In this document: piece by piece, positions 1 to 64,000 of the stretch
Numbering within the stretch: position 1 is the first letter of the stretch
Layout: each line of letters begins with the position of its first letter
Notes under the pieces: model-generated
What the model was told of the DNA's origin: nothing
Seen by the model: the letters and a program-made list of their open reading frames with translations, nothing else
The model's database searches: none
Program-made: the position numbers and the translations under genes
Assembly (NCBI RefSeq): GCF_002494345.1
Contig: NZ_NXNI01000001.1
Span: 124,001 to 188,000 of the forward strand
Direction of reading: 5' to 3'
DNA length: 64,000 nt
DNA from: Natrinema ejinorense
Lineage (GTDB): Archaea > Halobacteriota > Halobacteria > Halobacteriales > Natrialbaceae

Positions 1-113
1 AACGAGGTCGCGATCAGGGTGGCGAGCGCCGTGCTGATCGAGACGGTCGCGAGATCGAACGGGTATCGGCGAACGAACCCGAATCGCGTCCAGCGACTCG
101 TTCCATGGCTCAT
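1..113 (-). CDS. Membrane protein N-terminus, cut by window start
   Basis: Only the first 37 residues are in the window. They start at an ATG at 113 and read MSHGTSRW then RRYPFDLATVSISTALATL, a basic stretch followed by the start of a hydrophobic segment. This resembles the N-terminus of haloarchaeal DUF1616-type membrane proteins, which often lie next to a PadR regulator; here a PadR gene lies about 300 bp upstream on the same strand. Family assignment is inference from a short stretch, but the reading frame is clear. Confidence 0.5.
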   Translation of the reverse strand, partial: MSHGTSRWTRFGFVRRYPFDLATVSISTALATLIATS

Positions 114-407
114 CGACGAGACACCGGCGTTCGCTGTTGGGCGTTCGGTCTCCGTACGGACGATACGAGTACCATTCTCGTTTGATCGGTTCCCTCCTCC
201 GTGCTTTGTTATGCCCGTGTTACCGTCACGAACCGAGCGTTCTCTCGGCTCACACCGGGACAGCGCGGATGCTATCGGACCGAGGGCTCTCCGTTACACG
301 CCGATCGACCGACCGTCATCTACTCGAGGACGTACCACGCTCCGTGGACGCGGTCGGCCGCTGCCAACCGACCGGCTCGGCGATGTCATCTCTGGGCGCT
401 CGAACGT

Positions 408-683
408 CTAGAAGTCGACGTACTGGGACTCCCACTCTCGGCGTTCTTCGATCCGCTCGCGACCGGCATCGGTGATCGCGTAGTAGTTCGTTCGCCTGTC
501 GAGTTGCCCCTTTTCGACCAGCTCCTTGTTGACGAGCGTATCCAGGTTCGGATACAACCGCCCGTGATTGATCTCCGAACTGTAGTACTTCTCGACTTCG
601 TCTTTGACGGTCTGTCCCGACGGTCGGTCTGCACCCGTGATCACGTACAACAGATCACGCTGGAAGCCGGTCAGATCGTGCAT
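408..683 (-). CDS. PadR family transcriptional regulator
   Basis: A 91-residue winged-helix repressor or activator. It begins MHDLTGFQRDLLYVI and continues through the PadR core (GQTVKDEVEKYY, then HGRLYPNLDTLVNKELVEKG as recognition helix and wing), ending in the typical RTNYYAITDAGRERIEER segment. Length and motif order match stand-alone haloarchaeal PadR proteins, which bind DNA as dimers. It is transcribed towards the membrane-protein gene at the window start and may control it. The effector is unknown. The ATG at 683 is the only plausible start. Confidence 0.85.
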   Translation of the reverse strand: MHDLTGFQRDLLYVITGADRPSGQTVKDEVEKYYSSEINHGRLYPNLDTLVNKELVEKGQLDRRTNYYAITDAGRERIEERREWESQYVDF

Positions 684-915
684 TGTTCAATCACACGGAC
701 CGTTCTACTGAGTAGATGTTTGTTATCCGTCTCATACAGGACCGATCCGCTCGGTTTAGATCGTCTTACTCGCGCGAAATAGATCGTTCTCCTGAAAGTC
801 ACGCGGTTTCGGGACGGTGTCGTCGACTCCGTCACGCCAGCTTACACCCGGTCGAGACCGGGTCGGGTTCCGTCTCGATCGGCTGAGTAACTGGATTTCG
901 GTCCGTTCGAAGGGA

Positions 916-1248
916 TCACTCTTCGGTATCCGAAACCACGACGTCGATCCCGTCCGCATCGATCCGAACGCGGAGAATATCGACGGTCGCTTCGTAGGCA
1001 GTCGTATGCGAACCGTCGTCGTCGAACCGCACACATTCCGCGATGAGATCGCTCTCGAGAAGGTTATTGATTCGTCGATAGACGGTCGCCGACGAGCTAT
1101 CCGTTCGCTCGGTCAGTTCCTTTGCCGTCTTCGGGCCCTCGCTCGTTGCGACGAGGATCGTCCGCGCGCAGTCGTCCCCGAGGACGTCGAGCTGGGCTGC
1201 TGGATTGGTAGTCGATTCCGATCGTGTGTTACTCGCTTGTGTTGACAT
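916..1248 (-). CDS. Winged helix-turn-helix (ArsR-like) regulator
   Basis: A 110-residue protein starting MSTQASNTRS at the ATG at 1248; a longer in-frame extension to 1278 has no clear ribosome site. The core ARTILVATSEGPKTAKEL followed by SSSATVYRRINNLLESDLI is an ArsR/MarR-like winged helix. The C-terminal strands (TAYEATVDILRVRIDADGI) look like the small sensor sheet common in haloarchaeal helix-turn-helix proteins. It is probably a DNA-binding regulator of unknown target; it does not form an operon with PadR, being separated by about 230 bp. Confidence 0.75.
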   Translation of the reverse strand: MSTQASNTRSESTTNPAAQLDVLGDDCARTILVATSEGPKTAKELTERTDSSSATVYRRINNLLESDLIAECVRFDDDGSHTTAYEATVDILRVRIDADGIDVVVSDTEE

Positions 1249-1746
1249 AGTTATTCGGCTCGAGTGGATGGGCTCCATTCGCTCTCCATGAGAGGGGACG
1301 ATTCGAGCGGGTCAGCAGGTTGGCCACCACCATCGTGGTTTCCACCAGTACGTTCCGGCACGAAAATCGGTAAGCGATAGTGGTATTTTATAACGATGTA
1401 CCTTATCTGCGGCCGGTAGATCGTTCCGAGACGTAAGATCGTATTTCGAACCGGAAACTACGTATTTCGGCCGGTGGACGGTCCGATCAAGTCGCTGTTT
1501 GCGCTGGGAATACGATCCAAGACGACTGAACTCGGGTTGAGTCCAGCCGACAATTCGATTTTCACTTCTGCGGTTCTACCCACTCTGAGGCCCGTTAGCG
1601 GCTGGAAAGGGGTTGTTTCCAGGTTCCCAGACCCTCCCCCCTAGTGAACGGTCGACATCCTTTATTCACGTTTGCTCCCCTCGATACGATGATGCTCGGA
1701 CGGGTATCGCGCCGAAACCGGGATATCCGACCGAGTACCTAGACCC
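1249..1746. other. Non-coding stretch with promoter-like sequence and hairpin
   Basis: No convincing gene. It holds an AT-rich run near 1383 to 1395 (GGTATTTTATAACG), a 7-bp perfect hairpin CTGGAAA/TTTCCAG at 1602 to 1622, and a TATA-like CTTTATTC near 1660 that could serve the zinc-finger gene starting at 1747. Confidence 0.4.
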
Positions 1747-1938
1747 ATGAACGCCACACAACACGACTGGAATCCCATGGAATCGTCGACAGCCGGCGCT
1801 CGATGTCGAAACTGCGGGACACACGTAACACAGCAGTTCGCTCGTGTCTTCGGTGATAACGGCGATGTCGTCCACGGCTGTCCCTCCTGTACGACCTATC
1901 GGGAGATGCAATCCGGTGGGCACCTCCCCGGTGACTAA
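1747..1938 (+). CDS. Small zinc-finger protein, DUF7563-like
   Basis: A 63-residue protein with two paired cysteine motifs, CRNCG and CPSC, spaced about 22 residues apart, flanking FARVFGDNGDVVHG and followed by TYREMQSGG. This pattern matches the haloarchaeal small zinc-ribbon family annotated as DUF7563. Such proteins probably bind one zinc ion through four cysteines and may contact nucleic acid or protein; no function is established. The ATG at 1747 gives the full frame, and an internal ATG at 1777 is the alternative start. Confidence 0.75.
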   Translation: MNATQHDWNPMESSTAGARCRNCGTHVTQQFARVFGDNGDVVHGCPSCTTYREMQSGGHLPGD

Positions 1939-2356
1939 CTCCCGCCGTCGCACGGTTCGTTTTCCGGTATCCGGCTTGGATCACACGAATACTGACGGCT
2001 TTCTCTTCGTCCCGACGCACACCGAACGGCCGACGAACCCTCGGTGACTGGTCGCCGACGGTATGCCGACCGCAGGGTATCGCTCGTCCGACAGGGGCCA
2101 CCCTCGACGGTGTCGATTCCGTCATCGAGTCGCTGTGGCGACACGACCCGCTGCGATCAGCAGTCCCCTCAACACTGAGTCGCGTTGACGAGTGTACCAC
2201 ATCCCTACGGAGACTGCTGAACGACAGGTTCCCCCGGTTCGAACCAGGGGAGCGTGTAATCTGCAAAAGTTAAAGTTAGTGGTGAGTGAAGTGGGGCGTA
2301 TATGGTCACTGGCGGTGGATTGCCACTCGAGAACTCTCGCCACTTCTCTCTGATCG
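1939..2356. other. Non-coding stretch upstream of DUF7344 gene
   Basis: No gene seen. The 3' part (about 2265 to 2310) is AT-richer, with AAAAGTTAAAGTTAG and GTATATGG, and probably holds the promoter of the gene at 2357. A T-arm-like GGTTCGAACC near 2235 is not part of a foldable tRNA. Confidence 0.35.
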
Positions 2357-2860
2357 ATGTCAGTTCAAACGGACCGAACTGAGCAACTCGCAGAGAGCGA
2401 GGTGTTTCATATCCTCGGCAACGATAGACGACGGGCCATCGTCCAACTGCTCGCCGAGGAGGGCGGACAGATCGATGTCTCCGATGTCGCAACCGAGATC
2501 GCCGCTACCGAATCCGAGACGACGCCAGTCCCGAACAACCTTTACAAGAGCGTCTACGTCTCTCTCCAACAGACGCACCTCCCCCAGCTCGAGGAGGACG
2601 CCGTTATCGAGTACGATTCGGACGCAAAGACGATTCAGGCCGGCCGTCACTTCGACGAGATCCTCCAGTACGTCAACGGCCACGCCACCGAGCACTCGCG
2701 GGTTCTGTGGCTCCACTTCGGGCTCTGTATCCTCGCTCTCGCCCTCATCGCGGCCGCCGGACTCGACCTGCCGGTCGTCTCGCGTATCGATCCGGTGCTC
2801 TCGAGTGTCCTCATCGTCCTCGCCGTCGCTGCGAGCAGTCTCTATCGACTGCTGGGCTGA
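2357..2860 (+). CDS. DUF7344 family protein: winged helix with two membrane segments
   Basis: A 167-residue protein. Residues 10 to 95 form a winged-helix module (EVFHILGNDRRRAIVQLLAE at the start, then NNLYKSVYVSLQQTHLPQLE), which is the haloarchaeal DUF7344 signature. Two hydrophobic helices follow, at about 119 to 137 (LWLHFGLCILALALIAAAG) and 145 to 163 (VLSSVLIVLAVAASSLYRL). The layout suggests a membrane-tethered DNA-binding regulator that may sense an envelope signal, which is inference. It is monocistronic and convergent with the surface-protein gene downstream. Confidence 0.8.
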   Translation: MSVQTDRTEQLAESEVFHILGNDRRRAIVQLLAEEGGQIDVSDVATEIAATESETTPVPNNLYKSVYVSLQQTHLPQLEEDAVIEYDSDAKTIQAGRHFDEILQYVNGHATEHSRVLWLHFGLCILALALIAAAGLDLPVVSRIDPVLSSVLIVLAVAASSLYRLLG

Positions 2861-2976
2861 CACTGGAGATCGGTACTCCCCGCGGCGGACTCGAGACTAA
2901 CGCCTCTCCCGGTCTCTAACGAACGTACTCGTTCCGACAGCGAAAAGACGCGCTGGCCGTTGGGTTGCCTCCTCGC

Positions 2977-4866
2977 TCAGGCCAGAACGAGTCCGATCGC
3001 CAGACCGGAGTCGTCGGCCGTATCGTTCTCGTCGGTTTCCTCGAGACCGTCGTCGGTCTCGTTCGTGTCGTCCTCGTCGGTTTCGTTGTCGTCGAACGGT
3101 TCTTCGTCGAGGTCGTCCTCGCCGAGGTCGTCCTCGTCGGTGTCTTCGGTGAGTTCGAGGAACGCGACCTCACCGGTCTGGTCGGTCAACACCATGTGGA
3201 CGTAGTCGCCGGCCGGGATACCGGTCGTATCGACCTCGAACTCGACGTCCGTGCTCTCGTCTCCCTCGAGCGTGAGGTTCTGTTCGGCGACCAGATCACC
3301 CTCGAGACGGAACTGAACGCTCTCAGTTCGTTCCTCGTCGGCGGGGTTCGTGATCGTCGCCGTCACGGTGATCGTCTCACCGACCGTTGCGCTCTCGGGT
3401 GCCGAGAGGTTGCTGACATTGAACGGCTCGGCAGTTACTACTCCGTCTTCGTCGAGCTCGTCTTCGTCAGTTTCGTTGTCGTCGATCGGTTCTTCGTCGA
3501 GGTCGTCCTCGTCGGTTTCGTTGTCGTCGATCGGCACTTCGTCGAGGTCGTCCTCGTCGGTTTCGTTGTCGTCGATCGGCACTTCGTCGAGGTCGTCCTC
3601 GTCGGTTTCGTTGTCGTCGATCGGTTCTTCGTCGAGGTCGTCCTCGTCGGTTTCGTTGTCGTCGATCGGCACTTCGTCGAGGTCGTCCTCGTCGGTTTCG
3701 TTGTCGTCGATCGGTTCTTCGTCGAGGTCGTCCTCGTCGGTTTCGTTGTCGTCGATCGGTTCTTCGTCGAATTCGTCCTCGTCGGTTTCGTTGTCGTCGA
3801 TCGGCACTTCGTCGAGGTCGTCCTCGTCAGTGACGTTGTCGATCTCATCGGGGAGCTCGTCAGCGTCGATATCCTCGCCAACGACGAGAACGTAAACGGT
3901 CGTGTTCTCGAGGTTCACGTCTTCGACGGAGAGCTCCTCGACGGTGACGAAGATCGGCTGCTCGTCACCATCGATCGGCAGCTCGTCCATGGGTTCTTCA
4001 TCCATGGGCTCCTCGTCGAGTTCGTCCTCGTCGGTTTCGTTGTCGTCAAACGGTTCTTCGTCGAGGTCGTCCTCGTCAGTTTCGTTGTCGTCGAACGGCT
4101 CTTCGTCGAGTTCGTCCTCGTCAGTTTCGTTGTCGTCAAACGGCTCTTCGTCGAATTCGTCCTCGTCAGTTTCGTTGTCGTCGAACGGCTCTTCGTCGAG
4201 TTCGTCCTCGTCGGTTTCGTCATCGTCGGCCGGCTCTTCGTCGTCGACTCCATCGATGGTGACCAGTGCATCGTCAGTCACCGGTTCTTCACTATCGGCG
4301 AGCGTGAACGGCGTATCCGCCATCCCTTCGCTCTCGACGAAGTCGTATTCCTGGTTGGCGTTCGTGTCGCGATGTGGCATCGCGATCAGGGTGTCCTCAT
4401 CCTCGAGCGACTCGTCGAGCGTGATCTCGACGTTCTCGTAGGTGCCGGCTTCGAGATACTCCGAGGTCCCGATGACGCTCTCGAGGACGTTTCCTTCGAG
4501 AAGACTGCTATCGTGAATCGTCACGAAGCCCGGACTCGCCAGCGAGACGTTCTCGACGACGACCGTATCGTCCTCGATCGTCTGGTCGTTAAACGTCACG
4601 TACGCGCCTTGTGAGCCATCCGACTCGTTTTCGGAGTCGGCGTCGGGCTCCAGTTCAGCGTCCGTGTCGTCCGCCGTTTCAGCTACCTCCTGTTCGTCTG
4701 CCGTTTCCTCTGTCGATTCGTTGTCCGCGGTGTCGTACTCGTCCTCGCTGACGTCGTTGCTCTGATCGATGGCGTCACCGGATGTCGCGGCTACCACCAT
4801 CGCCCCGCTCGAGCAAACGAGCATCAGCGCGGTAAGAACGACGAGTAACTGGTTGCGTGCGTTCAT
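2977..4866 (-). CDS. Secreted acidic DUF7282 surface protein with tandem repeats
   Basis: A 629-residue protein from the ATG at 4866 (MNARNQLLVVLTALML). It has a Sec-type signal peptide of about 28 residues and an acidic linker, then a DUF7282 domain (YVTFNDQTIEDDTVVVENVSL, HDSSLLEG, ESVIGTSEYLEAGTYENV, LIAMPHRDTNAN). Two blocks of a 15-residue repeat follow (consensus DDNETDEDDLDEEPI), separated by a second partial DUF7282-like piece. A CARDB-like beta domain (PESATVGETITVTATI) and another acidic stretch come last. It ends at SGLAIGLVLA, which looks like the first half of a C-terminal anchor: the usual 20-residue helix and arginine tail are absent. The protein is probably exported; the role is unknown. 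Confidence 0.8.
   Translation of the reverse strand: MNARNQLLVVLTALMLVCSSGAMVVAATSGDAIDQSNDVSEDEYDTADNESTEETADEQEVAETADDTDAELEPDADSENESDGSQGAYVTFNDQTIEDDTVVVENVSLASPGFVTIHDSSLLEGNVLESVIGTSEYLEAGTYENVEITLDESLEDEDTLIAMPHRDTNANQEYDFVESEGMADTPFTLADSEEPVTDDALVTIDGVDDEEPADDDETDEDELDEEPFDDNETDEDEFDEEPFDDNETDEDELDEEPFDDNETDEDDLDEEPFDDNETDEDELDEEPMDEEPMDELPIDGDEQPIFVTVEELSVEDVNLENTTVYVLVVGEDIDADELPDEIDNVTDEDDLDEVPIDDNETDEDEFDEEPIDDNETDEDDLDEEPIDDNETDEDDLDEVPIDDNETDEDDLDEEPIDDNETDEDDLDEVPIDDNETDEDDLDEVPIDDNETDEDDLDEEPIDDNETDEDELDEDGVVTAEPFNVSNLSAPESATVGETITVTATITNPADEERTESVQFRLEGDLVAEQNLTLEGDESTDVEFEVDTTGIPAGDYVHMVLTDQTGEVAFLELTEDTDEDDLGEDDLDEEPFDDNETDEDDTNETDDGLEETDENDTADDSGLAIGLVLA
3446..3840. repeat. 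45-bp tandem repeat array, about eight units
   Basis: In-frame units start at 3481, 3526, 3571, 3616, 3661, 3706, 3751 and 3796, exactly 45 bp apart, each encoding 15 acidic residues of the surface protein. Units differ mainly in two codons (EPI or VPI; DDL or DEF). Near-identity at DNA level indicates recent expansion by slippage or recombination. Confidence 0.9.
4015..4240. repeat. Second 45-bp tandem repeat array, about five units
   Basis: Five related 45-bp units encode DDNETDEDELDEEPF-type repeats in the same surface protein. They are more diverged from each other than the 3446 array and carry a Phe in place of Ile at the end of each unit. Confidence 0.85.
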
Positions 4867-5278
4867 AGTTGCCCGTGTGGGCATCATCTCTGACGTGAGT
4901 AGCGCGGATAAACCGGGAGAACCATTACGTTGAGAAATCGAATACTACGATCCTGCGGTGACCTATTCAGTGGCAGCTTCGACCACGGAAACCAACGATT
5001 GTTGACATCATCGGGCGGTCGCCGACGCCACCGGTCGCTCGATGATCGAGCGTGAACGTTGGCCCCGCTCTCGCGTCTCTGAGCGATCGACCGTCGTTCG
5101 GTGCCGCTCACGCATCGGCTGTAGGATCGAACTACTCACAGGACCGGGCTGGGCATCCCCAGCCAGCTTCGACCATGGGATATCGACGCGGGACGCCAGT
5201 CCCTTCCGACGCGTCGGCTGCAGGCCGAACTCGAGACCCCCAGCCGGATTCGACTCCAGTACAGTTCTGGGACGTTCG
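4867..5278. other. Non-coding stretch, nothing recognised
   Basis: This lies upstream of the surface-protein gene and downstream of the regulator gene at 5279. No open frame here has a recognisable domain or haloarchaeal codon pattern. The promoter of the surface-protein gene should lie in the first 100 bases. Confidence 0.4.
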
Positions 5279-5779
5279 CTAGTCGTCGTTTGCCTGTTCG
5301 GGCGATTTCGAAGCCGTCGGTTCGTACCCCGGGAGACAGACCAGGTTCTCCCGCCCGAGCCGAAGTTTCGTGATCTGGTCGTCCTCCTCGAGGTCGGCGA
5401 GCAGCCGACTGACCTTCGCTTTCGACCAGTCGACGGAATCGACGATATTCGATTGCTTCATCCGGCCACCGTTCTCGCTGAGGAGTTGCCGAATGCGCTC
5501 CCGATCGGTCACGAACTCCTCGCGGGGGTGGTCGCTCTGGTTCGCGAACGAGGGCGGTTCCTCGTATCGATTCCGAGCGACGAGTATCCCGCCGAGTACC
5601 GCGAGGGCGATCATCCCGGCGAGAGCCGCGACGTGAGCGCTTCCCTCACCCTGAAGCGGCCGCACGGCCTCCGAGCCGAACCCGAGCCGGGAACTCGCCG
5701 TAACCGCGGATGCGACCACACCGTCGGTCGACGATTCGAGCGCCTCGGTCGGAGTGAAACCCCAGCATCCGATGCTCAT
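5279..5779 (-). CDS. Membrane-anchored winged helix-turn-helix regulator
   Basis: A 166-residue protein. A single hydrophobic helix at about 46 to 66 (AHVAALAGMIALAVLGGILVA) is followed by a basic/acidic linker. A winged helix at about 90 to 150 then reads RIRQLLSENGGRMKQSNIVD, WSKAKVSRLLADLEEDDQI, TKLRLGRENLVCLPGYE. The C-terminal domain matches the MarR/DUF7343-like winged helix found at the end of many haloarchaeal membrane proteins. It is probably a membrane-tethered transcription regulator. A good TATA box lies about 65 bases upstream of the ATG. Confidence 0.8.
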   Translation of the reverse strand: MSIGCWGFTPTEALESSTDGVVASAVTASSRLGFGSEAVRPLQGEGSAHVAALAGMIALAVLGGILVARNRYEEPPSFANQSDHPREEFVTDRERIRQLLSENGGRMKQSNIVDSVDWSKAKVSRLLADLEEDDQITKLRLGRENLVCLPGYEPTASKSPEQANDD

Positions 5780-5841
5780 GGCTGTGGAGCGGTCGTATAC
5801 GCGTGGTTCATGTCCTGTACCCTCGTGAGCGCTCTACAAAT

Positions 5842-5854
5842 CGTTTTTTATACC
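5842..5854 (-). promoter_or_regulatory. TATA box of the regulator gene at 5279
   Basis: On the minus strand the sequence reads GGTATAAAAAACG, a strong archaeal TATA element, about 65 bases upstream of the start codon. This predicts a leader of roughly 40 bases. Confidence 0.55.
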
Positions 5855-6166
5855 TCATGTTCTGTTACTCTCCAGACAGTATCTCACGCCAATCCGGCAT
5901 TCCGTTTCACCGACCGATTTTCGGCGAAATGTCCGCATACAGGAGACGCTGACCGGGGACCGGACCGCGACTCCGGCGTGTGGTCACTCGCGGCGAAACA
6001 CGTGCCGGACATGGTACCGATACTCTTTGCTCGAGGAATCGAATAAACTCGAACGGACGTTCGGAACGGCTAGCGCGGATTTGCCCCGGATTTAGCCAGT
6101 AAAAATACGTTGGTGTTACTCTCTCCCGATCGAACACGACGGCGGACGACAACGCCTTCTACGTCA
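5855..6166. other. Non-coding stretch between regulator and epimerase genes
   Basis: No gene seen. It contains only short frames without recognisable domains, and it covers the region just beyond the 3' end of the epimerase gene. Confidence 0.4.
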
Positions 6167-7150
6167 TTATCCGAACCGCTCTTCGGGTTCCTCGATCCCA
6201 CCACCGACGGTTTCGTCAGTCGATCTCTCCTGCCGATCATCGACCAGCGACCGAATCCCCGACTCGAGACCGACGCGAGCGGTGAACCCGAGGTCGCGCG
6301 TCGCCTTCGACGTGTCCGCACCGCTGTGTCTGATGTCACCGGCACGGGGTTCGCGATGGACGATCGGCGACGACGAGCCGGTCGCCGAACGAATCGTCTC
6401 GGCGAGGGTCAGAACCGACGTTCGCTGGCCCGTGCCGATGTTGTACGCCTCGCCGACCGCATCGGTCGCCGCCGCACGCATGTTCGCCCGGACCACGTCG
6501 CTGACGTGGACGAAATCCCGGCTCTGCTGGCCGTCCCCCTCGACGGTGATCGGGTCGCCCGCCCGTGCCTGCTCGAGGAACGTCGAGATGACGCCACTGT
6601 AGGGTCCTTGCTGGCGCGGACCGTAGACGTTGAAGTATCGCAGTGTGACGGTGGGGAGCCCGTACAGGTCCTCGTAGAGGCGGGCGTACTGGTCGGTCGC
6701 GAGTTTCTGGACGCCGTAGGGTGTGGTCGGGTTCGTCGGTGCCGTTTCGGTGAGCGGGAGCTCCTCGGGGTGGCCGTACACGGCTGCGCTCGAGGCGACG
6801 ACGACCCGCGCGTCCTCCTGGCGGGCCTGCTCGAGGAGCAGCAGGCTCGCCTCGAGGTTCGTGCGATTGCTCTGTCGGGGTTCGTCGACGCTTCGCGAGA
6901 CGCTGACGACGGCGGCGTGGTGGAAGACGACGTCGACCCCGCGGGCCGCCCGCTGGAGAGCGATGGGGTCTCGAACGTCGCCGTCGATCACTGTCACGTC
7001 GTCGGGGAGATGGGTTCGGTCACCGGTCGTGAAGCTATCGAGCACCCGGACCTCGTTTTGGGGAACGAGGGCGTCGACGAGGTGGCTGCCGATAAACCCC
7101 GCACCGCCGGTCACGAGCACCGTCTCGTCGCGAATCGGAGGGGAATCCAT
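6167..7150 (-). CDS. NAD-dependent epimerase/dehydratase (GalE-like)
   Basis: A 327-residue extended short-chain dehydrogenase acting on a nucleotide sugar. It has the Rossmann motif TGGAGFIGSHL at about 14 to 24, the catalytic serine segment VVASSAAVYGHPEE, and the Tyr-Lys pair in YGVQK. The family signatures LRYFNVYGPRQ and SRDFVHVSDVV follow. Length and motifs fit UDP-glucose/UDP-GlcNAc 4-epimerases or related dehydratases, and the exact substrate cannot be read from sequence. It is a single gene next to MoeA and probably supplies sugars for glycoproteins or exopolysaccharide. Confidence 0.85.
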   Translation of the reverse strand: MDSPPIRDETVLVTGGAGFIGSHLVDALVPQNEVRVLDSFTTGDRTHLPDDVTVIDGDVRDPIALQRAARGVDVVFHHAAVVSVSRSVDEPRQSNRTNLEASLLLLEQARQEDARVVVASSAAVYGHPEELPLTETAPTNPTTPYGVQKLATDQYARLYEDLYGLPTVTLRYFNVYGPRQQGPYSGVISTFLEQARAGDPITVEGDGQQSRDFVHVSDVVRANMRAAATDAVGEAYNIGTGQRTSVLTLAETIRSATGSSSPIVHREPRAGDIRHSGADTSKATRDLGFTARVGLESGIRSLVDDRQERSTDETVGGGIEEPEERFG

Positions 7151-7318
7151 CTCCCGTCTCGACGGTGTCCCCGCTGTTTAGTATCGCACACCTACCGCGT
7201 CTCGTCGGCCGCGGGCTTCCCGTAATGCAGTGCTTACGGCTCCAGCGTCGACCGGTCCGGTCGACCGCACCCGGCACCCGGACGCCACGATCGGTCGGCC
7301 GCCACTGACCCAGCGGCG

Positions 7319-8644
7319 CTACGGCGCGTATTCCCAGTTCTCGACGGGAACCGTTTCGCCCGCCGGAATCCCCTCGCGGTCGTCGTCGACGACCACCCAA
7401 CCGTCCGCCAGCGCGACGCTCGAGAGCACGCCCGAGCCGCTCGCACGCGTCGGGATCGCCGTGTACGCCGGTTCGTCGGCCCCGTTTCCCTCCCGATCGC
7501 CATCGCGTGGCTCGAGTTGGACCCGCGCGAACGTCCGGGTCCCCGGTTCGCTCGGGAGTTTGCGGTCGAGGCGGGCCCGCGTCATCGGGTGAGGATCGGG
7601 CGTCGTTCCCTCGAGCCAGCGCAGGACCGGCCGGAGGAACTGGACGGCGTTGACGATACAGGCGACGGGGTAGCCCGGCAGCGCGAGCACGGGCGTGTCC
7701 TCGACGAGTCCGAGACAGACGGGATGACCGGGCTTGAGGCCGACGCCGTGGACGAGCACCTCGCCGAGGTCGTCGATCACTTCCGGCAGCAGGTCGCGTT
7801 CGCCGACCGAGGACCCGCCGGTGGTGACGATCACGTCCTTCGTCAGATCCCGCTGAATCGCCACGCGCAGCGACTCGGGATCGTCGGTGACCACGTCGCG
7901 GTAGGTCACGCGAGCGCCCCACCGCTGGGCCAGCCGCGAGACCGTCAGCCCGTTCGTCTCGATCACCTCGCCGGGACCGGGATCTCCCGCGACGAGTTCC
8001 TCGCCGGTCGGGACGACGCCGACGGTCGGCTGCTGGGTAACGGCGACGCGGCCGTAGCCCGCCGACCGCAGCAAGCCGAGGTCCGACGGCCGGAGCCGGT
8101 GGCCCGCCTCGTAGAGCGCCTGCCCCTCCTCGACGTCCTCGCCGACGGGCGCGACGTTTTCCCCCTCCGCGATGGCGTCCTGGACCTCGAGTTCGCCCGC
8201 CGACTCGAGTTCGGTCACCCGTTCGATCATGACGACGGCGTCGGCCCCCGCCGGGAGCGCGCTGCCGGTGTGGACCCGCGCGGCCGTCCCGGGTGCGATA
8301 CTGTCGGCGGTCGCGTGCTCGTCGCTGCCGGCAGTGTCGGCGGCGGGCTCGGCGATCCGCAACACTTCGGGCGACCGATCGCTGGCCCCGAACGTGTCCG
8401 CGGCCCGGACGGCGTAGCCGTCCATCGCCGCCCGCTGGTAGTGGGGGACGTCTCGAGCCGACGTGACCGGTGCGGCGAGGACGCGGCCGTCCGCACGGTC
8501 GACGTCGACGGTTTCGGTCCCGCAAGGGATGTCCGCGTCCGCTGCGTCCCCCGTCACTGCCTCCCTCAGAACGTGACGCGCCTCGTCGACCGGCGTCCGC
8601 ACCTTGAACCCGGCCTCCGTGCGCTCGCGGTCGGCTCCTTCCAT
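7319..8644 (-). CDS. moeA: Molybdopterin molybdenumtransferase MoeA
   Basis: A 441-residue protein from the ATG at 8644 (MEGADRERTEAG); an in-frame extension to 8671 starts at a weaker codon. MoeA inserts molybdate into adenylylated molybdopterin. Visible motifs are MDGYAVRAAD, the hallmark TGGSSVGERD loop of the central MogA-like domain, GVGLKPGHPV and LPGYPVACIVNAV. A C-terminal beta domain ends at VENWEYAP. A cytoplasmic cofactor enzyme for molybdoenzymes. No other Mo-cofactor gene is adjacent. Confidence 0.9.
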   Translation of the reverse strand: MEGADRERTEAGFKVRTPVDEARHVLREAVTGDAADADIPCGTETVDVDRADGRVLAAPVTSARDVPHYQRAAMDGYAVRAADTFGASDRSPEVLRIAEPAADTAGSDEHATADSIAPGTAARVHTGSALPAGADAVVMIERVTELESAGELEVQDAIAEGENVAPVGEDVEEGQALYEAGHRLRPSDLGLLRSAGYGRVAVTQQPTVGVVPTGEELVAGDPGPGEVIETNGLTVSRLAQRWGARVTYRDVVTDDPESLRVAIQRDLTKDVIVTTGGSSVGERDLLPEVIDDLGEVLVHGVGLKPGHPVCLGLVEDTPVLALPGYPVACIVNAVQFLRPVLRWLEGTTPDPHPMTRARLDRKLPSEPGTRTFARVQLEPRDGDREGNGADEPAYTAIPTRASGSGVLSSVALADGWVVVDDDREGIPAGETVPVENWEYAP

Positions 8645-8916
8645 ACGGTGACTCGAGTCGCCGGAGGCCAAAAACGTGGGGGAACCCGTCGTCAGATCGT
8701 GCTATTCGTGGGTGGGTCGGGCTGTCAGCGACCCGCTTTCTCGTCCCGACGAACGTTCTACAGGAGGCACAGTTACCGCAGTGACCGTCGCTATTCCCGG
8801 TAACTTCAACTGTGTGGTGAACGGAGAACATGCCGTCAGCAGGTTCGCGTCGCCGTTGGCTGACGGTTGAATACACTGCTTCGATTTCGCCAACCAACGA
8901 ACGACACACCTGTTCC

Positions 8917-9255
8917 CTACTTCCTGAACTCGCGTTCGAAAAGTTCACCAGTCTCGGGATCGACTCGGTGTGTCCATCCTCGCCAGTCCCCCACCCAGAG
9001 CTCGCCGTCACGTAAACTGAGACCCATATACGGGTTGTCTTCGACGGACCCGAGAGGGCTTTCGGGAATCGTCCACCGTCTAGCGCCTGTCTTATCGATC
9101 CCGACTACGTTTCGATTGTGAGCTTCGTCCGGAGGGATACCGAGGCGAACGACGATCACGCTGTCACATTCGATAACGTCCTCGATCTCGTAGTCAAAAG
9201 TAATCTCGTTAGAGTCGCTAGTAAGTTTGTTATCCTCAATTGAGAGATCCGGCAT
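8917..9255 (-). CDS. Conserved haloarchaeal hypothetical protein
   Basis: A 112-residue protein from the ATG at 9255 (MPDLSIEDNKL); an extension to 9279 would need a TTG start. It is rich in beta strands: VIVVRLGIPPDE, NVVGIDKTGARRWTI, MGLSLRDGELWVGDW and HRVDPETGELFEREF. The last parts resemble one or two blades of a PQQ-binding or quinoprotein-like propeller, a pattern seen in short haloarchaeal proteins of unknown role. No catalytic residues are recognisable. It is transcribed alone and divergent from the Hsp20 gene. Confidence 0.6.
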   Translation of the reverse strand: MPDLSIEDNKLTSDSNEITFDYEIEDVIECDSVIVVRLGIPPDEAHNRNVVGIDKTGARRWTIPESPLGSVEDNPYMGLSLRDGELWVGDWRGWTHRVDPETGELFEREFRK

Positions 9256-9472
9256 ATCCCAGAGTGATGCTCCCCCCAAATAAATGAGTACACCGGAAGA
9301 GGACCGCTCTGGGTCGCCACCGATGTCGAACCAGGACCGCTCCGACCGACCGTCGACGGGGGCGACCCCACCCCCTGTGGATATGGTATCGGTGACGGCT
9401 CACTCCCACTCACGGAGCCGACGGCTCGCCGCGACCGCGGGGTTTTTCGTATCGGCGTTCGAACCTGTGTCC

Positions 9473-9835
9473 ATGTCAGCGCTCCGCGACGCGTTGCGGG
9501 ACCTCTCGGAGGACGTCTTCTTCGATCTGCTCGAGAGCGACGATGCGTATCTGCTCGTGCTCGACGTGCCCGGCGCCTCCGCCGAGTCCCTCGAGCTCGC
9601 GATCGAGGACGGTCGGATCTCCATCGATGCCACCCGGGAGAAAGAGCCCGGCGGCGACTACCGCTACCTCGAGGAGAACCGCTCGCTGTTTTTCGACGTC
9701 GACCTCCCGCTACCCGACGACGCGTCCGACGCGGGTGCCGAGGCGACGGTCGACCGGGGCGTCCTCGAGTTGACGCTTCCGAAACGCGGGGCCAGCGGAG
9801 AGACGACGATCGATATCGTCGACGAGGACTCCTAA
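9473..9835 (+). CDS. Hsp20/alpha-crystallin family small heat-shock protein
   Basis: A 120-residue protein from the ATG at 9473 (MSALRDALRDL). The frame is open further upstream but that part has no domain character. The core contains YLLVLDVPGASAESLELAIE, then RSLFFDVDLP and the alpha-crystallin C-terminal motif DRGVLELTLPK. Such chaperones hold unfolding proteins as oligomers in the cytoplasm. A T-rich element (GGGTTTTTCGTATC) lies about 20 to 35 bases upstream, consistent with a short leader. The AarF-type kinase gene follows after 76 bases. Confidence 0.8.
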   Translation: MSALRDALRDLSEDVFFDLLESDDAYLLVLDVPGASAESLELAIEDGRISIDATREKEPGGDYRYLEENRSLFFDVDLPLPDDASDAGAEATVDRGVLELTLPKRGASGETTIDIVDEDS

Positions 9836-9911
9836 CACGGGGTGACCGAGGCTGGCTTCCCTCCGCGCATACAAGCGATTCGTCATCGTCGCATGGCACT
9901 TCCTGCCGCTG

Positions 9912-11555
9912 TTGCTCGCCTACGCCCGCGACCGACGGCGGTTCCTCCTCTTTGGCCGGCCCCGACGGGTCGACCCCGAGACCCACCGCCACCGGGCCGA
10001 AGTATTGCTCGAGTCGCTGTTGACGCTTGGCCCGACGTTCATCAAACTCGGCCAGTTGCTGTCTACTCGCCCCGACGTCCTGCCGCCGGCGTACATCGAC
10101 GTGCTCGCGTCGCTGCAAGACGACGTGCCGCCGGCGCCCTGGCCCGAGGCCAAACGGGTACTCGAGGACGAACTCGGCCCCGTCGACGAACGCTTCGCCG
10201 CGTTCGATACCGACCCGATAAGCGGCGCGAGTCTGGGACAAGTCTATCGGGCGCGTCTCGACGCTGCGACCGAGCGCACGCGGGAGCCGGCGGGCGAGGC
10301 CGGCCGTGACGTCGCGGTGAAGATCCGCCGGCCCGAGATCGAGGACCTCGTCCGGGCCGATCTGCGGGTCATCAAGTGGTCGCTCCCGATCTTGCTGTAC
10401 TTCGTCGACGACGCCCGGTCGTTTTCCCTCGAGAATCTCGCCGAGGAGTTCTCGAAGACGATCCGCGAAGAGATGGACTACGAGCGCGAGGCCGAGATGC
10501 TCACCGAGATCAAGGCGAACTTCGCGGACGACGATCGGTTTCGCATCCCCAGCGTGATCGAGAGCCACTCGGGCCCGCGCGTGCTCACGATGGAGTACAT
10601 CGAGGGGACGAAGATCAACGACCTCGAGGAACTCGATCGCAAGGGAATCGATCGGACGGAGATCGCGGAGAACCTAGAGCGGTCGTACCTGCAGATGATC
10701 ATCGAGGACGGCGTCTTCCACGCGGATCCGCATCCGGGGAACCTCGCGGTGACCGACGACGGGAAAATCGTCTTCTACGACTTCGGGATGTCGGGGCGGG
10801 TCGACTCGTTCGTCCAGGAGAAGATCGTCGAGTTCTACATCGCCGTGGCCAATCAGGACATCGACGGCATCCTCGACGCGCTGGTCGAGATCGGCACGCT
10901 CAGTCCCGACGCCGATCGAGGAGTGATGGCCGAGGTGATGGAGATCGCCATCCAGGACGCCCGCGGCGAGGACGTCGAACAGTACCGGGTCAACCAGATC
11001 GTCGGCCAGGTCGAGGACTCGATCTACGAATTCCCCCTTCGGCTCCCGAAGAACCTCGCGCTCGTCCTTCGGGTCGCCACCGTCGTCGAAGGGGTCTGTG
11101 TCACCCTCGACGAGGACCTCGATTTCATCTCGATCGCGACCGACTACCTGACCGAACAGGGGTACCGCGAGGAGTCGATCCGAAAATACCTCGATCAGAC
11201 CGGCCAACAGCTCCGCCGAACCGGCGAGTCGCTGACCCGAATCGCGCCCAAGGCCGAGCGGGCGCTCAACCGGCTCGATCGCGACGACCTCTACGTCCGG
11301 ATCGGCGTCGAAGACGAACAGAACGTCTTCGAGGATCTCGCCAAGCGACTGGTCTACGGCATGCTACTCACCATGTCGCTGTTCTCGATGGGCGTCCTCT
11401 ATGCCCTCGAGGCCCCCAGGGGATCGATCGTCGCCGCGGTCTTTTCGGTGATCGTCCTGATCCAGCTCTATCGCTCCTTCCGCGAACCCAAATCGCTCGG
11501 CGCGCGACCGCAGTTTACGCGCCAGAAACTGCGGCAACGCCGGCGCGAGGAGTGA
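9912..11555 (+). CDS. ABC1/AarF/UbiB family atypical kinase
   Basis: A protein of 547 residues from a TTG at 9912. The conserved N-terminus (LASLRAYKRFVIVAWHFLPL) continues in frame upstream to a CTG at 9852, just after a stop, so the true start may be non-canonical. UbiB signatures are present: KLGQLLSTRPDVLP, the A-rich loop replacing a P-loop (SGASLGQVYRA), the catalytic Lys in VAVKIRRP, DGVFHADPHPGNL and YDFGMSGRV. A C-terminal membrane segment (LLTMSLFSMGVLYAL) is followed by a second one. The family supports quinone or isoprenoid lipid metabolism at the membrane; the substrate here is unknown. Confidence 0.9.
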   Translation: MLAYARDRRRFLLFGRPRRVDPETHRHRAEVLLESLLTLGPTFIKLGQLLSTRPDVLPPAYIDVLASLQDDVPPAPWPEAKRVLEDELGPVDERFAAFDTDPISGASLGQVYRARLDAATERTREPAGEAGRDVAVKIRRPEIEDLVRADLRVIKWSLPILLYFVDDARSFSLENLAEEFSKTIREEMDYEREAEMLTEIKANFADDDRFRIPSVIESHSGPRVLTMEYIEGTKINDLEELDRKGIDRTEIAENLERSYLQMIIEDGVFHADPHPGNLAVTDDGKIVFYDFGMSGRVDSFVQEKIVEFYIAVANQDIDGILDALVEIGTLSPDADRGVMAEVMEIAIQDARGEDVEQYRVNQIVGQVEDSIYEFPLRLPKNLALVLRVATVVEGVCVTLDEDLDFISIATDYLTEQGYREESIRKYLDQTGQQLRRTGESLTRIAPKAERALNRLDRDDLYVRIGVEDEQNVFEDLAKRLVYGMLLTMSLFSMGVLYALEAPRGSIVAAVFSVIVLIQLYRSFREPKSLGARPQFTRQKLRQRRREE

Positions 11556-11574
11556 TGCGGTCTCCTGTCCGTCA

Positions 11575-11616
11575 GTCCCGGTGGGACCGCGACCACCCCT
11601 GCGGTCCCACCGGGAC
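11575..11616 (+). terminator. Perfect 16-bp hairpin after the kinase gene
   Basis: GTCCCGGTGGGACCGC at 11575 to 11590 pairs without mismatch with 11601 to 11616, leaving a 10-base loop. It lies 20 bases beyond the kinase stop codon. There is no T tract immediately after it; a T run occurs at about 11642. It could be a transcript-end stabiliser or terminator. Confidence 0.5.
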
Positions 11617-11670
11617 ATCGGGACGGCAAACCGTATGAAACGTTTTTTCGCTGGCACCCGATCACCAGCT

Positions 11671-12744
11671 ATGGAGTACGACCGGCTCGCCGACCTGTCG
11701 CTGACGATCGACGACGTATCGACCGACCGCAGGGAGCGGGAGACCTCGAGCGAGTTTACGCGCGTGACGACGACGATTTCGCTCTCGGGCCCACCACCGG
11801 CCGACGAGCGAGTCACTGGACGGGGCGAAGACGTCACCTACGAAACCGAGGACCACGACCGGCTGGCGGAGACGGGACTACCCGACCTCACCGGCGAGTA
11901 CACCGTCGACTCCTTTTCCCAACGGCTCGCGGCTCTCGATCTCTTTCCGGGCGGCGAACCCGATCGAGCGGTGTTTCGGAACTACCGACGCTGGGCGCTC
12001 GAGAGCGCCGGGCTGGACCTCGCGCTCCGCCAGGCAGGTACCGACCTCGGGAGCGAACTCGGTCGCACCGTCGACCCCGTCCGGTTCGTCGCCAGCACCC
12101 GCCTCGGCGACCCGCCGACGACCGACCGGCTCGAGGCGTTACACGAGCGGGTCCCCGGCCTCGAGTTCAAACTCGACCCCACCCCGGAGTGGGACGAGGA
12201 CCTCGTGGCGGCGATCGACGAGACGGTCGGGACGGATGCCGTCCGTATCCTCGATCTGAAAGGACAGTACGAGGGAACCGACGTCGACGTCCCGGCGGAT
12301 CCGGCACTCTACGAACTCGTCATCGACGCGTTCCCCGACACCGTCATCGAAGATCCGGCACTCACCGACGAGACGCGACCGCTCTTCGAGGCGGAGTCTC
12401 TCCGCTCTCGCGTCTCCTGGGACGCCCCGATCCACGGTATCGAAGACATCGAGGCGCTCCCCTGGGAGCCCGACTGGCTCAATATCAAACCATCTCGCTT
12501 TGGCTCGCTCGAGTCGTTGCTCGAGACGATCGCCTACTGCGAGGAGCGGGACGTGCAGTTGTACGGCGGCGGCCAGTTCGAACTCGGCGTCGGCCGGGAG
12601 CAGATCCAACTGCTGGCGTCGCTGTACTACCCCGACGGCCCAAACGACGTCGCGCCGCGGGCGTACAACGATCCCGACGTCGCAGACGGGGTCCCCGAGA
12701 GCCCGCTCGAGCCCCCTGCGAACCCTGACGGATTCGGCTGGTAA
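11671..12744 (+). CDS. Enolase-superfamily-like protein
   Basis: A 357-residue protein from the ATG at 11671 (MEYDRLADLSL), the start used by related haloarchaeal proteins; an ATG at 11635 is possible. The N-terminal cap (EFTRVTTTISLSG, GRGEDVTYETEDH) and barrel resemble muconate-lactonising or mandelate-racemase-like enzymes, with VRILDLKGQY, DTVIEDPALTD, WLNIKPSRFGSLESLLETI and LYGGGQFELGVGR. Candidate metal ligands are the acidic residues at DLKGQ, IEDP and the lysine in IKPSR. The substrate is unknown. Families of this type often act on sugar acids or amino-acid derivatives. Confidence 0.75.
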   Translation: MEYDRLADLSLTIDDVSTDRRERETSSEFTRVTTTISLSGPPPADERVTGRGEDVTYETEDHDRLAETGLPDLTGEYTVDSFSQRLAALDLFPGGEPDRAVFRNYRRWALESAGLDLALRQAGTDLGSELGRTVDPVRFVASTRLGDPPTTDRLEALHERVPGLEFKLDPTPEWDEDLVAAIDETVGTDAVRILDLKGQYEGTDVDVPADPALYELVIDAFPDTVIEDPALTDETRPLFEAESLRSRVSWDAPIHGIEDIEALPWEPDWLNIKPSRFGSLESLLETIAYCEERDVQLYGGGQFELGVGREQIQLLASLYYPDGPNDVAPRAYNDPDVADGVPESPLEPPANPDGFGW

Positions 12745-12825
12745 TCGCCCCGTTTGCCACCCGTCTCTCGCCGGTCGCGATTCGCGATCCGTGGGAAACG
12801 AACGAGGTTGTCCCGTCGGTGCCGT

Positions 12826-14618
12826 TCAGAAGAACTCGGCGTTCGCTCGCTCGGACTCGGACACCTCGCTGGAAGCGGACGACGGCTGTTCGTCCGTTCC
12901 GACCTGTTCGGCGAGCGCGGCGAGTTCCTCGCCGTCGACGAGCGTTAGATTCCGTTTCTCGGCGCGAGCCCCGATTTCGGGGGCGAAGCGGCCCGTCGTC
13001 ACGAGGACCACCGAATCGACTGCGCCGACCGATACCTGCCGCTCGAGGCCGTCGTACACCCGGATTTCGTCTGGTCCGACGACCTCGCCCGGTGGAGCGC
13101 GTATCGCCTGGATCGCCGCCGTCTCGACATCGGGTTCGTATCGCGTCGCCGTCACGTCCGTCCCCGGCTCGTCCGCGTGCCACGAGCGCGTACACTCCCA
13201 GCCGACCGCCTCCCAGCAGTCCGCGACGAACCGGACGAACTCGTCTTCGGACAGCGATCCCAGCCGTGCGGTCAGTTCGGCGGCGTCCGGGTCGGATCCG
13301 GTTTCGGGGCTCGCGTCGGGGCCCGATCGCGACCGGCTGGCCCCCATCGCGTCGTCTCCCCGTTGCTCGGCAGTCGGTTCGTCCGCGGCCGTTCCGGAAT
13401 CGCTATCCGCGTCCTCGAGAACCGATTTCGGCGTCGGTTTCGCGTCGACGCCCTCGAGCGAGTAGCGATCGACGAGCCGGTCGAGGCGCTTACTCATGGT
13501 CGGCACGAAGATGCTAAACTTCGCGTCCCGTCCGCGGCCGGGATCGTCCGCGTCCTGAGCGGCGTACAACCCGATATCGAGTCCCAACCGGCGATAGGTC
13601 TCGTAAACGGTGTCGGCTCCCACCGCTTGGCTCGCGAAGTCGTCGCCGCGGTAGATCGACCGCCGCGTCCGCCACACGAGGACGGCGACGAGCAGGACGG
13701 CCACGCCGCCGAGGAGCAGCCACTCCGTAGTCGTTCCCGGGAGTGGTATCTCGAACACGACGGCACAGAGACCGAAAAAGAGCCCCACGAGTAGGTATCT
13801 GGCACTGCGGACGAAGTGGAGATACCTCTTCGCTTCGTCCGCCTTCGCGAGTGCAACCGTAAGTTCGTCGTCGCTCGCGGCCTCGAGGAACGGTTCGCGG
13901 AGCCAGAGCAAGCTATCGTCACCGCGCCCGACGATATAGAGAGCACTGGCGAGTCGCTCGCTCCGGACGATCAGTGGCGTCCCGAGCGCCCGATCGAGCC
14001 GAGCGTAACAGCGCTCGAGACGCTCCCGTTCGTCGGCCGTCGGCTTTCGCCCCCAGATCACGGTGAACCGGAGCGGCGATCCCGTCGGCGGGAGCGTCTG
14101 TGTCAACTGGACGTAGCCGATCCACAGGATAGCGCCGACTCCGTAGCACCCCACCACGACCCAGTCCGTAGTAGAACGGCCGCGTACGGGGTGAGAACTA
14201 TCAACGCTATCGCTCCGACGGCCGCGACCGTTCCGCGTCGTCGGTCCCGCTCGTCGATCTCGAACTCGGGGTTGATCACTGCCTCGACGGCCGGTCGGAA
14301 CCCGCGGTGAAACGCCATGGTAGCGGCGATGGCCGTCACCGTCGTGACCGAGACGACCACCGCGATCCACGCCGCCGTCCCGACCGGTCCCGACGGAAGC
14401 AGTGCTCGCAGACTCGGCATTCTGAGGGAGACGGCGTGGATAACGAGCGCACCGACGATCGCGCCCATCGTGAACAGTGACCGACACCCCGTAACGGTCG
14501 ACTCGAGTCTCGTCTCGAACCAGTCGATTCTCCTGATTCCGATCGCGAGGAGTCGACCGAAGCCGAACAACCCACCGATCAACGCGACCGAAAACACACC
14601 AGCACGAACCCATTCCAT
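12826..14618 (-). pseudogene. Frameshifted membrane protein: M48-like domain plus Mrr-like domain
   Basis: The N-terminus (MEWVRAGVFSVALIGG, start 14618) encodes four membrane helices in one frame, up to TPYAAVLLRT near 14160. The sequence then continues as DWVVVGCYGVGAILWIGY in another frame, down to 12826. The joined product would be about 600 residues. The middle matches M48 peptidases (LYIVGRGDDSLL, EAASDDELTVALA), but the zinc motif HExxH is replaced by KADEA. Two further helices follow. The C-terminus matches the Mrr restriction-endonuclease fold (LSEDEFVRFVADCWEAVGWE), yet the expected QxK motif reads QAI. It may be a decayed gene or a sequencing error; both active sites look lost. Confidence 0.7.
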
Positions 14619-14839
14619 CCGTGCTTCACTCTATCTCAACCATTTCATCATTTTCATTTCGATACGTATAGGGTAATATCTTCTCGGCGAGACCGCAACC
14701 GATAGCATCGGTACGCTCGGTGCGTCCGCTCGGAATCGATCGAGTCCCGTCGAGAGCCGGGTCCGCCGTTTCCTGGCGACGTGACACGTCGCCACGGCGT
14801 TCCAAACGGTTTATGGCCGTCGGTTGATTACGCCGGGAC

Positions 14840-15214
14840 ATGGCGAAACAGCAGACCGAAGTTCGCGAACTCCAGGAAGGGAGCTACGTCATGATCGACG
14901 ATACCCCCTGTAAGATCAACGCCTACTCGACGGCCAAACCGGGCAAACACGGCAGCGCAAAGGCCCGCGTCGAGGCCGAAGGCGTCTTCGACGGCAAGAA
15001 GCGATCGCTCTCCCAGCCCGTCGACGCGAAGATCTGGGTTCCGATCATCGAGCGCAAACAGGGACAGGTCGTCTCGGTCGACGGCAACGACATGCAGGTC
15101 ATGGACCTCGAGACCTACGAGACTATCACGATGCGCATCCCCGAGGACGCCGATGTCTCCCCCGACGAGAACATCGAATACCTCGAGATGGAAGACCAGC
15201 GAAAGATCGTCTAA
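14840..15214 (+). CDS. eif5A: Translation factor aIF5A
   Basis: A 124-residue protein, the archaeal orthologue of eIF5A/EF-P, which binds ribosomes stalled at difficult sequences and helps peptide-bond formation. The N-terminal SH3-like barrel carries the loop [11 protein letters not shown] with Lys36 at the hypusine/deoxyhypusine position. The C-terminal OB domain runs from about 72 ([20 protein letters not shown]). The length is normal. A TATA-like TTTATGG lies about 30 bases upstream. The agmatinase gene overlaps its stop codon by one base (TAATG), so the two are co-transcribed. Confidence 0.95.
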
Positions 15215-16065
15215 TGTTTCCCGGGGCGGCCGACGAACGCGAATCGTCCGACGCGCGAGGGTCCGAACCCGACCGTGGAGGCGCGAACTTCGTGGTCGTC
15301 GGTGCGCCCCTGGACGCAACGACGACCTTTCAGCCGGGGACCCGCTTCGGACCCCAGCGGATTCGATCTTTTGCCGAACCGTTCGACGATTACGACCACC
15401 GGACGGACCAGCAGTTTTCGGCCCTCGGCGTCGTCGACCGCGGCGACGTTCGCGCGTGGACCGACGTCCCCGAGTACCTCGAGTATCTCACGAGCACCCT
15501 GCGCGAGGTCGTCTGGAACGACGCCGTCCCCCTGACGCTGGGGGGCGAACACACCGTCTCGCTCGCGGGCGTCCGCGCGGTGGAACCCGAGGTGTTCGTC
15601 TGTACCGACGCCCACCTCGATCTGTACGACGCCTACGACGGGGAGTCGCTGTCTCACGCCGCCGTTACCCGACGAATCCTCGAGGACGTCGACTCCGTCG
15701 AGGAGGCGATCGTCCTCGGTGCTCGCACCGGCAGCGAAGCCGAATGGGAGCGGGCGGGCGACGACGACGTGACCGTCGTCCCGCCCGAGGACGTGCGTGA
15801 GTGGACGCCCGGCGACCGATTCACGGACCGCGAGGTCTACCTGAGCGTCGACATCGACGCTGCCGACCCCGGCTACGCGCCGGGAACCGGGACCAAAGAG
15901 CCGTTCGGACTCGAGCCCCGCGAACTCCGCGACGTGGTACACGCAGTCGCACCGCACGCCAGCGGGTTCGACGTGGTCGAGGTCAACGACCGCGACGACG
16001 GGCAAGCGGCCGCACTGGCTGGAAAGCTCGTCCGGGAGTTCGTCTTTTCGCACGCTGACGGGTGA
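15214..16065 (+). CDS. speB: Agmatinase (ureohydrolase family)
   Basis: A 283-residue protein of the arginase/agmatinase fold, expected to hydrolyse agmatine or a similar guanidino compound with a two-manganese centre. The metal ligands are all present: GGEHT at 110 to 114, DAHLD at 132 to 136, SVDIDAADPGYAPGTG, and the distal EVNDRDDG. The gene overlaps the aIF5A stop by one base. In haloarchaea the aIF5A lysine is modified by a pathway using agmatine, and this gene pair is conserved there, so a role in deoxyhypusine synthesis is likely. That role is known from the family and not shown by this sequence. Confidence 0.9.
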   Translation: MFPGAADERESSDARGSEPDRGGANFVVVGAPLDATTTFQPGTRFGPQRIRSFAEPFDDYDHRTDQQFSALGVVDRGDVRAWTDVPEYLEYLTSTLREVVWNDAVPLTLGGEHTVSLAGVRAVEPEVFVCTDAHLDLYDAYDGESLSHAAVTRRILEDVDSVEEAIVLGARTGSEAEWERAGDDDVTVVPPEDVREWTPGDRFTDREVYLSVDIDAADPGYAPGTGTKEPFGLEPRELRDVVHAVAPHASGFDVVEVNDRDDGQAAALAGKLVREFVFSHADG

Positions 16066-16085
16066 CCCGCTGGTCCTGGAAAACG

Positions 16086-16258
16086 CTGCGGTGGCGCGCG
16101 CTGTGCCGCGGTTCGCTCACGACGAACCGCGGCCCGAAGTCGTGCGAGGGATGAGCGAGCGGTGGAGGGGTGAACAACGTGAACCCCTCGAAAGCGAACG
16201 GCGACCATCGGGAGCCGTGAGCAGTGAGCGAATCGGTTGGGGAGGGCGTGGCGATCCC
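16086..16258 (+). repeat. Left arm of inverted repeat flanking a small cassette
   Basis: The reverse complement of this arm aligns with 16808 to 16982. The core (16141 to 16240 against 16829 to 16929) is almost identical, with a few substitutions and a one-base indel. The flanks are weaker but recognisable. It starts 21 bases after the agmatinase stop codon. Confidence 0.8.
16105..16133 (+). terminator. 11-bp perfect hairpin downstream of agmatinase
   Basis: GCCGCGGTTCG pairs perfectly with CGAACCGCGGC around a 7-base loop, 40 bases after the agmatinase stop. It lies within the left repeat arm and is not preserved in the right arm. No T tract follows. Confidence 0.35.
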
Positions 16259-16364
16259 CTGTTGCTACGATAGCAGACCACAGTGTGGGTGTCATAGAAC
16301 GCTTCCTACGGTATTGATCTCAGCCATTGCTACAGTGAACATGCCGATAAGTAAGTGTGCGAAC

Positions 16365-16538
16365 TTATCGAAGACGTCGGATTGTTAGCAGAGCCACTAT
16401 AGGGCTGAGGAAGAGAATCAAAGTCCCTCCGATAAGTAACAATTCCAGAGGGAGAAGAAAGATCAGCAGCAGCACAAGGTTGCTAAGCAAAAGTGCGATA
16501 ATCAGATTAAGGCGTAAGATGACCGGTTTATTGTTCAT
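16365..16538 (-). CDS. 57-residue two-helix membrane protein
   Basis: ATG at 16538, stop at 16365. After a short basic head (MNNKPVILRLN) come two hydrophobic segments, IIALLLSNLVLLLIFLLPLE and LLLIGGTLILFLSPIVALL, then a basic tail TIRRLR, which predicts a membrane hairpin with both ends inside. Its ATG overlaps the stop of the upstream ORF as ATGA, the usual sign of translational coupling. GC is visibly lower than in neighbours. I do not recognise the family; a small membrane-active peptide such as a toxin or holin is only a guess. Confidence 0.5.
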   Translation of the reverse strand: MNNKPVILRLNLIIALLLSNLVLLLIFLLPLELLLIGGTLILFLSPIVALLTIRRLR

Positions 16539-16780
16539 TGTGTGGGTGTTTTAACTATTCCATCATATATCTTGTCTGCTAACCACTTGCCCTCTACTGA
16601 CCGTTCACTCCCCTTCGTAGATCGAGCTTCGACTCGTGTCGTAGCCGCGCTCTGTATCAGTACGGCTCTGCCAATATCATCGGTGGCTGAGAGAAGTGCC
16701 AGGGTTAGATTCGCATATGATATGTACCGCGTGGTTCCGTGTGATATGTCGACAGCGTTTGCTATATTGCTCTCTAACAC
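16535..16780 (-). CDS. 81-residue hypothetical protein, coupled to the membrane peptide
   Basis: The frame opens at a GTG at 16780, directly after an in-frame stop, and ends in ATGA overlap with the next gene. The product contains TTRYISYANLTLALLSATDD, VLIQSAATTRVEARSTKG and GKWLADKIYDGIVKTPTQ, a mixed soluble sequence with no motif I recognise. An ATG in another frame sits four bases upstream of the GTG, so this may be the 3' part of a disrupted gene. Both small ORFs lie between inverted repeat arms in a lower-GC segment. Confidence 0.4.
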   Translation of the reverse strand: MLESNIANAVDISHGTTRYISYANLTLALLSATDDIGRAVLIQSAATTRVEARSTKGSERSVEGKWLADKIYDGIVKTPTQ

Positions 16781-16807
16781 TCATTCGAGCCTGTATCCTG
16801 GCTGCAC

Positions 16808-16982
16808 GGAATTACCACACCTCCACCCAGCCGATTCGCTCACTGCTCACGGCTCCCGATGGTCGCCGTTCGATTTCGAGAGGTTCACGCTGTTCACCCC
16901 TCGCACCGCTCGGTCATCCCTCGCACGACATCGGCGGCCGCCCTCACTATCGTTCGGTCGCCCGACAGCGTGCGCCTCCGCA
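16808..16982 (-). repeat. Right arm of inverted repeat flanking the cassette
   Basis: This is the inverted copy of 16086 to 16258. Shared blocks include CCGATTCGCTCACTGCTCAC, GGCTCCCGATGGTCGCCGTT and CATCCCTCGCACGAC. Outward of these the arms still share GACAGCG-GCGCC-type sequence near 16965 to 16980. Confidence 0.8.
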
Positions 16983-17163
16983 TGTCGGCTGATCGATCGG
17001 TCGCAATAGGTAGCTTCCCTGTACTGCTCATCCAGTCGGCGTGTGAGAACCGATTTGAGACACTTCGAACTCACCCTTTCGAGGTCACCACTCGCGTCCA
17101 GGATGGACCCGTTCGACTCGAGCAATAACCCACGTTTTTCGTCCTCCAAACGAACTGCTGAAT

Positions 17164-17667
17164 ATGATCGAAGCGACGCTGTGTTTCCCGCTCCGTGGCG
17201 GCGACCTCACGGCCACCGGCGAATCCGATGGCGAGGTCCTCCTGATCGAGAAACGACGCGGGCTCGGGGAAGGCTGGTACAACGGCCCCGGCGGCAAGTG
17301 CGAACCCGGCGAGACGCCACGGGAGTGTGCTATCCGCGAAACCCGCGAGGAGGTCGGCCTCGAGGTCCGGGACCTCGAGAAGGCGGGCGAACTCACGTTC
17401 CGCCTCGACGGCGAGACGCACACGTTCTGTCACGTCTATCGGACGCGCTCGTTTACCGGCGAACCGACCTCGTCCGAGGAGGCCCATCCGGAGTGGGTTT
17501 CGGTCGAAGACGTACCCTACGACCAGATGTGGGAGGACGACCGACTGTGGCTGCCGGGGATCCTCGAGGGAAACACCGCGGTCGGCGAGTTCCGATTCGA
17601 GGGCGGGGAACCGCTCGACGAGGCCGATTTCGTCGATCACGACCTCGAGTGGGACGTCTCGTTTTGA
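17164..17667 (+). CDS. Nudix hydrolase, MutT/8-oxo-dGTP diphosphatase-like
   Basis: A 167-residue protein. The complete Nudix box lies at about 42 to 64: GGKCEPGETPRECAIRETREEVGL, broken here as GGKCEPGETPRE then CAIRETREEVGL. It is preceded by VLLIEKRRGLGEGWYNGPGG, which resembles MTH1/MutT proteins that clean oxidised nucleotides from the pool. The sequence HPEWVSVEDVPYDQMWEDDR after the box matches the same group. The enzyme is cytoplasmic and Mg-dependent. The gene stands alone, convergent with the quinone reductase gene. Confidence 0.85.
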   Translation: MIEATLCFPLRGGDLTATGESDGEVLLIEKRRGLGEGWYNGPGGKCEPGETPRECAIRETREEVGLEVRDLEKAGELTFRLDGETHTFCHVYRTRSFTGEPTSSEEAHPEWVSVEDVPYDQMWEDDRLWLPGILEGNTAVGEFRFEGGEPLDEADFVDHDLEWDVSF

Positions 17668-17709
17668 TCGGTTTCTGCCGTCGGCCTCTCCGACGAGTAG
17701 TACGGCAGG

Positions 17710-18684
17710 TTACGGCTTCAGGACGATCTTCCCGGAACTCTTCCGGTCCTCGATGTACTGGTGGGCCTCGGCTGCGTCTTCGAGGTCGAACGGCTGCCCG
17801 AGGATGATCTCGAGATCGCCGCTGGCGAAGCCTTCGGTGAGTTCGGGGACGGCCTTCATGACGCGGCTCGGGTCGCGGAACGAGGCCTGTCCGAGGTGGA
17901 ACCCTTTGACGGTCTTGTTCTCGAAGAGCAGCCGTCGGTTGCTGACTTCGGCGGGGACGCCGCTGGCGACGCCGTAGGTGACCATGCGGCCGAAGTGGGC
18001 CATCGCGTCGAGGCTGCGATCGAAGACGTCGTCGCCGACGCTCTCGAGGACGAGGTCGACGCCCTGGCCGTCGGTCTCCTCGTCGACGACCTCGCGGAAG
18101 TCCGTCTCGGTGTAGTTGATCGGGTGGTCACAGCCCAGCTCGGCCGCGAGATCGAGTTTCTCCTGCGTGCTCGCGGTGCCGAAGACCTCCGCGCCGGCGT
18201 TCGACGCGATCTGGACGGCGGCCGTGCCGACCCCGCCGGCTGCGGCTTGGATCAGGACGGACTCGCCCTGCTCGAGGCCGCCCCACTCGAAGAGACAGGC
18301 GTGGGCAGTGAGGAACTGGACGGGGAAGGCGGCAGCCTCGTCGAAACTCATCGCGTCGGGGACGGGAAAGAGCAACTCCGCGTCGGCGGTGACGTATTCG
18401 GCGTAGCCGCCGCCGTCGAGCATCGCGACGACGCGGTCGCCCTCCGAGAACTCGTCGACGCCGTCGCCGACCGCGTCGACCGTTCCCGCGGCTTCCATGC
18501 CGGGTACGTAGGGTGCTTCGGGGCCGTCGGGATACTGGCCCTCGCGCTGCATGATGTCCGCGAAGTTGATGCCGGCCGCTTCGATGTCGATTCGGACCTC
18601 GCCGGCGTTCGGGTCCGGCAGGTCGGCGTCGACGACCTCGAGTGTGTCACTGTCGCCGTACTCGGAAACCTCGATTGCTTGCAT
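17710..18684 (-). CDS. Quinone oxidoreductase, zinc-less MDR family
   Basis: A 324-residue protein from the ATG at 18684 (MQAIEVSEYGD). It is a medium-chain dehydrogenase/reductase related to NADPH:quinone reductase: GINFADIMQREGQYP, PGMEAAGTVDAVG, GDRVVAMLDGGGYAEYV, then the nucleotide-binding AAAGGVGTAAVQIA and the C-terminal RKSSGKIVLKP. The catalytic zinc cysteines of alcohol dehydrogenases are absent, as expected for this branch. It probably reduces quinones or reactive carbonyls with NADPH. The promoter is about 25 bases upstream, so the mRNA is nearly leaderless. Confidence 0.85.
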   Translation of the reverse strand: MQAIEVSEYGDSDTLEVVDADLPDPNAGEVRIDIEAAGINFADIMQREGQYPDGPEAPYVPGMEAAGTVDAVGDGVDEFSEGDRVVAMLDGGGYAEYVTADAELLFPVPDAMSFDEAAAFPVQFLTAHACLFEWGGLEQGESVLIQAAAGGVGTAAVQIASNAGAEVFGTASTQEKLDLAAELGCDHPINYTETDFREVVDEETDGQGVDLVLESVGDDVFDRSLDAMAHFGRMVTYGVASGVPAEVSNRRLLFENKTVKGFHLGQASFRDPSRVMKAVPELTEGFASGDLEIILGQPFDLEDAAEAHQYIEDRKSSGKIVLKP

Positions 18685-18702
18685 GTACAATCGTTTTGTG
18701 GT

Positions 18703-18713
18703 ACGATCGCATA
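18703..18713 (-). promoter_or_regulatory. TATA box of quinone reductase gene
   Basis: The minus strand reads CGCTTTTATGCG about 20 to 30 bases before the ATG at 18684, which fits a leaderless transcript. Confidence 0.5.
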
Positions 18714-18777
18714 AAAGCGAGAGAACAGGAAGGAACCGGTTAGCCGTTGTCGACGGGGCCGTCGACTGTTGATGCGG

Positions 18778-21048
18778 CTACTCGTCCCATCCCTGGTGAT
18801 ACGGGTGGAGGTCGGTCTCGTCGTGGTTGGAGCCGGCCTCCCAGACGTCGCCGGTTTCACCGCTCGGACCGCGGCGGGTCTTCCACTCGAATTCTCCGGG
18901 ATTCTCGATCGTGACTTCCCAGACGTTGCCCTCGGTCCAGGTGCCTTCGATGCCGCCGCCCCAGTTCGTGAGTTCGTCGGTGTCGCCAGTGAAGTAGACC
19001 GACTTGCCGTGGCCGACGTCGACCGTCATCCGGAGCGTGATCTCGTTCTCGAATCCGTCTTTCCAGCCCTGGTGTGCAGGGCTGCGATCCGCGTCGGTGT
19101 GGTTGTCGCCACTCTCCCAGACGTTACCGCTTCCGTCTGCGGGACCGCGGCGGGTTTTCCACTCGAATTCACCGGCGTCCTCGATCGTAACTTCCCAGGT
19201 GTCGCCGCCCGTATTTGTTCCTTCGATGCCGCCGCCCCAGTTCGTGAGTTCGTCGGTGTCGCCAGTGAAGTAGACCGACTCGTCGGGGGCGGTCGGCGCT
19301 TGGATTTCGAGGGAGATCCCTGCCCCCTCCTCACCGACGGCGAGCGTGGCAGTGTCCGAATCGGCCGAAATAGCCACTTCGAGGTCGTACTCCCCCGTCT
19401 CGAGATCGGCGCTGTCGACCTCGAACACCACTGCGGTCGATTCCTCGGCGTTGACCGAGACCTGCTCCATGAGCGTCTGGCCGTTGTCGATCGTCAGCGT
19501 CACGTCGTCCTCGAGGTCGTTCTCGCCGGCGCTGACGGTGACATCGACACCCGTCGTCTCGCCTTCGAGGACGCTGTATTCGGTCGAATCGAACTCGACG
19601 GCAGGTTCGGTCGGCTCCGTGTCGGGGACGTACATGGCCACGCCCTCGGCCGGGACGGTAAGTTCGACCCATCCCTCGTCGTTGGTGGTGACTGGCTCTC
19701 GGCCACCGACCTGGTCGACGAGCGTCGTGTTGGTCCAGGACGTCTGGACCCACTCAGACCAGTCACTCCACTCGTTCTTGTTGATGGCCGCCAGTAGATT
19801 GCCCTCGCGCTCGTAGACGTACGTGTCGGTACTGACGTACCGGTCGATCACGTCGCCGTGGGCGTACTCCTGAGAGACCGCGACGAGGTCGCGGAGCTCC
19901 CCATCGTCGAGCTCGCTCCGGTCTTCGGGGTTAGAGCGGTAGATCATTGGCATGCCCGCGTACGTCATGACGAACGCTTCAGCGAGTTCGACCGCGCGGC
20001 CCTCGGGCTGATCTTTTTCAACGTTCGGGCCGACGGTATCGTGGTTCTGTGCGAAGGTAACCGCAACCGACGGGCGGTGGTGAACGACACCTCGAGCGGC
20101 GTCCTGAGACAGTGCTTCCATGCTTCCCCCCTCGAAAGCCTCGACGATGGCGTCGTACAGTGCGTAGTCGAAGACGGTCATCCCCGTGTCGGCGAACTCG
20201 AGCAACCGATTCACGTCGTACTTCCAGACTTCGCCGACGCGCCAAAGTCCCAGATCGTCCGCGAGCGGATTGACCTCGTATTCGAAGTACCACGGCCAGA
20301 CGTGGGCCGCGGCGTCGTACCGCAGTCCGTCGGCACCCAGGTTGGCGATCCGCTGAATGTACTCTCGTTGCTCGTCCTGGACGTAGGCGAGCTCGTGATT
20401 GAACGACGGCAGTCCGAGGAGGTTACACTCGTACTCGGCGGCCTCGCCGTCCAGTTGACAATCCTCGCCGAGCGTGCCGTTGTCGTGGAAGTGTTCGTTG
20501 CGATCGAACTGCGGCAGTTCCACGTAGCCGTCCGGGCCGTTTTCGTTGGCCATGTGATTCAGGACGACGTCAACGATGACTTCGATGCCGTGATCGTGAC
20601 AGGTCTCGATCAGCGACTCGAGTTCCGTCTCGGTCCCGAACGACGAATCGAGGTTCCGCAAATCGACGGGCTGATAGCCCAGCGGCGGATGTGGATCGCG
20701 GAAGCCGTACGGCGAGGTCCCATCGTAGTACCCGGGTTCGCCGTCATAAGAGAGGTCCTCCCAGTCGAGGCTGCTCTCGGCGGGCTGCTGGACCCAGATT
20801 GCGTCGATGCCGGCCTCGTCGAGCCGCGGGACGTCGGCTTCGATCTCGCTCCACTCGGCGTGAAAGTACTGATAGGCGACGGTTCCGTCTTCGACCTCGG
20901 GCTGATCGGGAAGTGCTTGCCCGGTTACTGTGCCGAGTGACGCACCACCGATGCCGAGCGCACCGAGGAGTGCACTCGATTTTAGGACCGTTCGGCGAGC
21001 GATACCAGTATCCCGGGACCGGTCTCCGGGAGTGTTATTATTTACCAT
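18778..21048 (-). CDS. Secreted alpha-amylase (GH13) with tandem starch-binding-like domains
   Basis: A 756-residue protein with a twin-arginine signal (ARRTVLKSSALLGALGIGG, RR at 18 and 19), so it is exported folded. The GH13 barrel runs from about 50 to 480: VVLNH at 161 to 165, nucleophile Asp245 in GLRYDAAAH, acid/base Glu273 in VGEVW, and NHD at 335 to 337. A beta-sandwich linker (about 490 to 570) precedes two C-terminal modules of about 90 residues. Both begin SVYFTGDTDELTNWGGGIEG and resemble CBM20/CBM-like starch-binding domains. It breaks down external starch. A decayed paralogue lies immediately upstream on the same strand. Confidence 0.9.
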   Translation of the reverse strand: MVNNNTPGDRSRDTGIARRTVLKSSALLGALGIGGASLGTVTGQALPDQPEVEDGTVAYQYFHAEWSEIEADVPRLDEAGIDAIWVQQPAESSLDWEDLSYDGEPGYYDGTSPYGFRDPHPPLGYQPVDLRNLDSSFGTETELESLIETCHDHGIEVIVDVVLNHMANENGPDGYVELPQFDRNEHFHDNGTLGEDCQLDGEAAEYECNLLGLPSFNHELAYVQDEQREYIQRIANLGADGLRYDAAAHVWPWYFEYEVNPLADDLGLWRVGEVWKYDVNRLLEFADTGMTVFDYALYDAIVEAFEGGSMEALSQDAARGVVHHRPSVAVTFAQNHDTVGPNVEKDQPEGRAVELAEAFVMTYAGMPMIYRSNPEDRSELDDGELRDLVAVSQEYAHGDVIDRYVSTDTYVYEREGNLLAAINKNEWSDWSEWVQTSWTNTTLVDQVGGREPVTTNDEGWVELTVPAEGVAMYVPDTEPTEPAVEFDSTEYSVLEGETTGVDVTVSAGENDLEDDVTLTIDNGQTLMEQVSVNAEESTAVVFEVDSADLETGEYDLEVAISADSDTATLAVGEEGAGISLEIQAPTAPDESVYFTGDTDELTNWGGGIEGTNTGGDTWEVTIEDAGEFEWKTRRGPADGSGNVWESGDNHTDADRSPAHQGWKDGFENEITLRMTVDVGHGKSVYFTGDTDELTNWGGGIEGTWTEGNVWEVTIENPGEFEWKTRRGPSGETGDVWEAGSNHDETDLHPYHQGWDE
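18944..19280. repeat. 61-bp identical direct repeat within the amylase gene
   Basis: 18944 to 19004 and 19220 to 19280 are identical over 61 bases. They encode the same stretch of the two C-terminal modules, showing recent duplication or gene conversion between them. Confidence 0.85.
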
Positions 21049-21112
21049 TTCGAATTAGGGCTCTATGTCTGATGTAATAAAACATCGCACTTTTAATTCG
21101 AATACTATATAG
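21049..21112 (-). promoter_or_regulatory. Amylase promoter with nested inverted repeats
   Basis: A TATA-like CTATATAG lies at about 21103 to 21112. Downstream of it a perfect 9-bp inverted repeat, TTCGAATTA at 21049 to 21057 and TAATTCGAA at 21094 to 21102, encloses a second one (GATGT at 21071 and ACATC at 21082). The outer repeat abuts the start codon on one side and the TATA box on the other, so it could be an operator or a leader hairpin. Confidence 0.5.
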
Positions 21113-21185
21113 CATCTCATAATGCGCTGAGGGGAAAATTCACTCTTCGAAAAGGCATCATTATTGGTAACTCTAGGTGGGATAT

Positions 21186-21600
21186 TATCGCCGAACGTGA
21201 CTCGTCGCGGCCGAACCCCAATAGCTCGACGCACCCGTCCGGTTCCTGCGGCATCGACGTGTGGTTTGGACGACGTCGACGACGACTCGATGCCGTGACC
21301 GTGGCAGGGTTCGATCAGGGATCGAGGTCCCCCTTCGATCTCGAGCGGCGAATCGAGGTTCCGTAGGTCGGCGGGCTATAGTAGCCACTGAAAGTCAATG
21401 CACATCTGATCGAAAGACGGCGTTGCGATCAGTGTCTAAATAGTTTCAGTGGCTACGATAATAGCCGAGTGCCGGATGCGGACCGCAGAACCCGTACGCC
21501 GCGGTCTCGTCGTAGTGGTGCTGTTTCCATCGGAGTGAAGCTCGTTCCGTCCGAGTTCGCTCTCCGTCGGTCGTCGCATCCAGATCGTATCTGACCGGCG
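21186..21600 (-). pseudogene. Alpha-amylase remnant interrupted by an 84-bp element
   Basis: Translated pieces match the intact amylase downstream, in order but in shifting frames. SDTIWMRRPTESELGRNEL (near 21594) corresponds to IDAIWVQQPAESSLDWEDL. HHYDETAAYGFCGPHPALGY corresponds to GYYDGTSPYGFRDPHPPLGY. RNLDSPLEIE and SLIEPCHGHGIE correspond to RNLDSSFGTE and SLIETCHDHGIE. DGCVELLGFGRDE corresponds to DGYVELPQFDRNE. The element at 21377 to 21460 sits exactly between GY and the RNLDS part. Frameshifts and the insertion rule out a functional product. Only the part equivalent to intact residues 80 to 185 survives. Confidence 0.85.
21377..21460 (-). mobile_element. Palindromic MITE-like element, copy A
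   Basis: An 84-bp element with 17-bp terminal inverted repeats (TATAGTAGCCACTGAAA left; the right one differs at one position). It is inverted relative to copies B to E. It interrupts the amylase remnant, and the junctions carry short TA-rich duplications. It has no coding capacity. Confidence 0.8.
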
Positions 21601-21647
21601 TCGGCCCTTCGCATGGTTTAAGACCGCGCTGGCTGGATGACGTACCA

Positions 21648-23129
21648 ATGAGCGACGAGAGCCAGGAACTCGGCATCACCGAGTCGAAATCGCACAAACC
21701 CGGCGAGTGGTACGCCGAGGTCGTCCAGAAAGCCAACCTCGCGGACTACGCGCCGATGGGCGGGTTCATCGTCACGAAACCGCGTGGCTACGCGCTCTGG
21801 GAGGCCATCCAGGACGCGCTCGACGGCTGGTTCAAAGAAACCGGCGTCGACAACGTCTACTTCCCGATGTTCATCCCCGAGAGCTTTCTCGAGCGGGAGA
21901 AGGACGTCGTCGAAGGGTTCGATCCCGAGGTCGCGTGGGTGACCCAGGGCGGTCACGACGAACTCGAGGAGCGACTCGCCGTCCGACCGACGAGCGAATC
22001 GATCATCGCGCCGTTCATGGCCGACTGGACCCGTAGCCACCGCGATCTCCCGATGCGGCTCAATCAGTGGTGTTCCGTCGTTCGCTGGGAGGCCACGGAG
22101 ACGAAGCCCTTCTTCCGCACGAAGGAGTTCATGTGGCAGGAGGGTCACACCGCCCACGCGAGCAACGCAGGCGCGTGGGAGGAAGTCTGGACCCGGCTGG
22201 GCCAGTACGAGCGCGTCTACGAGGACGTGCTCGCGATTCCGGTCCTCCGCGGCAAGAAGCCCGAACACGACAAGTTCCCCGGCGCGGATACGACGACGAC
22301 CGTCGAGGCGCTGATGCCCGACGGCAAGTCCGTCCAGGGTGCCACCAGCCACAACCTCGGTCAGAGCTTCGCCGAGGCGTTCGACATCACCTTCGCCGAC
22401 GAGAACGAGGACGAACAGACGGCCTACACGACCTCGTGGGGCCTCTCCTGGCGCGCGCTGGGCGCGCTCGTCATGACCCACTCCGACGATCAGGGGCTCG
22501 TGCTCCCGCCGACGGTCGCGCCCACGCAGGTCGTCATCGTCCCCATCTGGCAGGAGGATACCAAAGACGACGTCCTCGAGTACTCCGAGGGGATCGCCGA
22601 GGAACTCGAGACGGCCGGGTTCCGCGTCGAGCTCGACGACCGCGACGAGCGCAATCCCGGCTTCAAGTTCAACGAGCACGAACTCAACGGCGTTCCGCTT
22701 CGACTCGAGATCGGCCCCTACGAGGTCGACGACGAGGAAGTCACGCTCGTCCACCGACCGGACAACGAGGAGACCGTCGAGGACCGCGACGGCATCGTCG
22801 ACGCCGTCGACGAGCACCTGGAGGAAATCTTCGACAAGCTCTACGAAGCGGCCGAAGAGAACCTGGAAGACAACGTCCGGGAAGCTCACAGCCCCGAGGA
22901 GATCCTCGGGACGATCGGCAAACACGGCGGCTACGTGAAGACGCCGTGGTGTGGTGACGAGGCCTGCGAGGAGGTTATCAAGGAGAAGATCGCCGCCGAA
23001 ATCGTCATGCAGCCCCTGGCCGACGAAGGCGGGCAGACGGCGGGGGAAGTCCCCGAACCCGACCACGACGAGTGTGGCGTCTGTGGCGACCCTGCCGACG
23101 AGATCGCGTACTTCGCGAAATCCTATTGA
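21648..23129 (+). CDS. proS: Prolyl-tRNA synthetase
   Basis: A 493-residue class II aminoacyl-tRNA synthetase of the archaeal/eukaryotic type. It charges tRNA-Pro. Class II motifs are visible: VAVRPTSE-type motif (RLAVRPTSESII), motif 2 around FFRTKEFMWQEGHTAH, and motif 3 region with HSDDQGLVLPPTVAPTQVVI leading into the anticodon domain. A C-terminal cysteine cluster (WCGDEACEE and DECGVCGDPADE) ends the protein, as in archaeal ProS, followed by the typical terminal tyrosine (AKSY). Single gene, full length, with a very short leader after the amylase remnant. Confidence 0.95.
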   Translation: MSDESQELGITESKSHKPGEWYAEVVQKANLADYAPMGGFIVTKPRGYALWEAIQDALDGWFKETGVDNVYFPMFIPESFLEREKDVVEGFDPEVAWVTQGGHDELEERLAVRPTSESIIAPFMADWTRSHRDLPMRLNQWCSVVRWEATETKPFFRTKEFMWQEGHTAHASNAGAWEEVWTRLGQYERVYEDVLAIPVLRGKKPEHDKFPGADTTTTVEALMPDGKSVQGATSHNLGQSFAEAFDITFADENEDEQTAYTTSWGLSWRALGALVMTHSDDQGLVLPPTVAPTQVVIVPIWQEDTKDDVLEYSEGIAEELETAGFRVELDDRDERNPGFKFNEHELNGVPLRLEIGPYEVDDEEVTLVHRPDNEETVEDRDGIVDAVDEHLEEIFDKLYEAAEENLEDNVREAHSPEEILGTIGKHGGYVKTPWCGDEACEEVIKEKIAAEIVMQPLADEGGQTAGEVPEPDHDECGVCGDPADEIAYFAKSY

Positions 23130-23143
23130 CGTACTCCCCGGCC

Positions 23144-23227
23144 TATCGTAGCTTCTGTAACGATTGACACACTGATCGCACCGCTGTCGTGCGATCAGGT
23201 GTGCAATGACTTCCGGGGGCTACGATA
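23144..23227 (+). mobile_element. Palindromic MITE-like element, copy B
   Basis: An 84-bp copy beginning TATCGTAGC and ending GCTACGATA, 14 bases after the proS stop. The interior holds a second palindrome, CTGATCGCA against TGCGATCAG, so almost the whole element can fold into one long hairpin. It may double as the proS transcript end. Confidence 0.8.
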
Positions 23228-23365
23228 CGAAACCGCATCGAGGAGCCGGTTACGGGAGTTCTGTCCCGATTTCGTTGGGCCCGACTCGAGCCGAATCGAC
23301 TGGCAAACGACGTGAGTGTCTCCCACGCGAACCTAATTGTTTAACCCGAGGTACCTTACGGGCGG

Positions 23366-23465
23366 AAAGTGTGTGGATGGATGTGGTGTTCACTCTGGTG
23401 GGTGAACACTACGTGCCTCTGACATTCCCCGCTGCCGGAAGCCGTTCTTTCCGGATCGGGGTTTT
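23366..23465 (+). ncRNA. Candidate small RNA or attenuator upstream of gltB
   Basis: An AT-rich element ATTGTTTAA (23336 to 23344) could be a TATA box, placing a start near 23366. Two hairpins follow. GTGTTCAC/GTGAACAC at 23386 to 23409 is a perfect 8-bp stem. A second two-part stem at 23427 to 23461 (CCCCG/CGGGG and CCGGAA/TTCCGG) is followed directly by TTTT. This gives a compact, roughly 100-nt RNA ending in an intrinsic-type terminator. It could be an independent small RNA or an aborted gltB leader. No known family is recognised. Confidence 0.45.
23427..23465 (+). terminator. Intrinsic-type terminator hairpin with T tract
   Basis: CCCCG at 23427 to 23431 pairs with CGGGG at 23457 to 23461, and CCGGAA at 23435 to 23440 pairs with TTCCGG at 23449 to 23454. 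The loop is 8 bases, and TTTT follows at 23462 to 23465. Confidence 0.5.
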
Positions 23466-23555
23466 GGGTGCCACGTAACGGATCCGTTTCCGGCCGGAGT
23501 TCGGGAGAAGTGGCGACGCTGTCGAGCCGTGACGCTAGTGGGTAAGGACCTCCAC

Positions 23556-23576
23556 AATACCTTATATCGGTATATA
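23556..23576 (+). promoter_or_regulatory. gltB promoter region
   Basis: The AT-rich block ACCTTATATCGGTATATATG contains TATA-like sequence about 70 bases upstream of the gltB ATG. ATACC and GGTAT flank TTATATC as a small inverted repeat, a possible regulator site overlapping the TATA box. Confidence 0.45.
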
Positions 23577-23641
23577 TGTGTTAATAATACGCTTAGTCAT
23601 AATGGATTAGCCTCTTATAGTTGTTTCCACTAGGGGTGTGT

Positions 23642-26600
23642 ATGTCACAGCCACATATAGCGTCATCCACCGAGCGTTCACAGGGTCTCGCCGACCCTGC
23701 CGACGCGCGGTCGAACTGCGGTGTCGGTGTCGTCATGGACCTCGATGGGGATGGGGGCCACGACATCGTCGCCGACGGACTCGAACTACTGCGGAACCTC
23801 GAGCACCGCGGGACGACCGGTGCGGAGAAAGACACCGGCGACGGGGCGGGAATCATGCTCCAGACGCCCGATTCGTTCTTCGAAAGCGTTCTCGACGCCT
23901 CCCTTCCTGACACCTATGCCGTCGGCTCGCTTTTCCTCCCACAGGACGACGGGGCACGCGACGCGCTCGTCTCGCTCGTCGAGGACACCTTCGCCACCTA
24001 CGATCTCGACGTCCTCGAGTGGCGGGACGTTCCGACGAACAACGACGACCTCGGGCAGACGGCCGTCGACGCCGAACCCGACGTCTACCAGGTCGTCGTC
24101 ACGCCCGCGGACGACATCTCCGGCGACGACTTCGATCGCCGGCTCTACGTCGCTCGGCGAGCGCTGGAAAACGCCGTCGAGGACGCCGACATCGACAACA
24201 AAGAGCGCTTCTACGTCGTTTCGCTGGACGCGAAGACGATCGTTTACAAGGGGCTGCTGAAGGGCGTGCAGGTGCCCACGTACTACCCCGATCTCACCGA
24301 CGAGCGGATGGCATCGAACTTCGTGATGGTCCACGAACGGTTCTCGACCAACACGCTCGGTGCGTGGCATCTCGCTCATCCCTACCGAAACATCATCCAC
24401 AACGGCGAGTTCAACACGATTCAGGGCAACATCAACTGGATGCGCGCCCGCGAGACCGACATCGAGAGCGACGTCCTCTCCGATCTCGAGGCGGTCAAGC
24501 CGATCATCGACGACCCCGAGCAGTCCGACACGGCGAGCGTCGACAACGCCCTCGAACTGCTGATGCAGGACGGCCGGGACCTCGAGCATGCGCTCCGAAT
24601 GCTCGTCCCCGAGGCCTGGCGCGGCGACGACGCGATGGACGCCGACCGCAAGGACTGGTACGACTTCCACGCCTCGCTCGTCGAGCCGTGGGACGGTCCC
24701 GCGCTCGTCGCGGCGACCGACGGCGAACGCGTCGGTGCCGTCCTCGACCGGAACGGGCTGCGTCCCTGCCGGTACGACGTGACGACGGACAACCGACTGA
24801 TCATGGCCAGCGAGGCCGGCGCGCTCGAGACGGACCCCGAGAACATCGAGGAACGGGGTCGCCTCCAGCCTGGCCAACTCTTCCTCGCCGATCCCAACGA
24901 GGGACGGGTCATCCCCGACGAGGAAGTCTTCGACGACCTCACGGACGACCGCTACGGCGAGTGGGTCGACCAGGAGCAGGTCCACCTCGACGACATTCGC
25001 ACCACGAACGACCGCGCACCCCAGAACGCGGTCACGGGGCTTCGAGACTACCAGGCCGCCTTCGGCTACACCCACGACGAACTCGAGAACCTGATCGAGC
25101 CGATGACTCAGAAGGGGAAAGACCCCGTCGGCTCGATGGGCGACGACACGCCGCTATCGGTGCTCACCGAGTTCAACCGACCGCTGTTCTCTTACTTCAA
25201 ACAGCTGTTCGCGCAGGTCACCAACCCGCCCTTAGACTACATCCGCGAGGAACTGGTCACCTCGATGGAGTCGCGACTGGGTTTCCAGCGCAACTTACTC
25301 GACGAGTCGCCCGAACACGCCCGCCAGCTCGTCCTCGACTCGCCGATCCTGACCGACGCCGAACTCGAGTCGGTTCGTGACTGTTCGGCAAACGACATCA
25401 CAGCCACGACGATCGACATCACCTACGAGCCCGAGAGCGACGAACTCGGCGCCGACCTCGAGGCGGCGATCGAACGCGTCCGCGAGGACACCGTCGACGC
25501 GATCGAATCGGGCAACGACGTGATCGTCCTCTCGGACCGCGGCGTCGACGAGGATCGGGTCGCGATCCCGAGCCTCCTGGCGACCGGAGCCGTCCACCAC
25601 CATCTCGTCCGCAACGGGCTGCGCAACCACGTCGGGCTCGTCGTCGAATCCGCCGACCCGCGGACCGTCCACCACTTCGCGACGCTGGTCGGCTACGGCG
25701 CGGGCGCGGTCAACCCGTACCTGGCCTACCAGACGATCGAGGACATCACCGCCGGCCCCGACGGTGCCGACACCGAGGTCGCGATCGACGCCTACGTCGG
25801 CGCGCTCGAGGACGGCCTCCTGAAGATCATGGCCAAGATGGGGATCTCGACGGTCGAGAGCTACCAGGGGGCGCAGATCTTCGAGGCCGTCGGTCTCGAG
25901 TCGGATCTCGTCGAAGAGTACTTCGAGGGGACCGAAAACCGGACCGAGGGGATCGGCCTCGCCGAGGTCGAGGAGGACCTCCGCGAGCGCCACGCGGCTG
26001 CGTTCGGCGACGACGGCGAGGAATCCGATCTCGACCGCCACGGCGAGTTCGAATACCGCTCGGGCGGGATCCACCACCAGTGGAACCCCGACACCGTCGG
26101 CGCGCTCCAGCAGGCGGTCCGCTCGAACGACTACGAGCGATACCAGGAGTTCGCGGCAAAGATCAACGATCAACAGCAGAACCTCCAGACCCTGCGCGGA
26201 TTACTCGAGTTCGATTCCGATCGCGACCCGGTCCCGCTCGAGGAGGTCGAACCGATCAAGGACATCGTCGAGCGCTTTTCGACCGCGGCGATGTCGCTTG
26301 GCTCGCTCTCGCCGGAGGCCCACGAGAACAACTCGATCGCGATGAACCGGATCGGTGCCAAGAGCAATTCGGGGGAGGGTGGCGAACCGCCCGAGCGGTT
26401 CAACACCGAACGCGAGTGTAACGTCAAGCAGGTGGCGTCGGGCCGCTTCGGCGTTACCTCGACGTATCTCTCGAACGCGGACGAACTGCAGATCAAGATG
26501 GCGCAGGGATCCAAGCCCGGCGAGGGCGGTCACCTCCCCGGGTCGAAAGTCAACGAGATGATCGCCCACGTCCGCAAGTCGACGCCCGGCGTGGGGCTCA

Positions 26601-28198
26601 TCTCGCCGCCGCCGCTGCACGACATCTACTCGATCGAGGACTTAAAGCAGCTGATCTTCGATCTCAAAGCAGCGAACGAGGAGGCAGACATCAACGTCAA
26701 GCTCGTTTCCGAGGCCGGCATCGGCACGGTCGCCGCGGGCGTCGCGAAGGCAAACGCCGACGTGGTCCACATCTCGGGCCACGACGGCGGGACCGGTGCC
26801 TCGCCGCGAACCTCCATCAAGAGCGCCGGTCTCCCCTGGGAACTGGGCCTCGCCGAAGCGAATCAGATGCTCTGTGCGACCGGCCTCCGCGACCGTATCC
26901 GCGTCTCGGCAGACGGCGGGATGAAGACCGGGCGCGACGTCGCCGTCGCCGCCCTGCTCGGTGCCGAAGAATACATCTTCGGGACCGCCTCGCTCGTCAC
27001 CGGCGGCTGCGTGATGGCCCGGCAGTGTCACAAGAACACCTGCCCGGTCGGCGTCGCCACCCAGCGTGAAGACCTGCGCAAGCGCTACCCCGGCGAGCCC
27101 GATCACGTCATCAACTACATGACGTTCATCGCGCAGGAACTGCGCGAGATCATGGCCGAACTCGGCTTCGAGACCGTCGACGAGATGATCGGTCAGGTCG
27201 GCGTCTTGGAACAGCGCACCGACGTCGACCACCCGAAGGCCCGCAAGGTCGACCTCTCGGAAGTGCTGGCCGACCCCGGCAGCGACGTCCGCCGCAAGAT
27301 CCGCGAGCAGGACCACGAACTCGAGGACCAACTCGACCGCGACCTCATCGAGGCCGCGGCCGACGCCATCGAGGAGCAGGAACCGGTCTCGCTCGAAACG
27401 GCCGTCACCAACGTCGACCGCACCGTCGGCGCGATGCTCTCGAACCGCATCACCAGCCGCTACGGCGAACCCGGCCTCCCCGAGGACACCATCACGGTCG
27501 ACCTCGAGGGCACCGCCGGACAGAGCTTCGGCGCGTTCCTCGCCAGCGGCGTCTCGATGCACCTCGATGGCAGCGCCAACGACTACGTCGGCAAGGGCCT
27601 GTCGGGCGGGAAACTCACGATTCGGACGCCCGAGACCGCGGCCTACGACCCGACCGAGAACGTCTCGATCGGCAACGTGGCCCTCTACGGCGCGACCGAC
27701 GGCCAGCTCTACGTCAACGGCGTCGCCGGCGAGCGCTTCGCGGTGCGCAACTCCGGTGCCACGGCCGTCGTCGAGGGCGTCGGCGACCACGGCTGTGAGT
27801 ACATGACCGGCGGCGTCGTCGCCGTGCTGGGCGAGACGGGCACCAACTTCGCGGCCGGGATGTCCGGCGGCGTCGCCTACGTCTACGACCCCGACGACGA
27901 GTTCGCGGCCAAGGCCAACACCGGCATGGTCTCGCTCCACGACGAGTTAGCGGAGAAAGACGAGCGGATGCTTCGCCGACTCGTCGAGAACCACGTCGCC
28001 TACACCGGCTCCGAGCGCGGTCAGCACCTGCTCGACAACTGGGAGCGCGCCCTCGAGGCCTTCGTGAAGGTCATGCCCGAGGCCTACTACGAGGCGATCA
28101 CCGAGCAAGGGAGCGACGACGTCCGCAACGAACTGCCCGGCGCACCCGAGACGACCGTCGAAGCCGAATCCGCCAGTTTCGCGGCGAGCGACGACTGA
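23642..28198 (+). CDS. gltB: Glutamate synthase, large subunit
   Basis: A 1518-residue enzyme from the ATG at 23642 (MSQPHIASSTERS). It converts glutamine and 2-oxoglutarate to two glutamates. A short propeptide precedes Cys26 (SNCGVGVV), the expected N-terminal nucleophile of the class II glutaminase domain (to about 430). A central domain follows, then the FMN-binding synthase barrel (STAAMSLGSLSPEAHE, GAKSNSGEGGE, ISGHDGGTGASPRTS). The iron-sulphur cluster cysteines lie in CVMARQCHKNTCPVG, and the C-terminal GXGXG helix begins near GKGLSGGKLTIRTP. No small subunit (GltD) gene is present, so a ferredoxin-dependent form is likely. It is central to ammonium assimilation. Confidence 0.95.
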   Translation: MSQPHIASSTERSQGLADPADARSNCGVGVVMDLDGDGGHDIVADGLELLRNLEHRGTTGAEKDTGDGAGIMLQTPDSFFESVLDASLPDTYAVGSLFLPQDDGARDALVSLVEDTFATYDLDVLEWRDVPTNNDDLGQTAVDAEPDVYQVVVTPADDISGDDFDRRLYVARRALENAVEDADIDNKERFYVVSLDAKTIVYKGLLKGVQVPTYYPDLTDERMASNFVMVHERFSTNTLGAWHLAHPYRNIIHNGEFNTIQGNINWMRARETDIESDVLSDLEAVKPIIDDPEQSDTASVDNALELLMQDGRDLEHALRMLVPEAWRGDDAMDADRKDWYDFHASLVEPWDGPALVAATDGERVGAVLDRNGLRPCRYDVTTDNRLIMASEAGALETDPENIEERGRLQPGQLFLADPNEGRVIPDEEVFDDLTDDRYGEWVDQEQVHLDDIRTTNDRAPQNAVTGLRDYQAAFGYTHDELENLIEPMTQKGKDPVGSMGDDTPLSVLTEFNRPLFSYFKQLFAQVTNPPLDYIREELVTSMESRLGFQRNLLDESPEHARQLVLDSPILTDAELESVRDCSANDITATTIDITYEPESDELGADLEAAIERVREDTVDAIESGNDVIVLSDRGVDEDRVAIPSLLATGAVHHHLVRNGLRNHVGLVVESADPRTVHHFATLVGYGAGAVNPYLAYQTIEDITAGPDGADTEVAIDAYVGALEDGLLKIMAKMGISTVESYQGAQIFEAVGLESDLVEEYFEGTENRTEGIGLAEVEEDLRERHAAAFGDDGEESDLDRHGEFEYRSGGIHHQWNPDTVGALQQAVRSNDYERYQEFAAKINDQQQNLQTLRGLLEFDSDRDPVPLEEVEPIKDIVERFSTAAMSLGSLSPEAHENNSIAMNRIGAKSNSGEGGEPPERFNTERECNVKQVASGRFGVTSTYLSNADELQIKMAQGSKPGEGGHLPGSKVNEMIAHVRKSTPGVGLISPPPLHDIYSIEDLKQLIFDLKAANEEADINVKLVSEAGIGTVAAGVAKANADVVHISGHDGGTGASPRTSIKSAGLPWELGLAEANQMLCATGLRDRIRVSADGGMKTGRDVAVAALLGAEEYIFGTASLVTGGCVMARQCHKNTCPVGVATQREDLRKRYPGEPDHVINYMTFIAQELREIMAELGFETVDEMIGQVGVLEQRTDVDHPKARKVDLSEVLADPGSDVRRKIREQDHELEDQLDRDLIEAAADAIEEQEPVSLETAVTNVDRTVGAMLSNRITSRYGEPGLPEDTITVDLEGTAGQSFGAFLASGVSMHLDGSANDYVGKGLSGGKLTIRTPETAAYDPTENVSIGNVALYGATDGQLYVNGVAGERFAVRNSGATAVVEGVGDHGCEYMTGGVVAVLGETGTNFAAGMSGGVAYVYDPDDEFAAKANTGMVSLHDELAEKDERMLRRLVENHVAYTGSERGQHLLDNWERALEAFVKVMPEAYYEAITEQGSDDVRNELPGAPETTVEAESASFAASDD

Positions 28199-28806
28199 CT
28201 CGCACGGACCGCCCCGAATCGATCGGTCATCCGAGTATCTCGTTCTCAGACGGTCGATCACTCCCCGACTCCTGTGAGTGGCCTCGACGTCGGCTATAGC
28301 CGTTTGTCTCGTTGTAAATCGGTTCGGGTGCTACTATACGAATCGAGACGTCAGACGTTGGAACACAGTATCCGCCACTCGAGTCTCCTCAGTCGCCTCT
28401 CCGCGTCGCGAGCGATGGCGCGTTCGATCGAGAAACAGCGGAACGATACTATAGTAGCCACGGAAACGAACGGCACACTGATCCCAACGCTGTCGTGCGA
28501 TCAGGTGTGCCAGTGGCCACTATCGGAGTCAGGAGCTCACCTGCCGACTGGCGGGTATGCCGGCTGCCCACACATGAACAGGCTGCATCGGAACCGCGCG
28601 TCGGGTTCCGCTGTCTACCGGGTGTCTTCCACCTCGCACGATTACTCCCGGTAGGTGTGATCGTCGGTGGATCTCTGTGGTGCGTTCGTTGCGTGATCAC
28701 CTCCGCAGTCACTCACTTTCATCTCGTCTAACTTAATCTTTAGCCCTGTCTAATCCTTTCTGTCGGCAGCTCGATCAGCCACTCACGGAACCAGTGACGG
28801 GATCGG
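28199..28806. other. Intergenic region containing element copy C
   Basis: No gene recognised in about 600 bases. It contains the palindromic element C at 28450 to 28524. A block near 28297 to 28345, bounded by GGCTATAG and GCTACTATA, might be a heavily decayed relative. AT-rich sequence at about 28730 to 28750 has no obvious target gene on the plus strand. Confidence 0.5.
28450..28524 (+). mobile_element. Palindromic MITE-like element, copy C (shortened)
   Basis: It begins TATAGTAGCCAC and ends GTGGCCACTATC, with the conserved interior CACACTGATC and TGCGATCAGGTGTG. At 75 bp it is about nine bases shorter than A and B, missing part of the right arm, and is the most diverged at its ends. Confidence 0.7.
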
Positions 28807-29427
28807 CTACTCACGGCCGAGCGTGTGAAACTCGTCGTTCGGCCGCATCTCGGCGAAGGTGGCCATCCGATTGCTCATGTTGTAGTAGGCGGTCACGGCC
28901 GCGATGTCCCAGATCGCCTCCTCGCTGAAGCCGGCCTCCCGGAGCGCCTCGAAGTGGTCCCGTTCGATCTCGGTCGGCCGTTCGGTGAGCGTGACCGCGA
29001 CGTCGAGCATCGTCCGGTGGGCCTCGTTGATATCCGCGGTTCGGTAGTTCGCGATCAGCTGATCCGCGAGCGTCGGGTCCTCGGCGTAGATCCGCACGAG
29101 TGCGCCGTGGGCGACGTTGCAGTAGTAACAGTGATTGACGCCCGAAACCGCCACGATGATCATCTCGATCTCCTCGCGCTCGAGGGCCGTGTCCTCGACG
29201 AGTGCGTCGTGATACTGGAAAAAGGCCCGGAAGTGCGAGGGCTTGTACGCGAACGCGGAGAAGACGTTCGGCGTGAACCCGGCGCGGTCGGTCTCGGCTT
29301 CGATCCGTTCTCGCAGGTCCTCGGGGAGGTCGTCGAACGCGGGGACGGGAAACCGGCCCATCGCGTCGCCGTTGAGTTCCGGGGTGGCGTCGGCCGTCGA
29401 CTCGGATTCGGGTTCTGACTTACCCAT
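28807..29427 (-). CDS. AhpD-like peroxidase-related protein
   Basis: A 206-residue member of the carboxymuconolactone decarboxylase/AhpD superfamily. The redox CxxC plus histidine motif is present in NHCYYCNVAHGALV. Around it are the helices FSAFAYKPSHFRAFFQYHDAL, LEREEIEMIIVAVS and the C-terminal AVTAYYNMSNRMATFAEMRPN, typical of the uncharacterised peroxidase-related group. It probably takes part in thiol-based peroxide or alkylhydroperoxide reduction in the cytoplasm. The extra 25 acidic N-terminal residues are a halophilic feature or a start too far upstream; a start at the ATG before GRFPVPAF is possible. Confidence 0.8.
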   Translation of the reverse strand: MGKSEPESESTADATPELNGDAMGRFPVPAFDDLPEDLRERIEAETDRAGFTPNVFSAFAYKPSHFRAFFQYHDALVEDTALEREEIEMIIVAVSGVNHCYYCNVAHGALVRIYAEDPTLADQLIANYRTADINEAHRTMLDVAVTLTERPTEIERDHFEALREAGFSEEAIWDIAAVTAYYNMSNRMATFAEMRPNDEFHTLGRE

Positions 29428-29475
29428 AGCTACCGTTTCACAAGCATCCGTAATAATTCAGGCGACGGGTCGAGA

Positions 29476-29883
29476 CTACTCGACGACACCGCCGGCATCG
29501 ACCGCCGCCTCGAGAACGGTCTCGACGTTCGGGAACGCAAGGAGGTGTGACTCACACTCGCAGTCCGAGGCTCCGAACTCGGGAACCAGCTGGCCGGGGA
29601 GCGAGCCCGCGAGTTCACACTCCCGATCGGCGTCGGGGAACGTGATCGCGGTCTCGAGACGCGTCGCGGCGTGACCGAGCAGGTAATCGACGTGCCAGTG
29701 ACGGGTCTCGCGGTCGCCGGCGGCGAGCTCGCGGTGGCGGTCGACGCGGCTGAAGCCGCCGGGCCCGAAGGCGCTGCCGACGTACGCGTACGCGCCGGCG
29801 GCGAACTCCCGCTCGCCCAGCGCACCGACCTGGATGGTCGTCGATCGGTTCACGTCGATCACGAGGACGTACGTACCGCTCAT
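29476..29883 (-). CDS. DUF123 family GIY-YIG-like nuclease domain protein
   Basis: A 135-residue protein from the ATG at 29883 (MSGTYVLVIDVNRS). Motifs of DUF123 follow: GTYVLVI, GAYAYVGSAFGPGGFSRVDRH and RHWHVDYLL, with later cysteines (SDCECESHLL). DUF123 is a variant of the GIY-YIG fold, often fused or linked to endonuclease III, and may act on DNA. The GIY and YIG elements are visible as GTY and AYVGSA. No partner endonuclease gene is adjacent here. Confidence 0.8.
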   Translation of the reverse strand: MSGTYVLVIDVNRSTTIQVGALGEREFAAGAYAYVGSAFGPGGFSRVDRHRELAAGDRETRHWHVDYLLGHAATRLETAITFPDADRECELAGSLPGQLVPEFGASDCECESHLLAFPNVETVLEAAVDAGGVVE

Positions 29884-29955
29884 ACCGGCTGGTCGGGATA
29901 GCGGCGACAAAAACGGGGTGGTTCCGCCCGCGGCCTGCAATGCAAGCGTGGACCA

Positions 29956-30957
29956 CTAGCGCGGACGGTTCGGCCGTGACGGATCGGTTCCGATATCGTA
30001 GACCTGTCGGGCGTCCGTCTTCGGTCCGAACGCGAACAACCCGCGGGCGGGTTCGTACTCGTAGGTGACCCACTGCGGGAGGAACTGGGCCCCGACCAGT
30101 TTGCGAACGGCGAGCTGTTTGAGCCGAGCCGACGGGGTCAACTGATCGGTCAGCCGGAGATCGACGATGCCGTCGAAGACGTACTCCACGGGGTCGTCCT
30201 CGTCGTCCGCTGCCGTCGCGGCGGCGACGATCGGGACGAACCGGGCCTTGGAGACCGTCGCCCGGATCTCCGTGACGAAGTCCTGAACCAGTTGCCCCTG
30301 GAGCAACGACTCGAGTTCGTCCAGCGAGTCGATCGTGACCAGCCCGGTTTCGGTCATCTCGAGGTCGTCGAGCGCGCCGTACAGGCTGTTCGCCATCTCG
30401 CGACGGTCGCTCGGATCGCGCACGTCGACGATGGCGTCGGCGGCGGCCTCGCCGAGGAACGCCGACCAGTCGTTGCGCTTCTCGAGGAAGTCCTCGCGGT
30501 CGTCGAGTCGATACGTGAAACAGTCGATGATCCGCAGTCGGTCGTTTTCCAGCGCCGGCAGGACGTTCCAGCCGTTCGCGTAGAACCGCTCGAGCGTCGC
30601 CGTCGGCGGATTCGCGACGGAAACGACGACGGCGGGCTCGCCCCGCTCGAGGGCGCGCCAGGCGAGTTCGATCCCCAGTTCGGCGCGACGGGTTCCCTCC
30701 TCACCCGAGAGTAAGAGCAACGAGTCGGCGGGGATGCCGTTCGGGAGCAGCGAGTCCAGGGGTTCGACGCCGCTACGGATCCGCTTGTAGGCGCCGGGAT
30801 CGGACATCGTCGACTCGTCGGCGGCGGCGTCGCGGCAGGCGACCGAACAGTATCGGCCCTCGTTGCCCTCTTCGGGATCGCCCGGAATCGGATACTGACA
30901 GTGGTCGCACTCGAGTGGATACTCGGCGGTGCGATCCGTCCAGAACTGCGCTGACAT
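29956..30957 (-). CDS. RecA/RAD55-like ATPase homologue with zinc finger and no P-loop
   Basis: A 333-residue protein from the ATG at 30957 (MSAQFWTDRTAEYP). Residues 17 to 45 hold a zinc-finger-like CDHCQYPIPG...YCSVAC. The rest follows the KaiC/RAD55 fold (IRSGVEPLDSLLPNGIPADSLLLLSG, AVVVSVANPP, GLVTIDSLDELESLL). The Walker A loop expected after LLLLSG reads EEGTRRAEL and lacks the GKT/S residues, so ATP binding is doubtful. Haloarchaeal relatives are linked to signal transduction. It is divergent from the epimerase gene at 31133. Confidence 0.8.
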   Translation of the reverse strand: MSAQFWTDRTAEYPLECDHCQYPIPGDPEEGNEGRYCSVACRDAAADESTMSDPGAYKRIRSGVEPLDSLLPNGIPADSLLLLSGEEGTRRAELGIELAWRALERGEPAVVVSVANPPTATLERFYANGWNVLPALENDRLRIIDCFTYRLDDREDFLEKRNDWSAFLGEAAADAIVDVRDPSDRREMANSLYGALDDLEMTETGLVTIDSLDELESLLQGQLVQDFVTEIRATVSKARFVPIVAAATAADDEDDPVEYVFDGIVDLRLTDQLTPSARLKQLAVRKLVGAQFLPQWVTYEYEPARGLFAFGPKTDARQVYDIGTDPSRPNRPR

Positions 30958-31132
30958 ACCGACCCCGTCTACGCGGAACGGAATCAAAGAACCCTCCCCT
31001 GAACGGTGTGGCTCCTGGGACGCTACCGACCGCGACCACCCCGCGAGCCGGTGGCCGGTTTGGCCGCCGATCGTCGTCGATCGTAATCCGTCGGTTCGCC
31101 ACAGTTTTCCCCCGCAGGCCTGTCGGTTACGT

Positions 31133-32122
31133 ATGGACAGCGCACTCGTTATCGGCGGCACTCGCTTTATCGGCCGCCACCTCGTCGACGACCTGCTCGA
31201 CCACGAGTACGACGTGACGATCTTCAATCGGGGGACCCACGACGACCCCTTCGCGGACGACGACCGCGTCGACCACGTCGAGGGCGATCGGACGAACGAC
31301 ACGGCTCTCGAAGCAGCTGCGACGACGGTCGATCCCGACGCCGTCTTCGACTGCGTAGCCTACCACCCCAAGGACGTCCGCGCCGCGACCAGGATCTTCG
31401 GGGAGTGTGAGAGCTACGTCTCCGTCTCGAGCGGAGCCGCGTACGGTCGCGAGGAGATCCCAAAGCGCGAAACCGAGACGCCACTCGAGCCCTGTACAGC
31501 CGAGCAGGCGACCGACGACTCCGCCGAGACCTACGGCAATCGCAAAGCCGAGTGTGATCGAGCGGTGTTCGCGGCGGCCGAGGACGGGGTCCGTGCCATG
31601 GCGGTCCGACCGCCGATCGTCTACGGTCCCCACGACTACACCGAGCGCCTGGACTGGTGGATCGACCGCGTGAACCGGTTCGACCGCGTCGTGGTCCCCG
31701 GCGACGGGACGAACGTCTGGCACCGCGTGTACGTCGACGACGTCGCCAGCGCGCTACGGATCGTCGCCGAACAGGGTGTGGCCGGCGAGGCCTACAACGT
31801 CGGCGACCGGCGGCTGGTCACGCTCGAGGAGATGGTCGAGTTGATCGCCGAGTCGCTCGCCACCACCGTCGACGTCGTCCACGCCGGCCCGCGCGAGCTT
31901 GCGGCCGGCGAGATCGAACTCGACGACTACCCCCTTTATCGGGAGTATCCCCACGTGCTCTCGACCGCGAAACTCGCCGCGCTGGGCTGGGAATCGACGC
32001 CGCTCGAGGAGGCGATGGAACGGGCGGTCGACGACCACCTCGAGAGCGACCGGGACGGGGACGAGAACGGACCGGACCGCGAGGCCGAGGAGCGCGTCCT
32101 CGGGATCCTCGAGACGCTCTGA
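31133..32122 (+). CDS. NAD-dependent epimerase/dehydratase
   Basis: A 329-residue protein from the ATG at 31133 (MDSALVIGGTRFIGRHL), with an NAD-binding GGTRFIG motif, a VDPDAVFDCVAYHPKDV strand, SVSSGAAYGREEIPK and the Tyr-Lys pair in YGNRKAECDRAV. It matches the atypical SDR/RmlD-CSP41-like branch common in haloarchaea, whose substrate is undefined. Its stop codon abuts the stop of the convergent M48-like gene, with no intergenic base. Confidence 0.85.
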   Translation: MDSALVIGGTRFIGRHLVDDLLDHEYDVTIFNRGTHDDPFADDDRVDHVEGDRTNDTALEAAATTVDPDAVFDCVAYHPKDVRAATRIFGECESYVSVSSGAAYGREEIPKRETETPLEPCTAEQATDDSAETYGNRKAECDRAVFAAAEDGVRAMAVRPPIVYGPHDYTERLDWWIDRVNRFDRVVVPGDGTNVWHRVYVDDVASALRIVAEQGVAGEAYNVGDRRLVTLEEMVELIAESLATTVDVVHAGPRELAAGEIELDDYPLYREYPHVLSTAKLAALGWESTPLEEAMERAVDDHLESDRDGDENGPDREAEERVLGILETL

Positions 32123-33202
32123 TCAGGCATCGCGAATGCGCTCGAGCCGTCGCGCCGTCGACGGCCTCGACGCGAGCCGTTCGTGGAGTCGTCCGCGATC
32201 GTCGGCCAGATCCGCGGTGGCCTCGTACGCGCTCGCGAGGTCGTCGGCACCGACCGATCGAGCGGCGCGACGGTCGGCAGCGAACTCACAGCGCTGGAGG
32301 TACCAGGACAGGAGCGGCCAGACGATGGCGAGCGCGGGGAGCGCGACGAGCATCGATCGCCAGACGGTCAGGGTCAGGACCACTCCGAACAGCAGAGACA
32401 CGACGAGTGCTCGGCGCTCGAGGAGTCGGAGGTCGTCGGCCGCGTTTGCCCGTGCACACAGTGCCGTCAGTTCGTCGTCGTCGAGGGCGTCGAACGCGTG
32501 GTCGGTAGCGTACAACCGCCGGTTCCGGAACGATCCGCCGAGGTAGGGGCCGGCCGTTTCGGTCTCCTCGCCGGGAAGGACGCCCGCGAGCGGTGCCGTC
32601 AGGTCGGCTCGGTCGGCCGCGGCCTCGAGTCGTCGTCGCTGGTGGGCCGTCGGCTCGACGAGTTCCTGTGAGAGCTGCACGCTGTACTGTGACCAGACGG
32701 AGACCCAGACCAGGAGCACCGCGAACAGGATCGGAATCAGGAACGGACTCGGATCCGACAGCCTGACGAGGACGATCAGCGGGGCGATCATACCGAGACA
32801 GAGCACCGCCATCGCGACGAGGTACTTTGCGAGACGACCGACCGCAGTTGCAGCCGAGATCTCGAGGCCGCGCCGCTCGCGGGCGTAGGGAAAGACGCCG
32901 AGGTACGTGACGAGGACCGCGACGATCGTTCCGATCGCCGTCGGGACCCAGGCGAGGGGAGCCGCCAGTCTACCGGCCAGCGCCGGATGGATCGACGAGA
33001 GAGCCGTCTCGGTTGCGTCGACGAGGCCGAATAGTGTGAGGCCGACGACGGCCGTGAGGCCGACGAGGGACAGCAATCGGTACGTTCCGCGCGATCGATG
33101 AGCGTCGCCATGGCCGCGGCCCGTTGTGTACGAGCCGTACAGTCGGCCTGCGAGGTGGCCGACGACGAGCAAGCCGAGCCAGAACGCGACTGCCGCGATC
33201 AT
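32123..33202 (-). CDS. M48-like membrane protein without the zinc motif
   Basis: A 359-residue protein with about six hydrophobic segments: AFWLGLLVVGHLAG, LLSLVGLTAVVGLTLFGL, AWVPTAIGTIVAVLV, YLVAMAVLCLGMIAPLIVL, LLFGVVLTLTVW and LVALPALAIVWPLLSW. The order matches M48 peptidases of the HtpX/Ste24 type, including the distal ligand segment RCEFAADRRAARSVG. Where HExxH should follow LDDDELTAL the sequence is CARANAADD, so zinc binding is lost. It is probably a pseudo-enzyme; the gene itself is intact. Confidence 0.75.
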   Translation of the reverse strand: MIAAVAFWLGLLVVGHLAGRLYGSYTTGRGHGDAHRSRGTYRLLSLVGLTAVVGLTLFGLVDATETALSSIHPALAGRLAAPLAWVPTAIGTIVAVLVTYLGVFPYARERRGLEISAATAVGRLAKYLVAMAVLCLGMIAPLIVLVRLSDPSPFLIPILFAVLLVWVSVWSQYSVQLSQELVEPTAHQRRRLEAAADRADLTAPLAGVLPGEETETAGPYLGGSFRNRRLYATDHAFDALDDDELTALCARANAADDLRLLERRALVVSLLFGVVLTLTVWRSMLVALPALAIVWPLLSWYLQRCEFAADRRAARSVGADDLASAYEATADLADDRGRLHERLASRPSTARRLERIRDA

Positions 33203-33384
33203 ATTCGCCGGTTACAGTTGGAAATTTTACAATCCATCGCATTCGTCACGGCGGAAGCGGACGGGTCAGCGACGCGCTCGGGTATCGCTCGCGTCGATCA
33301 CATCGGGACCGATCACGGCGGGTTCGCGTCGATCGACGCGCCGACGAGGAAAAACACATGTCCCGGGGGTGTGTCAGGGCCAGT

Positions 33385-34446
33385 ATGTTCGAGAAGTCGA
33401 CGTGGATCCGTCTCCCGCGAAACGTCGTGGTCGGCCACGGCGTTCGCAGCGAGGTCGTCGACGTGGTCGACGATCTCCACTTACAGGGGCGGCCGCTGTT
33501 CGTCACGAGTCCGACGCCCCGAACCGTCGCTGCCGACCCCATCGCGGCCGACTTCGAAGCCGCGGGGATCGACCCAGCGATCGTCACGATCGAGAAAGCG
33601 ACCTTCGACGCCGTCGAACGGGTGATCGAGGTCGCCGAGGCCGAGGCGGTCTCCTACCTCGTCGGCATCGGCGGCGGGAAGGCCATCGACATCGCGAAGA
33701 TGGCCAGCCACCACCTCGATATGGGGTTTCTGTCGGTTCCGACGGCGGCGAGCCACGATGGGATCGTCAGCAATCGCGGCTCCGTCCCGGACGGTGATTC
33801 CCGTCACAGCGTCGCCGCGGAACCGCCGCTGGCGGTCGTCGCCGACACCGGAATTCTCGCCGACGCCCCCTGGGAGCTGACGACCGCCGGCTGTGCCGAC
33901 ATCATTTCGAACTACACCGCCGTCATGGACTGGCGGCTCGCCCAGCGATTGAAAGACGTCGAGTACTCCGAGTACGCCGCTGCGCTCTCGGAGATGACCG
34001 CCGAGATCCTCGTCGACAACGCCGATCTCATCCGACCGGGGCTCGAGGAATCGGCCTGGGTCGTCACCAAGGCGCTGATGTCCTCCGGCGTCGCGATGAG
34101 CATCGCCGGCTCCTCGCGGCCGGCCAGCGGCGCGGAACACCTCTTTTCGCACCAGCTCGATCGGCTTGCCCCCGGAACGGCTCTCCACGGCCATCAGGTC
34201 GGCGTCGGCTCGGTCATGACCGCCTACCTCCACGGCGGCGACCGGGGCATCTGGCGCGACATTCGGGACGCGCTGGCGAGTATCGACGCGCCGACGACCG
34301 CGGCGGAACTGGGAATCGACGACGAGACCGTGGTGGAGGCCTTAACGACCTGCCACCGGATCCGCGACCGCTACACGATCCTCGGCGACGGGATGAACGA
34401 GCGGGCCGCTCGAGACGTGGCGACGAAAACCGGCGTCATCGATTGA
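33385..34446 (+). CDS. egsA: NAD(P)-dependent glycerol-1-phosphate dehydrogenase
   Basis: A 353-residue enzyme from the ATG at 33385 (MFEKSTWIRLPRNVVVG). It reduces dihydroxyacetone phosphate to sn-glycerol-1-phosphate, the backbone of archaeal membrane lipids. Family signatures are GIGGGKAIDIAKMAS, SVPTAASHDGIVSNRGS and the zinc-site histidines in ASGAEHLFSHQLD and LHGHQVGVGS. Length and motif order are those of archaeal EgsA. It is a housekeeping gene, convergent with the ABC permease gene. Confidence 0.95.
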   Translation: MFEKSTWIRLPRNVVVGHGVRSEVVDVVDDLHLQGRPLFVTSPTPRTVAADPIAADFEAAGIDPAIVTIEKATFDAVERVIEVAEAEAVSYLVGIGGGKAIDIAKMASHHLDMGFLSVPTAASHDGIVSNRGSVPDGDSRHSVAAEPPLAVVADTGILADAPWELTTAGCADIISNYTAVMDWRLAQRLKDVEYSEYAAALSEMTAEILVDNADLIRPGLEESAWVVTKALMSSGVAMSIAGSSRPASGAEHLFSHQLDRLAPGTALHGHQVGVGSVMTAYLHGGDRGIWRDIRDALASIDAPTTAAELGIDDETVVEALTTCHRIRDRYTILGDGMNERAARDVATKTGVID

Positions 34447-34461
34447 ATCGCCGTCGGGGCC

Positions 34462-35283
34462 TCAGCTCAGATCGGCCCGCTCGAACCGCCAGAGGCCGAG
34501 GACGATCGGGACGACGATCCAGCCAAGCAGGATGGCGACCATCATCTCTCCCTCGAGGAACCACGGCACGTCCGATTGAACGGCACGGAAACTGTCGGGA
34601 AAGACCAGATCCGTAGCGTTGACGTACGAGGCTGTCGGACTGAGCACCGACTGAACGAACATGATCTGGTTGCCGGCGATATCGAGCCCCGCGAGGTCGT
34701 TGAGCACGTAGTTGATCGCGAGGCGAAGTGGGCCAAACAGGTTCAAGACGTTCGTCACGAAGAAGAAGCCGATCGCGCCCCCCATTGCGCGCGACCGGGA
34801 CGCCGTCGCGGCCGAGATACCGATCGCGACGGCGATGTACGTCAGCGCGTAGAGGACGGTCAGTACTGCGACCCCGACGAAGGTCTCGATCTCGAGTGAG
34901 GGGTACCAGCGGACTGCGAACCCGGCGCTGAGGAGGAACGCGGCGAGGATGGAGATCGTGACGACCGCCGCCCGGGTCAGATACTTGCCGAAAACGACGT
35001 CCCGGCGGCTGTTTGGAATCGACAGGAGGTACTTGACGCCGCCGGACTCGCGTTCGCCGGCGATCGCCAGATACGCCGAGACGAGGGCGATCAGTGGAAT
35101 GAACATCGCACCGATGCCGGTGAGGTTCCGCAGCGCGGTCTTGATGTCGGGGTTCGGCACGTTGGTTTGCCCGAAGTAGATCATCAGTATCATGAAGAAG
35201 GCGTAGAGTCCGGCGACGAACCAGACGATCTTGGATCGCCGGACGTCGAGGAAGTCCTTCCGCGCGACGTCGAGCGTGCTCAT
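34462..35283 (-). CDS. ABC-2 type transporter permease
   Basis: A 273-residue protein with six membrane helices. The first follows a basic N-terminus (ARKDFLDVRRSKIVWFVAGLYAFFMI). The family signature SAYLAIAGERESGGVKYLLSIP after the second helix precedes RDVVFGKYLTRAAVV. The last helix is VAILLGWIVVPIVLGLW. It forms the membrane channel for the ATPase encoded just upstream, whose gene overlaps it by four bases (ATGA). The substrate is unknown; drugs, lipids or peptides are usual for this family. Confidence 0.85.
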   Translation of the reverse strand: MSTLDVARKDFLDVRRSKIVWFVAGLYAFFMILMIYFGQTNVPNPDIKTALRNLTGIGAMFIPLIALVSAYLAIAGERESGGVKYLLSIPNSRRDVVFGKYLTRAAVVTISILAAFLLSAGFAVRWYPSLEIETFVGVAVLTVLYALTYIAVAIGISAATASRSRAMGGAIGFFFVTNVLNLFGPLRLAINYVLNDLAGLDIAGNQIMFVQSVLSPTASYVNATDLVFPDSFRAVQSDVPWFLEGEMMVAILLGWIVVPIVLGLWRFERADLS

Positions 35284-36218
35284 GCCGTCACCTCCGGGGC
35301 CGGTACCGTCTCCTCCCGCTCGCCGTTCGTGTACGTATTGAACAGTTGCTCGAGCGAGACGTCCTCGGAGACGATGTCGCGGACGGCAGTCGCCGATGCG
35401 ACGCGTTCGACGACGTCGACCTTGACCGTGGGATCGGCACAGGTCGCGGTGATCGTCGTCCCATCGACGCTGACCGATCGAACCCCCTCGAGTCGCTCCA
35501 GATCGAGGCCGTCGGGAACGGCGTCGACCTCGAGCGTGATCGGTGCGCCGAGATCCAACTCGCCCTGGAGGTCGTCGGGCGTGCCGGTCGCGACCAGTCG
35601 CCCCTCGTTCATGATGCCGATGCGGTCACAGATCGCTTCGACCTCCCCGAGGATGTGACTCGAGAAGAAGACGGACGTTCCGCGGTCGGCCTCCTCGGTG
35701 ATGATCTCGCGCATTTCCTGCATTCCGGTCGGATCCAGCCCCGAAGAGGGTTCGTCGAGGATCAGCAGGTCGGGATCGCCGACCAGCGCCATGCCAAAGC
35801 CCAGCCGCTGGGTCATCCCCTTCGAGTACCCCCCGGCAGCGCGATCACCGTCGCCGGCGAGGCCGACTCGTTCGAGGAGGGCGTCGGGGTCGTCGTCGGC
35901 GCCTTTCGTGTCGATGACCCACTGGAGGTGTTCGCGTGCGGTGAGTCGATCGTAGACGCTCGCTCCTTCGGGGAGGACGCCGATACGGTGGCGAATCTCG
36001 TCGGTATCGGCCTGTACGTCGAGTCCGAGCACCGACGCAGTCCCGTGTGTCGGCCGGACGAAATCGAGGAGCATGTTGATCGTCGTCGACTTCCCGGCCC
36101 CGTTCGGGCCCAGAAAGCCGAACACTTCGCCGTTCTCGACGGTGAGATCGAGGTCGTCGACAGCGAGGACGGACTCGCCGTAGCGCTTGGTGAGTCCGGT
36201 CGTCTGAATGGCGGCCAT
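35280..36218 (-). CDS. ABC transporter ATP-binding protein
   Basis: A 312-residue protein from the ATG at 36218 (MAAIQTTGLTKRYGES); a GTG at 36227 is in frame. The nucleotide-binding domain has Walker A GPNGAGKST, the Q-loop near HRIGVLPEG, the signature GYSKGMTQRLG, and Walker B LLILDEPSSGLDP. A C-terminal regulatory extension of about 90 residues ends the protein. Together with the overlapping permease gene it forms a two-gene exporter operon with a leaderless promoter. Confidence 0.9.
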   Translation of the reverse strand: MAAIQTTGLTKRYGESVLAVDDLDLTVENGEVFGFLGPNGAGKSTTINMLLDFVRPTHGTASVLGLDVQADTDEIRHRIGVLPEGASVYDRLTAREHLQWVIDTKGADDDPDALLERVGLAGDGDRAAGGYSKGMTQRLGFGMALVGDPDLLILDEPSSGLDPTGMQEMREIITEEADRGTSVFFSSHILGEVEAICDRIGIMNEGRLVATGTPDDLQGELDLGAPITLEVDAVPDGLDLERLEGVRSVSVDGTTITATCADPTVKVDVVERVASATAVRDIVSEDVSLEQLFNTYTNGEREETVPAPEVTA

Positions 36219-36245
36219 ACCCGACACTCCACGACCTCTTCATGT

Positions 36246-36262
36246 ATACTTTTTGTAATTAT
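36246..36262 (-). promoter_or_regulatory. Promoter of the ABC exporter operon
   Basis: The minus strand reads AATTACAAAAAGTATAC about 28 to 44 bases before the ATG at 36218. The AT-rich block fits a TATA region giving a leaderless mRNA. Confidence 0.45.
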
Positions 36263-36293
36263 TCAACTAACTAGTTCGTCGATCGGCGGTCGA

Positions 36294-38174
36294 TCAAACG
36301 TGCTCGTCGAGGAAATCCGCGATCTCGGAGTACGCCTCGATGCGGTTCTCGAGTTTCGAGAAGCCGTGACCCTCGTCCTCGAAGATCAGCTTCCGGACGG
36401 GGACGCCTTGCTCGGCCGCCTTCTCGGCGATCTGTTCGGCCTCGCCGACCGGGACGCGCGGATCGTTCTCGCCGTGGAGGACGAACAGCGGTGCCTCGAT
36501 GTTCTCGACGTTATTGATCGGCGAAATATCCTCGAGGAACTCGCGATCGTCGGCGAGCGAGCCGTATTCGGCTTCCCGGAGTTCGCGCCGCCAGTCGCCG
36601 GTGTTCTCGAGGAAGGTGACGAAGTTGGCGATGCCGACGACGTCGATCCCGGCGGCCCAGCGGTCGGGGTACTCGGTCAGCGCGGCCAGCACCATGAACC
36701 CGCCGTAGGAGCCACCCTTCGCGACGATTCGGTCGGGATCGATCGCGGGGTGGTCCTGCAGCCAGTCGACGCAGGCGTCGATGTCGGCGACCGAGTCCAT
36801 TCGCTTTTCGACGTCGTCGAGGCTGGCGTAGTCGGACCCGTAGCCCGACGATCCCCGCACGTTCGGCTCGAAGTAGGCGTAGCCCCGGTCGAGGAAGTAC
36901 TGCTTGACGCTCGAGAACGAGGGCCGGCGCTGGCTCTCGGGGCCGCCGTGGATGTCGACGATGACGGGGACGCCGTCGCCGTCACCCTCGACGGCGTCGG
37001 TTCCGTCGGGCAACGTGAGGAACCCGGGCACCTCGAGGCCGTCGAAACTCTCGACAGCGACCAGTTCGGAGTCCTCGAACGATTCCGGCGGAATGCCTGC
37101 AGTCGGCGCACTCGTCCACTGTTCGGCCTCGCCGGCCTCGATGTCGTGCGACTGCGTCGCACTGCCCGAGGAACGTCGTTCCTCGATGTCGACGACGAAG
37201 ACGTTCGTGTTGATCGTTTCACCGGTCGTCGAGAGGGCGAACCGCTCGGCGTCGGGATCGAAGCTCACGCCGCCGGAGATCCCGCCCGGCAGGTCGGGTT
37301 CGGCGAACGTCTCGAACGACGTTGGGTCGTCGGGATCGAACTCCCCGACCGTCAGATCGGTGTAGCCCTCGACGTTTCGCGAGTAGACGAACCGTCCGGT
37401 CTCGTCGTCGAGTGCGATCCCGTCGACGTTCCAGCCATCGCCGTCGGCGACCGTCTCGAGCTCGCCGCTCTCGATGTCGAGATAGGCCAGATACAGCGTG
37501 TCGGCCTCGCCGTCGTCGGTGACCAGATAGATCCCCGTACCGTCGGGTGCCCAGCTCGCGCTCTGATAGCGGACGTCGCCCTCGTGGGGTGTGAGATGCT
37601 CGAGTTCCCGCTCGTCGGCCGCGAGGTCGAGCACGTACAGGTCCTGATCGAAGTTGGAGTAGGCCTGCGAGACGAGCAGCCGGGAGTCGTCGGGGCTCCA
37701 GCCCGACAGCGAGAGCCAACCGTCGCCCTCGTAGACGAGCCGTGCGTCGTCGCCCGTCTCGTCGCGACCCTGCACGTAGACGTCGAAGACGGACTCGTCG
37801 CGACGGTTCGAGGTGAAGGCGAACCGCTCGCCGCCGTGGCTCCAGCCGCCCCAGCGGTGTTTGGCCGTAGGCATCGTCGTTACGTTCTCAATCACCCCCG
37901 TTTCGGCGTCGAGGCGGAACAGCTGTGCGCGCTCGTTGCCGCCCTCGTCCATCCCGAAGATCAGTTCCGGCCGCTCGGGCGACCACGAGGCGAAGGTCAC
38001 CCGTTCGTCGTAGAAGGTCCGCTGCTCGGGCCAGGCGCGGGCCGACTCGAGGGTCCAGACCTGTGCGGTGCCGGTCGTATCCATCAGGAAGGAGAGCCGT
38101 TCCCCGTCGGGGCCGAAGGAAGCGCCGTACGCGCTCCGAACGTTCAGATAGCGCTCGATGTCGTAGCTGCTCAT
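36294..38174 (-). CDS. S9 family prolyl oligopeptidase-type peptidase
   Basis: A 626-residue protein from the ATG at 38174 (MSSYDIERYLNVRSAYG). The N-terminal half is a beta-propeller with repeated strands (ASWSPERPELIFGMDEGG, GGWSHGGERFAFTSNR, SASWAPDGTGIYLVTDD). The C-terminal alpha/beta-hydrolase carries nucleophile Ser489 in KGGSYGGFM, the Asp in LHGENDPRVP and the His in DEGHGF. It cleaves short peptides or acylated amino acids. There is no signal peptide, so it is cytoplasmic. It is upstream of the ABC exporter on the same strand but separated by a promoter. Confidence 0.9.
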   Translation of the reverse strand: MSSYDIERYLNVRSAYGASFGPDGERLSFLMDTTGTAQVWTLESARAWPEQRTFYDERVTFASWSPERPELIFGMDEGGNERAQLFRLDAETGVIENVTTMPTAKHRWGGWSHGGERFAFTSNRRDESVFDVYVQGRDETGDDARLVYEGDGWLSLSGWSPDDSRLLVSQAYSNFDQDLYVLDLAADERELEHLTPHEGDVRYQSASWAPDGTGIYLVTDDGEADTLYLAYLDIESGELETVADGDGWNVDGIALDDETGRFVYSRNVEGYTDLTVGEFDPDDPTSFETFAEPDLPGGISGGVSFDPDAERFALSTTGETINTNVFVVDIEERRSSGSATQSHDIEAGEAEQWTSAPTAGIPPESFEDSELVAVESFDGLEVPGFLTLPDGTDAVEGDGDGVPVIVDIHGGPESQRRPSFSSVKQYFLDRGYAYFEPNVRGSSGYGSDYASLDDVEKRMDSVADIDACVDWLQDHPAIDPDRIVAKGGSYGGFMVLAALTEYPDRWAAGIDVVGIANFVTFLENTGDWRRELREAEYGSLADDREFLEDISPINNVENIEAPLFVLHGENDPRVPVGEAEQIAEKAAEQGVPVRKLIFEDEGHGFSKLENRIEAYSEIADFLDEHV

Positions 38175-38372
38175 GCCAGAGCCGTACGGACTCGACGGCG
38201 TAGTCGTTTCGGTCGCCGGTGGGGTGCGTGGAGGCGAGTAGGTGCCGATTACGCCCGATCGGCCGTCCGTCTCGGGACTCGAGCCGGTGGCGAGTCGGAG
38301 CCCCGTCGTCGGAGCGGCACGGTCGGCGATGGCTGTGCTTAACAAAACGACCGAATCTGGCAGGGACGGTCA

Positions 38373-38990
38373 ATGGAAGGCGAAACCGACGCGTCCCCGG
38401 TCGGGACCGTCCTCGTGACGACCGTCCTCATCCTCGCGGTCTTCGGGCTAACCGTTGTGGCCGTCGGTCCGGAACTGTTCGTGGCCGACTCGCTCGACGA
38501 GCCCGAGACCGAGGGTGACGCCGAACCGCTCGGGACGGGTGGTGACGGCTCCGGAGACGACGGTGTCGATTCCGGGAGCAACGAGTCGGACGCGAACTCG
38601 ACCGCCGGAAACGAAACCGAGAGCACTGACGACGGGTCGGCCGACGGAACCGAGAGCGACGGTGGGTTCCCGTTCGATACCGACGATGAGGGGGACGCTG
38701 ACGACGACGCAGAGGACGGGGACGAGACCGACGAGAGCGACGCGGAAACGGACGACGATCCGTTCGATACGGATGACGGCGAGGATGGACCGGACGAGGG
38801 TGACGCCGAACCGGATGACGGCGAGGATGGACCGGACGAGGGTGACGACGAACCGGATGGCGGCGAGGATGACGAAGGCACTACTGACGGCGAATCCGAT
38901 ACCGACTCGGACGATACCGACGATAGCGTTTTCGATGGCGTCGATTCGTTCCTCGAGGATCGCGGTCTCGACGACGCGACCGACGACTGA
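38373..38990 (+). CDS. Single-pass membrane protein with very acidic tail
   Basis: A 205-residue protein. One hydrophobic helix near the N-terminus (TVLVTTVLILAVFGLTVVAVG, about 12 to 32) is followed by about 170 residues that are almost only Asp, Glu, Gly, Ser and Thr. A 13-residue unit (DDGEDGPDEGDAE) is repeated. The tail probably lies outside the cell and is disordered. No domain or function can be assigned. Confidence 0.65.
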   Translation: MEGETDASPVGTVLVTTVLILAVFGLTVVAVGPELFVADSLDEPETEGDAEPLGTGGDGSGDDGVDSGSNESDANSTAGNETESTDDGSADGTESDGGFPFDTDDEGDADDDAEDGDETDESDAETDDDPFDTDDGEDGPDEGDAEPDDGEDGPDEGDDEPDGGEDDEGTTDGESDTDSDDTDDSVFDGVDSFLEDRGLDDATDD

Positions 38991-39052
38991 ACAAGGGCAC
39001 CCGCCACGACGCGACGACGACGTTGCGCCGGTACGCTGCGAGAAAAAAGTGA

Positions 39053-39060
39053 TTTTATAG
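39053..39060 (+). promoter_or_regulatory. TATA box of the glycosyltransferase gene
   Basis: TTTTATAG lies 25 to 32 bases upstream of the ATG at 39085, the spacing of a leaderless haloarchaeal transcript. Confidence 0.5.
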
Positions 39061-39084
39061 CCCGCGACTGCGTGGCGGCCGAGT

Positions 39085-40146
39085 ATGCGCGTCGCGTTCG
39101 TCTCGTTGAAGACGGATCACCACCACGATACTGAGACGAACCAGCGGTTCCGGACCGTTCTCGAGTTGCTGGCGGAACGCGGCCACGACGTCCACTGGTA
39201 CTGTAGCGGGTTCTGGGCCGGCGAGGAGACCACGTTCGAAGACGGCGAAATCACCTATCACGCGGTTTCGACCGGCCCGGAAGCCCGGAGTTCGTTTCTC
39301 TGTCGACTCCCGTTCGTCCTGGCGGCTGCGGGCCCGGACGTGGTCCACGTCGGCGCACGCCCGCCGAGCCAGGTCCTCGCGGCCAGCTGGGGCGCGACGC
39401 TCGCTCGAGTGCCCCTCGTCCTCGAGTGGTACGGCGACGGCGGCGTGACCGAGACGCGGTGGACGCGGTTCGCGACCGGGCGACCGGATCGGATCGTCAC
39501 TCCCTCGGAGCTCGTCGGGACGTGGATCCGCGAACTCGGGGCCGACGGCGACGTCGTCGAGACCGTGCCGAATCCGATCGACTGCGACCGAATACGAGCC
39601 GTGGAGCCGGGCGACGCGGTCGACGTGATCTACGCCCGACGGCTCGACGAGGGTGCCAACCTCGAGAGCCTGCTGTTGGCTCTCGCCGAACACCGCGACC
39701 GCGAGTGGGAGGCGACGGTCGTCGGCGACGGCCCCGAGCGGGACGCCTACGAGGAACTCGCAAGCGACCTCCGGATCGCGGATCGCGTGACGTTCGTCGG
39801 CGACCTCGACCTCGAGGAACGGATCGCGGCGTATCGCGGGGCCCACGTCTTCGTCCAGACGGCCGACCACTGCGTCTTCCCGACGGAGATGCTGTGGGCG
39901 ATCGCGGCGGGCTGTGTCGGCGTCGTCGAGTACCACACGAACTCGAGCGCTCACGAGCTCGTCGAGGGGTGGGATCGGGGATTCCGGACCACCAGCGAGG
40001 CGGAACTGGCCGAAGCGATCGTCGCCGCGGGCGACCTCGAACACCGCGAGTACGACGATACCTTCGCCGACTACGACCGGTCGGCGGTGGCAGACCGGTA
40101 TCTCGAGCACTACCGCAAGCTACGGTCGGAGTACGGGTTGTTCTAG
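39085..40146 (+). CDS. Group 1 glycosyltransferase (GT4-like)
   Basis: A 353-residue GT-B glycosyltransferase. The N-terminal Rossmann half begins MRVAFVSLKTDHHH and contains GPDVVHVGARPPSQVLAA. The C-terminal half starts around DRIVTPSELVGTWI and VPNPIDCDRI and includes ATVVGDGPERDAYEELA and a late acidic region (VFVQTADHCVFPTEMLWAIAAGC) at the position of the EX7E motif. It transfers a sugar from a nucleotide donor, probably in glycoprotein or polysaccharide synthesis. The substrate cannot be inferred, and no other glycan gene is adjacent. Confidence 0.85.
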   Translation: MRVAFVSLKTDHHHDTETNQRFRTVLELLAERGHDVHWYCSGFWAGEETTFEDGEITYHAVSTGPEARSSFLCRLPFVLAAAGPDVVHVGARPPSQVLAASWGATLARVPLVLEWYGDGGVTETRWTRFATGRPDRIVTPSELVGTWIRELGADGDVVETVPNPIDCDRIRAVEPGDAVDVIYARRLDEGANLESLLLALAEHRDREWEATVVGDGPERDAYEELASDLRIADRVTFVGDLDLEERIAAYRGAHVFVQTADHCVFPTEMLWAIAAGCVGVVEYHTNSSAHELVEGWDRGFRTTSEAELAEAIVAAGDLEHREYDDTFADYDRSAVADRYLEHYRKLRSEYGLF

Positions 40147-40191
40147 GCGTTTGCGAGCGCCGATGTCAGCACCGTCTTCGAGTAGGGTTAC

Positions 40192-40198
40192 CTATATG
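40192..40198 (+). promoter_or_regulatory. TATA box of the HIT gene
   Basis: CCTATAT lies about 24 to 30 bases upstream of the ATG at 40222, which suggests a leaderless mRNA. Confidence 0.45.
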
Positions 40199-40221
40199 TT
40201 CGATCGCAAGAAAAGCCGGCT

Positions 40222-40629
40222 ATGGACGACTGTGAGTTCTGTCGGATCGTCGCCGGTGAGCGTCCGGCCCACGTTCTCTACGAAGACGAGCGAACCGTCG
40301 CGTTTCTCGACGAAAATCCCGCCATGACGGGACACACCCTCGTCGTTCCCACGGTCCACGAAGAGGACCTCGTCACGACCGACGAATCGACCTCCATGGC
40401 GGTCTTCGAGACGGTTCGGACTGTCGGGAACGCACTGAAGGCGGCGCTCGAGCCGACCGGCTTCAGCGTCTTTCACACCTCCGGACCCCTGGTCGGGACC
40501 GTCGATCACGCACACGTCCATCTCGTGCCGCGCTTCGCCGACGACGACGTGACGCTGTCGCTGTCGCGCGATCGGCTCGATCCCGACGAGGGGACGCGAC
40601 TGCGGGACCGCGTTCGAACACAGCTGTGA
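40222..40629 (+). CDS. HIT family nucleotide hydrolase
   Basis: A 135-residue protein of the histidine-triad superfamily. The triad HAHVHLVPR has its histidines at 96, 98 and 100. The N-terminal CEFCRIVAGE provides a cysteine pair typical of the HINT branch. The sequence FLDENPAMTGHTLVVP is the usual HIT strand pattern. Such proteins hydrolyse or transfer nucleoside monophosphate derivatives such as AMP-lysine. It is convergent with trpB, with about 60 bases between. Confidence 0.9.
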   Translation: MDDCEFCRIVAGERPAHVLYEDERTVAFLDENPAMTGHTLVVPTVHEEDLVTTDESTSMAVFETVRTVGNALKAALEPTGFSVFHTSGPLVGTVDHAHVHLVPRFADDDVTLSLSRDRLDPDEGTRLRDRVRTQL

Positions 40630-40692
40630 CCGCGTCCGTTTCGGGGCCCGACTCCCGAGCGATCGGTCTCCGGTCCGGTCGATCCGCCGATC

Positions 40693-41844
40693 TCAGAGAT
40701 CGAACTTCGCGGCTGCGGTCTCCATGTCCTTGTCGCCGCGTCCCGAGAGATTCACGAGGATGGTGTCGTGCTCGCCGTCCTCCGCGAGTTGGATCGCTCG
40801 AGCGATCCCGTGACTGGACTCGAGGGCGGGGATGATCCCCTCGGTCTCGCTCAGTTCGCGGAAGGCCGCGAGCGCTTCGTCGTCGGTAACGCCCTGATAC
40901 TCACAGCGACCGACGGCCCGAAACATGGCGTGTTCGGGGCCGACACCGGGGTAGTCCAGCCCCGCGGAGACGGAGTGGACCTCGACGTCGTCGTCGATGA
41001 CGCGCGTTTTCATCCCGTGGATGACGTCGTCGGTTCCCTTCGCGAGCGGGGCGGCGTGCTGACTCGAGTCCGATCCTTTGCCGCCGCCCTCGGCACCGTA
41101 GAAGTCGACGGGGTCGTCCCGGAACGCGTGGAAGAGCCCGATCGCGTTCGAGCCGCCACCGACGCAGGCGACGGCGGCGTCGGGCAGGTCGCCCGTCCGT
41201 TCCTGTATCTGCTCGCGGGCCTCCCGACCGATGACGCTCTGGAAGTCCCGGACCATCCGCGGGAACGGATCGGGACCGACGACGCTGCCCACCAGATAGT
41301 GGGTGTCGTCGACGTTTTCGGCGAAGTCCTCGAGCGCCGCGTCGACGGCGTCGGCCAGGCCCTCGTCACCGCGGGTGACCTCGTTGACCTCGGCACCCAT
41401 GAGGCGCATCCGGAAGACGTTCATCTCCTGGCGTTCGACGTCTTTCCTCCCCATGTAGATCTCCGTCTCGAGGTCGAGCAGGGCACCGACCATCGCGGTC
41501 GCGGTGCCGTGCTGGCCGGCCCCCGTTTCGGCGATCAGCCGCTCCCGACCGGCCCGCTTCGCGAGCAGGGCCTGCCCGAGACAGTTGTTGATCTTGTGGG
41601 CGCCGCCGTGGAGCAGATCCTCCCGCTTGAGGTAGATCTCCGCGTCGTAACGCTCGCTCAGATTACGCGCGTGGTACAGCGGGGTCGGTCGACCGGCGAA
41701 CTCCTCGAGCAATCCCCGGAACTCGGTCTGGAACTCCTCGGTCTTCGCGACGTCGTCGTAGGCCGTTGCCAGTTCCTCGAGTGGCTCTCGAAGCGGTTTT
41801 GGGACGTGCCGACCGCCGTATCCCTCGAACTCTCCGTTGGACAT
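40693..41844 (-). CDS. trpB: Tryptophan synthase beta chain
   Basis: A 383-residue PLP enzyme that joins indole and serine. The PLP lysine is Lys84 in GGAHKINNCLGQALL. Further signatures are ETGAGQHGTATAM, VACVGGGSNAIGLFHAF (phosphate loop) and SAGLDYPGVGPEHA. The motif before the lysine reads EDLLHGGAHK where EDLNHTGAHK is usual. No trpA, trpC or other tryptophan gene is adjacent, although trp genes normally cluster. It may be a second TrpB that salvages indole. Confidence 0.9.
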   Translation of the reverse strand: MSNGEFEGYGGRHVPKPLREPLEELATAYDDVAKTEEFQTEFRGLLEEFAGRPTPLYHARNLSERYDAEIYLKREDLLHGGAHKINNCLGQALLAKRAGRERLIAETGAGQHGTATAMVGALLDLETEIYMGRKDVERQEMNVFRMRLMGAEVNEVTRGDEGLADAVDAALEDFAENVDDTHYLVGSVVGPDPFPRMVRDFQSVIGREAREQIQERTGDLPDAAVACVGGGSNAIGLFHAFRDDPVDFYGAEGGGKGSDSSQHAAPLAKGTDDVIHGMKTRVIDDDVEVHSVSAGLDYPGVGPEHAMFRAVGRCEYQGVTDDEALAAFRELSETEGIIPALESSHGIARAIQLAEDGEHDTILVNLSGRGDKDMETAAAKFDL

Positions 41845-42005
41845 ATGCCGGTTGGTTGCGCACTCATCGTCAAGTAAGTTCCGTGCTCTGGATCGCGGGT
41901 GAGGCGATTCGGTCGGGACGGGCCGAAAGTATTACCGGTATCGTCGACGACTCGGTCCGCTCCGGGTCGACCCACGAGACCGGAGCGGGCGGACCGGCGA
42001 CGAAC

Positions 42006-42989
42006 TCAAAACAGGAGCGAGAGGATGGTCAACGAGAGCAGGCTTCCGACGAGCAACGCCAGCAGCACGACGAACGCGGGCACGACGCCGGTATTCCGCA
42101 CGTCGGCGAGGCGGATTTCGGTTCCGAGCCCGACGAACGCCAGCAGGAACAGCCAGTTGTACGCGTTTTCGATCGAGGCCTGCTGGGCCGACGAGAAGAC
42201 GCCGAGACTCGAGAGCACGGCGAGAGCGAGAAAGCCGAGCACGAACTTCGGGAACTCCGCCCAGAGGGTTCGAACGGACGCGGTGGTCCCGTCTCCGCTC
42301 CCCGCGTAGTAGCTCGCGTATCCGAGGACGACGACGCCGATCAGGGCGTTTCGCGAGAGTTTCGTTATCGTCGCCCACTGGCCGGCCACGTCGGAGTAGG
42401 CAAAGCCCACTGCGACGGCCGGTCCGGTCGAGAACATGCTGACCCCGGCCCACGTCCCGAAGACCGCGCCGGACAGGTCCAGCAGATCGCCGACGATCGG
42501 GTAGACGACGATCGTAATCGCATCGAACAGCAGGACCGTCGCCGCCGCGTAGGCGACTTCCTCTTCCCGTGCCCGGACGGCACCGGCGACCGCGACGACC
42601 GCCGAGACGCCACAGATGCTCGCACCGGCGGCGAGCAGCGTCCCCAGCCGCTCGGACAGTCCGAAGACGTTTCGCGCGAGGAGTTCGACGACGGCCAGCG
42701 TGATCCCGGTGATCGCTATCACGACGAGGAAGACGGGGCCACCGACCTCGAGGACGGTCGCGGTCGATATCGACGCCCCCATGAGGACGATACCGGACCC
42801 CAGCCACAGTTTGTGCGTCGCGACGCCGGGTTCGAGTTCGTCCGGGAGACCGACGGCGTTCGTGACGACGACGCCCAGCGCGATGGCGACGAGCAAGTGA
42901 TTGACGCCGACGACGCGCGCGAGCGATCGGGCCAACACGGCACCGAGACAGAGAGCGACGAACCCCGGAAGCAGCCGGCGAACGCCCAT
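42006..42989 (-). CDS. YeiH/UPF0324 family membrane transporter
   Basis: A 327-residue protein from the ATG at 42989 (MGVRRLLPGFVALCLG). About ten membrane helices are visible, including VNHLLVAIALGVVVTNAVG, KLWLGSGIVLMGASIS, TLLAAGASICGVSAVVAVAGAV and the final VVPAFVVLLALLVGSLLSL. The GASICGVSA loop is the hallmark of the YeiH family, often called putative sulfate exporters. It is translationally coupled to the small upstream ORF (TAATG overlap). Confidence 0.85.
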   Translation of the reverse strand: MGVRRLLPGFVALCLGAVLARSLARVVGVNHLLVAIALGVVVTNAVGLPDELEPGVATHKLWLGSGIVLMGASISTATVLEVGGPVFLVVIAITGITLAVVELLARNVFGLSERLGTLLAAGASICGVSAVVAVAGAVRAREEEVAYAAATVLLFDAITIVVYPIVGDLLDLSGAVFGTWAGVSMFSTGPAVAVGFAYSDVAGQWATITKLSRNALIGVVVLGYASYYAGSGDGTTASVRTLWAEFPKFVLGFLALAVLSSLGVFSSAQQASIENAYNWLFLLAFVGLGTEIRLADVRNTGVVPAFVVLLALLVGSLLSLTILSLLF

Positions 42990-43132
42990 TACCAGGGGAT
43001 CGGCAGGCCGAAGCCACTGAGGAGTGTGACGATCGTTGCACCGACGACCACGCTCTTCCAGTCGCGCTCGAGCGCTGCCCAGCGAGCCCTGACGGCACCG
43101 GCCCGTGGCCACCTACTGATCGACGTCGACAT
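42989..43132 (-). CDS. 47-residue membrane peptide coupled to the YeiH-like gene
   Basis: ATG at 43132, stop overlapping the next start by one base. The peptide reads MSTSISRWPRAGAVRARW, then ALERDWKSVVVGATIVTLL and ends SGFGLPIPW. A basic/amphipathic head is followed by one short membrane segment. Similar small proteins containing ERDWKS occur before YeiH-like genes in haloarchaea, as I recall. It may be an accessory subunit or a missed N-terminal part of the transporter. Confidence 0.6.
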   Translation of the reverse strand: MSTSISRWPRAGAVRARWAALERDWKSVVVGATIVTLLSGFGLPIPW

Positions 43133-43315
43133 ACCTTCGAGTCCGGACACGCGACAGTTAACAGTTGTCTCTCCCGTCGGAGATAGCGGAGCATGTTGCT
43201 GCCACTCGTGGCGGGGGACGTTCACCGTCGGAACTGGGCTCCCTGCGGGAGCCACTCGAGAACTCCCCGTCCGTGACCGTTCGGCCGGTCAGAAGCCGCG
43301 GTCGACCACCCTGGC

Positions 43316-45001
43316 TCAGCGATCGACGCTCCCCAGCACGATGTCGAGACTGCCAAGCGACGCGATCAGGTCGGCGACGTACTCGCCCTCGGCCATCTCC
43401 GGCAGCGCCGAGAGGTTGTGGAAACACGGACTTCGGATCTTGAACCGGGCCGGCGAGTTCGAGCCGTCCGCGCGGATGTAGATCCCGAGTTCGCCCTTCG
43501 CGCTCTCGACGGCGCGGTAGGTCTCGGTCCCGGCGTCCGGCTTGAGCGTTCGGGGGACGTTGCTCTGGACCGTCCGCTCGTCCTCGGGCCACTCTTCGAG
43601 CAAGTCGAGACACTGCTCGATGATCTTCGCGGACTCCTCGACCTCGCGGAGGCGAACGAGGACCCGCGCGTGGTTGTCACAGCCGCCCTCGACCACGACG
43701 TTCCACTCGAGGTTCTCGTAGTAGCCGTAGGGGTCGTCCCGACGGATGTCGTAGTCGATGCCCGACCCGCGGGCCACCGGTCCGGTACAGCCGTAGTCCT
43801 TGGCGACCTCGGGCTCGAGCACCCCGGTATCGATCGTCCGGATCTGGAAGATCTCGTTGCCGGTCAGCAGGTCGTGGTACTCGTCGACCTTGGCGGGGAG
43901 TTCGTCGAGGAAATCGCGGCACTTCTCGATGAACTCCTCGCGGGGTTCGGGCAGGTCCCAGCAGACCCCGCCCAGCCGGAAGAAGTAGAACATCATCCGC
44001 TGGCCGGTGAGGTCCTCCAAGATGTCCTGGACGACTTCGCGGTCGCGCATGCCGTATTGGAAGATGGCCGTGAAGTCGCCGTAGACGTCCAAGGCGAACG
44101 TCGAGACCGCGAGGAAGTGGCCGAGCATGCGGCCGAACTCGGTCGCCATCGTCCGCAGGACCTGCGCGTACTCGGGGACCTCGATGTCGGCGATGTCCTC
44201 GATCGCGCGGGCGACCGCCCACTCGTTGGGCAGGTTCGCCGTGTAATCCCAGCGGTTCGAGTAGGGGATGATCTGGTGGCGATAGGTCCCCTGTTGGCAC
44301 ATCTGCTCCTCACACCGGTGGAGATAGCCGATATCGGGTTCGACGTCGGCGACCGACTCGCCGTCCAGCACCGTCTCGAGGTGGAGGACGCCGTGGGTCG
44401 CCGGGTGGTGGGGACCGATGTTGAGGAGCATCGTATCGGACTCATCGTCGTGGCGGTCGGCCTGGAGCGGATTCGCGTGTTCGGCGTAGTGGACGAGCTG
44501 TGGCTTGTCCTGGTCGTAGTCCAGCGCGAGCGGGTGGCCCTGCCACGACTCGGGGAGGAGGATTCGACGGAGGTCGGGATGATCCTCGTACTCGATCCCG
44601 ACGAGATCGTAGGCCTCGCGCTCGTGCCAGTCGGCCGTTCGGAAGACGGGTTCGGCGGACTCGCAGACGGGGTCGTCGATCGGAACGGGTACGATCAACG
44701 TCACCTCGTGGCTCCGCCGGTCGTACTTCGTCATGTGGATGAGCGACTCGTAGCGATCCTCGTACTGCTGTGGCGTGAGACACGAGAGGTGGTCGAACCC
44801 CGCCTCGTCGCGCAGGAGGGCGACCACCTCCTGGATGTCGTCCGGTCGGATCACGAAGGCGGGCGCGTTCTCGTGGTCGTCCCGTCCGATCGCGTACTCG
44901 TCGAGGAGCGCCTCGAGTCGGCCCTCGTCGACGCTGTCCTCGCGGCGGTGGTCGTACTCCGGATCGATTCGCTCGCGCTCGGGTTCCGATGGCTTGCTCA
45001 T
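43316..45001 (-). CDS. nuoCD: Fused NADH dehydrogenase-like subunit CD
   Basis: A 561-residue fusion. Residues 1 to 185 are the NuoC domain (FDHLSCLTPQQYEDRYES, RTADWHEREAYDLVGIEYEDHPDLRRILLPE). From about 190 the NuoD domain (LLNIGPHHPATHGVLHLETVLDGE, DIGYLHRCEEQM) continues to the C-terminus FKIRSPCFHNLSALPEMA, SLDIVLGSVDR. NuoD forms part of the quinone site of complex I-like enzymes. No other nuo gene is in the window, whereas the usual haloarchaeal arrangement is a full operon. It is therefore an orphan copy, perhaps paralogous. Confidence 0.9.
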   Translation of the reverse strand: MSKPSEPERERIDPEYDHRREDSVDEGRLEALLDEYAIGRDDHENAPAFVIRPDDIQEVVALLRDEAGFDHLSCLTPQQYEDRYESLIHMTKYDRRSHEVTLIVPVPIDDPVCESAEPVFRTADWHEREAYDLVGIEYEDHPDLRRILLPESWQGHPLALDYDQDKPQLVHYAEHANPLQADRHDDESDTMLLNIGPHHPATHGVLHLETVLDGESVADVEPDIGYLHRCEEQMCQQGTYRHQIIPYSNRWDYTANLPNEWAVARAIEDIADIEVPEYAQVLRTMATEFGRMLGHFLAVSTFALDVYGDFTAIFQYGMRDREVVQDILEDLTGQRMMFYFFRLGGVCWDLPEPREEFIEKCRDFLDELPAKVDEYHDLLTGNEIFQIRTIDTGVLEPEVAKDYGCTGPVARGSGIDYDIRRDDPYGYYENLEWNVVVEGGCDNHARVLVRLREVEESAKIIEQCLDLLEEWPEDERTVQSNVPRTLKPDAGTETYRAVESAKGELGIYIRADGSNSPARFKIRSPCFHNLSALPEMAEGEYVADLIASLGSLDIVLGSVDR

Positions 45002-45183
45002 GTGGGTCCCCTCGCACGCCGACCGCTGGCGCGTCTCGGTAGCCTACAGGTGACGCGGAAATGAGGGTTTTCCCGAGCGAACGAGACTCTCGCCGAAAGT
45101 GGAACGATGCTACCGGCCGGGCGACGTCCGATCGGCCGACCGAGCGGAACCGTTTATATGTCTCGTCGGACGTAGCATGGGGT

Positions 45184-46119
45184 ATGACTCGAGGGCTTGG
45201 CTGGTTCGACGCGTTCCGCGAGGTCGTTCCCGAGTGGGCCGTCGTCGTGCTCGGGCTGGTGACCCAGCTGGGCGACGTGTGGTTTCTGGGCGTCCTCGTC
45301 GGGACGCTCTACTGGATCGAGACCGACGACCGGGACGATATCGCCGCCGTCGCCGGACTCTTGCTGGCGGGCCTCTCGCTCATCACGGCGCTGAAACACG
45401 TCTTCGCGCTCCCGCGACCGGAGCGCGTCCTCGTAGAGGTCGAGGCGCTGCCGGCGGCCGTCCACCCGCTGTACGAAGCGACTGCGACGGCGACCGGCTA
45501 CGGGTTCCCGAGCGGGCACGCCCTGATGTCGACGATCGTCTACCTGAGCCTGGCCGAGTACAGCGACGTCAGCACGCGTCGGCGGCGATTCCTCGGTGCC
45601 GCCGGGCTCGTGACTGCCGTCTCCCTCTCTCGAGTCGGTCTCGGCGTCCACTACCTCGTCGACGTCGTCGCGGGCGTCGCCGTCGGACTCGTCTTTCTCC
45701 TCCTCGCGTGGGGGCTCCTGAACCGCTATCCGACCCACCGCGGGACGATCGGGTTCGGTCTCGCCGTCGGCATCGCCGCCGCTGCCCTCGTGACGAGCAG
45801 CATGGACCCCGATGCGGTTCTCCTCTTTGGCGCGTCGCTTGGCGCGTTTGCGGGCTGGCAGCTCGCGCTCCTCGCTCGAGGGCTGGACGCGGGACAGGGG
45901 CCGATCCGAGCTGATCGCCGGCTCACCGTCAGGGCTGTCGCCGCAGGCTTCGTGATCGTCTCCCTCGTCGGTGCCATCGCCTACTATTGGCCCGTCTCGC
46001 TTCTCGCCGGGAGCGGCGCACTCGGCGTGGCCGTCGCGGCGCTCGTTCCGGTCCCCGAACTGTACCGCACCGAGCGCGTCCGGCGTCTCCGGCAGCGATC
46101 GCTGTCCGGATCGCAGTAG
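45184..46119 (+). CDS. PAP2 superfamily membrane phosphatase
   Basis: A 311-residue protein from the ATG at 45184 (MTRGLGWFDAFREVVPEW) with about nine membrane helices. The three PAP2 motifs are KHVFALPRP, PSGHA and SRVGLGVHYLVDV, the last with the catalytic histidine. It dephosphorylates lipid or isoprenoid phosphates facing the outside. A further five-helix region follows the motifs. The TAG stop codon lies inside the left end of palindromic element D. Confidence 0.9.
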   Translation: MTRGLGWFDAFREVVPEWAVVVLGLVTQLGDVWFLGVLVGTLYWIETDDRDDIAAVAGLLLAGLSLITALKHVFALPRPERVLVEVEALPAAVHPLYEATATATGYGFPSGHALMSTIVYLSLAEYSDVSTRRRRFLGAAGLVTAVSLSRVGLGVHYLVDVVAGVAVGLVFLLLAWGLLNRYPTHRGTIGFGLAVGIAAAALVTSSMDPDAVLLFGASLGAFAGWQLALLARGLDAGQGPIRADRRLTVRAVAAGFVIVSLVGAIAYYWPVSLLAGSGALGVAVAALVPVPELYRTERVRRLRQRSLSGSQ

Positions 46120-46197
46120 GCCCTGAAACGAGTTTCACACTACTCGCCACCCTGTCATGCGATTCGGTGTGCAGTGACGTTCAGTGGCTACTCTATC
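46113..46197 (+). mobile_element. Palindromic MITE-like element, copy D
   Basis: It runs from GCAGTAGGCCCTGAAA to TTCAGTGGCTACTCTAT, about 84 bp, more diverged than A and B. It fills the whole intergenic space between the PAP2 gene and the convergent histidine kinase gene. Both stop codons (TAG at 46117 to 46119, and TAG on the minus strand at 46188 to 46190) are part of its terminal repeats. Confidence 0.75.
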
Positions 46198-47234
46198 GGC
46201 GGCTGGTCCGCCTGTGGCACCGAGATCCGAACGACGTTCCCACGAGGTGTCTTCGCTTCGAACGAGAGTTCGCCGCCGAGTGAATCGACGCACCACTTCA
46301 TTACCCACAAGCCGACGCCGGAGCCGTGGTACGTACTTTTCATCACCGTCTCATCGTCTAGCACCTCGATTTCCATCTCCGGAATCGGTGGTCCATTATC
46401 GACGATTCGGACCACACCAAAGCCCTTCTCGGGCTCTTCGGTTACTGTCAACGTCACCGTTGGCGTCTTGCTATCGTTATGGGTGACTGCGTTCTCGATG
46501 GCGTGTTCGATCGCGTACCGCAATCCTTTGTCGGCGGTTACCCAGATATCCGACGGACCGGTAACTGATATGTCGACCGCTGTGTTTTCCGACTGCGTTT
46601 CGCTAGCACATGTTTCCACGACCGTCCGAAGGTTCGTGGGTCCTCGCTCCGTTGTCCCAGGTTCGACGATTTTTTCGATCTGATCTAACGAGTCACTGAG
46701 CGTGCCGACCTCCGATGCGATATTTAAAATGGTCTCGACTTCCTCCTGCAGTTGATCGTTTTCGATGGCTGTTTTGATCCTGTCAGCGTATCCGATGAGG
46801 AGATTCATATCGTTCCGGAGATTGTGACGGATAACGCGATTTAAGAGCTGAATCAGTTGTTCGCGGGTTTTGTACTCGGTAATATCGTTGATCTCGGCGA
46901 TGACACATTTCGTTTCATCAATCGTCGTTCGTGTGAGATGGATGCTGATCCACCGATACTCGCCGTTTTTCCGTTTGACTTTCCATTCAAACGTTTGTGG
47001 ATCGCCACGAGCGGCAGTCCGAATGCGGTCGACGGCCTCCGTTCGCGTGAATTGCGTCGAGGGTGCAGTATACTCCTCAACTGCCATCGTCCGAAGTTCT
47101 CCCTTGGTGTATCCGTACAACTGCTCTACCCGATCGTTTACATCGAGAATTTGTCCTGTTTCCGGGTCATGAACTGTAATTCCGACCTTCATCCCATCGA
47201 ATATTCCGGGTACACTCACGTTTTGCCCAACCAT
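46188..47234 (-). CDS. PAS domain histidine kinase
   Basis: A 348-residue protein from the ATG at 47234 (MVGQNVSVPGIFDGMKVG); a GTG at 47252 is possible. An N-terminal PAS domain (VHDPETGQILDVNDRVEQLYGY, WKVKRKNGEYRWISIHL) is followed by a kinase core. The phosphoacceptor His137 lies in RVIRHNLRND, the N box in IEHAIENAVTH, the D box in VRIVDNGPPIP and the G box in GSGVGLWVMKW. There is no membrane segment, so it is a cytoplasmic sensor. GC is lower than in the surrounding genes, and it is bracketed by elements D and E. Confidence 0.9.
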   Translation of the reverse strand: MVGQNVSVPGIFDGMKVGITVHDPETGQILDVNDRVEQLYGYTKGELRTMAVEEYTAPSTQFTRTEAVDRIRTAARGDPQTFEWKVKRKNGEYRWISIHLTRTTIDETKCVIAEINDITEYKTREQLIQLLNRVIRHNLRNDMNLLIGYADRIKTAIENDQLQEEVETILNIASEVGTLSDSLDQIEKIVEPGTTERGPTNLRTVVETCASETQSENTAVDISVTGPSDIWVTADKGLRYAIEHAIENAVTHNDSKTPTVTLTVTEEPEKGFGVVRIVDNGPPIPEMEIEVLDDETVMKSTYHGSGVGLWVMKWCVDSLGGELSFEAKTPRGNVVRISVPQADQPPIE

Positions 47235-47618
47235 ACTGTTCTCTACTCTCACCAGAACTCTCCGGTAGCAATAACCTTGCCAAATATATTCGGTTTTCGT
47301 TCACTTACGAGTCACAATTCGACGTACTGTTCGTCTATACGCGACCGTGAATGCAACGTCGTTCTGGGCACGGTTTCTGACGGAGTGCTACGACGTCGAA
47401 AACTGCTCGAGGTCTCTACAGTAGCACCTGAAACGATTGACACACTCGTCGCAACGCTGTCGTGCGATTCGTGTACAGTGACGTTCAGTAGCTAATCGTT
47501 ATCGAACCGGTAGCTGACAGGACTTCCTCGCGTCGGCCCCTCGAGACGAATCGGACCGGCCGTCTCGTCTTTCTCGGCCGACGACTGGTGGGAACCCCGG
47601 ATCCGTGCTCCTGGCGAA
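47235..47618. other. Intergenic region holding element copy E
   Basis: No gene seen. The part next to the kinase is AT-richer (CAAATATATTCGG near 47282) and should hold its promoter. Element E occupies 47416 to 47497. Confidence 0.5.
47416..47497 (+). mobile_element. Palindromic MITE-like element, copy E
   Basis: It begins CTACAGTAGCACCTGAAA and ends TTCAGTAGCTAATC, in the same orientation as B, C and D. The interior reads CGATTGACACACTCGTCGCA and TCGTGCGATTCGTGTAC, close to B. It sits upstream of the kinase gene, which therefore lies between two direct copies (D and E). Confidence 0.75.
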
Positions 47619-48395
47619 TTAGCGGTCGCTTTCGTCGGAGTCGTCGTCCCCCGTCGCGTCTTCCTCGTCCGTTTCGGCCTCGGACTCGTCGGGCGGCTCG
47701 ACCTGCTTCTCCGAGGCGTCCTCCGCGGGGCTCGCCTCGGGCTCCGTGTCCGCGGTCTGGGTCGGCTGGGCCTGTGTGGGGTCGGGCCCCGTCGCCTCGC
47801 TGGTCTCGTCGGCCATCGCCGTGTCGGAGACGTCGACCGCAATGTCGTCGGTCTCGGTCTCGCGCCGGGGCTCCGTTTCCTCCTCGCCGAGATCCGGCCG
47901 GGATCGGGACTCGTCCGCGTCCGGGTCGTCGGTGAACTCGACTCGAGAGCCCGACTCCGCCGCGTCGTCGACTCCTGGGTCCGCCGAAATCTCGCCGTCG
48001 GGTTCGATCTCGGATTCCCGACCGGAATCGACGCGGGTGGCGGCGGCAGCGGCCCCGTCCGACGTTTCTTTCCCCTCGGTTCCGCTCTCGATGTCCGGGA
48101 CGCCGTCGTCGGTCGGGGACTCGCCGCTCGAGCGACGGTTGTGAAGCCCGAATCCGATCAGTCCGCTGCCGGCGATCCCCAGCGGAAGCGCACGTGGTCG
48201 GTTCCTGGCCAGTGCCCGAACGGCGGCTGCCAACAGGAGTCCGCCACCGAGCAGCGGCAGCGTCCCGCTCGCGAGCGCGTCGGACGCTGCTGATGCGACT
48301 CGCCCGGCCGGTTCGGTCAACTCCGCGGCCTCCTCGAGGTCCGCTGGTTCGTCCATCGAGACGTCCGTCGACGCGTCGTGGTCATGGTGTGTCAT
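47619..48395 (-). CDS. Membrane protein with long acidic tail, haloarchaeal hypothetical
   Basis: A 258-residue protein from the ATG at 48395 (MTHHDHDASTDVSMDE). After an acidic head come two close hydrophobic segments, SGTLPLLGGGLLLAAAVRAL and RALPLGIAGSGLIGFGL, then about 170 residues of Asp/Glu/Ser/Thr-rich disordered sequence ending DSDESDR. The pattern suggests a small membrane anchor with a disordered cytoplasmic or external tail. The function is not recognised. Confidence 0.65.
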   Translation of the reverse strand: MTHHDHDASTDVSMDEPADLEEAAELTEPAGRVASAASDALASGTLPLLGGGLLLAAAVRALARNRPRALPLGIAGSGLIGFGLHNRRSSGESPTDDGVPDIESGTEGKETSDGAAAAATRVDSGRESEIEPDGEISADPGVDDAAESGSRVEFTDDPDADESRSRPDLGEEETEPRRETETDDIAVDVSDTAMADETSEATGPDPTQAQPTQTADTEPEASPAEDASEKQVEPPDESEAETDEEDATGDDDSDESDR

Positions 48396-48768
48396 CGAAA
48401 ACCCTCCGAGCGACGGTGCTGGTGGCCCGCTGCCGGAACGGGACACCGGCTGTCCGGTCTCGCCGCCGGTCGGGCCACTCGCGTCCGCTCGTGGAGCGTA
48501 CGCCGGCCGGCCGGATGAACGTTGGACTGGCAGATGAATACCCGTTCCCGGACCGGGCTATTGTCCCGAGCGACCGGCGCACCCACGGACGGGTCGTGGG
48601 GTCGCCGGCACTGACTGGTCGGTCCGTCTGACGACCGCCGTTCTCGGATCGATATCGATCAGTGTCGAAGCGGACGGTTTTTCGGGCGAAAACCGGCGCG
48701 CGCTTCGATTAGGGCCTGCATACTCCGGGCCGGTGACCTTCCCTGTCTGCCGTTGAAGTAGTCTATCC
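48396..48768. other. Non-coding stretch upstream of the sulfatase gene
   Basis: No gene with a recognisable domain. It separates the divergent acidic membrane protein and sulfatase genes and should hold both promoters; no clear TATA box stands out. Confidence 0.4.
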
Positions 48769-50355
48769 ATGTCTGACGCTAACGGACGTGAGGACGAGTC
48801 ACATTGTACTGTGCGGAACGTTGTTTTCGTGGTTCTCGATACGGCCCGGGCGAAAAGCGTCGGGATGCAGCGGCTTTCGGACGGCCGAACGACGACTCCC
48901 GATCACGTCGGATTGCAATCCGCCCCCGGCGACCGAACCGGCTCGAGTAACCGTCCCGTCGGCACACGGCCGACGCCGACGCTGACGCGGCTCGCCGAGG
49001 AGGGAACCGCGTTCGAGAACGCGTTCGCGACCGCGCCCTGGACGCTGCCCTCTCACGCGTCGTTTTTCACCGGTACCTATGCCTCCGAACACGGCACGCA
49101 CGGCGGGCACACCTACCTCGACGACGACCTGCGGACGGTCCCCGAGGCCTTCGCCGACGCGGGATTCGAGACGGTCGGCGTCTCGAACAACACCTGGATC
49201 ACCGAGGAGTTCGGCTTCGATCGCGGGTTCGCGCCCCTTCGCAAGGGCTGGCAGTACATCCAGTCCGACGCCGACATGGGTGCGGTCGTCCGCGGCGAGG
49301 ATCTCCGAGAGAAACTCGTCGCGACCCGCAGTCGACTCTTCGACGGGAATCCGATCGTCAATGCCGCGAACATCCTCTACAGCGAACTGTTCCAGCCGGC
49401 GGGGGACGACGGTTCCAGCCGGTCGACGGCCTGGATCGACGGCTGGCTCGCGGACAGGGAGGACGACCGGCCGTTCTTTCTGTTCTGTAACTTCATCGAA
49501 CCGCACGTCCGGTACGACCCGCCGAAGGCGTACGCCGAACGGTTCCTCCCCGACGGTGCCAGTTACGAGGCCGCGACCGCTATCAGGCAGGATCCCCGCG
49601 CATACGACTGCGGCGACTACGACATCTCCGATCACGAGTTCGCCCTCCTCAGGGGACTTTACCGGGCCGAACTCGCCTACGTCGATCACCAGGTCGGCCG
49701 GCTTCGAGCCACGCTCGAGGCCCGCGGCGAGTGGGAGGACACCCTGTTCGTCGTCTGTGGCGATCACGGCGAGCACATCGGCGAGCACGGGTTTTTCGGC
49801 CACCAGTACAACCTCTACGACACGCTGCTCAACGTCCCGCTGGTCTGTCACGGCGGCCCCTTTACCGACGGCGACCCGCGCAACGAGCTCGTCAGTTTGC
49901 TCGATCTTCCCGCGACGTTGCTCGAGACCGCCGGTATCGACGACCCCGAGCTACGCGACCAGTGGTCGAGTCGGTCGCTTCACCCCGAGTCGGACGCGGA
50001 GCCACGCGAGGCCGTCTTCGCCGAGTACGTCGCCCCCCAGCCCTCGATCGAGCGTCTCGAGGCGCGGTTCGGCGAGGTTCCGGACCGGGTCAGAGAGTTC
50101 GATCGACGGCTGCGGGCGGTCCGTACGCACGAGCACAAGTACGTCCGCGGCGACGACGGCTTCGACCGCTTGCACCACGTCCCGACCGATCCGTTCGAGC
50201 ACACCGATCGCAGCGACGAGGAGCCAGCACGGGTCCGGGCGCTACGGCGGCGACTCGAGGAACGATTCGACCCCCTCGCCGAGAGCGGCGCGTCGGGCGA
50301 GGTGGAGATGCAGGAGGGAACGAAAGAGCGACTGGCCGATCTCGGATATCTGTGA
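48769..50355 (+). CDS. Sulfatase/alkaline-phosphatase superfamily hydrolase
   Basis: A 528-residue protein. The N-terminal metal segment VVFVVLDTARAKSVG is followed by the nucleophile region APWTLPSHASFFTG with Thr92 where classical sulfatases have Cys or Ser. The second metal cluster CGDHGEHIGEHGFFGH and CNFIEPHVRYDPP are typical of the family. It lacks a signal peptide, so it probably acts inside. The threonine points to a phosphodiester, phosphonate or sulfate hydrolase of the non-formylglycine type; the substrate is unknown. Such genes are often near glycan genes, but not here. Confidence 0.8.
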   Translation: MSDANGREDESHCTVRNVVFVVLDTARAKSVGMQRLSDGRTTTPDHVGLQSAPGDRTGSSNRPVGTRPTPTLTRLAEEGTAFENAFATAPWTLPSHASFFTGTYASEHGTHGGHTYLDDDLRTVPEAFADAGFETVGVSNNTWITEEFGFDRGFAPLRKGWQYIQSDADMGAVVRGEDLREKLVATRSRLFDGNPIVNAANILYSELFQPAGDDGSSRSTAWIDGWLADREDDRPFFLFCNFIEPHVRYDPPKAYAERFLPDGASYEAATAIRQDPRAYDCGDYDISDHEFALLRGLYRAELAYVDHQVGRLRATLEARGEWEDTLFVVCGDHGEHIGEHGFFGHQYNLYDTLLNVPLVCHGGPFTDGDPRNELVSLLDLPATLLETAGIDDPELRDQWSSRSLHPESDAEPREAVFAEYVAPQPSIERLEARFGEVPDRVREFDRRLRAVRTHEHKYVRGDDGFDRLHHVPTDPFEHTDRSDEEPARVRALRRRLEERFDPLAESGASGEVEMQEGTKERLADLGYL

Positions 50356-50492
50356 GGGGTCGACCGATCGGGGGTCGACGGGATCGCCGGCTCTCACGAG
50401 CAACGACCCGGTGAGAAAGGCGACGGAAACCGCATATCAAACGTGCAACTGTCCAGCCGGGGAGTTTCCACTCGTCGTCGGAACGTGGACTC

Positions 50493-50783
50493 ATGGCTGC
50501 CCCACCGTCCTCGGAAGTGGCGTCGTTTCCCTTTCCCACACAGTTCGTATACGAGGGACGGGCCGATCGGTTTCGCGCCGCCGTCGATATCTCCCCCGCG
50601 ACCATCGACGACGTGACGGTCGAAGTGGGCCCGCGTCGCCTTCGGATCGCGGTCGACCGTCCCGACGGCGTCGCCGAACGAACCGTCACGCCCCTCCCTC
50701 GCGACCTCGTCTTCGGCGACGAGCGAACGGCGGTCTACAACAACGGCGTGCTCAGCGTTTCGGTCGAGACGCGTCGACGGTGA
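50493..50783 (+). CDS. Small alpha-crystallin-like protein
   Basis: A 96-residue protein. The second half shows the Hsp20 fold pattern: TVEVGPRRLRIAVDRPDGV, then ERTVTPLPRDLVFG and the NNGVLSVSVETRR motif that normally ends the alpha-crystallin domain. It is shorter than usual and begins FPFPTQFVYEGRADRF. Related haloarchaeal proteins (GvpH-like and similar) are annotated as Hsp20-like. A chaperone role is plausible but not shown. Confidence 0.6.
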   Translation: MAAPPSSEVASFPFPTQFVYEGRADRFRAAVDISPATIDDVTVEVGPRRLRIAVDRPDGVAERTVTPLPRDLVFGDERTAVYNNGVLSVSVETRRR

Positions 50784-50962
50784 GACGGCGACGCTCGTCT
50801 CACTCGAGTTCGAACGAGTCGGCGAACCGGACACCGTCGCGTCGATCGACGAGCTACGGGACACTCGCGCGCGGCGATCGATCGGCCGGTCCGACGGACG
50901 TGCCTGCAGTACGTTTTTGCTCGCTACTCCGATAGGGTGATGCGAATCGCGGGATTCGATCA

Positions 50963-52351
50963 ATGGCCACCCACTCGCGTTCCGGCGACGGATTCGTCTC
51001 GTTTTTTCGCAGCTATACGAAGACGTGGATCCACGCGGTCGCGACGGCCGGCCTGACCGCGTTCGGAACGTTGACGATCTTCCATCGCGGGTTCATCGTC
51101 CTCGCGCTCGCCTCGTACGTCGTTCCGCCGATCGTTCTGTACGTTCGGGGCGGGTCGGATCGAGCCGGCGGTGAGTCCACGGCGGAGCGAGACGCTGCTC
51201 CCGCGGCCGACCGAGACGCTGACGGATCGACGGTCGACCGTGCGCGTGACGTGACGGCCGCCGGGCGAACGAGGGACGGGGAGACTGAACGCCTCGAGCA
51301 CGCCAGTAGCGGGGGCGGCGACCAGACCGAGAGCAGTGCTGAGACCGACGCCAGCGCCGAGATCGAGGGGGATGTCGAGGCCGAAGGGAGCGCCGCGGCC
51401 GAGGGTAGCGGCGAGACCGACACCGACCGGACGAGCGAGGACGATCGCCCCCGCCGCTGGCGTCTCGTCGACGTTCCTACCGAGGCGACGCTCCGTGACG
51501 TCTGTGTGACCGAGAGCGACGCGGTCCACGCCGTGGGCGAGGACGGTCTGGTTCTCACCGGCGATCCTGCCGACGATGACGGGGCCGACCTCGAGTGGTC
51601 GATCACCCTCGCGGACGGGCCGGCCGCCGAGGGCGACGAACTCAACGGCGTCGACGCGACCGACGGCGGCCGAGCGGTCTGGATCGCGGGCGACAGCGGT
51701 TCGGTCGGTCGACTCGAGGTCGAGACGGGGCTTCACACGGACTACACGGCACCGGCGGCAATTACCGACAACTGGCTGGGCGTCGCCGTCGGGGGGCCAA
51801 GCGGCGACGAGACGGTTCTGCTCATCAACGGCTCCGGCGCGGTACTCCGCGGTCGATACAGGGACGGCGAGTGCTCGTGGGACGACCCGGTCACACCCGG
51901 CAGCGGTTCGAGTCTAAGCGGGATCGACCTCGCGGACGCGTCGGTCGGCTACTGCTGTGATACGAACGACGCCGTCTTCGAAACGACCGACGGCGGCGAG
52001 TCGTTCGATCGAGTCGGGCTGGGGGACGCCAGTGGGACCCTCGAGACCCCCGCGACGCTGGGGCTGGGCGACTGTCTCGTGAGCGCGGACGACGGGATCG
52101 TCCACCGCTACGGCGGGTCGACGTGGACGCCCGAGCGGGTCGGGGAGGAGGCGATCTGTGGCCTCGCTCGCCGCGAGGGAGAGACGATCGCCTGCGACGC
52201 CGACGGCGCGATCTACGAGCGCCCCGCGGCGGCCGGCTGGACGGCCGTCGACGTGCGCGTCCCGGAGCCGCTTCTGGCCGTTTCGATCGGGACTGCCGGC
52301 GAGCGGGCGGTCGCGGTCGGTGAAGAGGGGACCGTCGTCGAACGACGCTGA
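50963..52351 (+). CDS. Membrane-anchored beta-propeller-like protein
   Basis: A 462-residue protein. Two hydrophobic segments near the N-terminus (WIHAVATAGLTAFGTLTIF and FIVLALASYVVPPIVLYV) precede an acidic linker of about 90 residues. A repeated pattern from about 165 follows: DVCVTESDAVHAVGEDGLVLTG, GRAVWIAGDSGSVGRLE, DASVGYCCDTNDAVFETTDGG, RAVAVGEEGTVVER. This resembles YCF48/BNR-type propeller blades. It may bind ligands or proteins outside the membrane. The P-type ATPase gene follows after 166 bases on the same strand. Confidence 0.7.
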   Translation: MATHSRSGDGFVSFFRSYTKTWIHAVATAGLTAFGTLTIFHRGFIVLALASYVVPPIVLYVRGGSDRAGGESTAERDAAPAADRDADGSTVDRARDVTAAGRTRDGETERLEHASSGGGDQTESSAETDASAEIEGDVEAEGSAAAEGSGETDTDRTSEDDRPRRWRLVDVPTEATLRDVCVTESDAVHAVGEDGLVLTGDPADDDGADLEWSITLADGPAAEGDELNGVDATDGGRAVWIAGDSGSVGRLEVETGLHTDYTAPAAITDNWLGVAVGGPSGDETVLLINGSGAVLRGRYRDGECSWDDPVTPGSGSSLSGIDLADASVGYCCDTNDAVFETTDGGESFDRVGLGDASGTLETPATLGLGDCLVSADDGIVHRYGGSTWTPERVGEEAICGLARREGETIACDADGAIYERPAAAGWTAVDVRVPEPLLAVSIGTAGERAVAVGEEGTVVERR

Positions 52352-52517
52352 GACGGTTTGGCTGTCACTGGGTCCCGGCGCACTCCACCGGGTCGGAGCT
52401 GGGCCGGAACTGACCGACAGGAGTCCGTCTGAGCGTGGACTTTCCCGAGCCGAGACGCCGGGCGAGGAATCGGTCAGATCGGCCACTGTTATTGCCGTCG
52501 AACACGCAGTGGCTCCT

Positions 52518-55016
52518 GTGAGTAATCGACGCGCGGGGAACGATCGACGCGACTGCTGTCGGCTCTGCGGGACGGCGCTCCCGGAGCGCATCGACGAGGC
52601 GGCGTCGGACGGCTTTTGTTCGACCGGCTGTCGCGATATCGCCGCCGAATACGGGACGAGCGGCGACGACGGTGCCGACCGGCGCGATAGCGAGGGGGTG
52701 CCAGTCGGCTCGACCGCGGAGCTCGAGGGACCCGCGGCCAGCCGAACGTTCTTCCGGGTCGACGGGATGCACTCGGCGACCTGCGAGGCGTTCCTCGAGT
52801 CCGTCGCCGCGGATCGCGACGGCGTGACCGACGCCGAGGCGAGTTACGTCACCGAGACGGTCCGGGTCGATCACGACCCCGAACGGATCTCGGCGGACGC
52901 GCTCGAGGACGCGCTGAGTCGACTCGGCTACACGGCGTACCTGCGATCGGACGCGACCGCCGACGACGAGACCGGGGGGACCCGGCGCTCGCGCGAGATG
53001 GCCGGGCTCCGGAAGCGCCGCTCGGAAGACATGCTCGAGATGCGGTACGTGGTGGGGGTCGTCTTCGGATCCTTCCTCCTGCTCCCGTTCGTGGCGGTTC
53101 TCTACCCGATGTTCCTGACCTCGTTTACCGACTGGGGGGCCATCGCACACTTCGAGGACGCGTTTACGGGCTTTAGCGGGCCGCTGTATCTGCCCCTGTT
53201 TCTCGTGATGACGGGGGCGATCGTCTACCTGACCGGCGGCCCCCTCCTGCGGGGGGCATACGTCAGCCTGAAACTCCGGCGACCGACGACGGACCTGCTC
53301 GCGGCGCTGACGATACTCAGTGCGTACGGCTTCAGCATCGTCGTCTCCGGACTCGGGCGCAACGATCTGTACTTCGATCTGACGATCGTCGTGGCCGCAG
53401 TCGTGATGGGCGCGACCTACTACGAGGCGACGATCAAGCGCCGCGCGACCGACCGGCTCACCGACCTCACCGTCTCGCAGGTCGATACGGCTCGGCTGTA
53501 CGCCTCGGACGGATCGACGACGGAGATCCCCGTCGCTGACCTCGAGACCGGCGATCGCGTCCTCGTCCGGGAGGGCGAACGGATTCCCGTCGACGGGACG
53601 CTGGCGGACGGCGAGTGTACGGTCGACGAGGCCGTGGTGACCGGGGAGTCGCTCCCGGTCACGAAACGGGAGGGGGACGACCTGGTCGGGGGCTCTGTCG
53701 TGACGACCGATGCGGCGGTCGTCGACGTCGGCGAGCGCACGACCAGCAGCATCGATCGGCTCACGCGGGTCGTCTGGAACGTCCAGAGCGCAGACCACGG
53801 TGTCACTCGCCGCGGTGACGACGCCGCGGGGACCATCGCCCCGATCGTCCTCGCCGCTGCCGTCGTCGTCGGTGGCGGATCGTTCGTCGCCGGGGAGACC
53901 GGAGTGACCGCATCGCTGGCCGTCCTCATGACGCTCATGGTGGCGAGTCCGTGGGCGCTTGGATTCGCCACGTCGTACTCCGTCGCCGCGAGCCTGCAGG
54001 CCGCCCTCGAGCGCGGGATCGTCGTCTTCGACGAGACGGTCTTCGAACGCCTTCGCGCGGTCGACGTCGTCGTCTTCGACAAGACCGGCACGCTCACGAC
54101 CGGCGACATGACCGTTCGCGAGGTCGACGCGCCCGACGACCTCCTGGCGGCCGCCGTCGCTCTCGAGCGGCGTGCGGCCCATCCGGCGGCGGCGGCGATC
54201 ACCGAGGCCTTCGGCCCCGATTCCGCGGCGGACGGGGCGGCGACTCGAGCGGACGGCGGGTCCACGACAGCCGACACGGCGGTCGAGGAGTTTCGAACCC
54301 ACGCGACCGGCGTCGAGGGGACCGTCGATGGCCGAACGGTGCTGGTCGGTCATCCCGACCTCTTTCGGGAGCGAGGCTGGACGCTCGAGGGGGAACTCGA
54401 GGCGCGGATCGACCGCGCGCGGGCGGCCGGACGGCTCCCGGTCGTCGTCGGGCGAGACGGGACCGCGGAGGGAGTCGTAATCGTCGGTGACGAGCCCCGT
54501 GAGGGATGGGACGAGACGATCGCGGCGCTGGACGAAGCCGGAACCGATATCGTCGTTCTGACCGGCGACGACCGAACGGCCGCCGCGGTGTTCGAACGCC
54601 ATTCCGGTGTGGACGACGTCTTCGCCGGCGTGCCGCCGAACGGGAAGACGGCGGCCGTAGAGCGATTGCGAGCGGATAATCGAGTGGCGATGGTCGGCGA
54701 CGGGACGAACGATGCACCGGCCCTCGCCGCTGCCGATCTGGGGATCTCGCTGGGCAGCGGGACGGCGCTCGCGGCCGACGCGGCGGATATCGCGATCGTC
54801 GACGACGACCTCGGTGCGGTCGAGGACGCGTTCGCCCTGGCAGGGACCGCACGCGATCGGCTCCGGCAGAACCTCGCCCTGGCGTTCGTCTACAACGCGA
54901 TCGCGATCCCCGCCGCCGTACTCGGGGTCGTCAATCCGCTCGTCACCACCGTCGCCGTCGTCGCCAGTACCCTCCTGATCGTTGGAAACGCGGAACGCTC
55001 GCTCGTCGAGGACTGA
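52518..55016 (+). CDS. P1B-type metal-transporting ATPase with altered CPx motif
   Basis: An 832-residue protein from a GTG at 52518 (MSNRRAGNDRRDCC). An N-terminal cysteine cluster (CCRLCGTALP, FCSTGCRD) resembles a TRASH/YHS-type metal site. A degenerate HMA domain follows (FFRVDGMHSATCEAFLES, one Cys in place of CxxC). Catalytic motifs are normal: TGES at 375 to 378, phosphorylated Asp521 in DKTGTLT, AAHPAAAAI, and GDGTND at 727 to 732. The ion-binding segment in the sixth helix, normally CPC or SPC, reads SPW (Ser477-Pro478-Trp479). The pump therefore lacks transmembrane cysteine ligands and its ion is uncertain. Confidence 0.85.
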   Translation: MSNRRAGNDRRDCCRLCGTALPERIDEAASDGFCSTGCRDIAAEYGTSGDDGADRRDSEGVPVGSTAELEGPAASRTFFRVDGMHSATCEAFLESVAADRDGVTDAEASYVTETVRVDHDPERISADALEDALSRLGYTAYLRSDATADDETGGTRRSREMAGLRKRRSEDMLEMRYVVGVVFGSFLLLPFVAVLYPMFLTSFTDWGAIAHFEDAFTGFSGPLYLPLFLVMTGAIVYLTGGPLLRGAYVSLKLRRPTTDLLAALTILSAYGFSIVVSGLGRNDLYFDLTIVVAAVVMGATYYEATIKRRATDRLTDLTVSQVDTARLYASDGSTTEIPVADLETGDRVLVREGERIPVDGTLADGECTVDEAVVTGESLPVTKREGDDLVGGSVVTTDAAVVDVGERTTSSIDRLTRVVWNVQSADHGVTRRGDDAAGTIAPIVLAAAVVVGGGSFVAGETGVTASLAVLMTLMVASPWALGFATSYSVAASLQAALERGIVVFDETVFERLRAVDVVVFDKTGTLTTGDMTVREVDAPDDLLAAAVALERRAAHPAAAAITEAFGPDSAADGAATRADGGSTTADTAVEEFRTHATGVEGTVDGRTVLVGHPDLFRERGWTLEGELEARIDRARAAGRLPVVVGRDGTAEGVVIVGDEPREGWDETIAALDEAGTDIVVLTGDDRTAAAVFERHSGVDDVFAGVPPNGKTAAVERLRADNRVAMVGDGTNDAPALAAADLGISLGSGTALAADAADIAIVDDDLGAVEDAFALAGTARDRLRQNLALAFVYNAIAIPAAVLGVVNPLVTTVAVVASTLLIVGNAERSLVED

Positions 55017-55037
55017 TCGCTGCGAGCGGGCGGCCGT

Positions 55038-55523
55038 CTACGACTCGAGGTTCTCTCCCTGATAGCTTCCGTCGTAAACCTCCTCGTGGTCGGCTTCGGC
55101 GAAGACCAGCTGGGCGATCCGGGCCCCACGCTCGAGTTCGATATCGTGGTGGACCTGCAACAGACCCTCCCCGCGACCCTCGTAGCCGGCGTCCCACACC
55201 GCCGTGTTGAGCATACAGGAGTTGCGCATGAGCGACGAGCGAGGATAGACGAACCCGACGTGTCCGTTCGGAATCGCGATCCGTTCGCCGTAGCGGACGA
55301 CGTAGGAGCCCTCGGGCAGGTAGTAGGTGTCGGGATGCTTCTGTTCGAGTTCCTCGAGCGGGCGGGCGATCCGGTCCCCGATCTCTTTGCCGTCCCGGCC
55401 GATGCGGCCCGGTTCGAGCTGCTCGAAGACGACGTCCGCGGTGAGATCAACCCCGTTTGGCTGGATCTGTGCGTCGGTCGTCGGCGAGACGTGGTCGGCA
55501 ACGAAGGCACCGGAGCGGAACAT
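55038..55523 (-). CDS. dUTPase/dCTP deaminase family protein
   Basis: A 161-residue protein from the ATG at 55523 (MFRSGAFVADHVSPTTD). The trimeric dUTPase-like fold is visible as IQPNGVDLTADVVFEQ, HVGFVYPRSSLMRNSCMLNTAVWDAGYEG and the C-terminal RGARIAQLVFAEADHEEVY. The family either hydrolyses dUTP or deaminates dCTP, keeping uracil out of DNA. I cannot choose between the two; the PRSSLMRN loop matches haloarchaeal proteins annotated as dUTP nucleotidohydrolases. It is divergent from aconitase. Confidence 0.85.
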   Translation of the reverse strand: MFRSGAFVADHVSPTTDAQIQPNGVDLTADVVFEQLEPGRIGRDGKEIGDRIARPLEELEQKHPDTYYLPEGSYVVRYGERIAIPNGHVGFVYPRSSLMRNSCMLNTAVWDAGYEGRGEGLLQVHHDIELERGARIAQLVFAEADHEEVYDGSYQGENLES

Positions 55524-55800
55524 GGCGTTGTCTGTCCACCCAACGCCTCGGCGACGAGAAAAGCGTATCCGTTCGAATCGACCCACCAGTTCGGTACCGT
55601 TCGACACGCCCTCGTTGCGCGGGACCGGTCGGCACCCCGCTCGAAACGACGTATGGGGTGGAGCGGTTCCCCACGGTGAACGAACGGTCACTCGTTGGGC
55701 AATACTCACTCGATACCCCCCGTTTTGGGCCCCTGACGGCGGTCGCCGCTCGCAGAAACACGCTGGATTTATCAGGACGGAAAGCCCAGTTCTGGGTGCT

Positions 55801-57774
55801 ATGGGACAGACTCTCACCGAAAAGATTCTCGACGACCACCTCGTCGAGGGCGAACTCGAGACCGGCGAGGAAATCGGGATCGAGATCGATCAGGTACTTA
55901 CGCAGGACACGACCGGGACCATGGTCTGGCTCCAGTTCGAAGCGATGGGGCTAGACGAGGTCCAGACCGAGATCGCAGCGCAGTACTGCGACCACCAGAC
56001 TTATCAGTTCGACTTCAAGAATACCGACGACCACCGTTTCCTCCGCTCTGCAGCCGGTAAATACGGCGCTCACTTCTCCCGACCCGGTAACGGTATCTGC
56101 CACAACGTCCACCGCGAGAACTTCGCGGCCCCCGGCAAGACGCTGCTGGGTTCGGACAGCCACACGCCCACGCCCGGCGGCCTCGGCGAACTCGCCATCG
56201 GCGCCGGCGGGATCGACGTCACCGTCGCCATGGGTGGCGCTCCCTACTACATCGAGATGCCCGAAGTCGTCAACGTCCGCCTCGAGGGCGAGCTCCCCGA
56301 GTGGGCCACCGCGAAAGACATCATCCTCGAGATGCTCCGTCGCCTCTCCGTCAAGGGCGGCGTCGGCAAGATCCTCGAGTACACCGGTCCGGGCGTCGAA
56401 ACCCTGACCGCACCCGAGCGGATGACCATCACCAACATGGGCACCGAGCTCGGTGCGACCACGTCGATCTTCCCGACCGACGAGCAGACCGAGGATTACC
56501 TCCAGCGCGTCGGCCGCGGCGACGAGTACGTCGAGCTCCAGCCCGACGACGACGCCGACTACGACGACGAGATCGTCGTCGACCTCTCCGACCTCGAGCC
56601 GCTGATCGCACAGCCCTCGATGCCGGACAAGGTCGTTCCCGTCAGCGAAGTCGAAGGCGAGTCCGTCGAGCAGGTCATCGTCGGCTCCTGTACGAACGGC
56701 GGCTACGAGGACATCCTCCCCGTCGCCAAGATGCTCGAGGGTCGCGAGACCTCGATGGAGACCGAGACGATCGTCGCACCCGGCTCCAAGCAGGCCTCCG
56801 AGATGCTCGCCCGCGAGGGCTGGGTCGCGGAGATGATGGCCGCCGGCGTCAACTTCTCCGAGGCGACGTGTGGTGCCTGTATCGGCATCGGTCACGTCCC
56901 CTCCTCGGATTCGGTCTCGCTGCGCACCTTCAACCGCAACTTCGAGGGCCGCTCGGGCATCGAAGACGACAACGTCTACCTCTGCTCGCCGGAGGTCGCC
57001 GCCGCGGCCTCGCTCAAGGGCGAAATCGTCGACCCACGAAACCTCGCCGACGAACTCGGCGACCTCGAAGCGCCCGGCGTCGAACTCCCCGACGAGTACG
57101 ACGGCTCCAAGACGGACCTCATCGCCCCCGACGAGGCTGTCGACGACGAGCTCATCAAGGGCCCGAACATCGGCGACGTGCCGCTGAAAGACCAGCTCGG
57201 CACCGACATTCAGGGCGAAGCGCTCCTGAAGATGGAGGACAACATCACGACCGACCACATCATCCCTGCGACCCAGGACATCCTGATGTACCGGTCGAAC
57301 GTCCCCAAACTGAGCGAGTTCACCCTCAGCCGCGTCGATGACACCTTCGCCCAGCGCGCACTGGATGCCGACGGTGGCTTCCTCGTCGCCGGCGAGAACT
57401 ACGGGCAGGGCTCCTCGCGAGAACACGCCGCTCTCTGTCCGATGTACCTCGGTATCGAGGGCGTCCTCGCACAGAGCTTCGCACGCATCCACCGTGCGAA
57501 CCTCTTCAACTTCGGGATCGTCCCGCTGACGATCGACGAGGACACCTACGAGAACATCGACCAGGGCGACAACGTTGAGATCGTCGACGACGTCTACGAC
57601 GCCGTCACCAGCGGACAGGAGGAGTTCACCGTCCGCATCAACGGCGAAGACGAGTACACGGCGACGCTGGACGCCTCCGAGCGCGAACGCGCAATCCTCG
57701 CCGCCGGTGGCAAGCTCGCCTGGACGAAAGAGCAGGCCGAAGGCGGCAGCGGCGCGACGCCCGCCGACGACTGA
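55801..57774 (+). CDS. acnA: Aconitate hydratase
   Basis: A 657-residue protein from the ATG at 55801 (MGQTLTEKILDDHLVEG). It interconverts citrate and isocitrate in the TCA cycle using a 4Fe-4S cluster. Cluster cysteines are Cys297 (VGSCTNGGYED), Cys357 and Cys360 (ATCGACIGIGH). Substrate-binding segments are GSDSHTPTPGGLGELAIGAG and FNRNFEGRSG, with the swivelling C-terminal domain carrying GENYGQGSSREHAA. The length fits the shorter archaeal/mitochondrial-like aconitases. Monocistronic. Confidence 0.95.
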   Translation: MGQTLTEKILDDHLVEGELETGEEIGIEIDQVLTQDTTGTMVWLQFEAMGLDEVQTEIAAQYCDHQTYQFDFKNTDDHRFLRSAAGKYGAHFSRPGNGICHNVHRENFAAPGKTLLGSDSHTPTPGGLGELAIGAGGIDVTVAMGGAPYYIEMPEVVNVRLEGELPEWATAKDIILEMLRRLSVKGGVGKILEYTGPGVETLTAPERMTITNMGTELGATTSIFPTDEQTEDYLQRVGRGDEYVELQPDDDADYDDEIVVDLSDLEPLIAQPSMPDKVVPVSEVEGESVEQVIVGSCTNGGYEDILPVAKMLEGRETSMETETIVAPGSKQASEMLAREGWVAEMMAAGVNFSEATCGACIGIGHVPSSDSVSLRTFNRNFEGRSGIEDDNVYLCSPEVAAAASLKGEIVDPRNLADELGDLEAPGVELPDEYDGSKTDLIAPDEAVDDELIKGPNIGDVPLKDQLGTDIQGEALLKMEDNITTDHIIPATQDILMYRSNVPKLSEFTLSRVDDTFAQRALDADGGFLVAGENYGQGSSREHAALCPMYLGIEGVLAQSFARIHRANLFNFGIVPLTIDEDTYENIDQGDNVEIVDDVYDAVTSGQEEFTVRINGEDEYTATLDASERERAILAAGGKLAWTKEQAEGGSGATPADD

Positions 57775-57952
57775 TCGTCACTCGACGATTCGGTCGCCAA
57801 CCCCCCACTTTTGTTTTTTCACCGGGCTCGAGTGGCGATGCTCTCGTCGTCGGGGACCGGTCGACCGCTCGCCGTCGAGGACTGCCCACCGACTCCGGCA
57901 ACGACACCGGACAACGTCACCGTCATATCGCTTGGCCCGATAGCACGACCGA

Positions 57953-58876
57953 ATGCCTGCCGGTGGACACGCGAACGCTGGCTATCGACGCCTGTTCGAT
58001 CGCGACGGCCTGACCTTCGGTGCCGGCTTTCCGCTCACGGGAGCGAACCGCTCGACGCCGACCGTCGCGGACGAACTACACCTCGCACAGCACGCCGAGT
58101 CGGTCGGGTTCGACGGGCTCTGGGCCCGCGACGTCCCGACCTACTGGCCGAAGTTCGGCGATTCGGGCCAGACGTTCGACACCTGGCCGTGGCTCTCCCA
58201 CGTCGCCGCCCACACCGACGACATCGCGCTGGGGACCTCGAGTATCGTCCTCACGCTCCGCCATCCGCTCCACGTCGCGAAATCCGCGGCGACGGTCGAC
58301 CGACTCTCCGACGGGCGGCTCGTCCTCGGCGTCGCCTCCGGCGACCGCGATCCGGAGTACCCCGCCTTCGACGTCGATCCCGGCGAACGCGGCCAACTGT
58401 TCCGCGAGCGCGTCGGCGCGCTCCGGACCGTCTGGCGCGAGGAGTTCCCCGACCTCGAGGGCCGGTGGGGGAGCCTCGAGGGCGACCTCGACGTGGTTCC
58501 CAAACCGACGACCGAGACGCTCCCCCTCCTTCCGACCGGCCACGCTCGCCAGTCCCGCGAGTGGATCGCCGAGCACGGCGACGGCTGGCTGTTCTATCAC
58601 CTGCCCGAACGGACGCTCGAGGACTATCTTACGGACTGGCGCGAGGCCGCCGGCGAGAAACCGTTTACCATCGCCGTCCGGGTCGAGCTGGCCGACGATC
58701 CGACGGCCGAGCCGGAGCCGCTCCACCTCGGCTATCGAGCCGGCGTCGGGTGGTTCCGAGACTACTTCCGCCGGCTCGAGTCGTACGGACTCGATCACGC
58801 GATCGTCGGGATTCAAAACGACGACCGTGAGGCGGCGCTGTCGACGTTCGCCGACGAGGTACTCGATCGGTTCTAG
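57953..58876 (+). CDS. LLM class flavin-dependent oxidoreductase
   Basis: A 307-residue member of the luciferase-like monooxygenase superfamily (TIM barrel binding FMN or F420). Motifs include TFGAGFPLTGANR, HLAQHAESVGFDGLWARDVP, GTSSIVLTLRHPLHVAKSAATVDRLSDGRLVLGVASGD (family signature) and the closing LESYGLDHAIVGIQND. In haloarchaea such enzymes commonly use F420. The substrate is unknown. It stands alone, about 180 bases after aconitase, and is convergent with the small gene at 58994. Confidence 0.85.
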   Translation: MPAGGHANAGYRRLFDRDGLTFGAGFPLTGANRSTPTVADELHLAQHAESVGFDGLWARDVPTYWPKFGDSGQTFDTWPWLSHVAAHTDDIALGTSSIVLTLRHPLHVAKSAATVDRLSDGRLVLGVASGDRDPEYPAFDVDPGERGQLFRERVGALRTVWREEFPDLEGRWGSLEGDLDVVPKPTTETLPLLPTGHARQSREWIAEHGDGWLFYHLPERTLEDYLTDWREAAGEKPFTIAVRVELADDPTAEPEPLHLGYRAGVGWFRDYFRRLESYGLDHAIVGIQNDDREAALSTFADEVLDRF

Positions 58877-58993
58877 CCGCCGTCTCACGACCGTCGTCAC
58901 GTCTCTCGAGGCCGAGATGGACCGTCCCCACCAGCCGCGTTCGACCACTGCGCCGGTCGGGGACCCGTCAGCGATACTGCACCCGTTCCGCCC

Positions 58994-59434
58994 CTACTCC
59001 TCTCGCCGAGCGCGGTCCCGCAGTCGCTGTTTCTGGCGGCGCTCGGTCACGTGATCGATGCCGTCCGCCAGTTCGTCCCTGACGACGTCCTCGAACGCGT
59101 CGACCTCCTCGAGGAACGTCCCCGAGAACTCCTCGACGAGTTCGAACGTCCACTGGTCGCTGACCGCGCCCGCGGGGAGGTGGTCGTCCCGGAGTTCGTT
59201 CGCCCACTCCTCGCGGCCGGCCTCGCGGAGGCGATCTTCGGCCTCGCCCATCCGATCCATCGCGTGGCCGAGCTCGTGGTGGAACTCGAGCAAGGTGCCG
59301 TAGGCGCGGTAGACGTGTTCGATCCCCAACTGGAGTTCGTGGAGAGCCGCCCGTTCGGCGTCGCTCAGTTCGAGATCGGCGGGGATGTCGTCAGCGTCGG
59401 GACCGGGGTCGGCGTCGGTGTCGTCGACAGTCAT
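58994..59434 (-). CDS. Conserved haloarchaeal hypothetical protein, helical
   Basis: A 146-residue protein from the ATG at 59434 (MTVDDTDADPGPDADD). After an acidic head it consists of amphipathic helices: ERAALHELQLGIEHVYRAYG, LLEFHHELGHAMDRMGEAED, FELVEEFSGTFLEEVDAFED and a basic end QKQRLRDRARRE. The HHELGH run suggests possible metal binding, but the pattern is not a recognised motif. No family function is known to me. It lies 62 bases downstream of the beta-CASP nuclease gene and may be in its transcript. Confidence 0.65.
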   Translation of the reverse strand: MTVDDTDADPGPDADDIPADLELSDAERAALHELQLGIEHVYRAYGTLLEFHHELGHAMDRMGEAEDRLREAGREEWANELRDDHLPAGAVSDQWTFELVEEFSGTFLEEVDAFEDVVRDELADGIDHVTERRQKQRLRDRARREE

Positions 59435-59496
59435 GGCCACGACGACGGTCGCTCGTCGGAAAACGGTCGGCGTTGCCCGTGCCGGACGGGGCCCGA

Positions 59497-60735
59497 TCAG
59501 AGTTCGAGGCGCGCGCCCAGGTCCGGCGCGGTCGCGTCGTAGCCGTCCGCGCGCAGTTCGTCGGTGAACGCCGCACAGCGGTCGCCGTGATTGACGAGGA
59601 CTCGCGTGTCCCCGTAGGACTCGAGGAACGCGTCGAGCCCCTCCCGGTCCGCGTGCGCGGAGAAGTCGTACTGCTCGACCCGGGCGCTGACCGGCATCAC
59701 TCGGCCGTCGATCTCGGCGCTGCCGGTCTCGAGGAGATCGCGACCGGGCGTCCCCTCGACCTGATAGCCGGTCATTGCGATCTTGTTCGTCGGATGGGCT
59801 CGGATCGCGGGCACGTAAGTCATCGCGGGGCCGCCGTGAAGCATCCCGCTCGTCGTGACGATGACCGTGTTCTGTTCGGCGATCCGCTCGCGCTGTCCGT
59901 CGCGACCGTCGACGAACCGGGCGTTGGCCCTCGCCCGGCGCAACAGCTCCGGATCGCGAAGGAACTCGCGGTTCCGATCGCGCAAGAACAGTTCCGTGAC
60001 GCGTTTGCCCATTCCGTCGACGTAGCACTCGAGGTCGTACGCCTCGCAGATGCAGAGGACTTCCTGGGTCCGGCCGATGCCGAATGCGGGGACGATGACA
60101 GTACCGCCCTCCCAGATCGTCGTCCGGAGGCTCTCGGCGAATTCGCGTTCGATCTCCTCGCGAGGCGGTCGAGTCACGTCCGAGTAGGTACTCTCACAGA
60201 CGACGACGTCGGCGTCGGGCCGTGCGGTCGTTCCGGCGAGCAGCCGTTGCTCCTCGGTGTGGAAGTCGCCGGTGTAGAGCAGGCGGGTGTCGCCGTCATC
60301 GACCAGCACGTGGGCGCTACCGGGGACGTGGCCGGCGTCGAAGAAGGTGATCTCGTAGCCCGCGGCCTCGAAGGACTCCTCGTAGCCGTGGGTCTCGGAG
60401 ACTTCCGCGACGCGGGCGAGTTCCGCCTCGGTGAACGGACAGTCGTAGCTGCCGCCGTGGAGCTTCAGCGTGTCCCGAGCGAGTACCATGGTGAGGTCGT
60501 AGGTCGGCGGCGTCCAGTGGATCTCGGGACGTGCGTCGCCGGACAGCAGCGCTGGCACCGAGCCGACGTGGTCGAGGTGACCGTGGCTGACGACGACGGC
60601 CGCGGGATCGACGTCACCGATCGGAAACGACGGCGGGTTCCCCGAGTCCATCCCGAAATCGAGCACGAGCGTCTCGTCGATACAGAGCGCGCTCCGACCG
60701 ATCTCGCCGGCACCGCCGAGAAACCGTACGTCCAT
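59497..60735 (-). CDS. Beta-CASP metallo-beta-lactamase family ribonuclease
   Basis: A 412-residue protein from the ATG at 60735 (MDVRFLGGAGEIGRSAL). The metallo-beta-lactamase core has the metal site SHGHLDHVGSVP, HVPGSAHVL and YTGDFHTEE. The beta-CASP insertion includes VIVPAFGIGRTQEVL and VTTSGMLHGGPAM, and the final histidine motifs are SAHADREGLDAF and LVNHGDRCAAF. It resembles archaeal RNase J/CPSF-like exonucleases that trim or degrade RNA. It lacks the N-terminal KH domains of aCPSF1, so it belongs to the shorter aCPSF2 or RNase J-like group. Confidence 0.9.
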   Translation of the reverse strand: MDVRFLGGAGEIGRSALCIDETLVLDFGMDSGNPPSFPIGDVDPAAVVVSHGHLDHVGSVPALLSGDARPEIHWTPPTYDLTMVLARDTLKLHGGSYDCPFTEAELARVAEVSETHGYEESFEAAGYEITFFDAGHVPGSAHVLVDDGDTRLLYTGDFHTEEQRLLAGTTARPDADVVVCESTYSDVTRPPREEIEREFAESLRTTIWEGGTVIVPAFGIGRTQEVLCICEAYDLECYVDGMGKRVTELFLRDRNREFLRDPELLRRARANARFVDGRDGQRERIAEQNTVIVTTSGMLHGGPAMTYVPAIRAHPTNKIAMTGYQVEGTPGRDLLETGSAEIDGRVMPVSARVEQYDFSAHADREGLDAFLESYGDTRVLVNHGDRCAAFTDELRADGYDATAPDLGARLEL

Positions 60736-60974
60736 TACCGAGCGGTAATGGCCCGGCCCGTTTGATGCCATCGGTTACCGTCCCGTCACTCGCATCGATC
60801 AGAGCGCGATCACTCCGCCCATCCGTTTCGGGCCGACGATCGACGCCCCAGTCGATCAGGCGGAACGCGAGGACACCGGCCACGCTCGGCCGGGTGGGAT
60901 CACGCTCGAGAACGGACTCCGGCGGAGTGGTCACCGAAAAAGAATAGGTTCAGGTACGTCAAACGAACGCACGA

Positions 60975-61493
60975 ATGAACAACACACTCGACGAGCGGGA
61001 CATCAAGATTCTCTTTGCGATCGCTGATCGGGAGACCGACAACACGGAAGTGCTCCACGAGGAGACGGGCATCCCGAAGTCGACGGTGCATTACCGCTTG
61101 CAGAACCTCAAGGAGGAGGGCGTCATCACGAACGATCTGTACGAACTCGATCTCGACGAGATCGGTTTGGGGCTCACTGTCATTTCCGAGATCTGGGCGG
61201 AGTTCGGTGAGGGGTATCAGGAGCGAGTCGGCGAGCAACTCGCCGCTATCGAGGGCGTCAACCAGGTGTATTTCACGATGGGGGATACCGACTTCGTCGT
61301 TATCGGGCGGTTGACCTCGCGGGATATGGTCGAGAGACTCGTCGAAGACTACGAATCGATCGACGAGATCACCCGGACGAGTTCGAAGTTCGTCATCTCG
61401 ACGATCAAGACGAGCGAGGGAATCGGCACGCTGCGCGATTACGGGCTCGAATCGTTTCTCGAGGCACACGGCCTGTCGGCCGACGAGGAGTAG
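60975..61493 (+). CDS. Lrp/AsnC family transcription regulator
   Basis: A 172-residue protein. The N-terminal helix-turn-helix (LDERDIKILFAIADRETDN, IPKSTVHYRLQNLKEEGVI) is followed by the ligand-sensing RAM domain (LTVISEIWAEFGEGYQERV, LAAIEGVNQVYFTMGDTDFVVIGRL). These regulators bind amino acids and act as dimers or octamers. It lies divergent from the beta-CASP gene and convergent with the acyl-CoA dehydrogenase/aminotransferase pair, which it could control. Confidence 0.9.
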   Translation: MNNTLDERDIKILFAIADRETDNTEVLHEETGIPKSTVHYRLQNLKEEGVITNDLYELDLDEIGLGLTVISEIWAEFGEGYQERVGEQLAAIEGVNQVYFTMGDTDFVVIGRLTSRDMVERLVEDYESIDEITRTSSKFVISTIKTSEGIGTLRDYGLESFLEAHGLSADEE

Positions 61494-61544
61494 CCCTCCT
61501 CGCGTCCGCTCGCGCCGATGACGGCGGTCCCCATCGTCGACCGC

Positions 61545-62708
61545 TCACTCGTAGGCGGGGATCCCGGTGAATTCCTCGCCGAGGACGAGCGTGTGGATGT
61601 CGTGGGTCCCCTCGTAGGTGTAGACGGTCTCGAGGTTGGCCATGTGGCGCATCGGCGAGTAGTCGGTGGTGATGCCGTTCCCGCCGAGCATCTCGCGGGC
61701 GATCCGTGACTGGTTGCGCGCCATCCGAACGTTGTTGCGTTTGGCCATCGAGACGTGCTGGGGACGCAGCTCCCCGCGTTCTTTGAGTTCGGTCAGACGG
61801 GAGACGAGCAGTTGGGCCAGCGTGATCTGGGTGCCCATCTCCGCGAGCTTGCGCTGTTGGAGCTGGAACCGGCCGATCGGCCCGCCGAACTGCTCGCGGT
61901 CTTTCGCGTACTGCCGGGCGGCCTCGAAACAGTCGCGAGCGGCACCGACGGCACCCCAGGCGATGCCGAAGCGAGCCTGCGTCAGGCAGGACAGCGGTCC
62001 TTTCATTCCGGAGACACCGGGCAGAACGTTCTCTTCGGGAACGGACACGCCGTTGAGTCCGATCTCGCCCGTGATCGAGGCGCGCAGCGAGAGCTTGTCG
62101 TCGATCTTGTTTGTCGTGACGCCGTCGCGGTCGGTCTCGACGAGGAACCCGCGGACCGGGTCGTCCTCGGCCGACGTGTCGCGGGCCCAGACGATAGCCA
62201 CATCAGCGATCGGCGAGTTCGTGATCCAGGTTTTGGAGCCGTGCAGCACGTAGCCGTCCCCGTCGGCTTCGGCGCGGGTCTCCATCGCCGACGGGTTCGA
62301 GCCGTGTTCGGGTTCGGTCAGCCCGAAACAGCCGACGGCCTCGCCGTTGCCGAGTTTCGGCAGCCATGCTTCCTTCTGCGTCTCTGAGCCGTAGGTGTGG
62401 ATCGGGTACATCACGAGCGCGCCCTGTACCGACGCCATCGACCGCAGCCCCGAGTCACAGGCCTCGAGTTCCCGCATCAAGAGCCCGTAGGCCGTCTCGG
62501 AGACGTTGGGCGAGCCGTAGCCCTCGAGATTGGGTGCGTAAAACCCCATATCGCCCATCTCCGGGATCAACTCGGTGGGGAAGGTCCCGTTCTCGAAGTG
62601 GTCGCCGATGTCCGGACGTATTCGGTCGTCGACGAACTCGCGTGCCGTGTCCCGGATCAGGCGCTCTTCGTCCGTGAGTTCCGACTCGAGGTCGAGGAAA
62701 TCGAACAT
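61545..62708 (-). CDS. Acyl-CoA dehydrogenase (glutaryl-CoA dehydrogenase-like)
   Basis: A 387-residue FAD enzyme. It begins [20 protein letters not shown] and has the signatures CFGLTEPEHGSNPSAM, KTWITNSPIADVAIVWAR and DREQFGGPIGRFQLQQ. The catalytic base is Glu366 in TYEGTHDIHTLVLGEEFTG. The sequence resembles glutaryl-CoA dehydrogenases most, so it may oxidise a dicarboxylic acyl-CoA from lysine or tryptophan breakdown; substrate choice is inference. Its start codon overlaps the aminotransferase stop (TAATG), so both are made from one mRNA. Confidence 0.9.
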   Translation of the reverse strand: MFDFLDLESELTDEERLIRDTAREFVDDRIRPDIGDHFENGTFPTELIPEMGDMGFYAPNLEGYGSPNVSETAYGLLMRELEACDSGLRSMASVQGALVMYPIHTYGSETQKEAWLPKLGNGEAVGCFGLTEPEHGSNPSAMETRAEADGDGYVLHGSKTWITNSPIADVAIVWARDTSAEDDPVRGFLVETDRDGVTTNKIDDKLSLRASITGEIGLNGVSVPEENVLPGVSGMKGPLSCLTQARFGIAWGAVGAARDCFEAARQYAKDREQFGGPIGRFQLQQRKLAEMGTQITLAQLLVSRLTELKERGELRPQHVSMAKRNNVRMARNQSRIAREMLGGNGITTDYSPMRHMANLETVYTYEGTHDIHTLVLGEEFTGIPAYE

Positions 62709-64000
62709 TAGTTGGTCCCCTCCGTGGTGGTCGCTCGAATCGCGTGACAGAGAATGTCCATCCCGACTTCCGCCTGTTCACGGGTGAGCACGAGCGGCGG
62801 TATCAGCCGCAAGACGTTCCCGTGTCGACCGGCGTTCCAGACGAGGAGCCCGTTTTCGTAACAGCGGGTCTGGATCGCTTCGACCAGGTCGGCGTCGGGG
62901 TCGCCGTCGGCGTCGACGAACTCCGCGCCGACGAAGAGCCCTTTGCCCCGTACGTCCACCAATTCCGGCGTCGTCTCCGCGACCTCGTCGAGTCGATCGC
63001 GGAGGTACTGTCCGAGCGCCGTCGCGTGGGACAGCAGGTCGTGAGATTCGATGTACTCGATCGCTCGAAGCCCGCCGACCATCGCCGGCGCGTTGCCGCG
63101 GAAGGTCCCGACGTGGCCGCCGGGTCCCCACGTGTCGAAGTCCTCGTGATAGAGCATCGCCCCGATCGGCAGTCCGGTCCCGCCGAGTGCCTTCGCCATC
63201 GTGATCGCGTCTGGAGTGACGTCGAAATGGTCGGTCGCGAACCACTCGCCGGTTCGTCCCAGCCCGGTCTGAATCTCGTCGACGATCAGCATCGCATCGT
63301 TGTCGTCCGCGATGTCACGAAGCCCCTGGAGAAAGCCCTCCGGGGGGACGACGACGCCGCCCTCGCCTTGAATCGGCTCGACCCAGATTCCGGCGGGCGT
63401 TTCGTGACCGCCGTAGGGTGCCTCGAATTTCCGCTTGACGGCGTCGAGACACCGCTCACAGGCCTCTCGGCCACCCGCGCCCGCGTCCCGCGTCGGATAC
63501 GGGACGTGAACGGCGTCCGCCAGCAGCGGCCCGTACCCCTTTTTGTACTTCTTGCCCGCGGTGAGACTGAGTGCGCCGGCGGTCGTCCCGTGATACGCCC
63601 CCTCGAAGCCCAGGATCCCGTGGCGTCCGGTGTTGTGTTTGGCGAGTTTGATCGACCCCTCGATCGCATCACTCCCGCTTGGACCGCCGAACACGACGTT
63701 GCTCGAGCCGGCCAAGCCGCCGGGAGCGATCGTTCGTAGTTTCTCGATGAGGTCGATCCGTGCTTCGGTCGGGAAATCGATCGTATGTGCGACCGACTCG
63801 AGTTGCTCCTGGGTCCCCTCGAGGACGTAGGGGTTGGAGTGACCGACGTTCAGGACGCCGATCCCCGCGAAAAAGTCGAGGAACGTGTTCCCGTCGACGT
63901 CCCGAACCGTCGCCCCCCGTGCCTCCTCGAGCGCGATGGGAATCCGGCGCGGATACGCCACCGCGTTGCTATCGATCTCTCGTTGCCGCGTCAGTAGTTT
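62708..64000 (-). CDS. Class III aminotransferase, cut by window end
   Basis: The frame stays open to base 64000, so the true start lies outside; the visible part begins [19 protein letters not shown]. It is a PLP-dependent fold type I enzyme of the 4-aminobutyrate/diaminobutyrate/ornithine group: [82 protein letters not shown] and the PLP lysine in [16 protein letters not shown]. Coupling to an acyl-CoA dehydrogenase suggests an amino-acid or omega-amino-acid catabolic operon. The exact substrate is unknown. Confidence 0.85.

Follow-up and report, generated by a model that had tools for sequence, protein, structure and literature searches.

Two convergent genes of Natrinema ejinorense have their stop codons inside a single repeat copy, element D, which is very probably an old member of a non-autonomous IS630/Tc1-mariner-type MITE family that lands in stop codons. 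From comparison with empty sites and homologues, this MITE appears to carry host stops mostly by landing in them and not by truncating genes. One of the two stops at D, that of the PAP2 gene, is probably native, and the other probably belongs to the element.

Element D and the stops of its flanking genes

In the window (the whole 64,000-nucleotide stretch analysed here), a PAP2-superfamily phosphatase gene (45061..46119, plus strand; PF01569, E 3e-18) ends TCG CAG TAG, with its stop at 46117-46119, and faces a PAS/HATPase sensor kinase gene (46188..47252, minus strand; PF02518 over residues 242-347 of 354) whose histidine-kinase reading frame ends GAG TAG, with its stop at 46188-46190. Both stops and the 68 nt that separate them fall within D, a degraded copy on the plus strand at 46111..46196 (G000:C1:170111-170196; covariance model, 72.2 bits, E 1.2e-15) with an 80-bp core at about 46114-46193 in the family alignment. 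We assign D to the MITE family by this homology. The reading-frame ends and the family match thus bear out the preliminary description in placing both stops within one palindromic element that fills the gap. Neither Rfam, searched across the window, nor a phage collection gave a match.

The symmetry of D's ends is real, because matches to the terminal motif far exceed chance in the window: GTAGCCACTGAA at up to 2 mismatches occurs 12 times against 1.7 expected, a count reached in 0 of 100 shuffles. It is exact at the kinase end (46180-46191), while the PAP2 end (46116-46127) reads GTAGGCCCTGAA, with 2 mismatches. Each stop coincides with the second TAG of its end. On the kinase side the order is TA, GAG (from TAG) and TAG; the PAP2 side lacks both the TA and the repeat's first TAG, and a TA duplication is visible on the kinase side alone (46194-46195). 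As RNA, D folds no more stably than shuffled controls do (z -0.9 and -1.1), and its DNA fold likewise does not exceed shuffles.

The proposal that the element supplied the PAP2 stop does not survive comparison with homologues, a check set beforehand as a possible refutation. In 18 species without the element, the PAP2 protein stops at the corresponding position, with SQ or SR as its last residues, and 8 of these have the identical SQ followed by TAG; the G015 protein, for example, ends RRRSPSRSQ then TAG, against RQRSLSGSQ then TAG here. Because element-free homologues end at the same place, we infer that this TAG is the gene's own conserved stop, with the element's end fused to it. An insertion into the native PAP2 stop, followed by loss of about 5 bases, would give the present arrangement. 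The DNA to the right of D gives no simple pre-insertion site.

For the kinase, the idea that the element provides the stop holds in part. The gene probably reads into D and uses the element's second TAG, which would have been in use since the first mutated to GAG, but no domain has been cut short: the whole ATPase domain is present and 7 residues follow it, and the tails of kinase homologues vary. Among the species checked, only this one has the kinase between PAP2 and its usual neighbour. In 17 other Natrinema species an acidic-protein gene (window 47619-48446) lies directly beyond PAP2 and convergent to it with no kinase between; in 16 of these species the two are no more than about 200 nt apart. 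A second degraded MITE copy lies upstream of the kinase (47416..47498, plus strand; 54.1 bits), and strain G041 has only a remnant of it; the segment 46111-47498 thus has the look of a kinase newly arrived between two direct MITE copies. We considered a composite transposon made of the kinase and its flanking MITEs and set it aside, as the roughly 4 element pairs within 2 kb genome-wide are what chance would give, estimated from positions.

The MITE family and its movement

Sixteen copies from the organism's own genome align as an 86-column near-palindrome whose pairs covary, and the intact unit is 80 bp, TAGTAGC[AC]ACTGAAA...TTTCAGT[GT]GCTACTA. The covariance model matches this genome at about 100 separate loci, and because 8 copies tie at the top score, movement appears to have been recent. 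The window holds further copies at 21376..21461 (minus strand; 92.1 bits) and 23143..23228 (plus strand; 91 bits) and a shortened one at 28449..28525 (plus strand; 52 bits). In a first survey all 24 further Natrinema genomes matched, with 2 to at least 109 copies. The family had seemed restricted to Natrinema, as 1 of 16 sampled outside genomes matched, until copies on plasmids from about a dozen further genera of haloarchaea, including Haloarcula, Natrialba, Natronorubrum and Halomicrobium, refuted this. The inner stem, columns 31-38 with 48-55, covaries in the family alignment (pair 32/54 is GC, CG or AU), and the interior palindrome has been kept although IS630 transposition should need the ends alone. 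In genome G007, two full MITEs stand head to tail in the same orientation at three places (C5:50920-51091, C48:137695-137865 and C49:27970-28144), as though a second copy had entered the TA next to the first.

Empty sites could be read from G041, a strain of the same species that lacks several copies. At four loci (L035, L044, L045 and L050) the G041 sequence runs from one flank to the other across just one TA, and the filled site has TA on both sides of the element. A fifth empty site (L282) also has a single TA and reads GTAC, and a sixth (L040) reads CCAG, where a TA/CTAG reading needs a later T-to-C change. Of 70 well-preserved copies, drawn from four genomes, 56 had CTAG as their target. 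IS630/Tc1-mariner elements behave in this way, entering a TA and duplicating it. CTAG is named as the preferred site of IS630 in the title of Tenzen and Ohtsubo (1991), as cited in PMC2170065.

IS630-family elements of Natrinema (PF13358) end in CTA then TAGTAGnCGTTAGAA, with one end (L378) reading CTA then TAGTAGCCATTAGAAG; these resemble the MITE ends and are not identical to them. Among 30 IS630-type loci we found no autonomous element with exactly the MITE ends. The organism's own genome has no intact IS630-family transposase; its sole IS630-type trace, despite recent MITE activity, is an 80-codon fragment (L320; G000:C1:1646356-1646514), and intact relatives are present in other species. 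The copies would have been mobilised in trans by a lost or foreign IS630-family transposase. The family is short, has no transposase gene and shows paired terminal inverted repeats, TA duplication and a preference for CTAG.

Why gene ends fall inside copies

We called gene ends with a codon-based gene finder around 90 elements and found 22 gene 3' ends inside them. Fourteen of the 22 use the TGA of ACTGAA (columns 14-16), typically giving proteins that end YSSN or YSSH, and D alone among the 90 has the TAG at columns 7-9 as a gene stop. The preliminary description had both D genes ending at the same terminal TAG; this is correct for D, where both stops are second TAGs of element ends, but it is not a rule for the family. 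Only one other element (L290; G000:C1:775057-775142) contains both stops of a convergent pair, in each case at the TGA position and not at TAG. Forty elements from three other Natrinema genomes yielded six more such ends, with YSSH or YSSR tails.

These ends can be accounted for by where the element inserts. A TAG stop codon offers a TA target, so that the element lands in native stops and converts xxC TAG to xxC TAT AGT AGC AAC TGA; the predicted protein gains Tyr-Ser-Ser-Asn or -His, and the terminal repeat restores a stop four codons later with its TGA. Where an insertion joins a gene in a different frame, the tandem TAG TAG ends it. The homologous proteins terminate precisely one codon ahead of the insertion at L035, L060 (2 homologues), L244 (4), L257 (1) and L270 (10); at L035 the empty site in G041 reads CTC TAG, and the alignments of three other species end at the same residue. 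At two further loci (L276 and L290) the homologue stops within two residues of the prediction. The contrasting case is a young MITE at L044 (G000:C1:3015419-3015504), where the frame is open through CTAC in G041 and the copy in the organism's own genome cuts it at TGA, a recent, strain-specific disruption of a putative OsmC-like gene (assigned by eye).

Special targeting of stop codons need not be invoked. We considered it, as 14 of 45 insertions lie in a stop codon or up to 100 nt beyond it, where TA density predicts 16% (p 0.009), and this excess is explained by counts of CTAG itself. CTAG is rare (195 in 464 kb against 1,553 expected), and stop codons make up 17 of the 122 CTAGs that lie outside the interior of coding sequences; because this 14% share of tolerated CTAG is matched by 14 of 90 elements, no special attraction is needed. 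Gene ends inside elements thus reflect target choice and selection against insertion into coding sequence, with no designed terminator. Similarly, the suggestion that the element ends reading frames wherever it lands is right in that stops lie near both ends, in keeping with the 22 gene ends and the cut frame at L044, but closing all six frames is not special. Random 86-mers of the same composition do so in 29% of cases and random palindromes in 54%, and we dropped six-frame stops as a design feature.

The preliminary description had also raised a bidirectional terminator, and we considered this role or that of an mRNA 3'-end hairpin kept between convergent genes. The young consensus has a strong predicted fold (-47.4 kcal/mol, z -9.2), its inner stem covaries and many gene 3' ends lie in or beside copies, all of which would suit such a role. 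There is, however, no enrichment between convergent genes, which flank 19 of 85 elements and make up 73 of 400 gene pairs in the background (Fisher p 0.37). The fold of D is lost, no T-run follows, and copy number ranges from 2 to over 100 across Natrinema species. We consider the role quite unlikely, and at D the hairpin has decayed; young copies might still act as terminators. Highly improbable is the related reading that D truncated both flanking genes and created both C termini. Both stops do lie inside D and the L044 case shows that such cutting can happen, but PAP2 ends at the same residue without the element, and the kinase keeps its full ATPase domain in a group of homologues with variable tails.

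A different ancestry altogether, as a GTAG-tagged REP mobilised by RAYT, an IS200/IS605-related PATE or a haloarchaeal SMR, is hardly credible. The ends do contain GTAG, which tags REPs (PMC3733652), the unit is palindromic, and haloarchaea carry both PATEs and SMRs (PMC3119063). REPs, however, measure 20-40 bp and have their tag at a single end (PMC3733652), which does not fit an 80-bp unit with symmetrical ends and TA duplication. The near-perfect terminal inverted repeats speak against PATEs, which have none, and the TA duplication at empty sites contradicts SMRs, which make no target duplication (PMC3119063). An IS630/Tc1-mariner-type MITE remains our preferred reading.

Relation to known repeats and significance

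The closest parallels come from bacteria. RUP of pneumococcus, a MITE of IS630-Spn1, is similar in having about 100 copies of about 100 bp, IS630-like ends, a TA target and stops in all six frames (PMC2229807); it differs in sequence and is said to favour IS elements, whereas ours lies near ordinary gene 3' ends. Pneumococcal BOX, which encodes the stop of 36 genes, with truncation lacking strong evidence (PMC3049150), is not IS630-like and is modular and larger. Correia/NEMIS of Neisseria is also a MITE with stem-loop RNA, and its longer form closes every frame and lies almost exclusively between genes (PMC2229807); it too is bacterial and of other sequence, and RNase III processing of mRNA is reported for Correia. 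Copies of Coxiella QMITE1 and QMITE2 reach a few bases into several functional genes at their 3' ends (PMC5896051), but they form another sequence family, and the C-terminal extension there is 33 residues against 4 here. Nearer in host, the Haloquadratum walsbyi MITEs are transposase-free haloarchaeal repeats, and for at least one of them the genome has no functional transposase that matches (PMC3119063); the likeness is one of description, and IS630 is unmentioned in that paper.

An IS630-type MITE with six-frame stops (RUP), repeats that encode stops (BOX) and overlaps of MITEs with gene 3' ends (PMC5896051) are thus already known. The literature we searched, which did not include ISfinder or most subscription papers, held no description of this haloarchaeal family, and it may already be named elsewhere. 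Most interesting to us is the replacement of stop codons as seen against empty sites and homologues, which accounts for the stop-carrying pattern noted in other repeats.

We think it unlikely that the tail shared by unrelated Natrinema proteins (Tyr-Ser-Ser-Asn, -His or -Arg), together with the 3' hairpin, has regulatory consequences and is not neutral; if it did, the shared tail or 3' end would affect protein turnover or the mRNA 3' end in several Natrinema species. For annotators, shared YSSN and YSSH tails are to be read as transposon-derived. The copies also provide a natural haloarchaeal set of 3'-end insertions in which transcript ends and protein tails can be studied.
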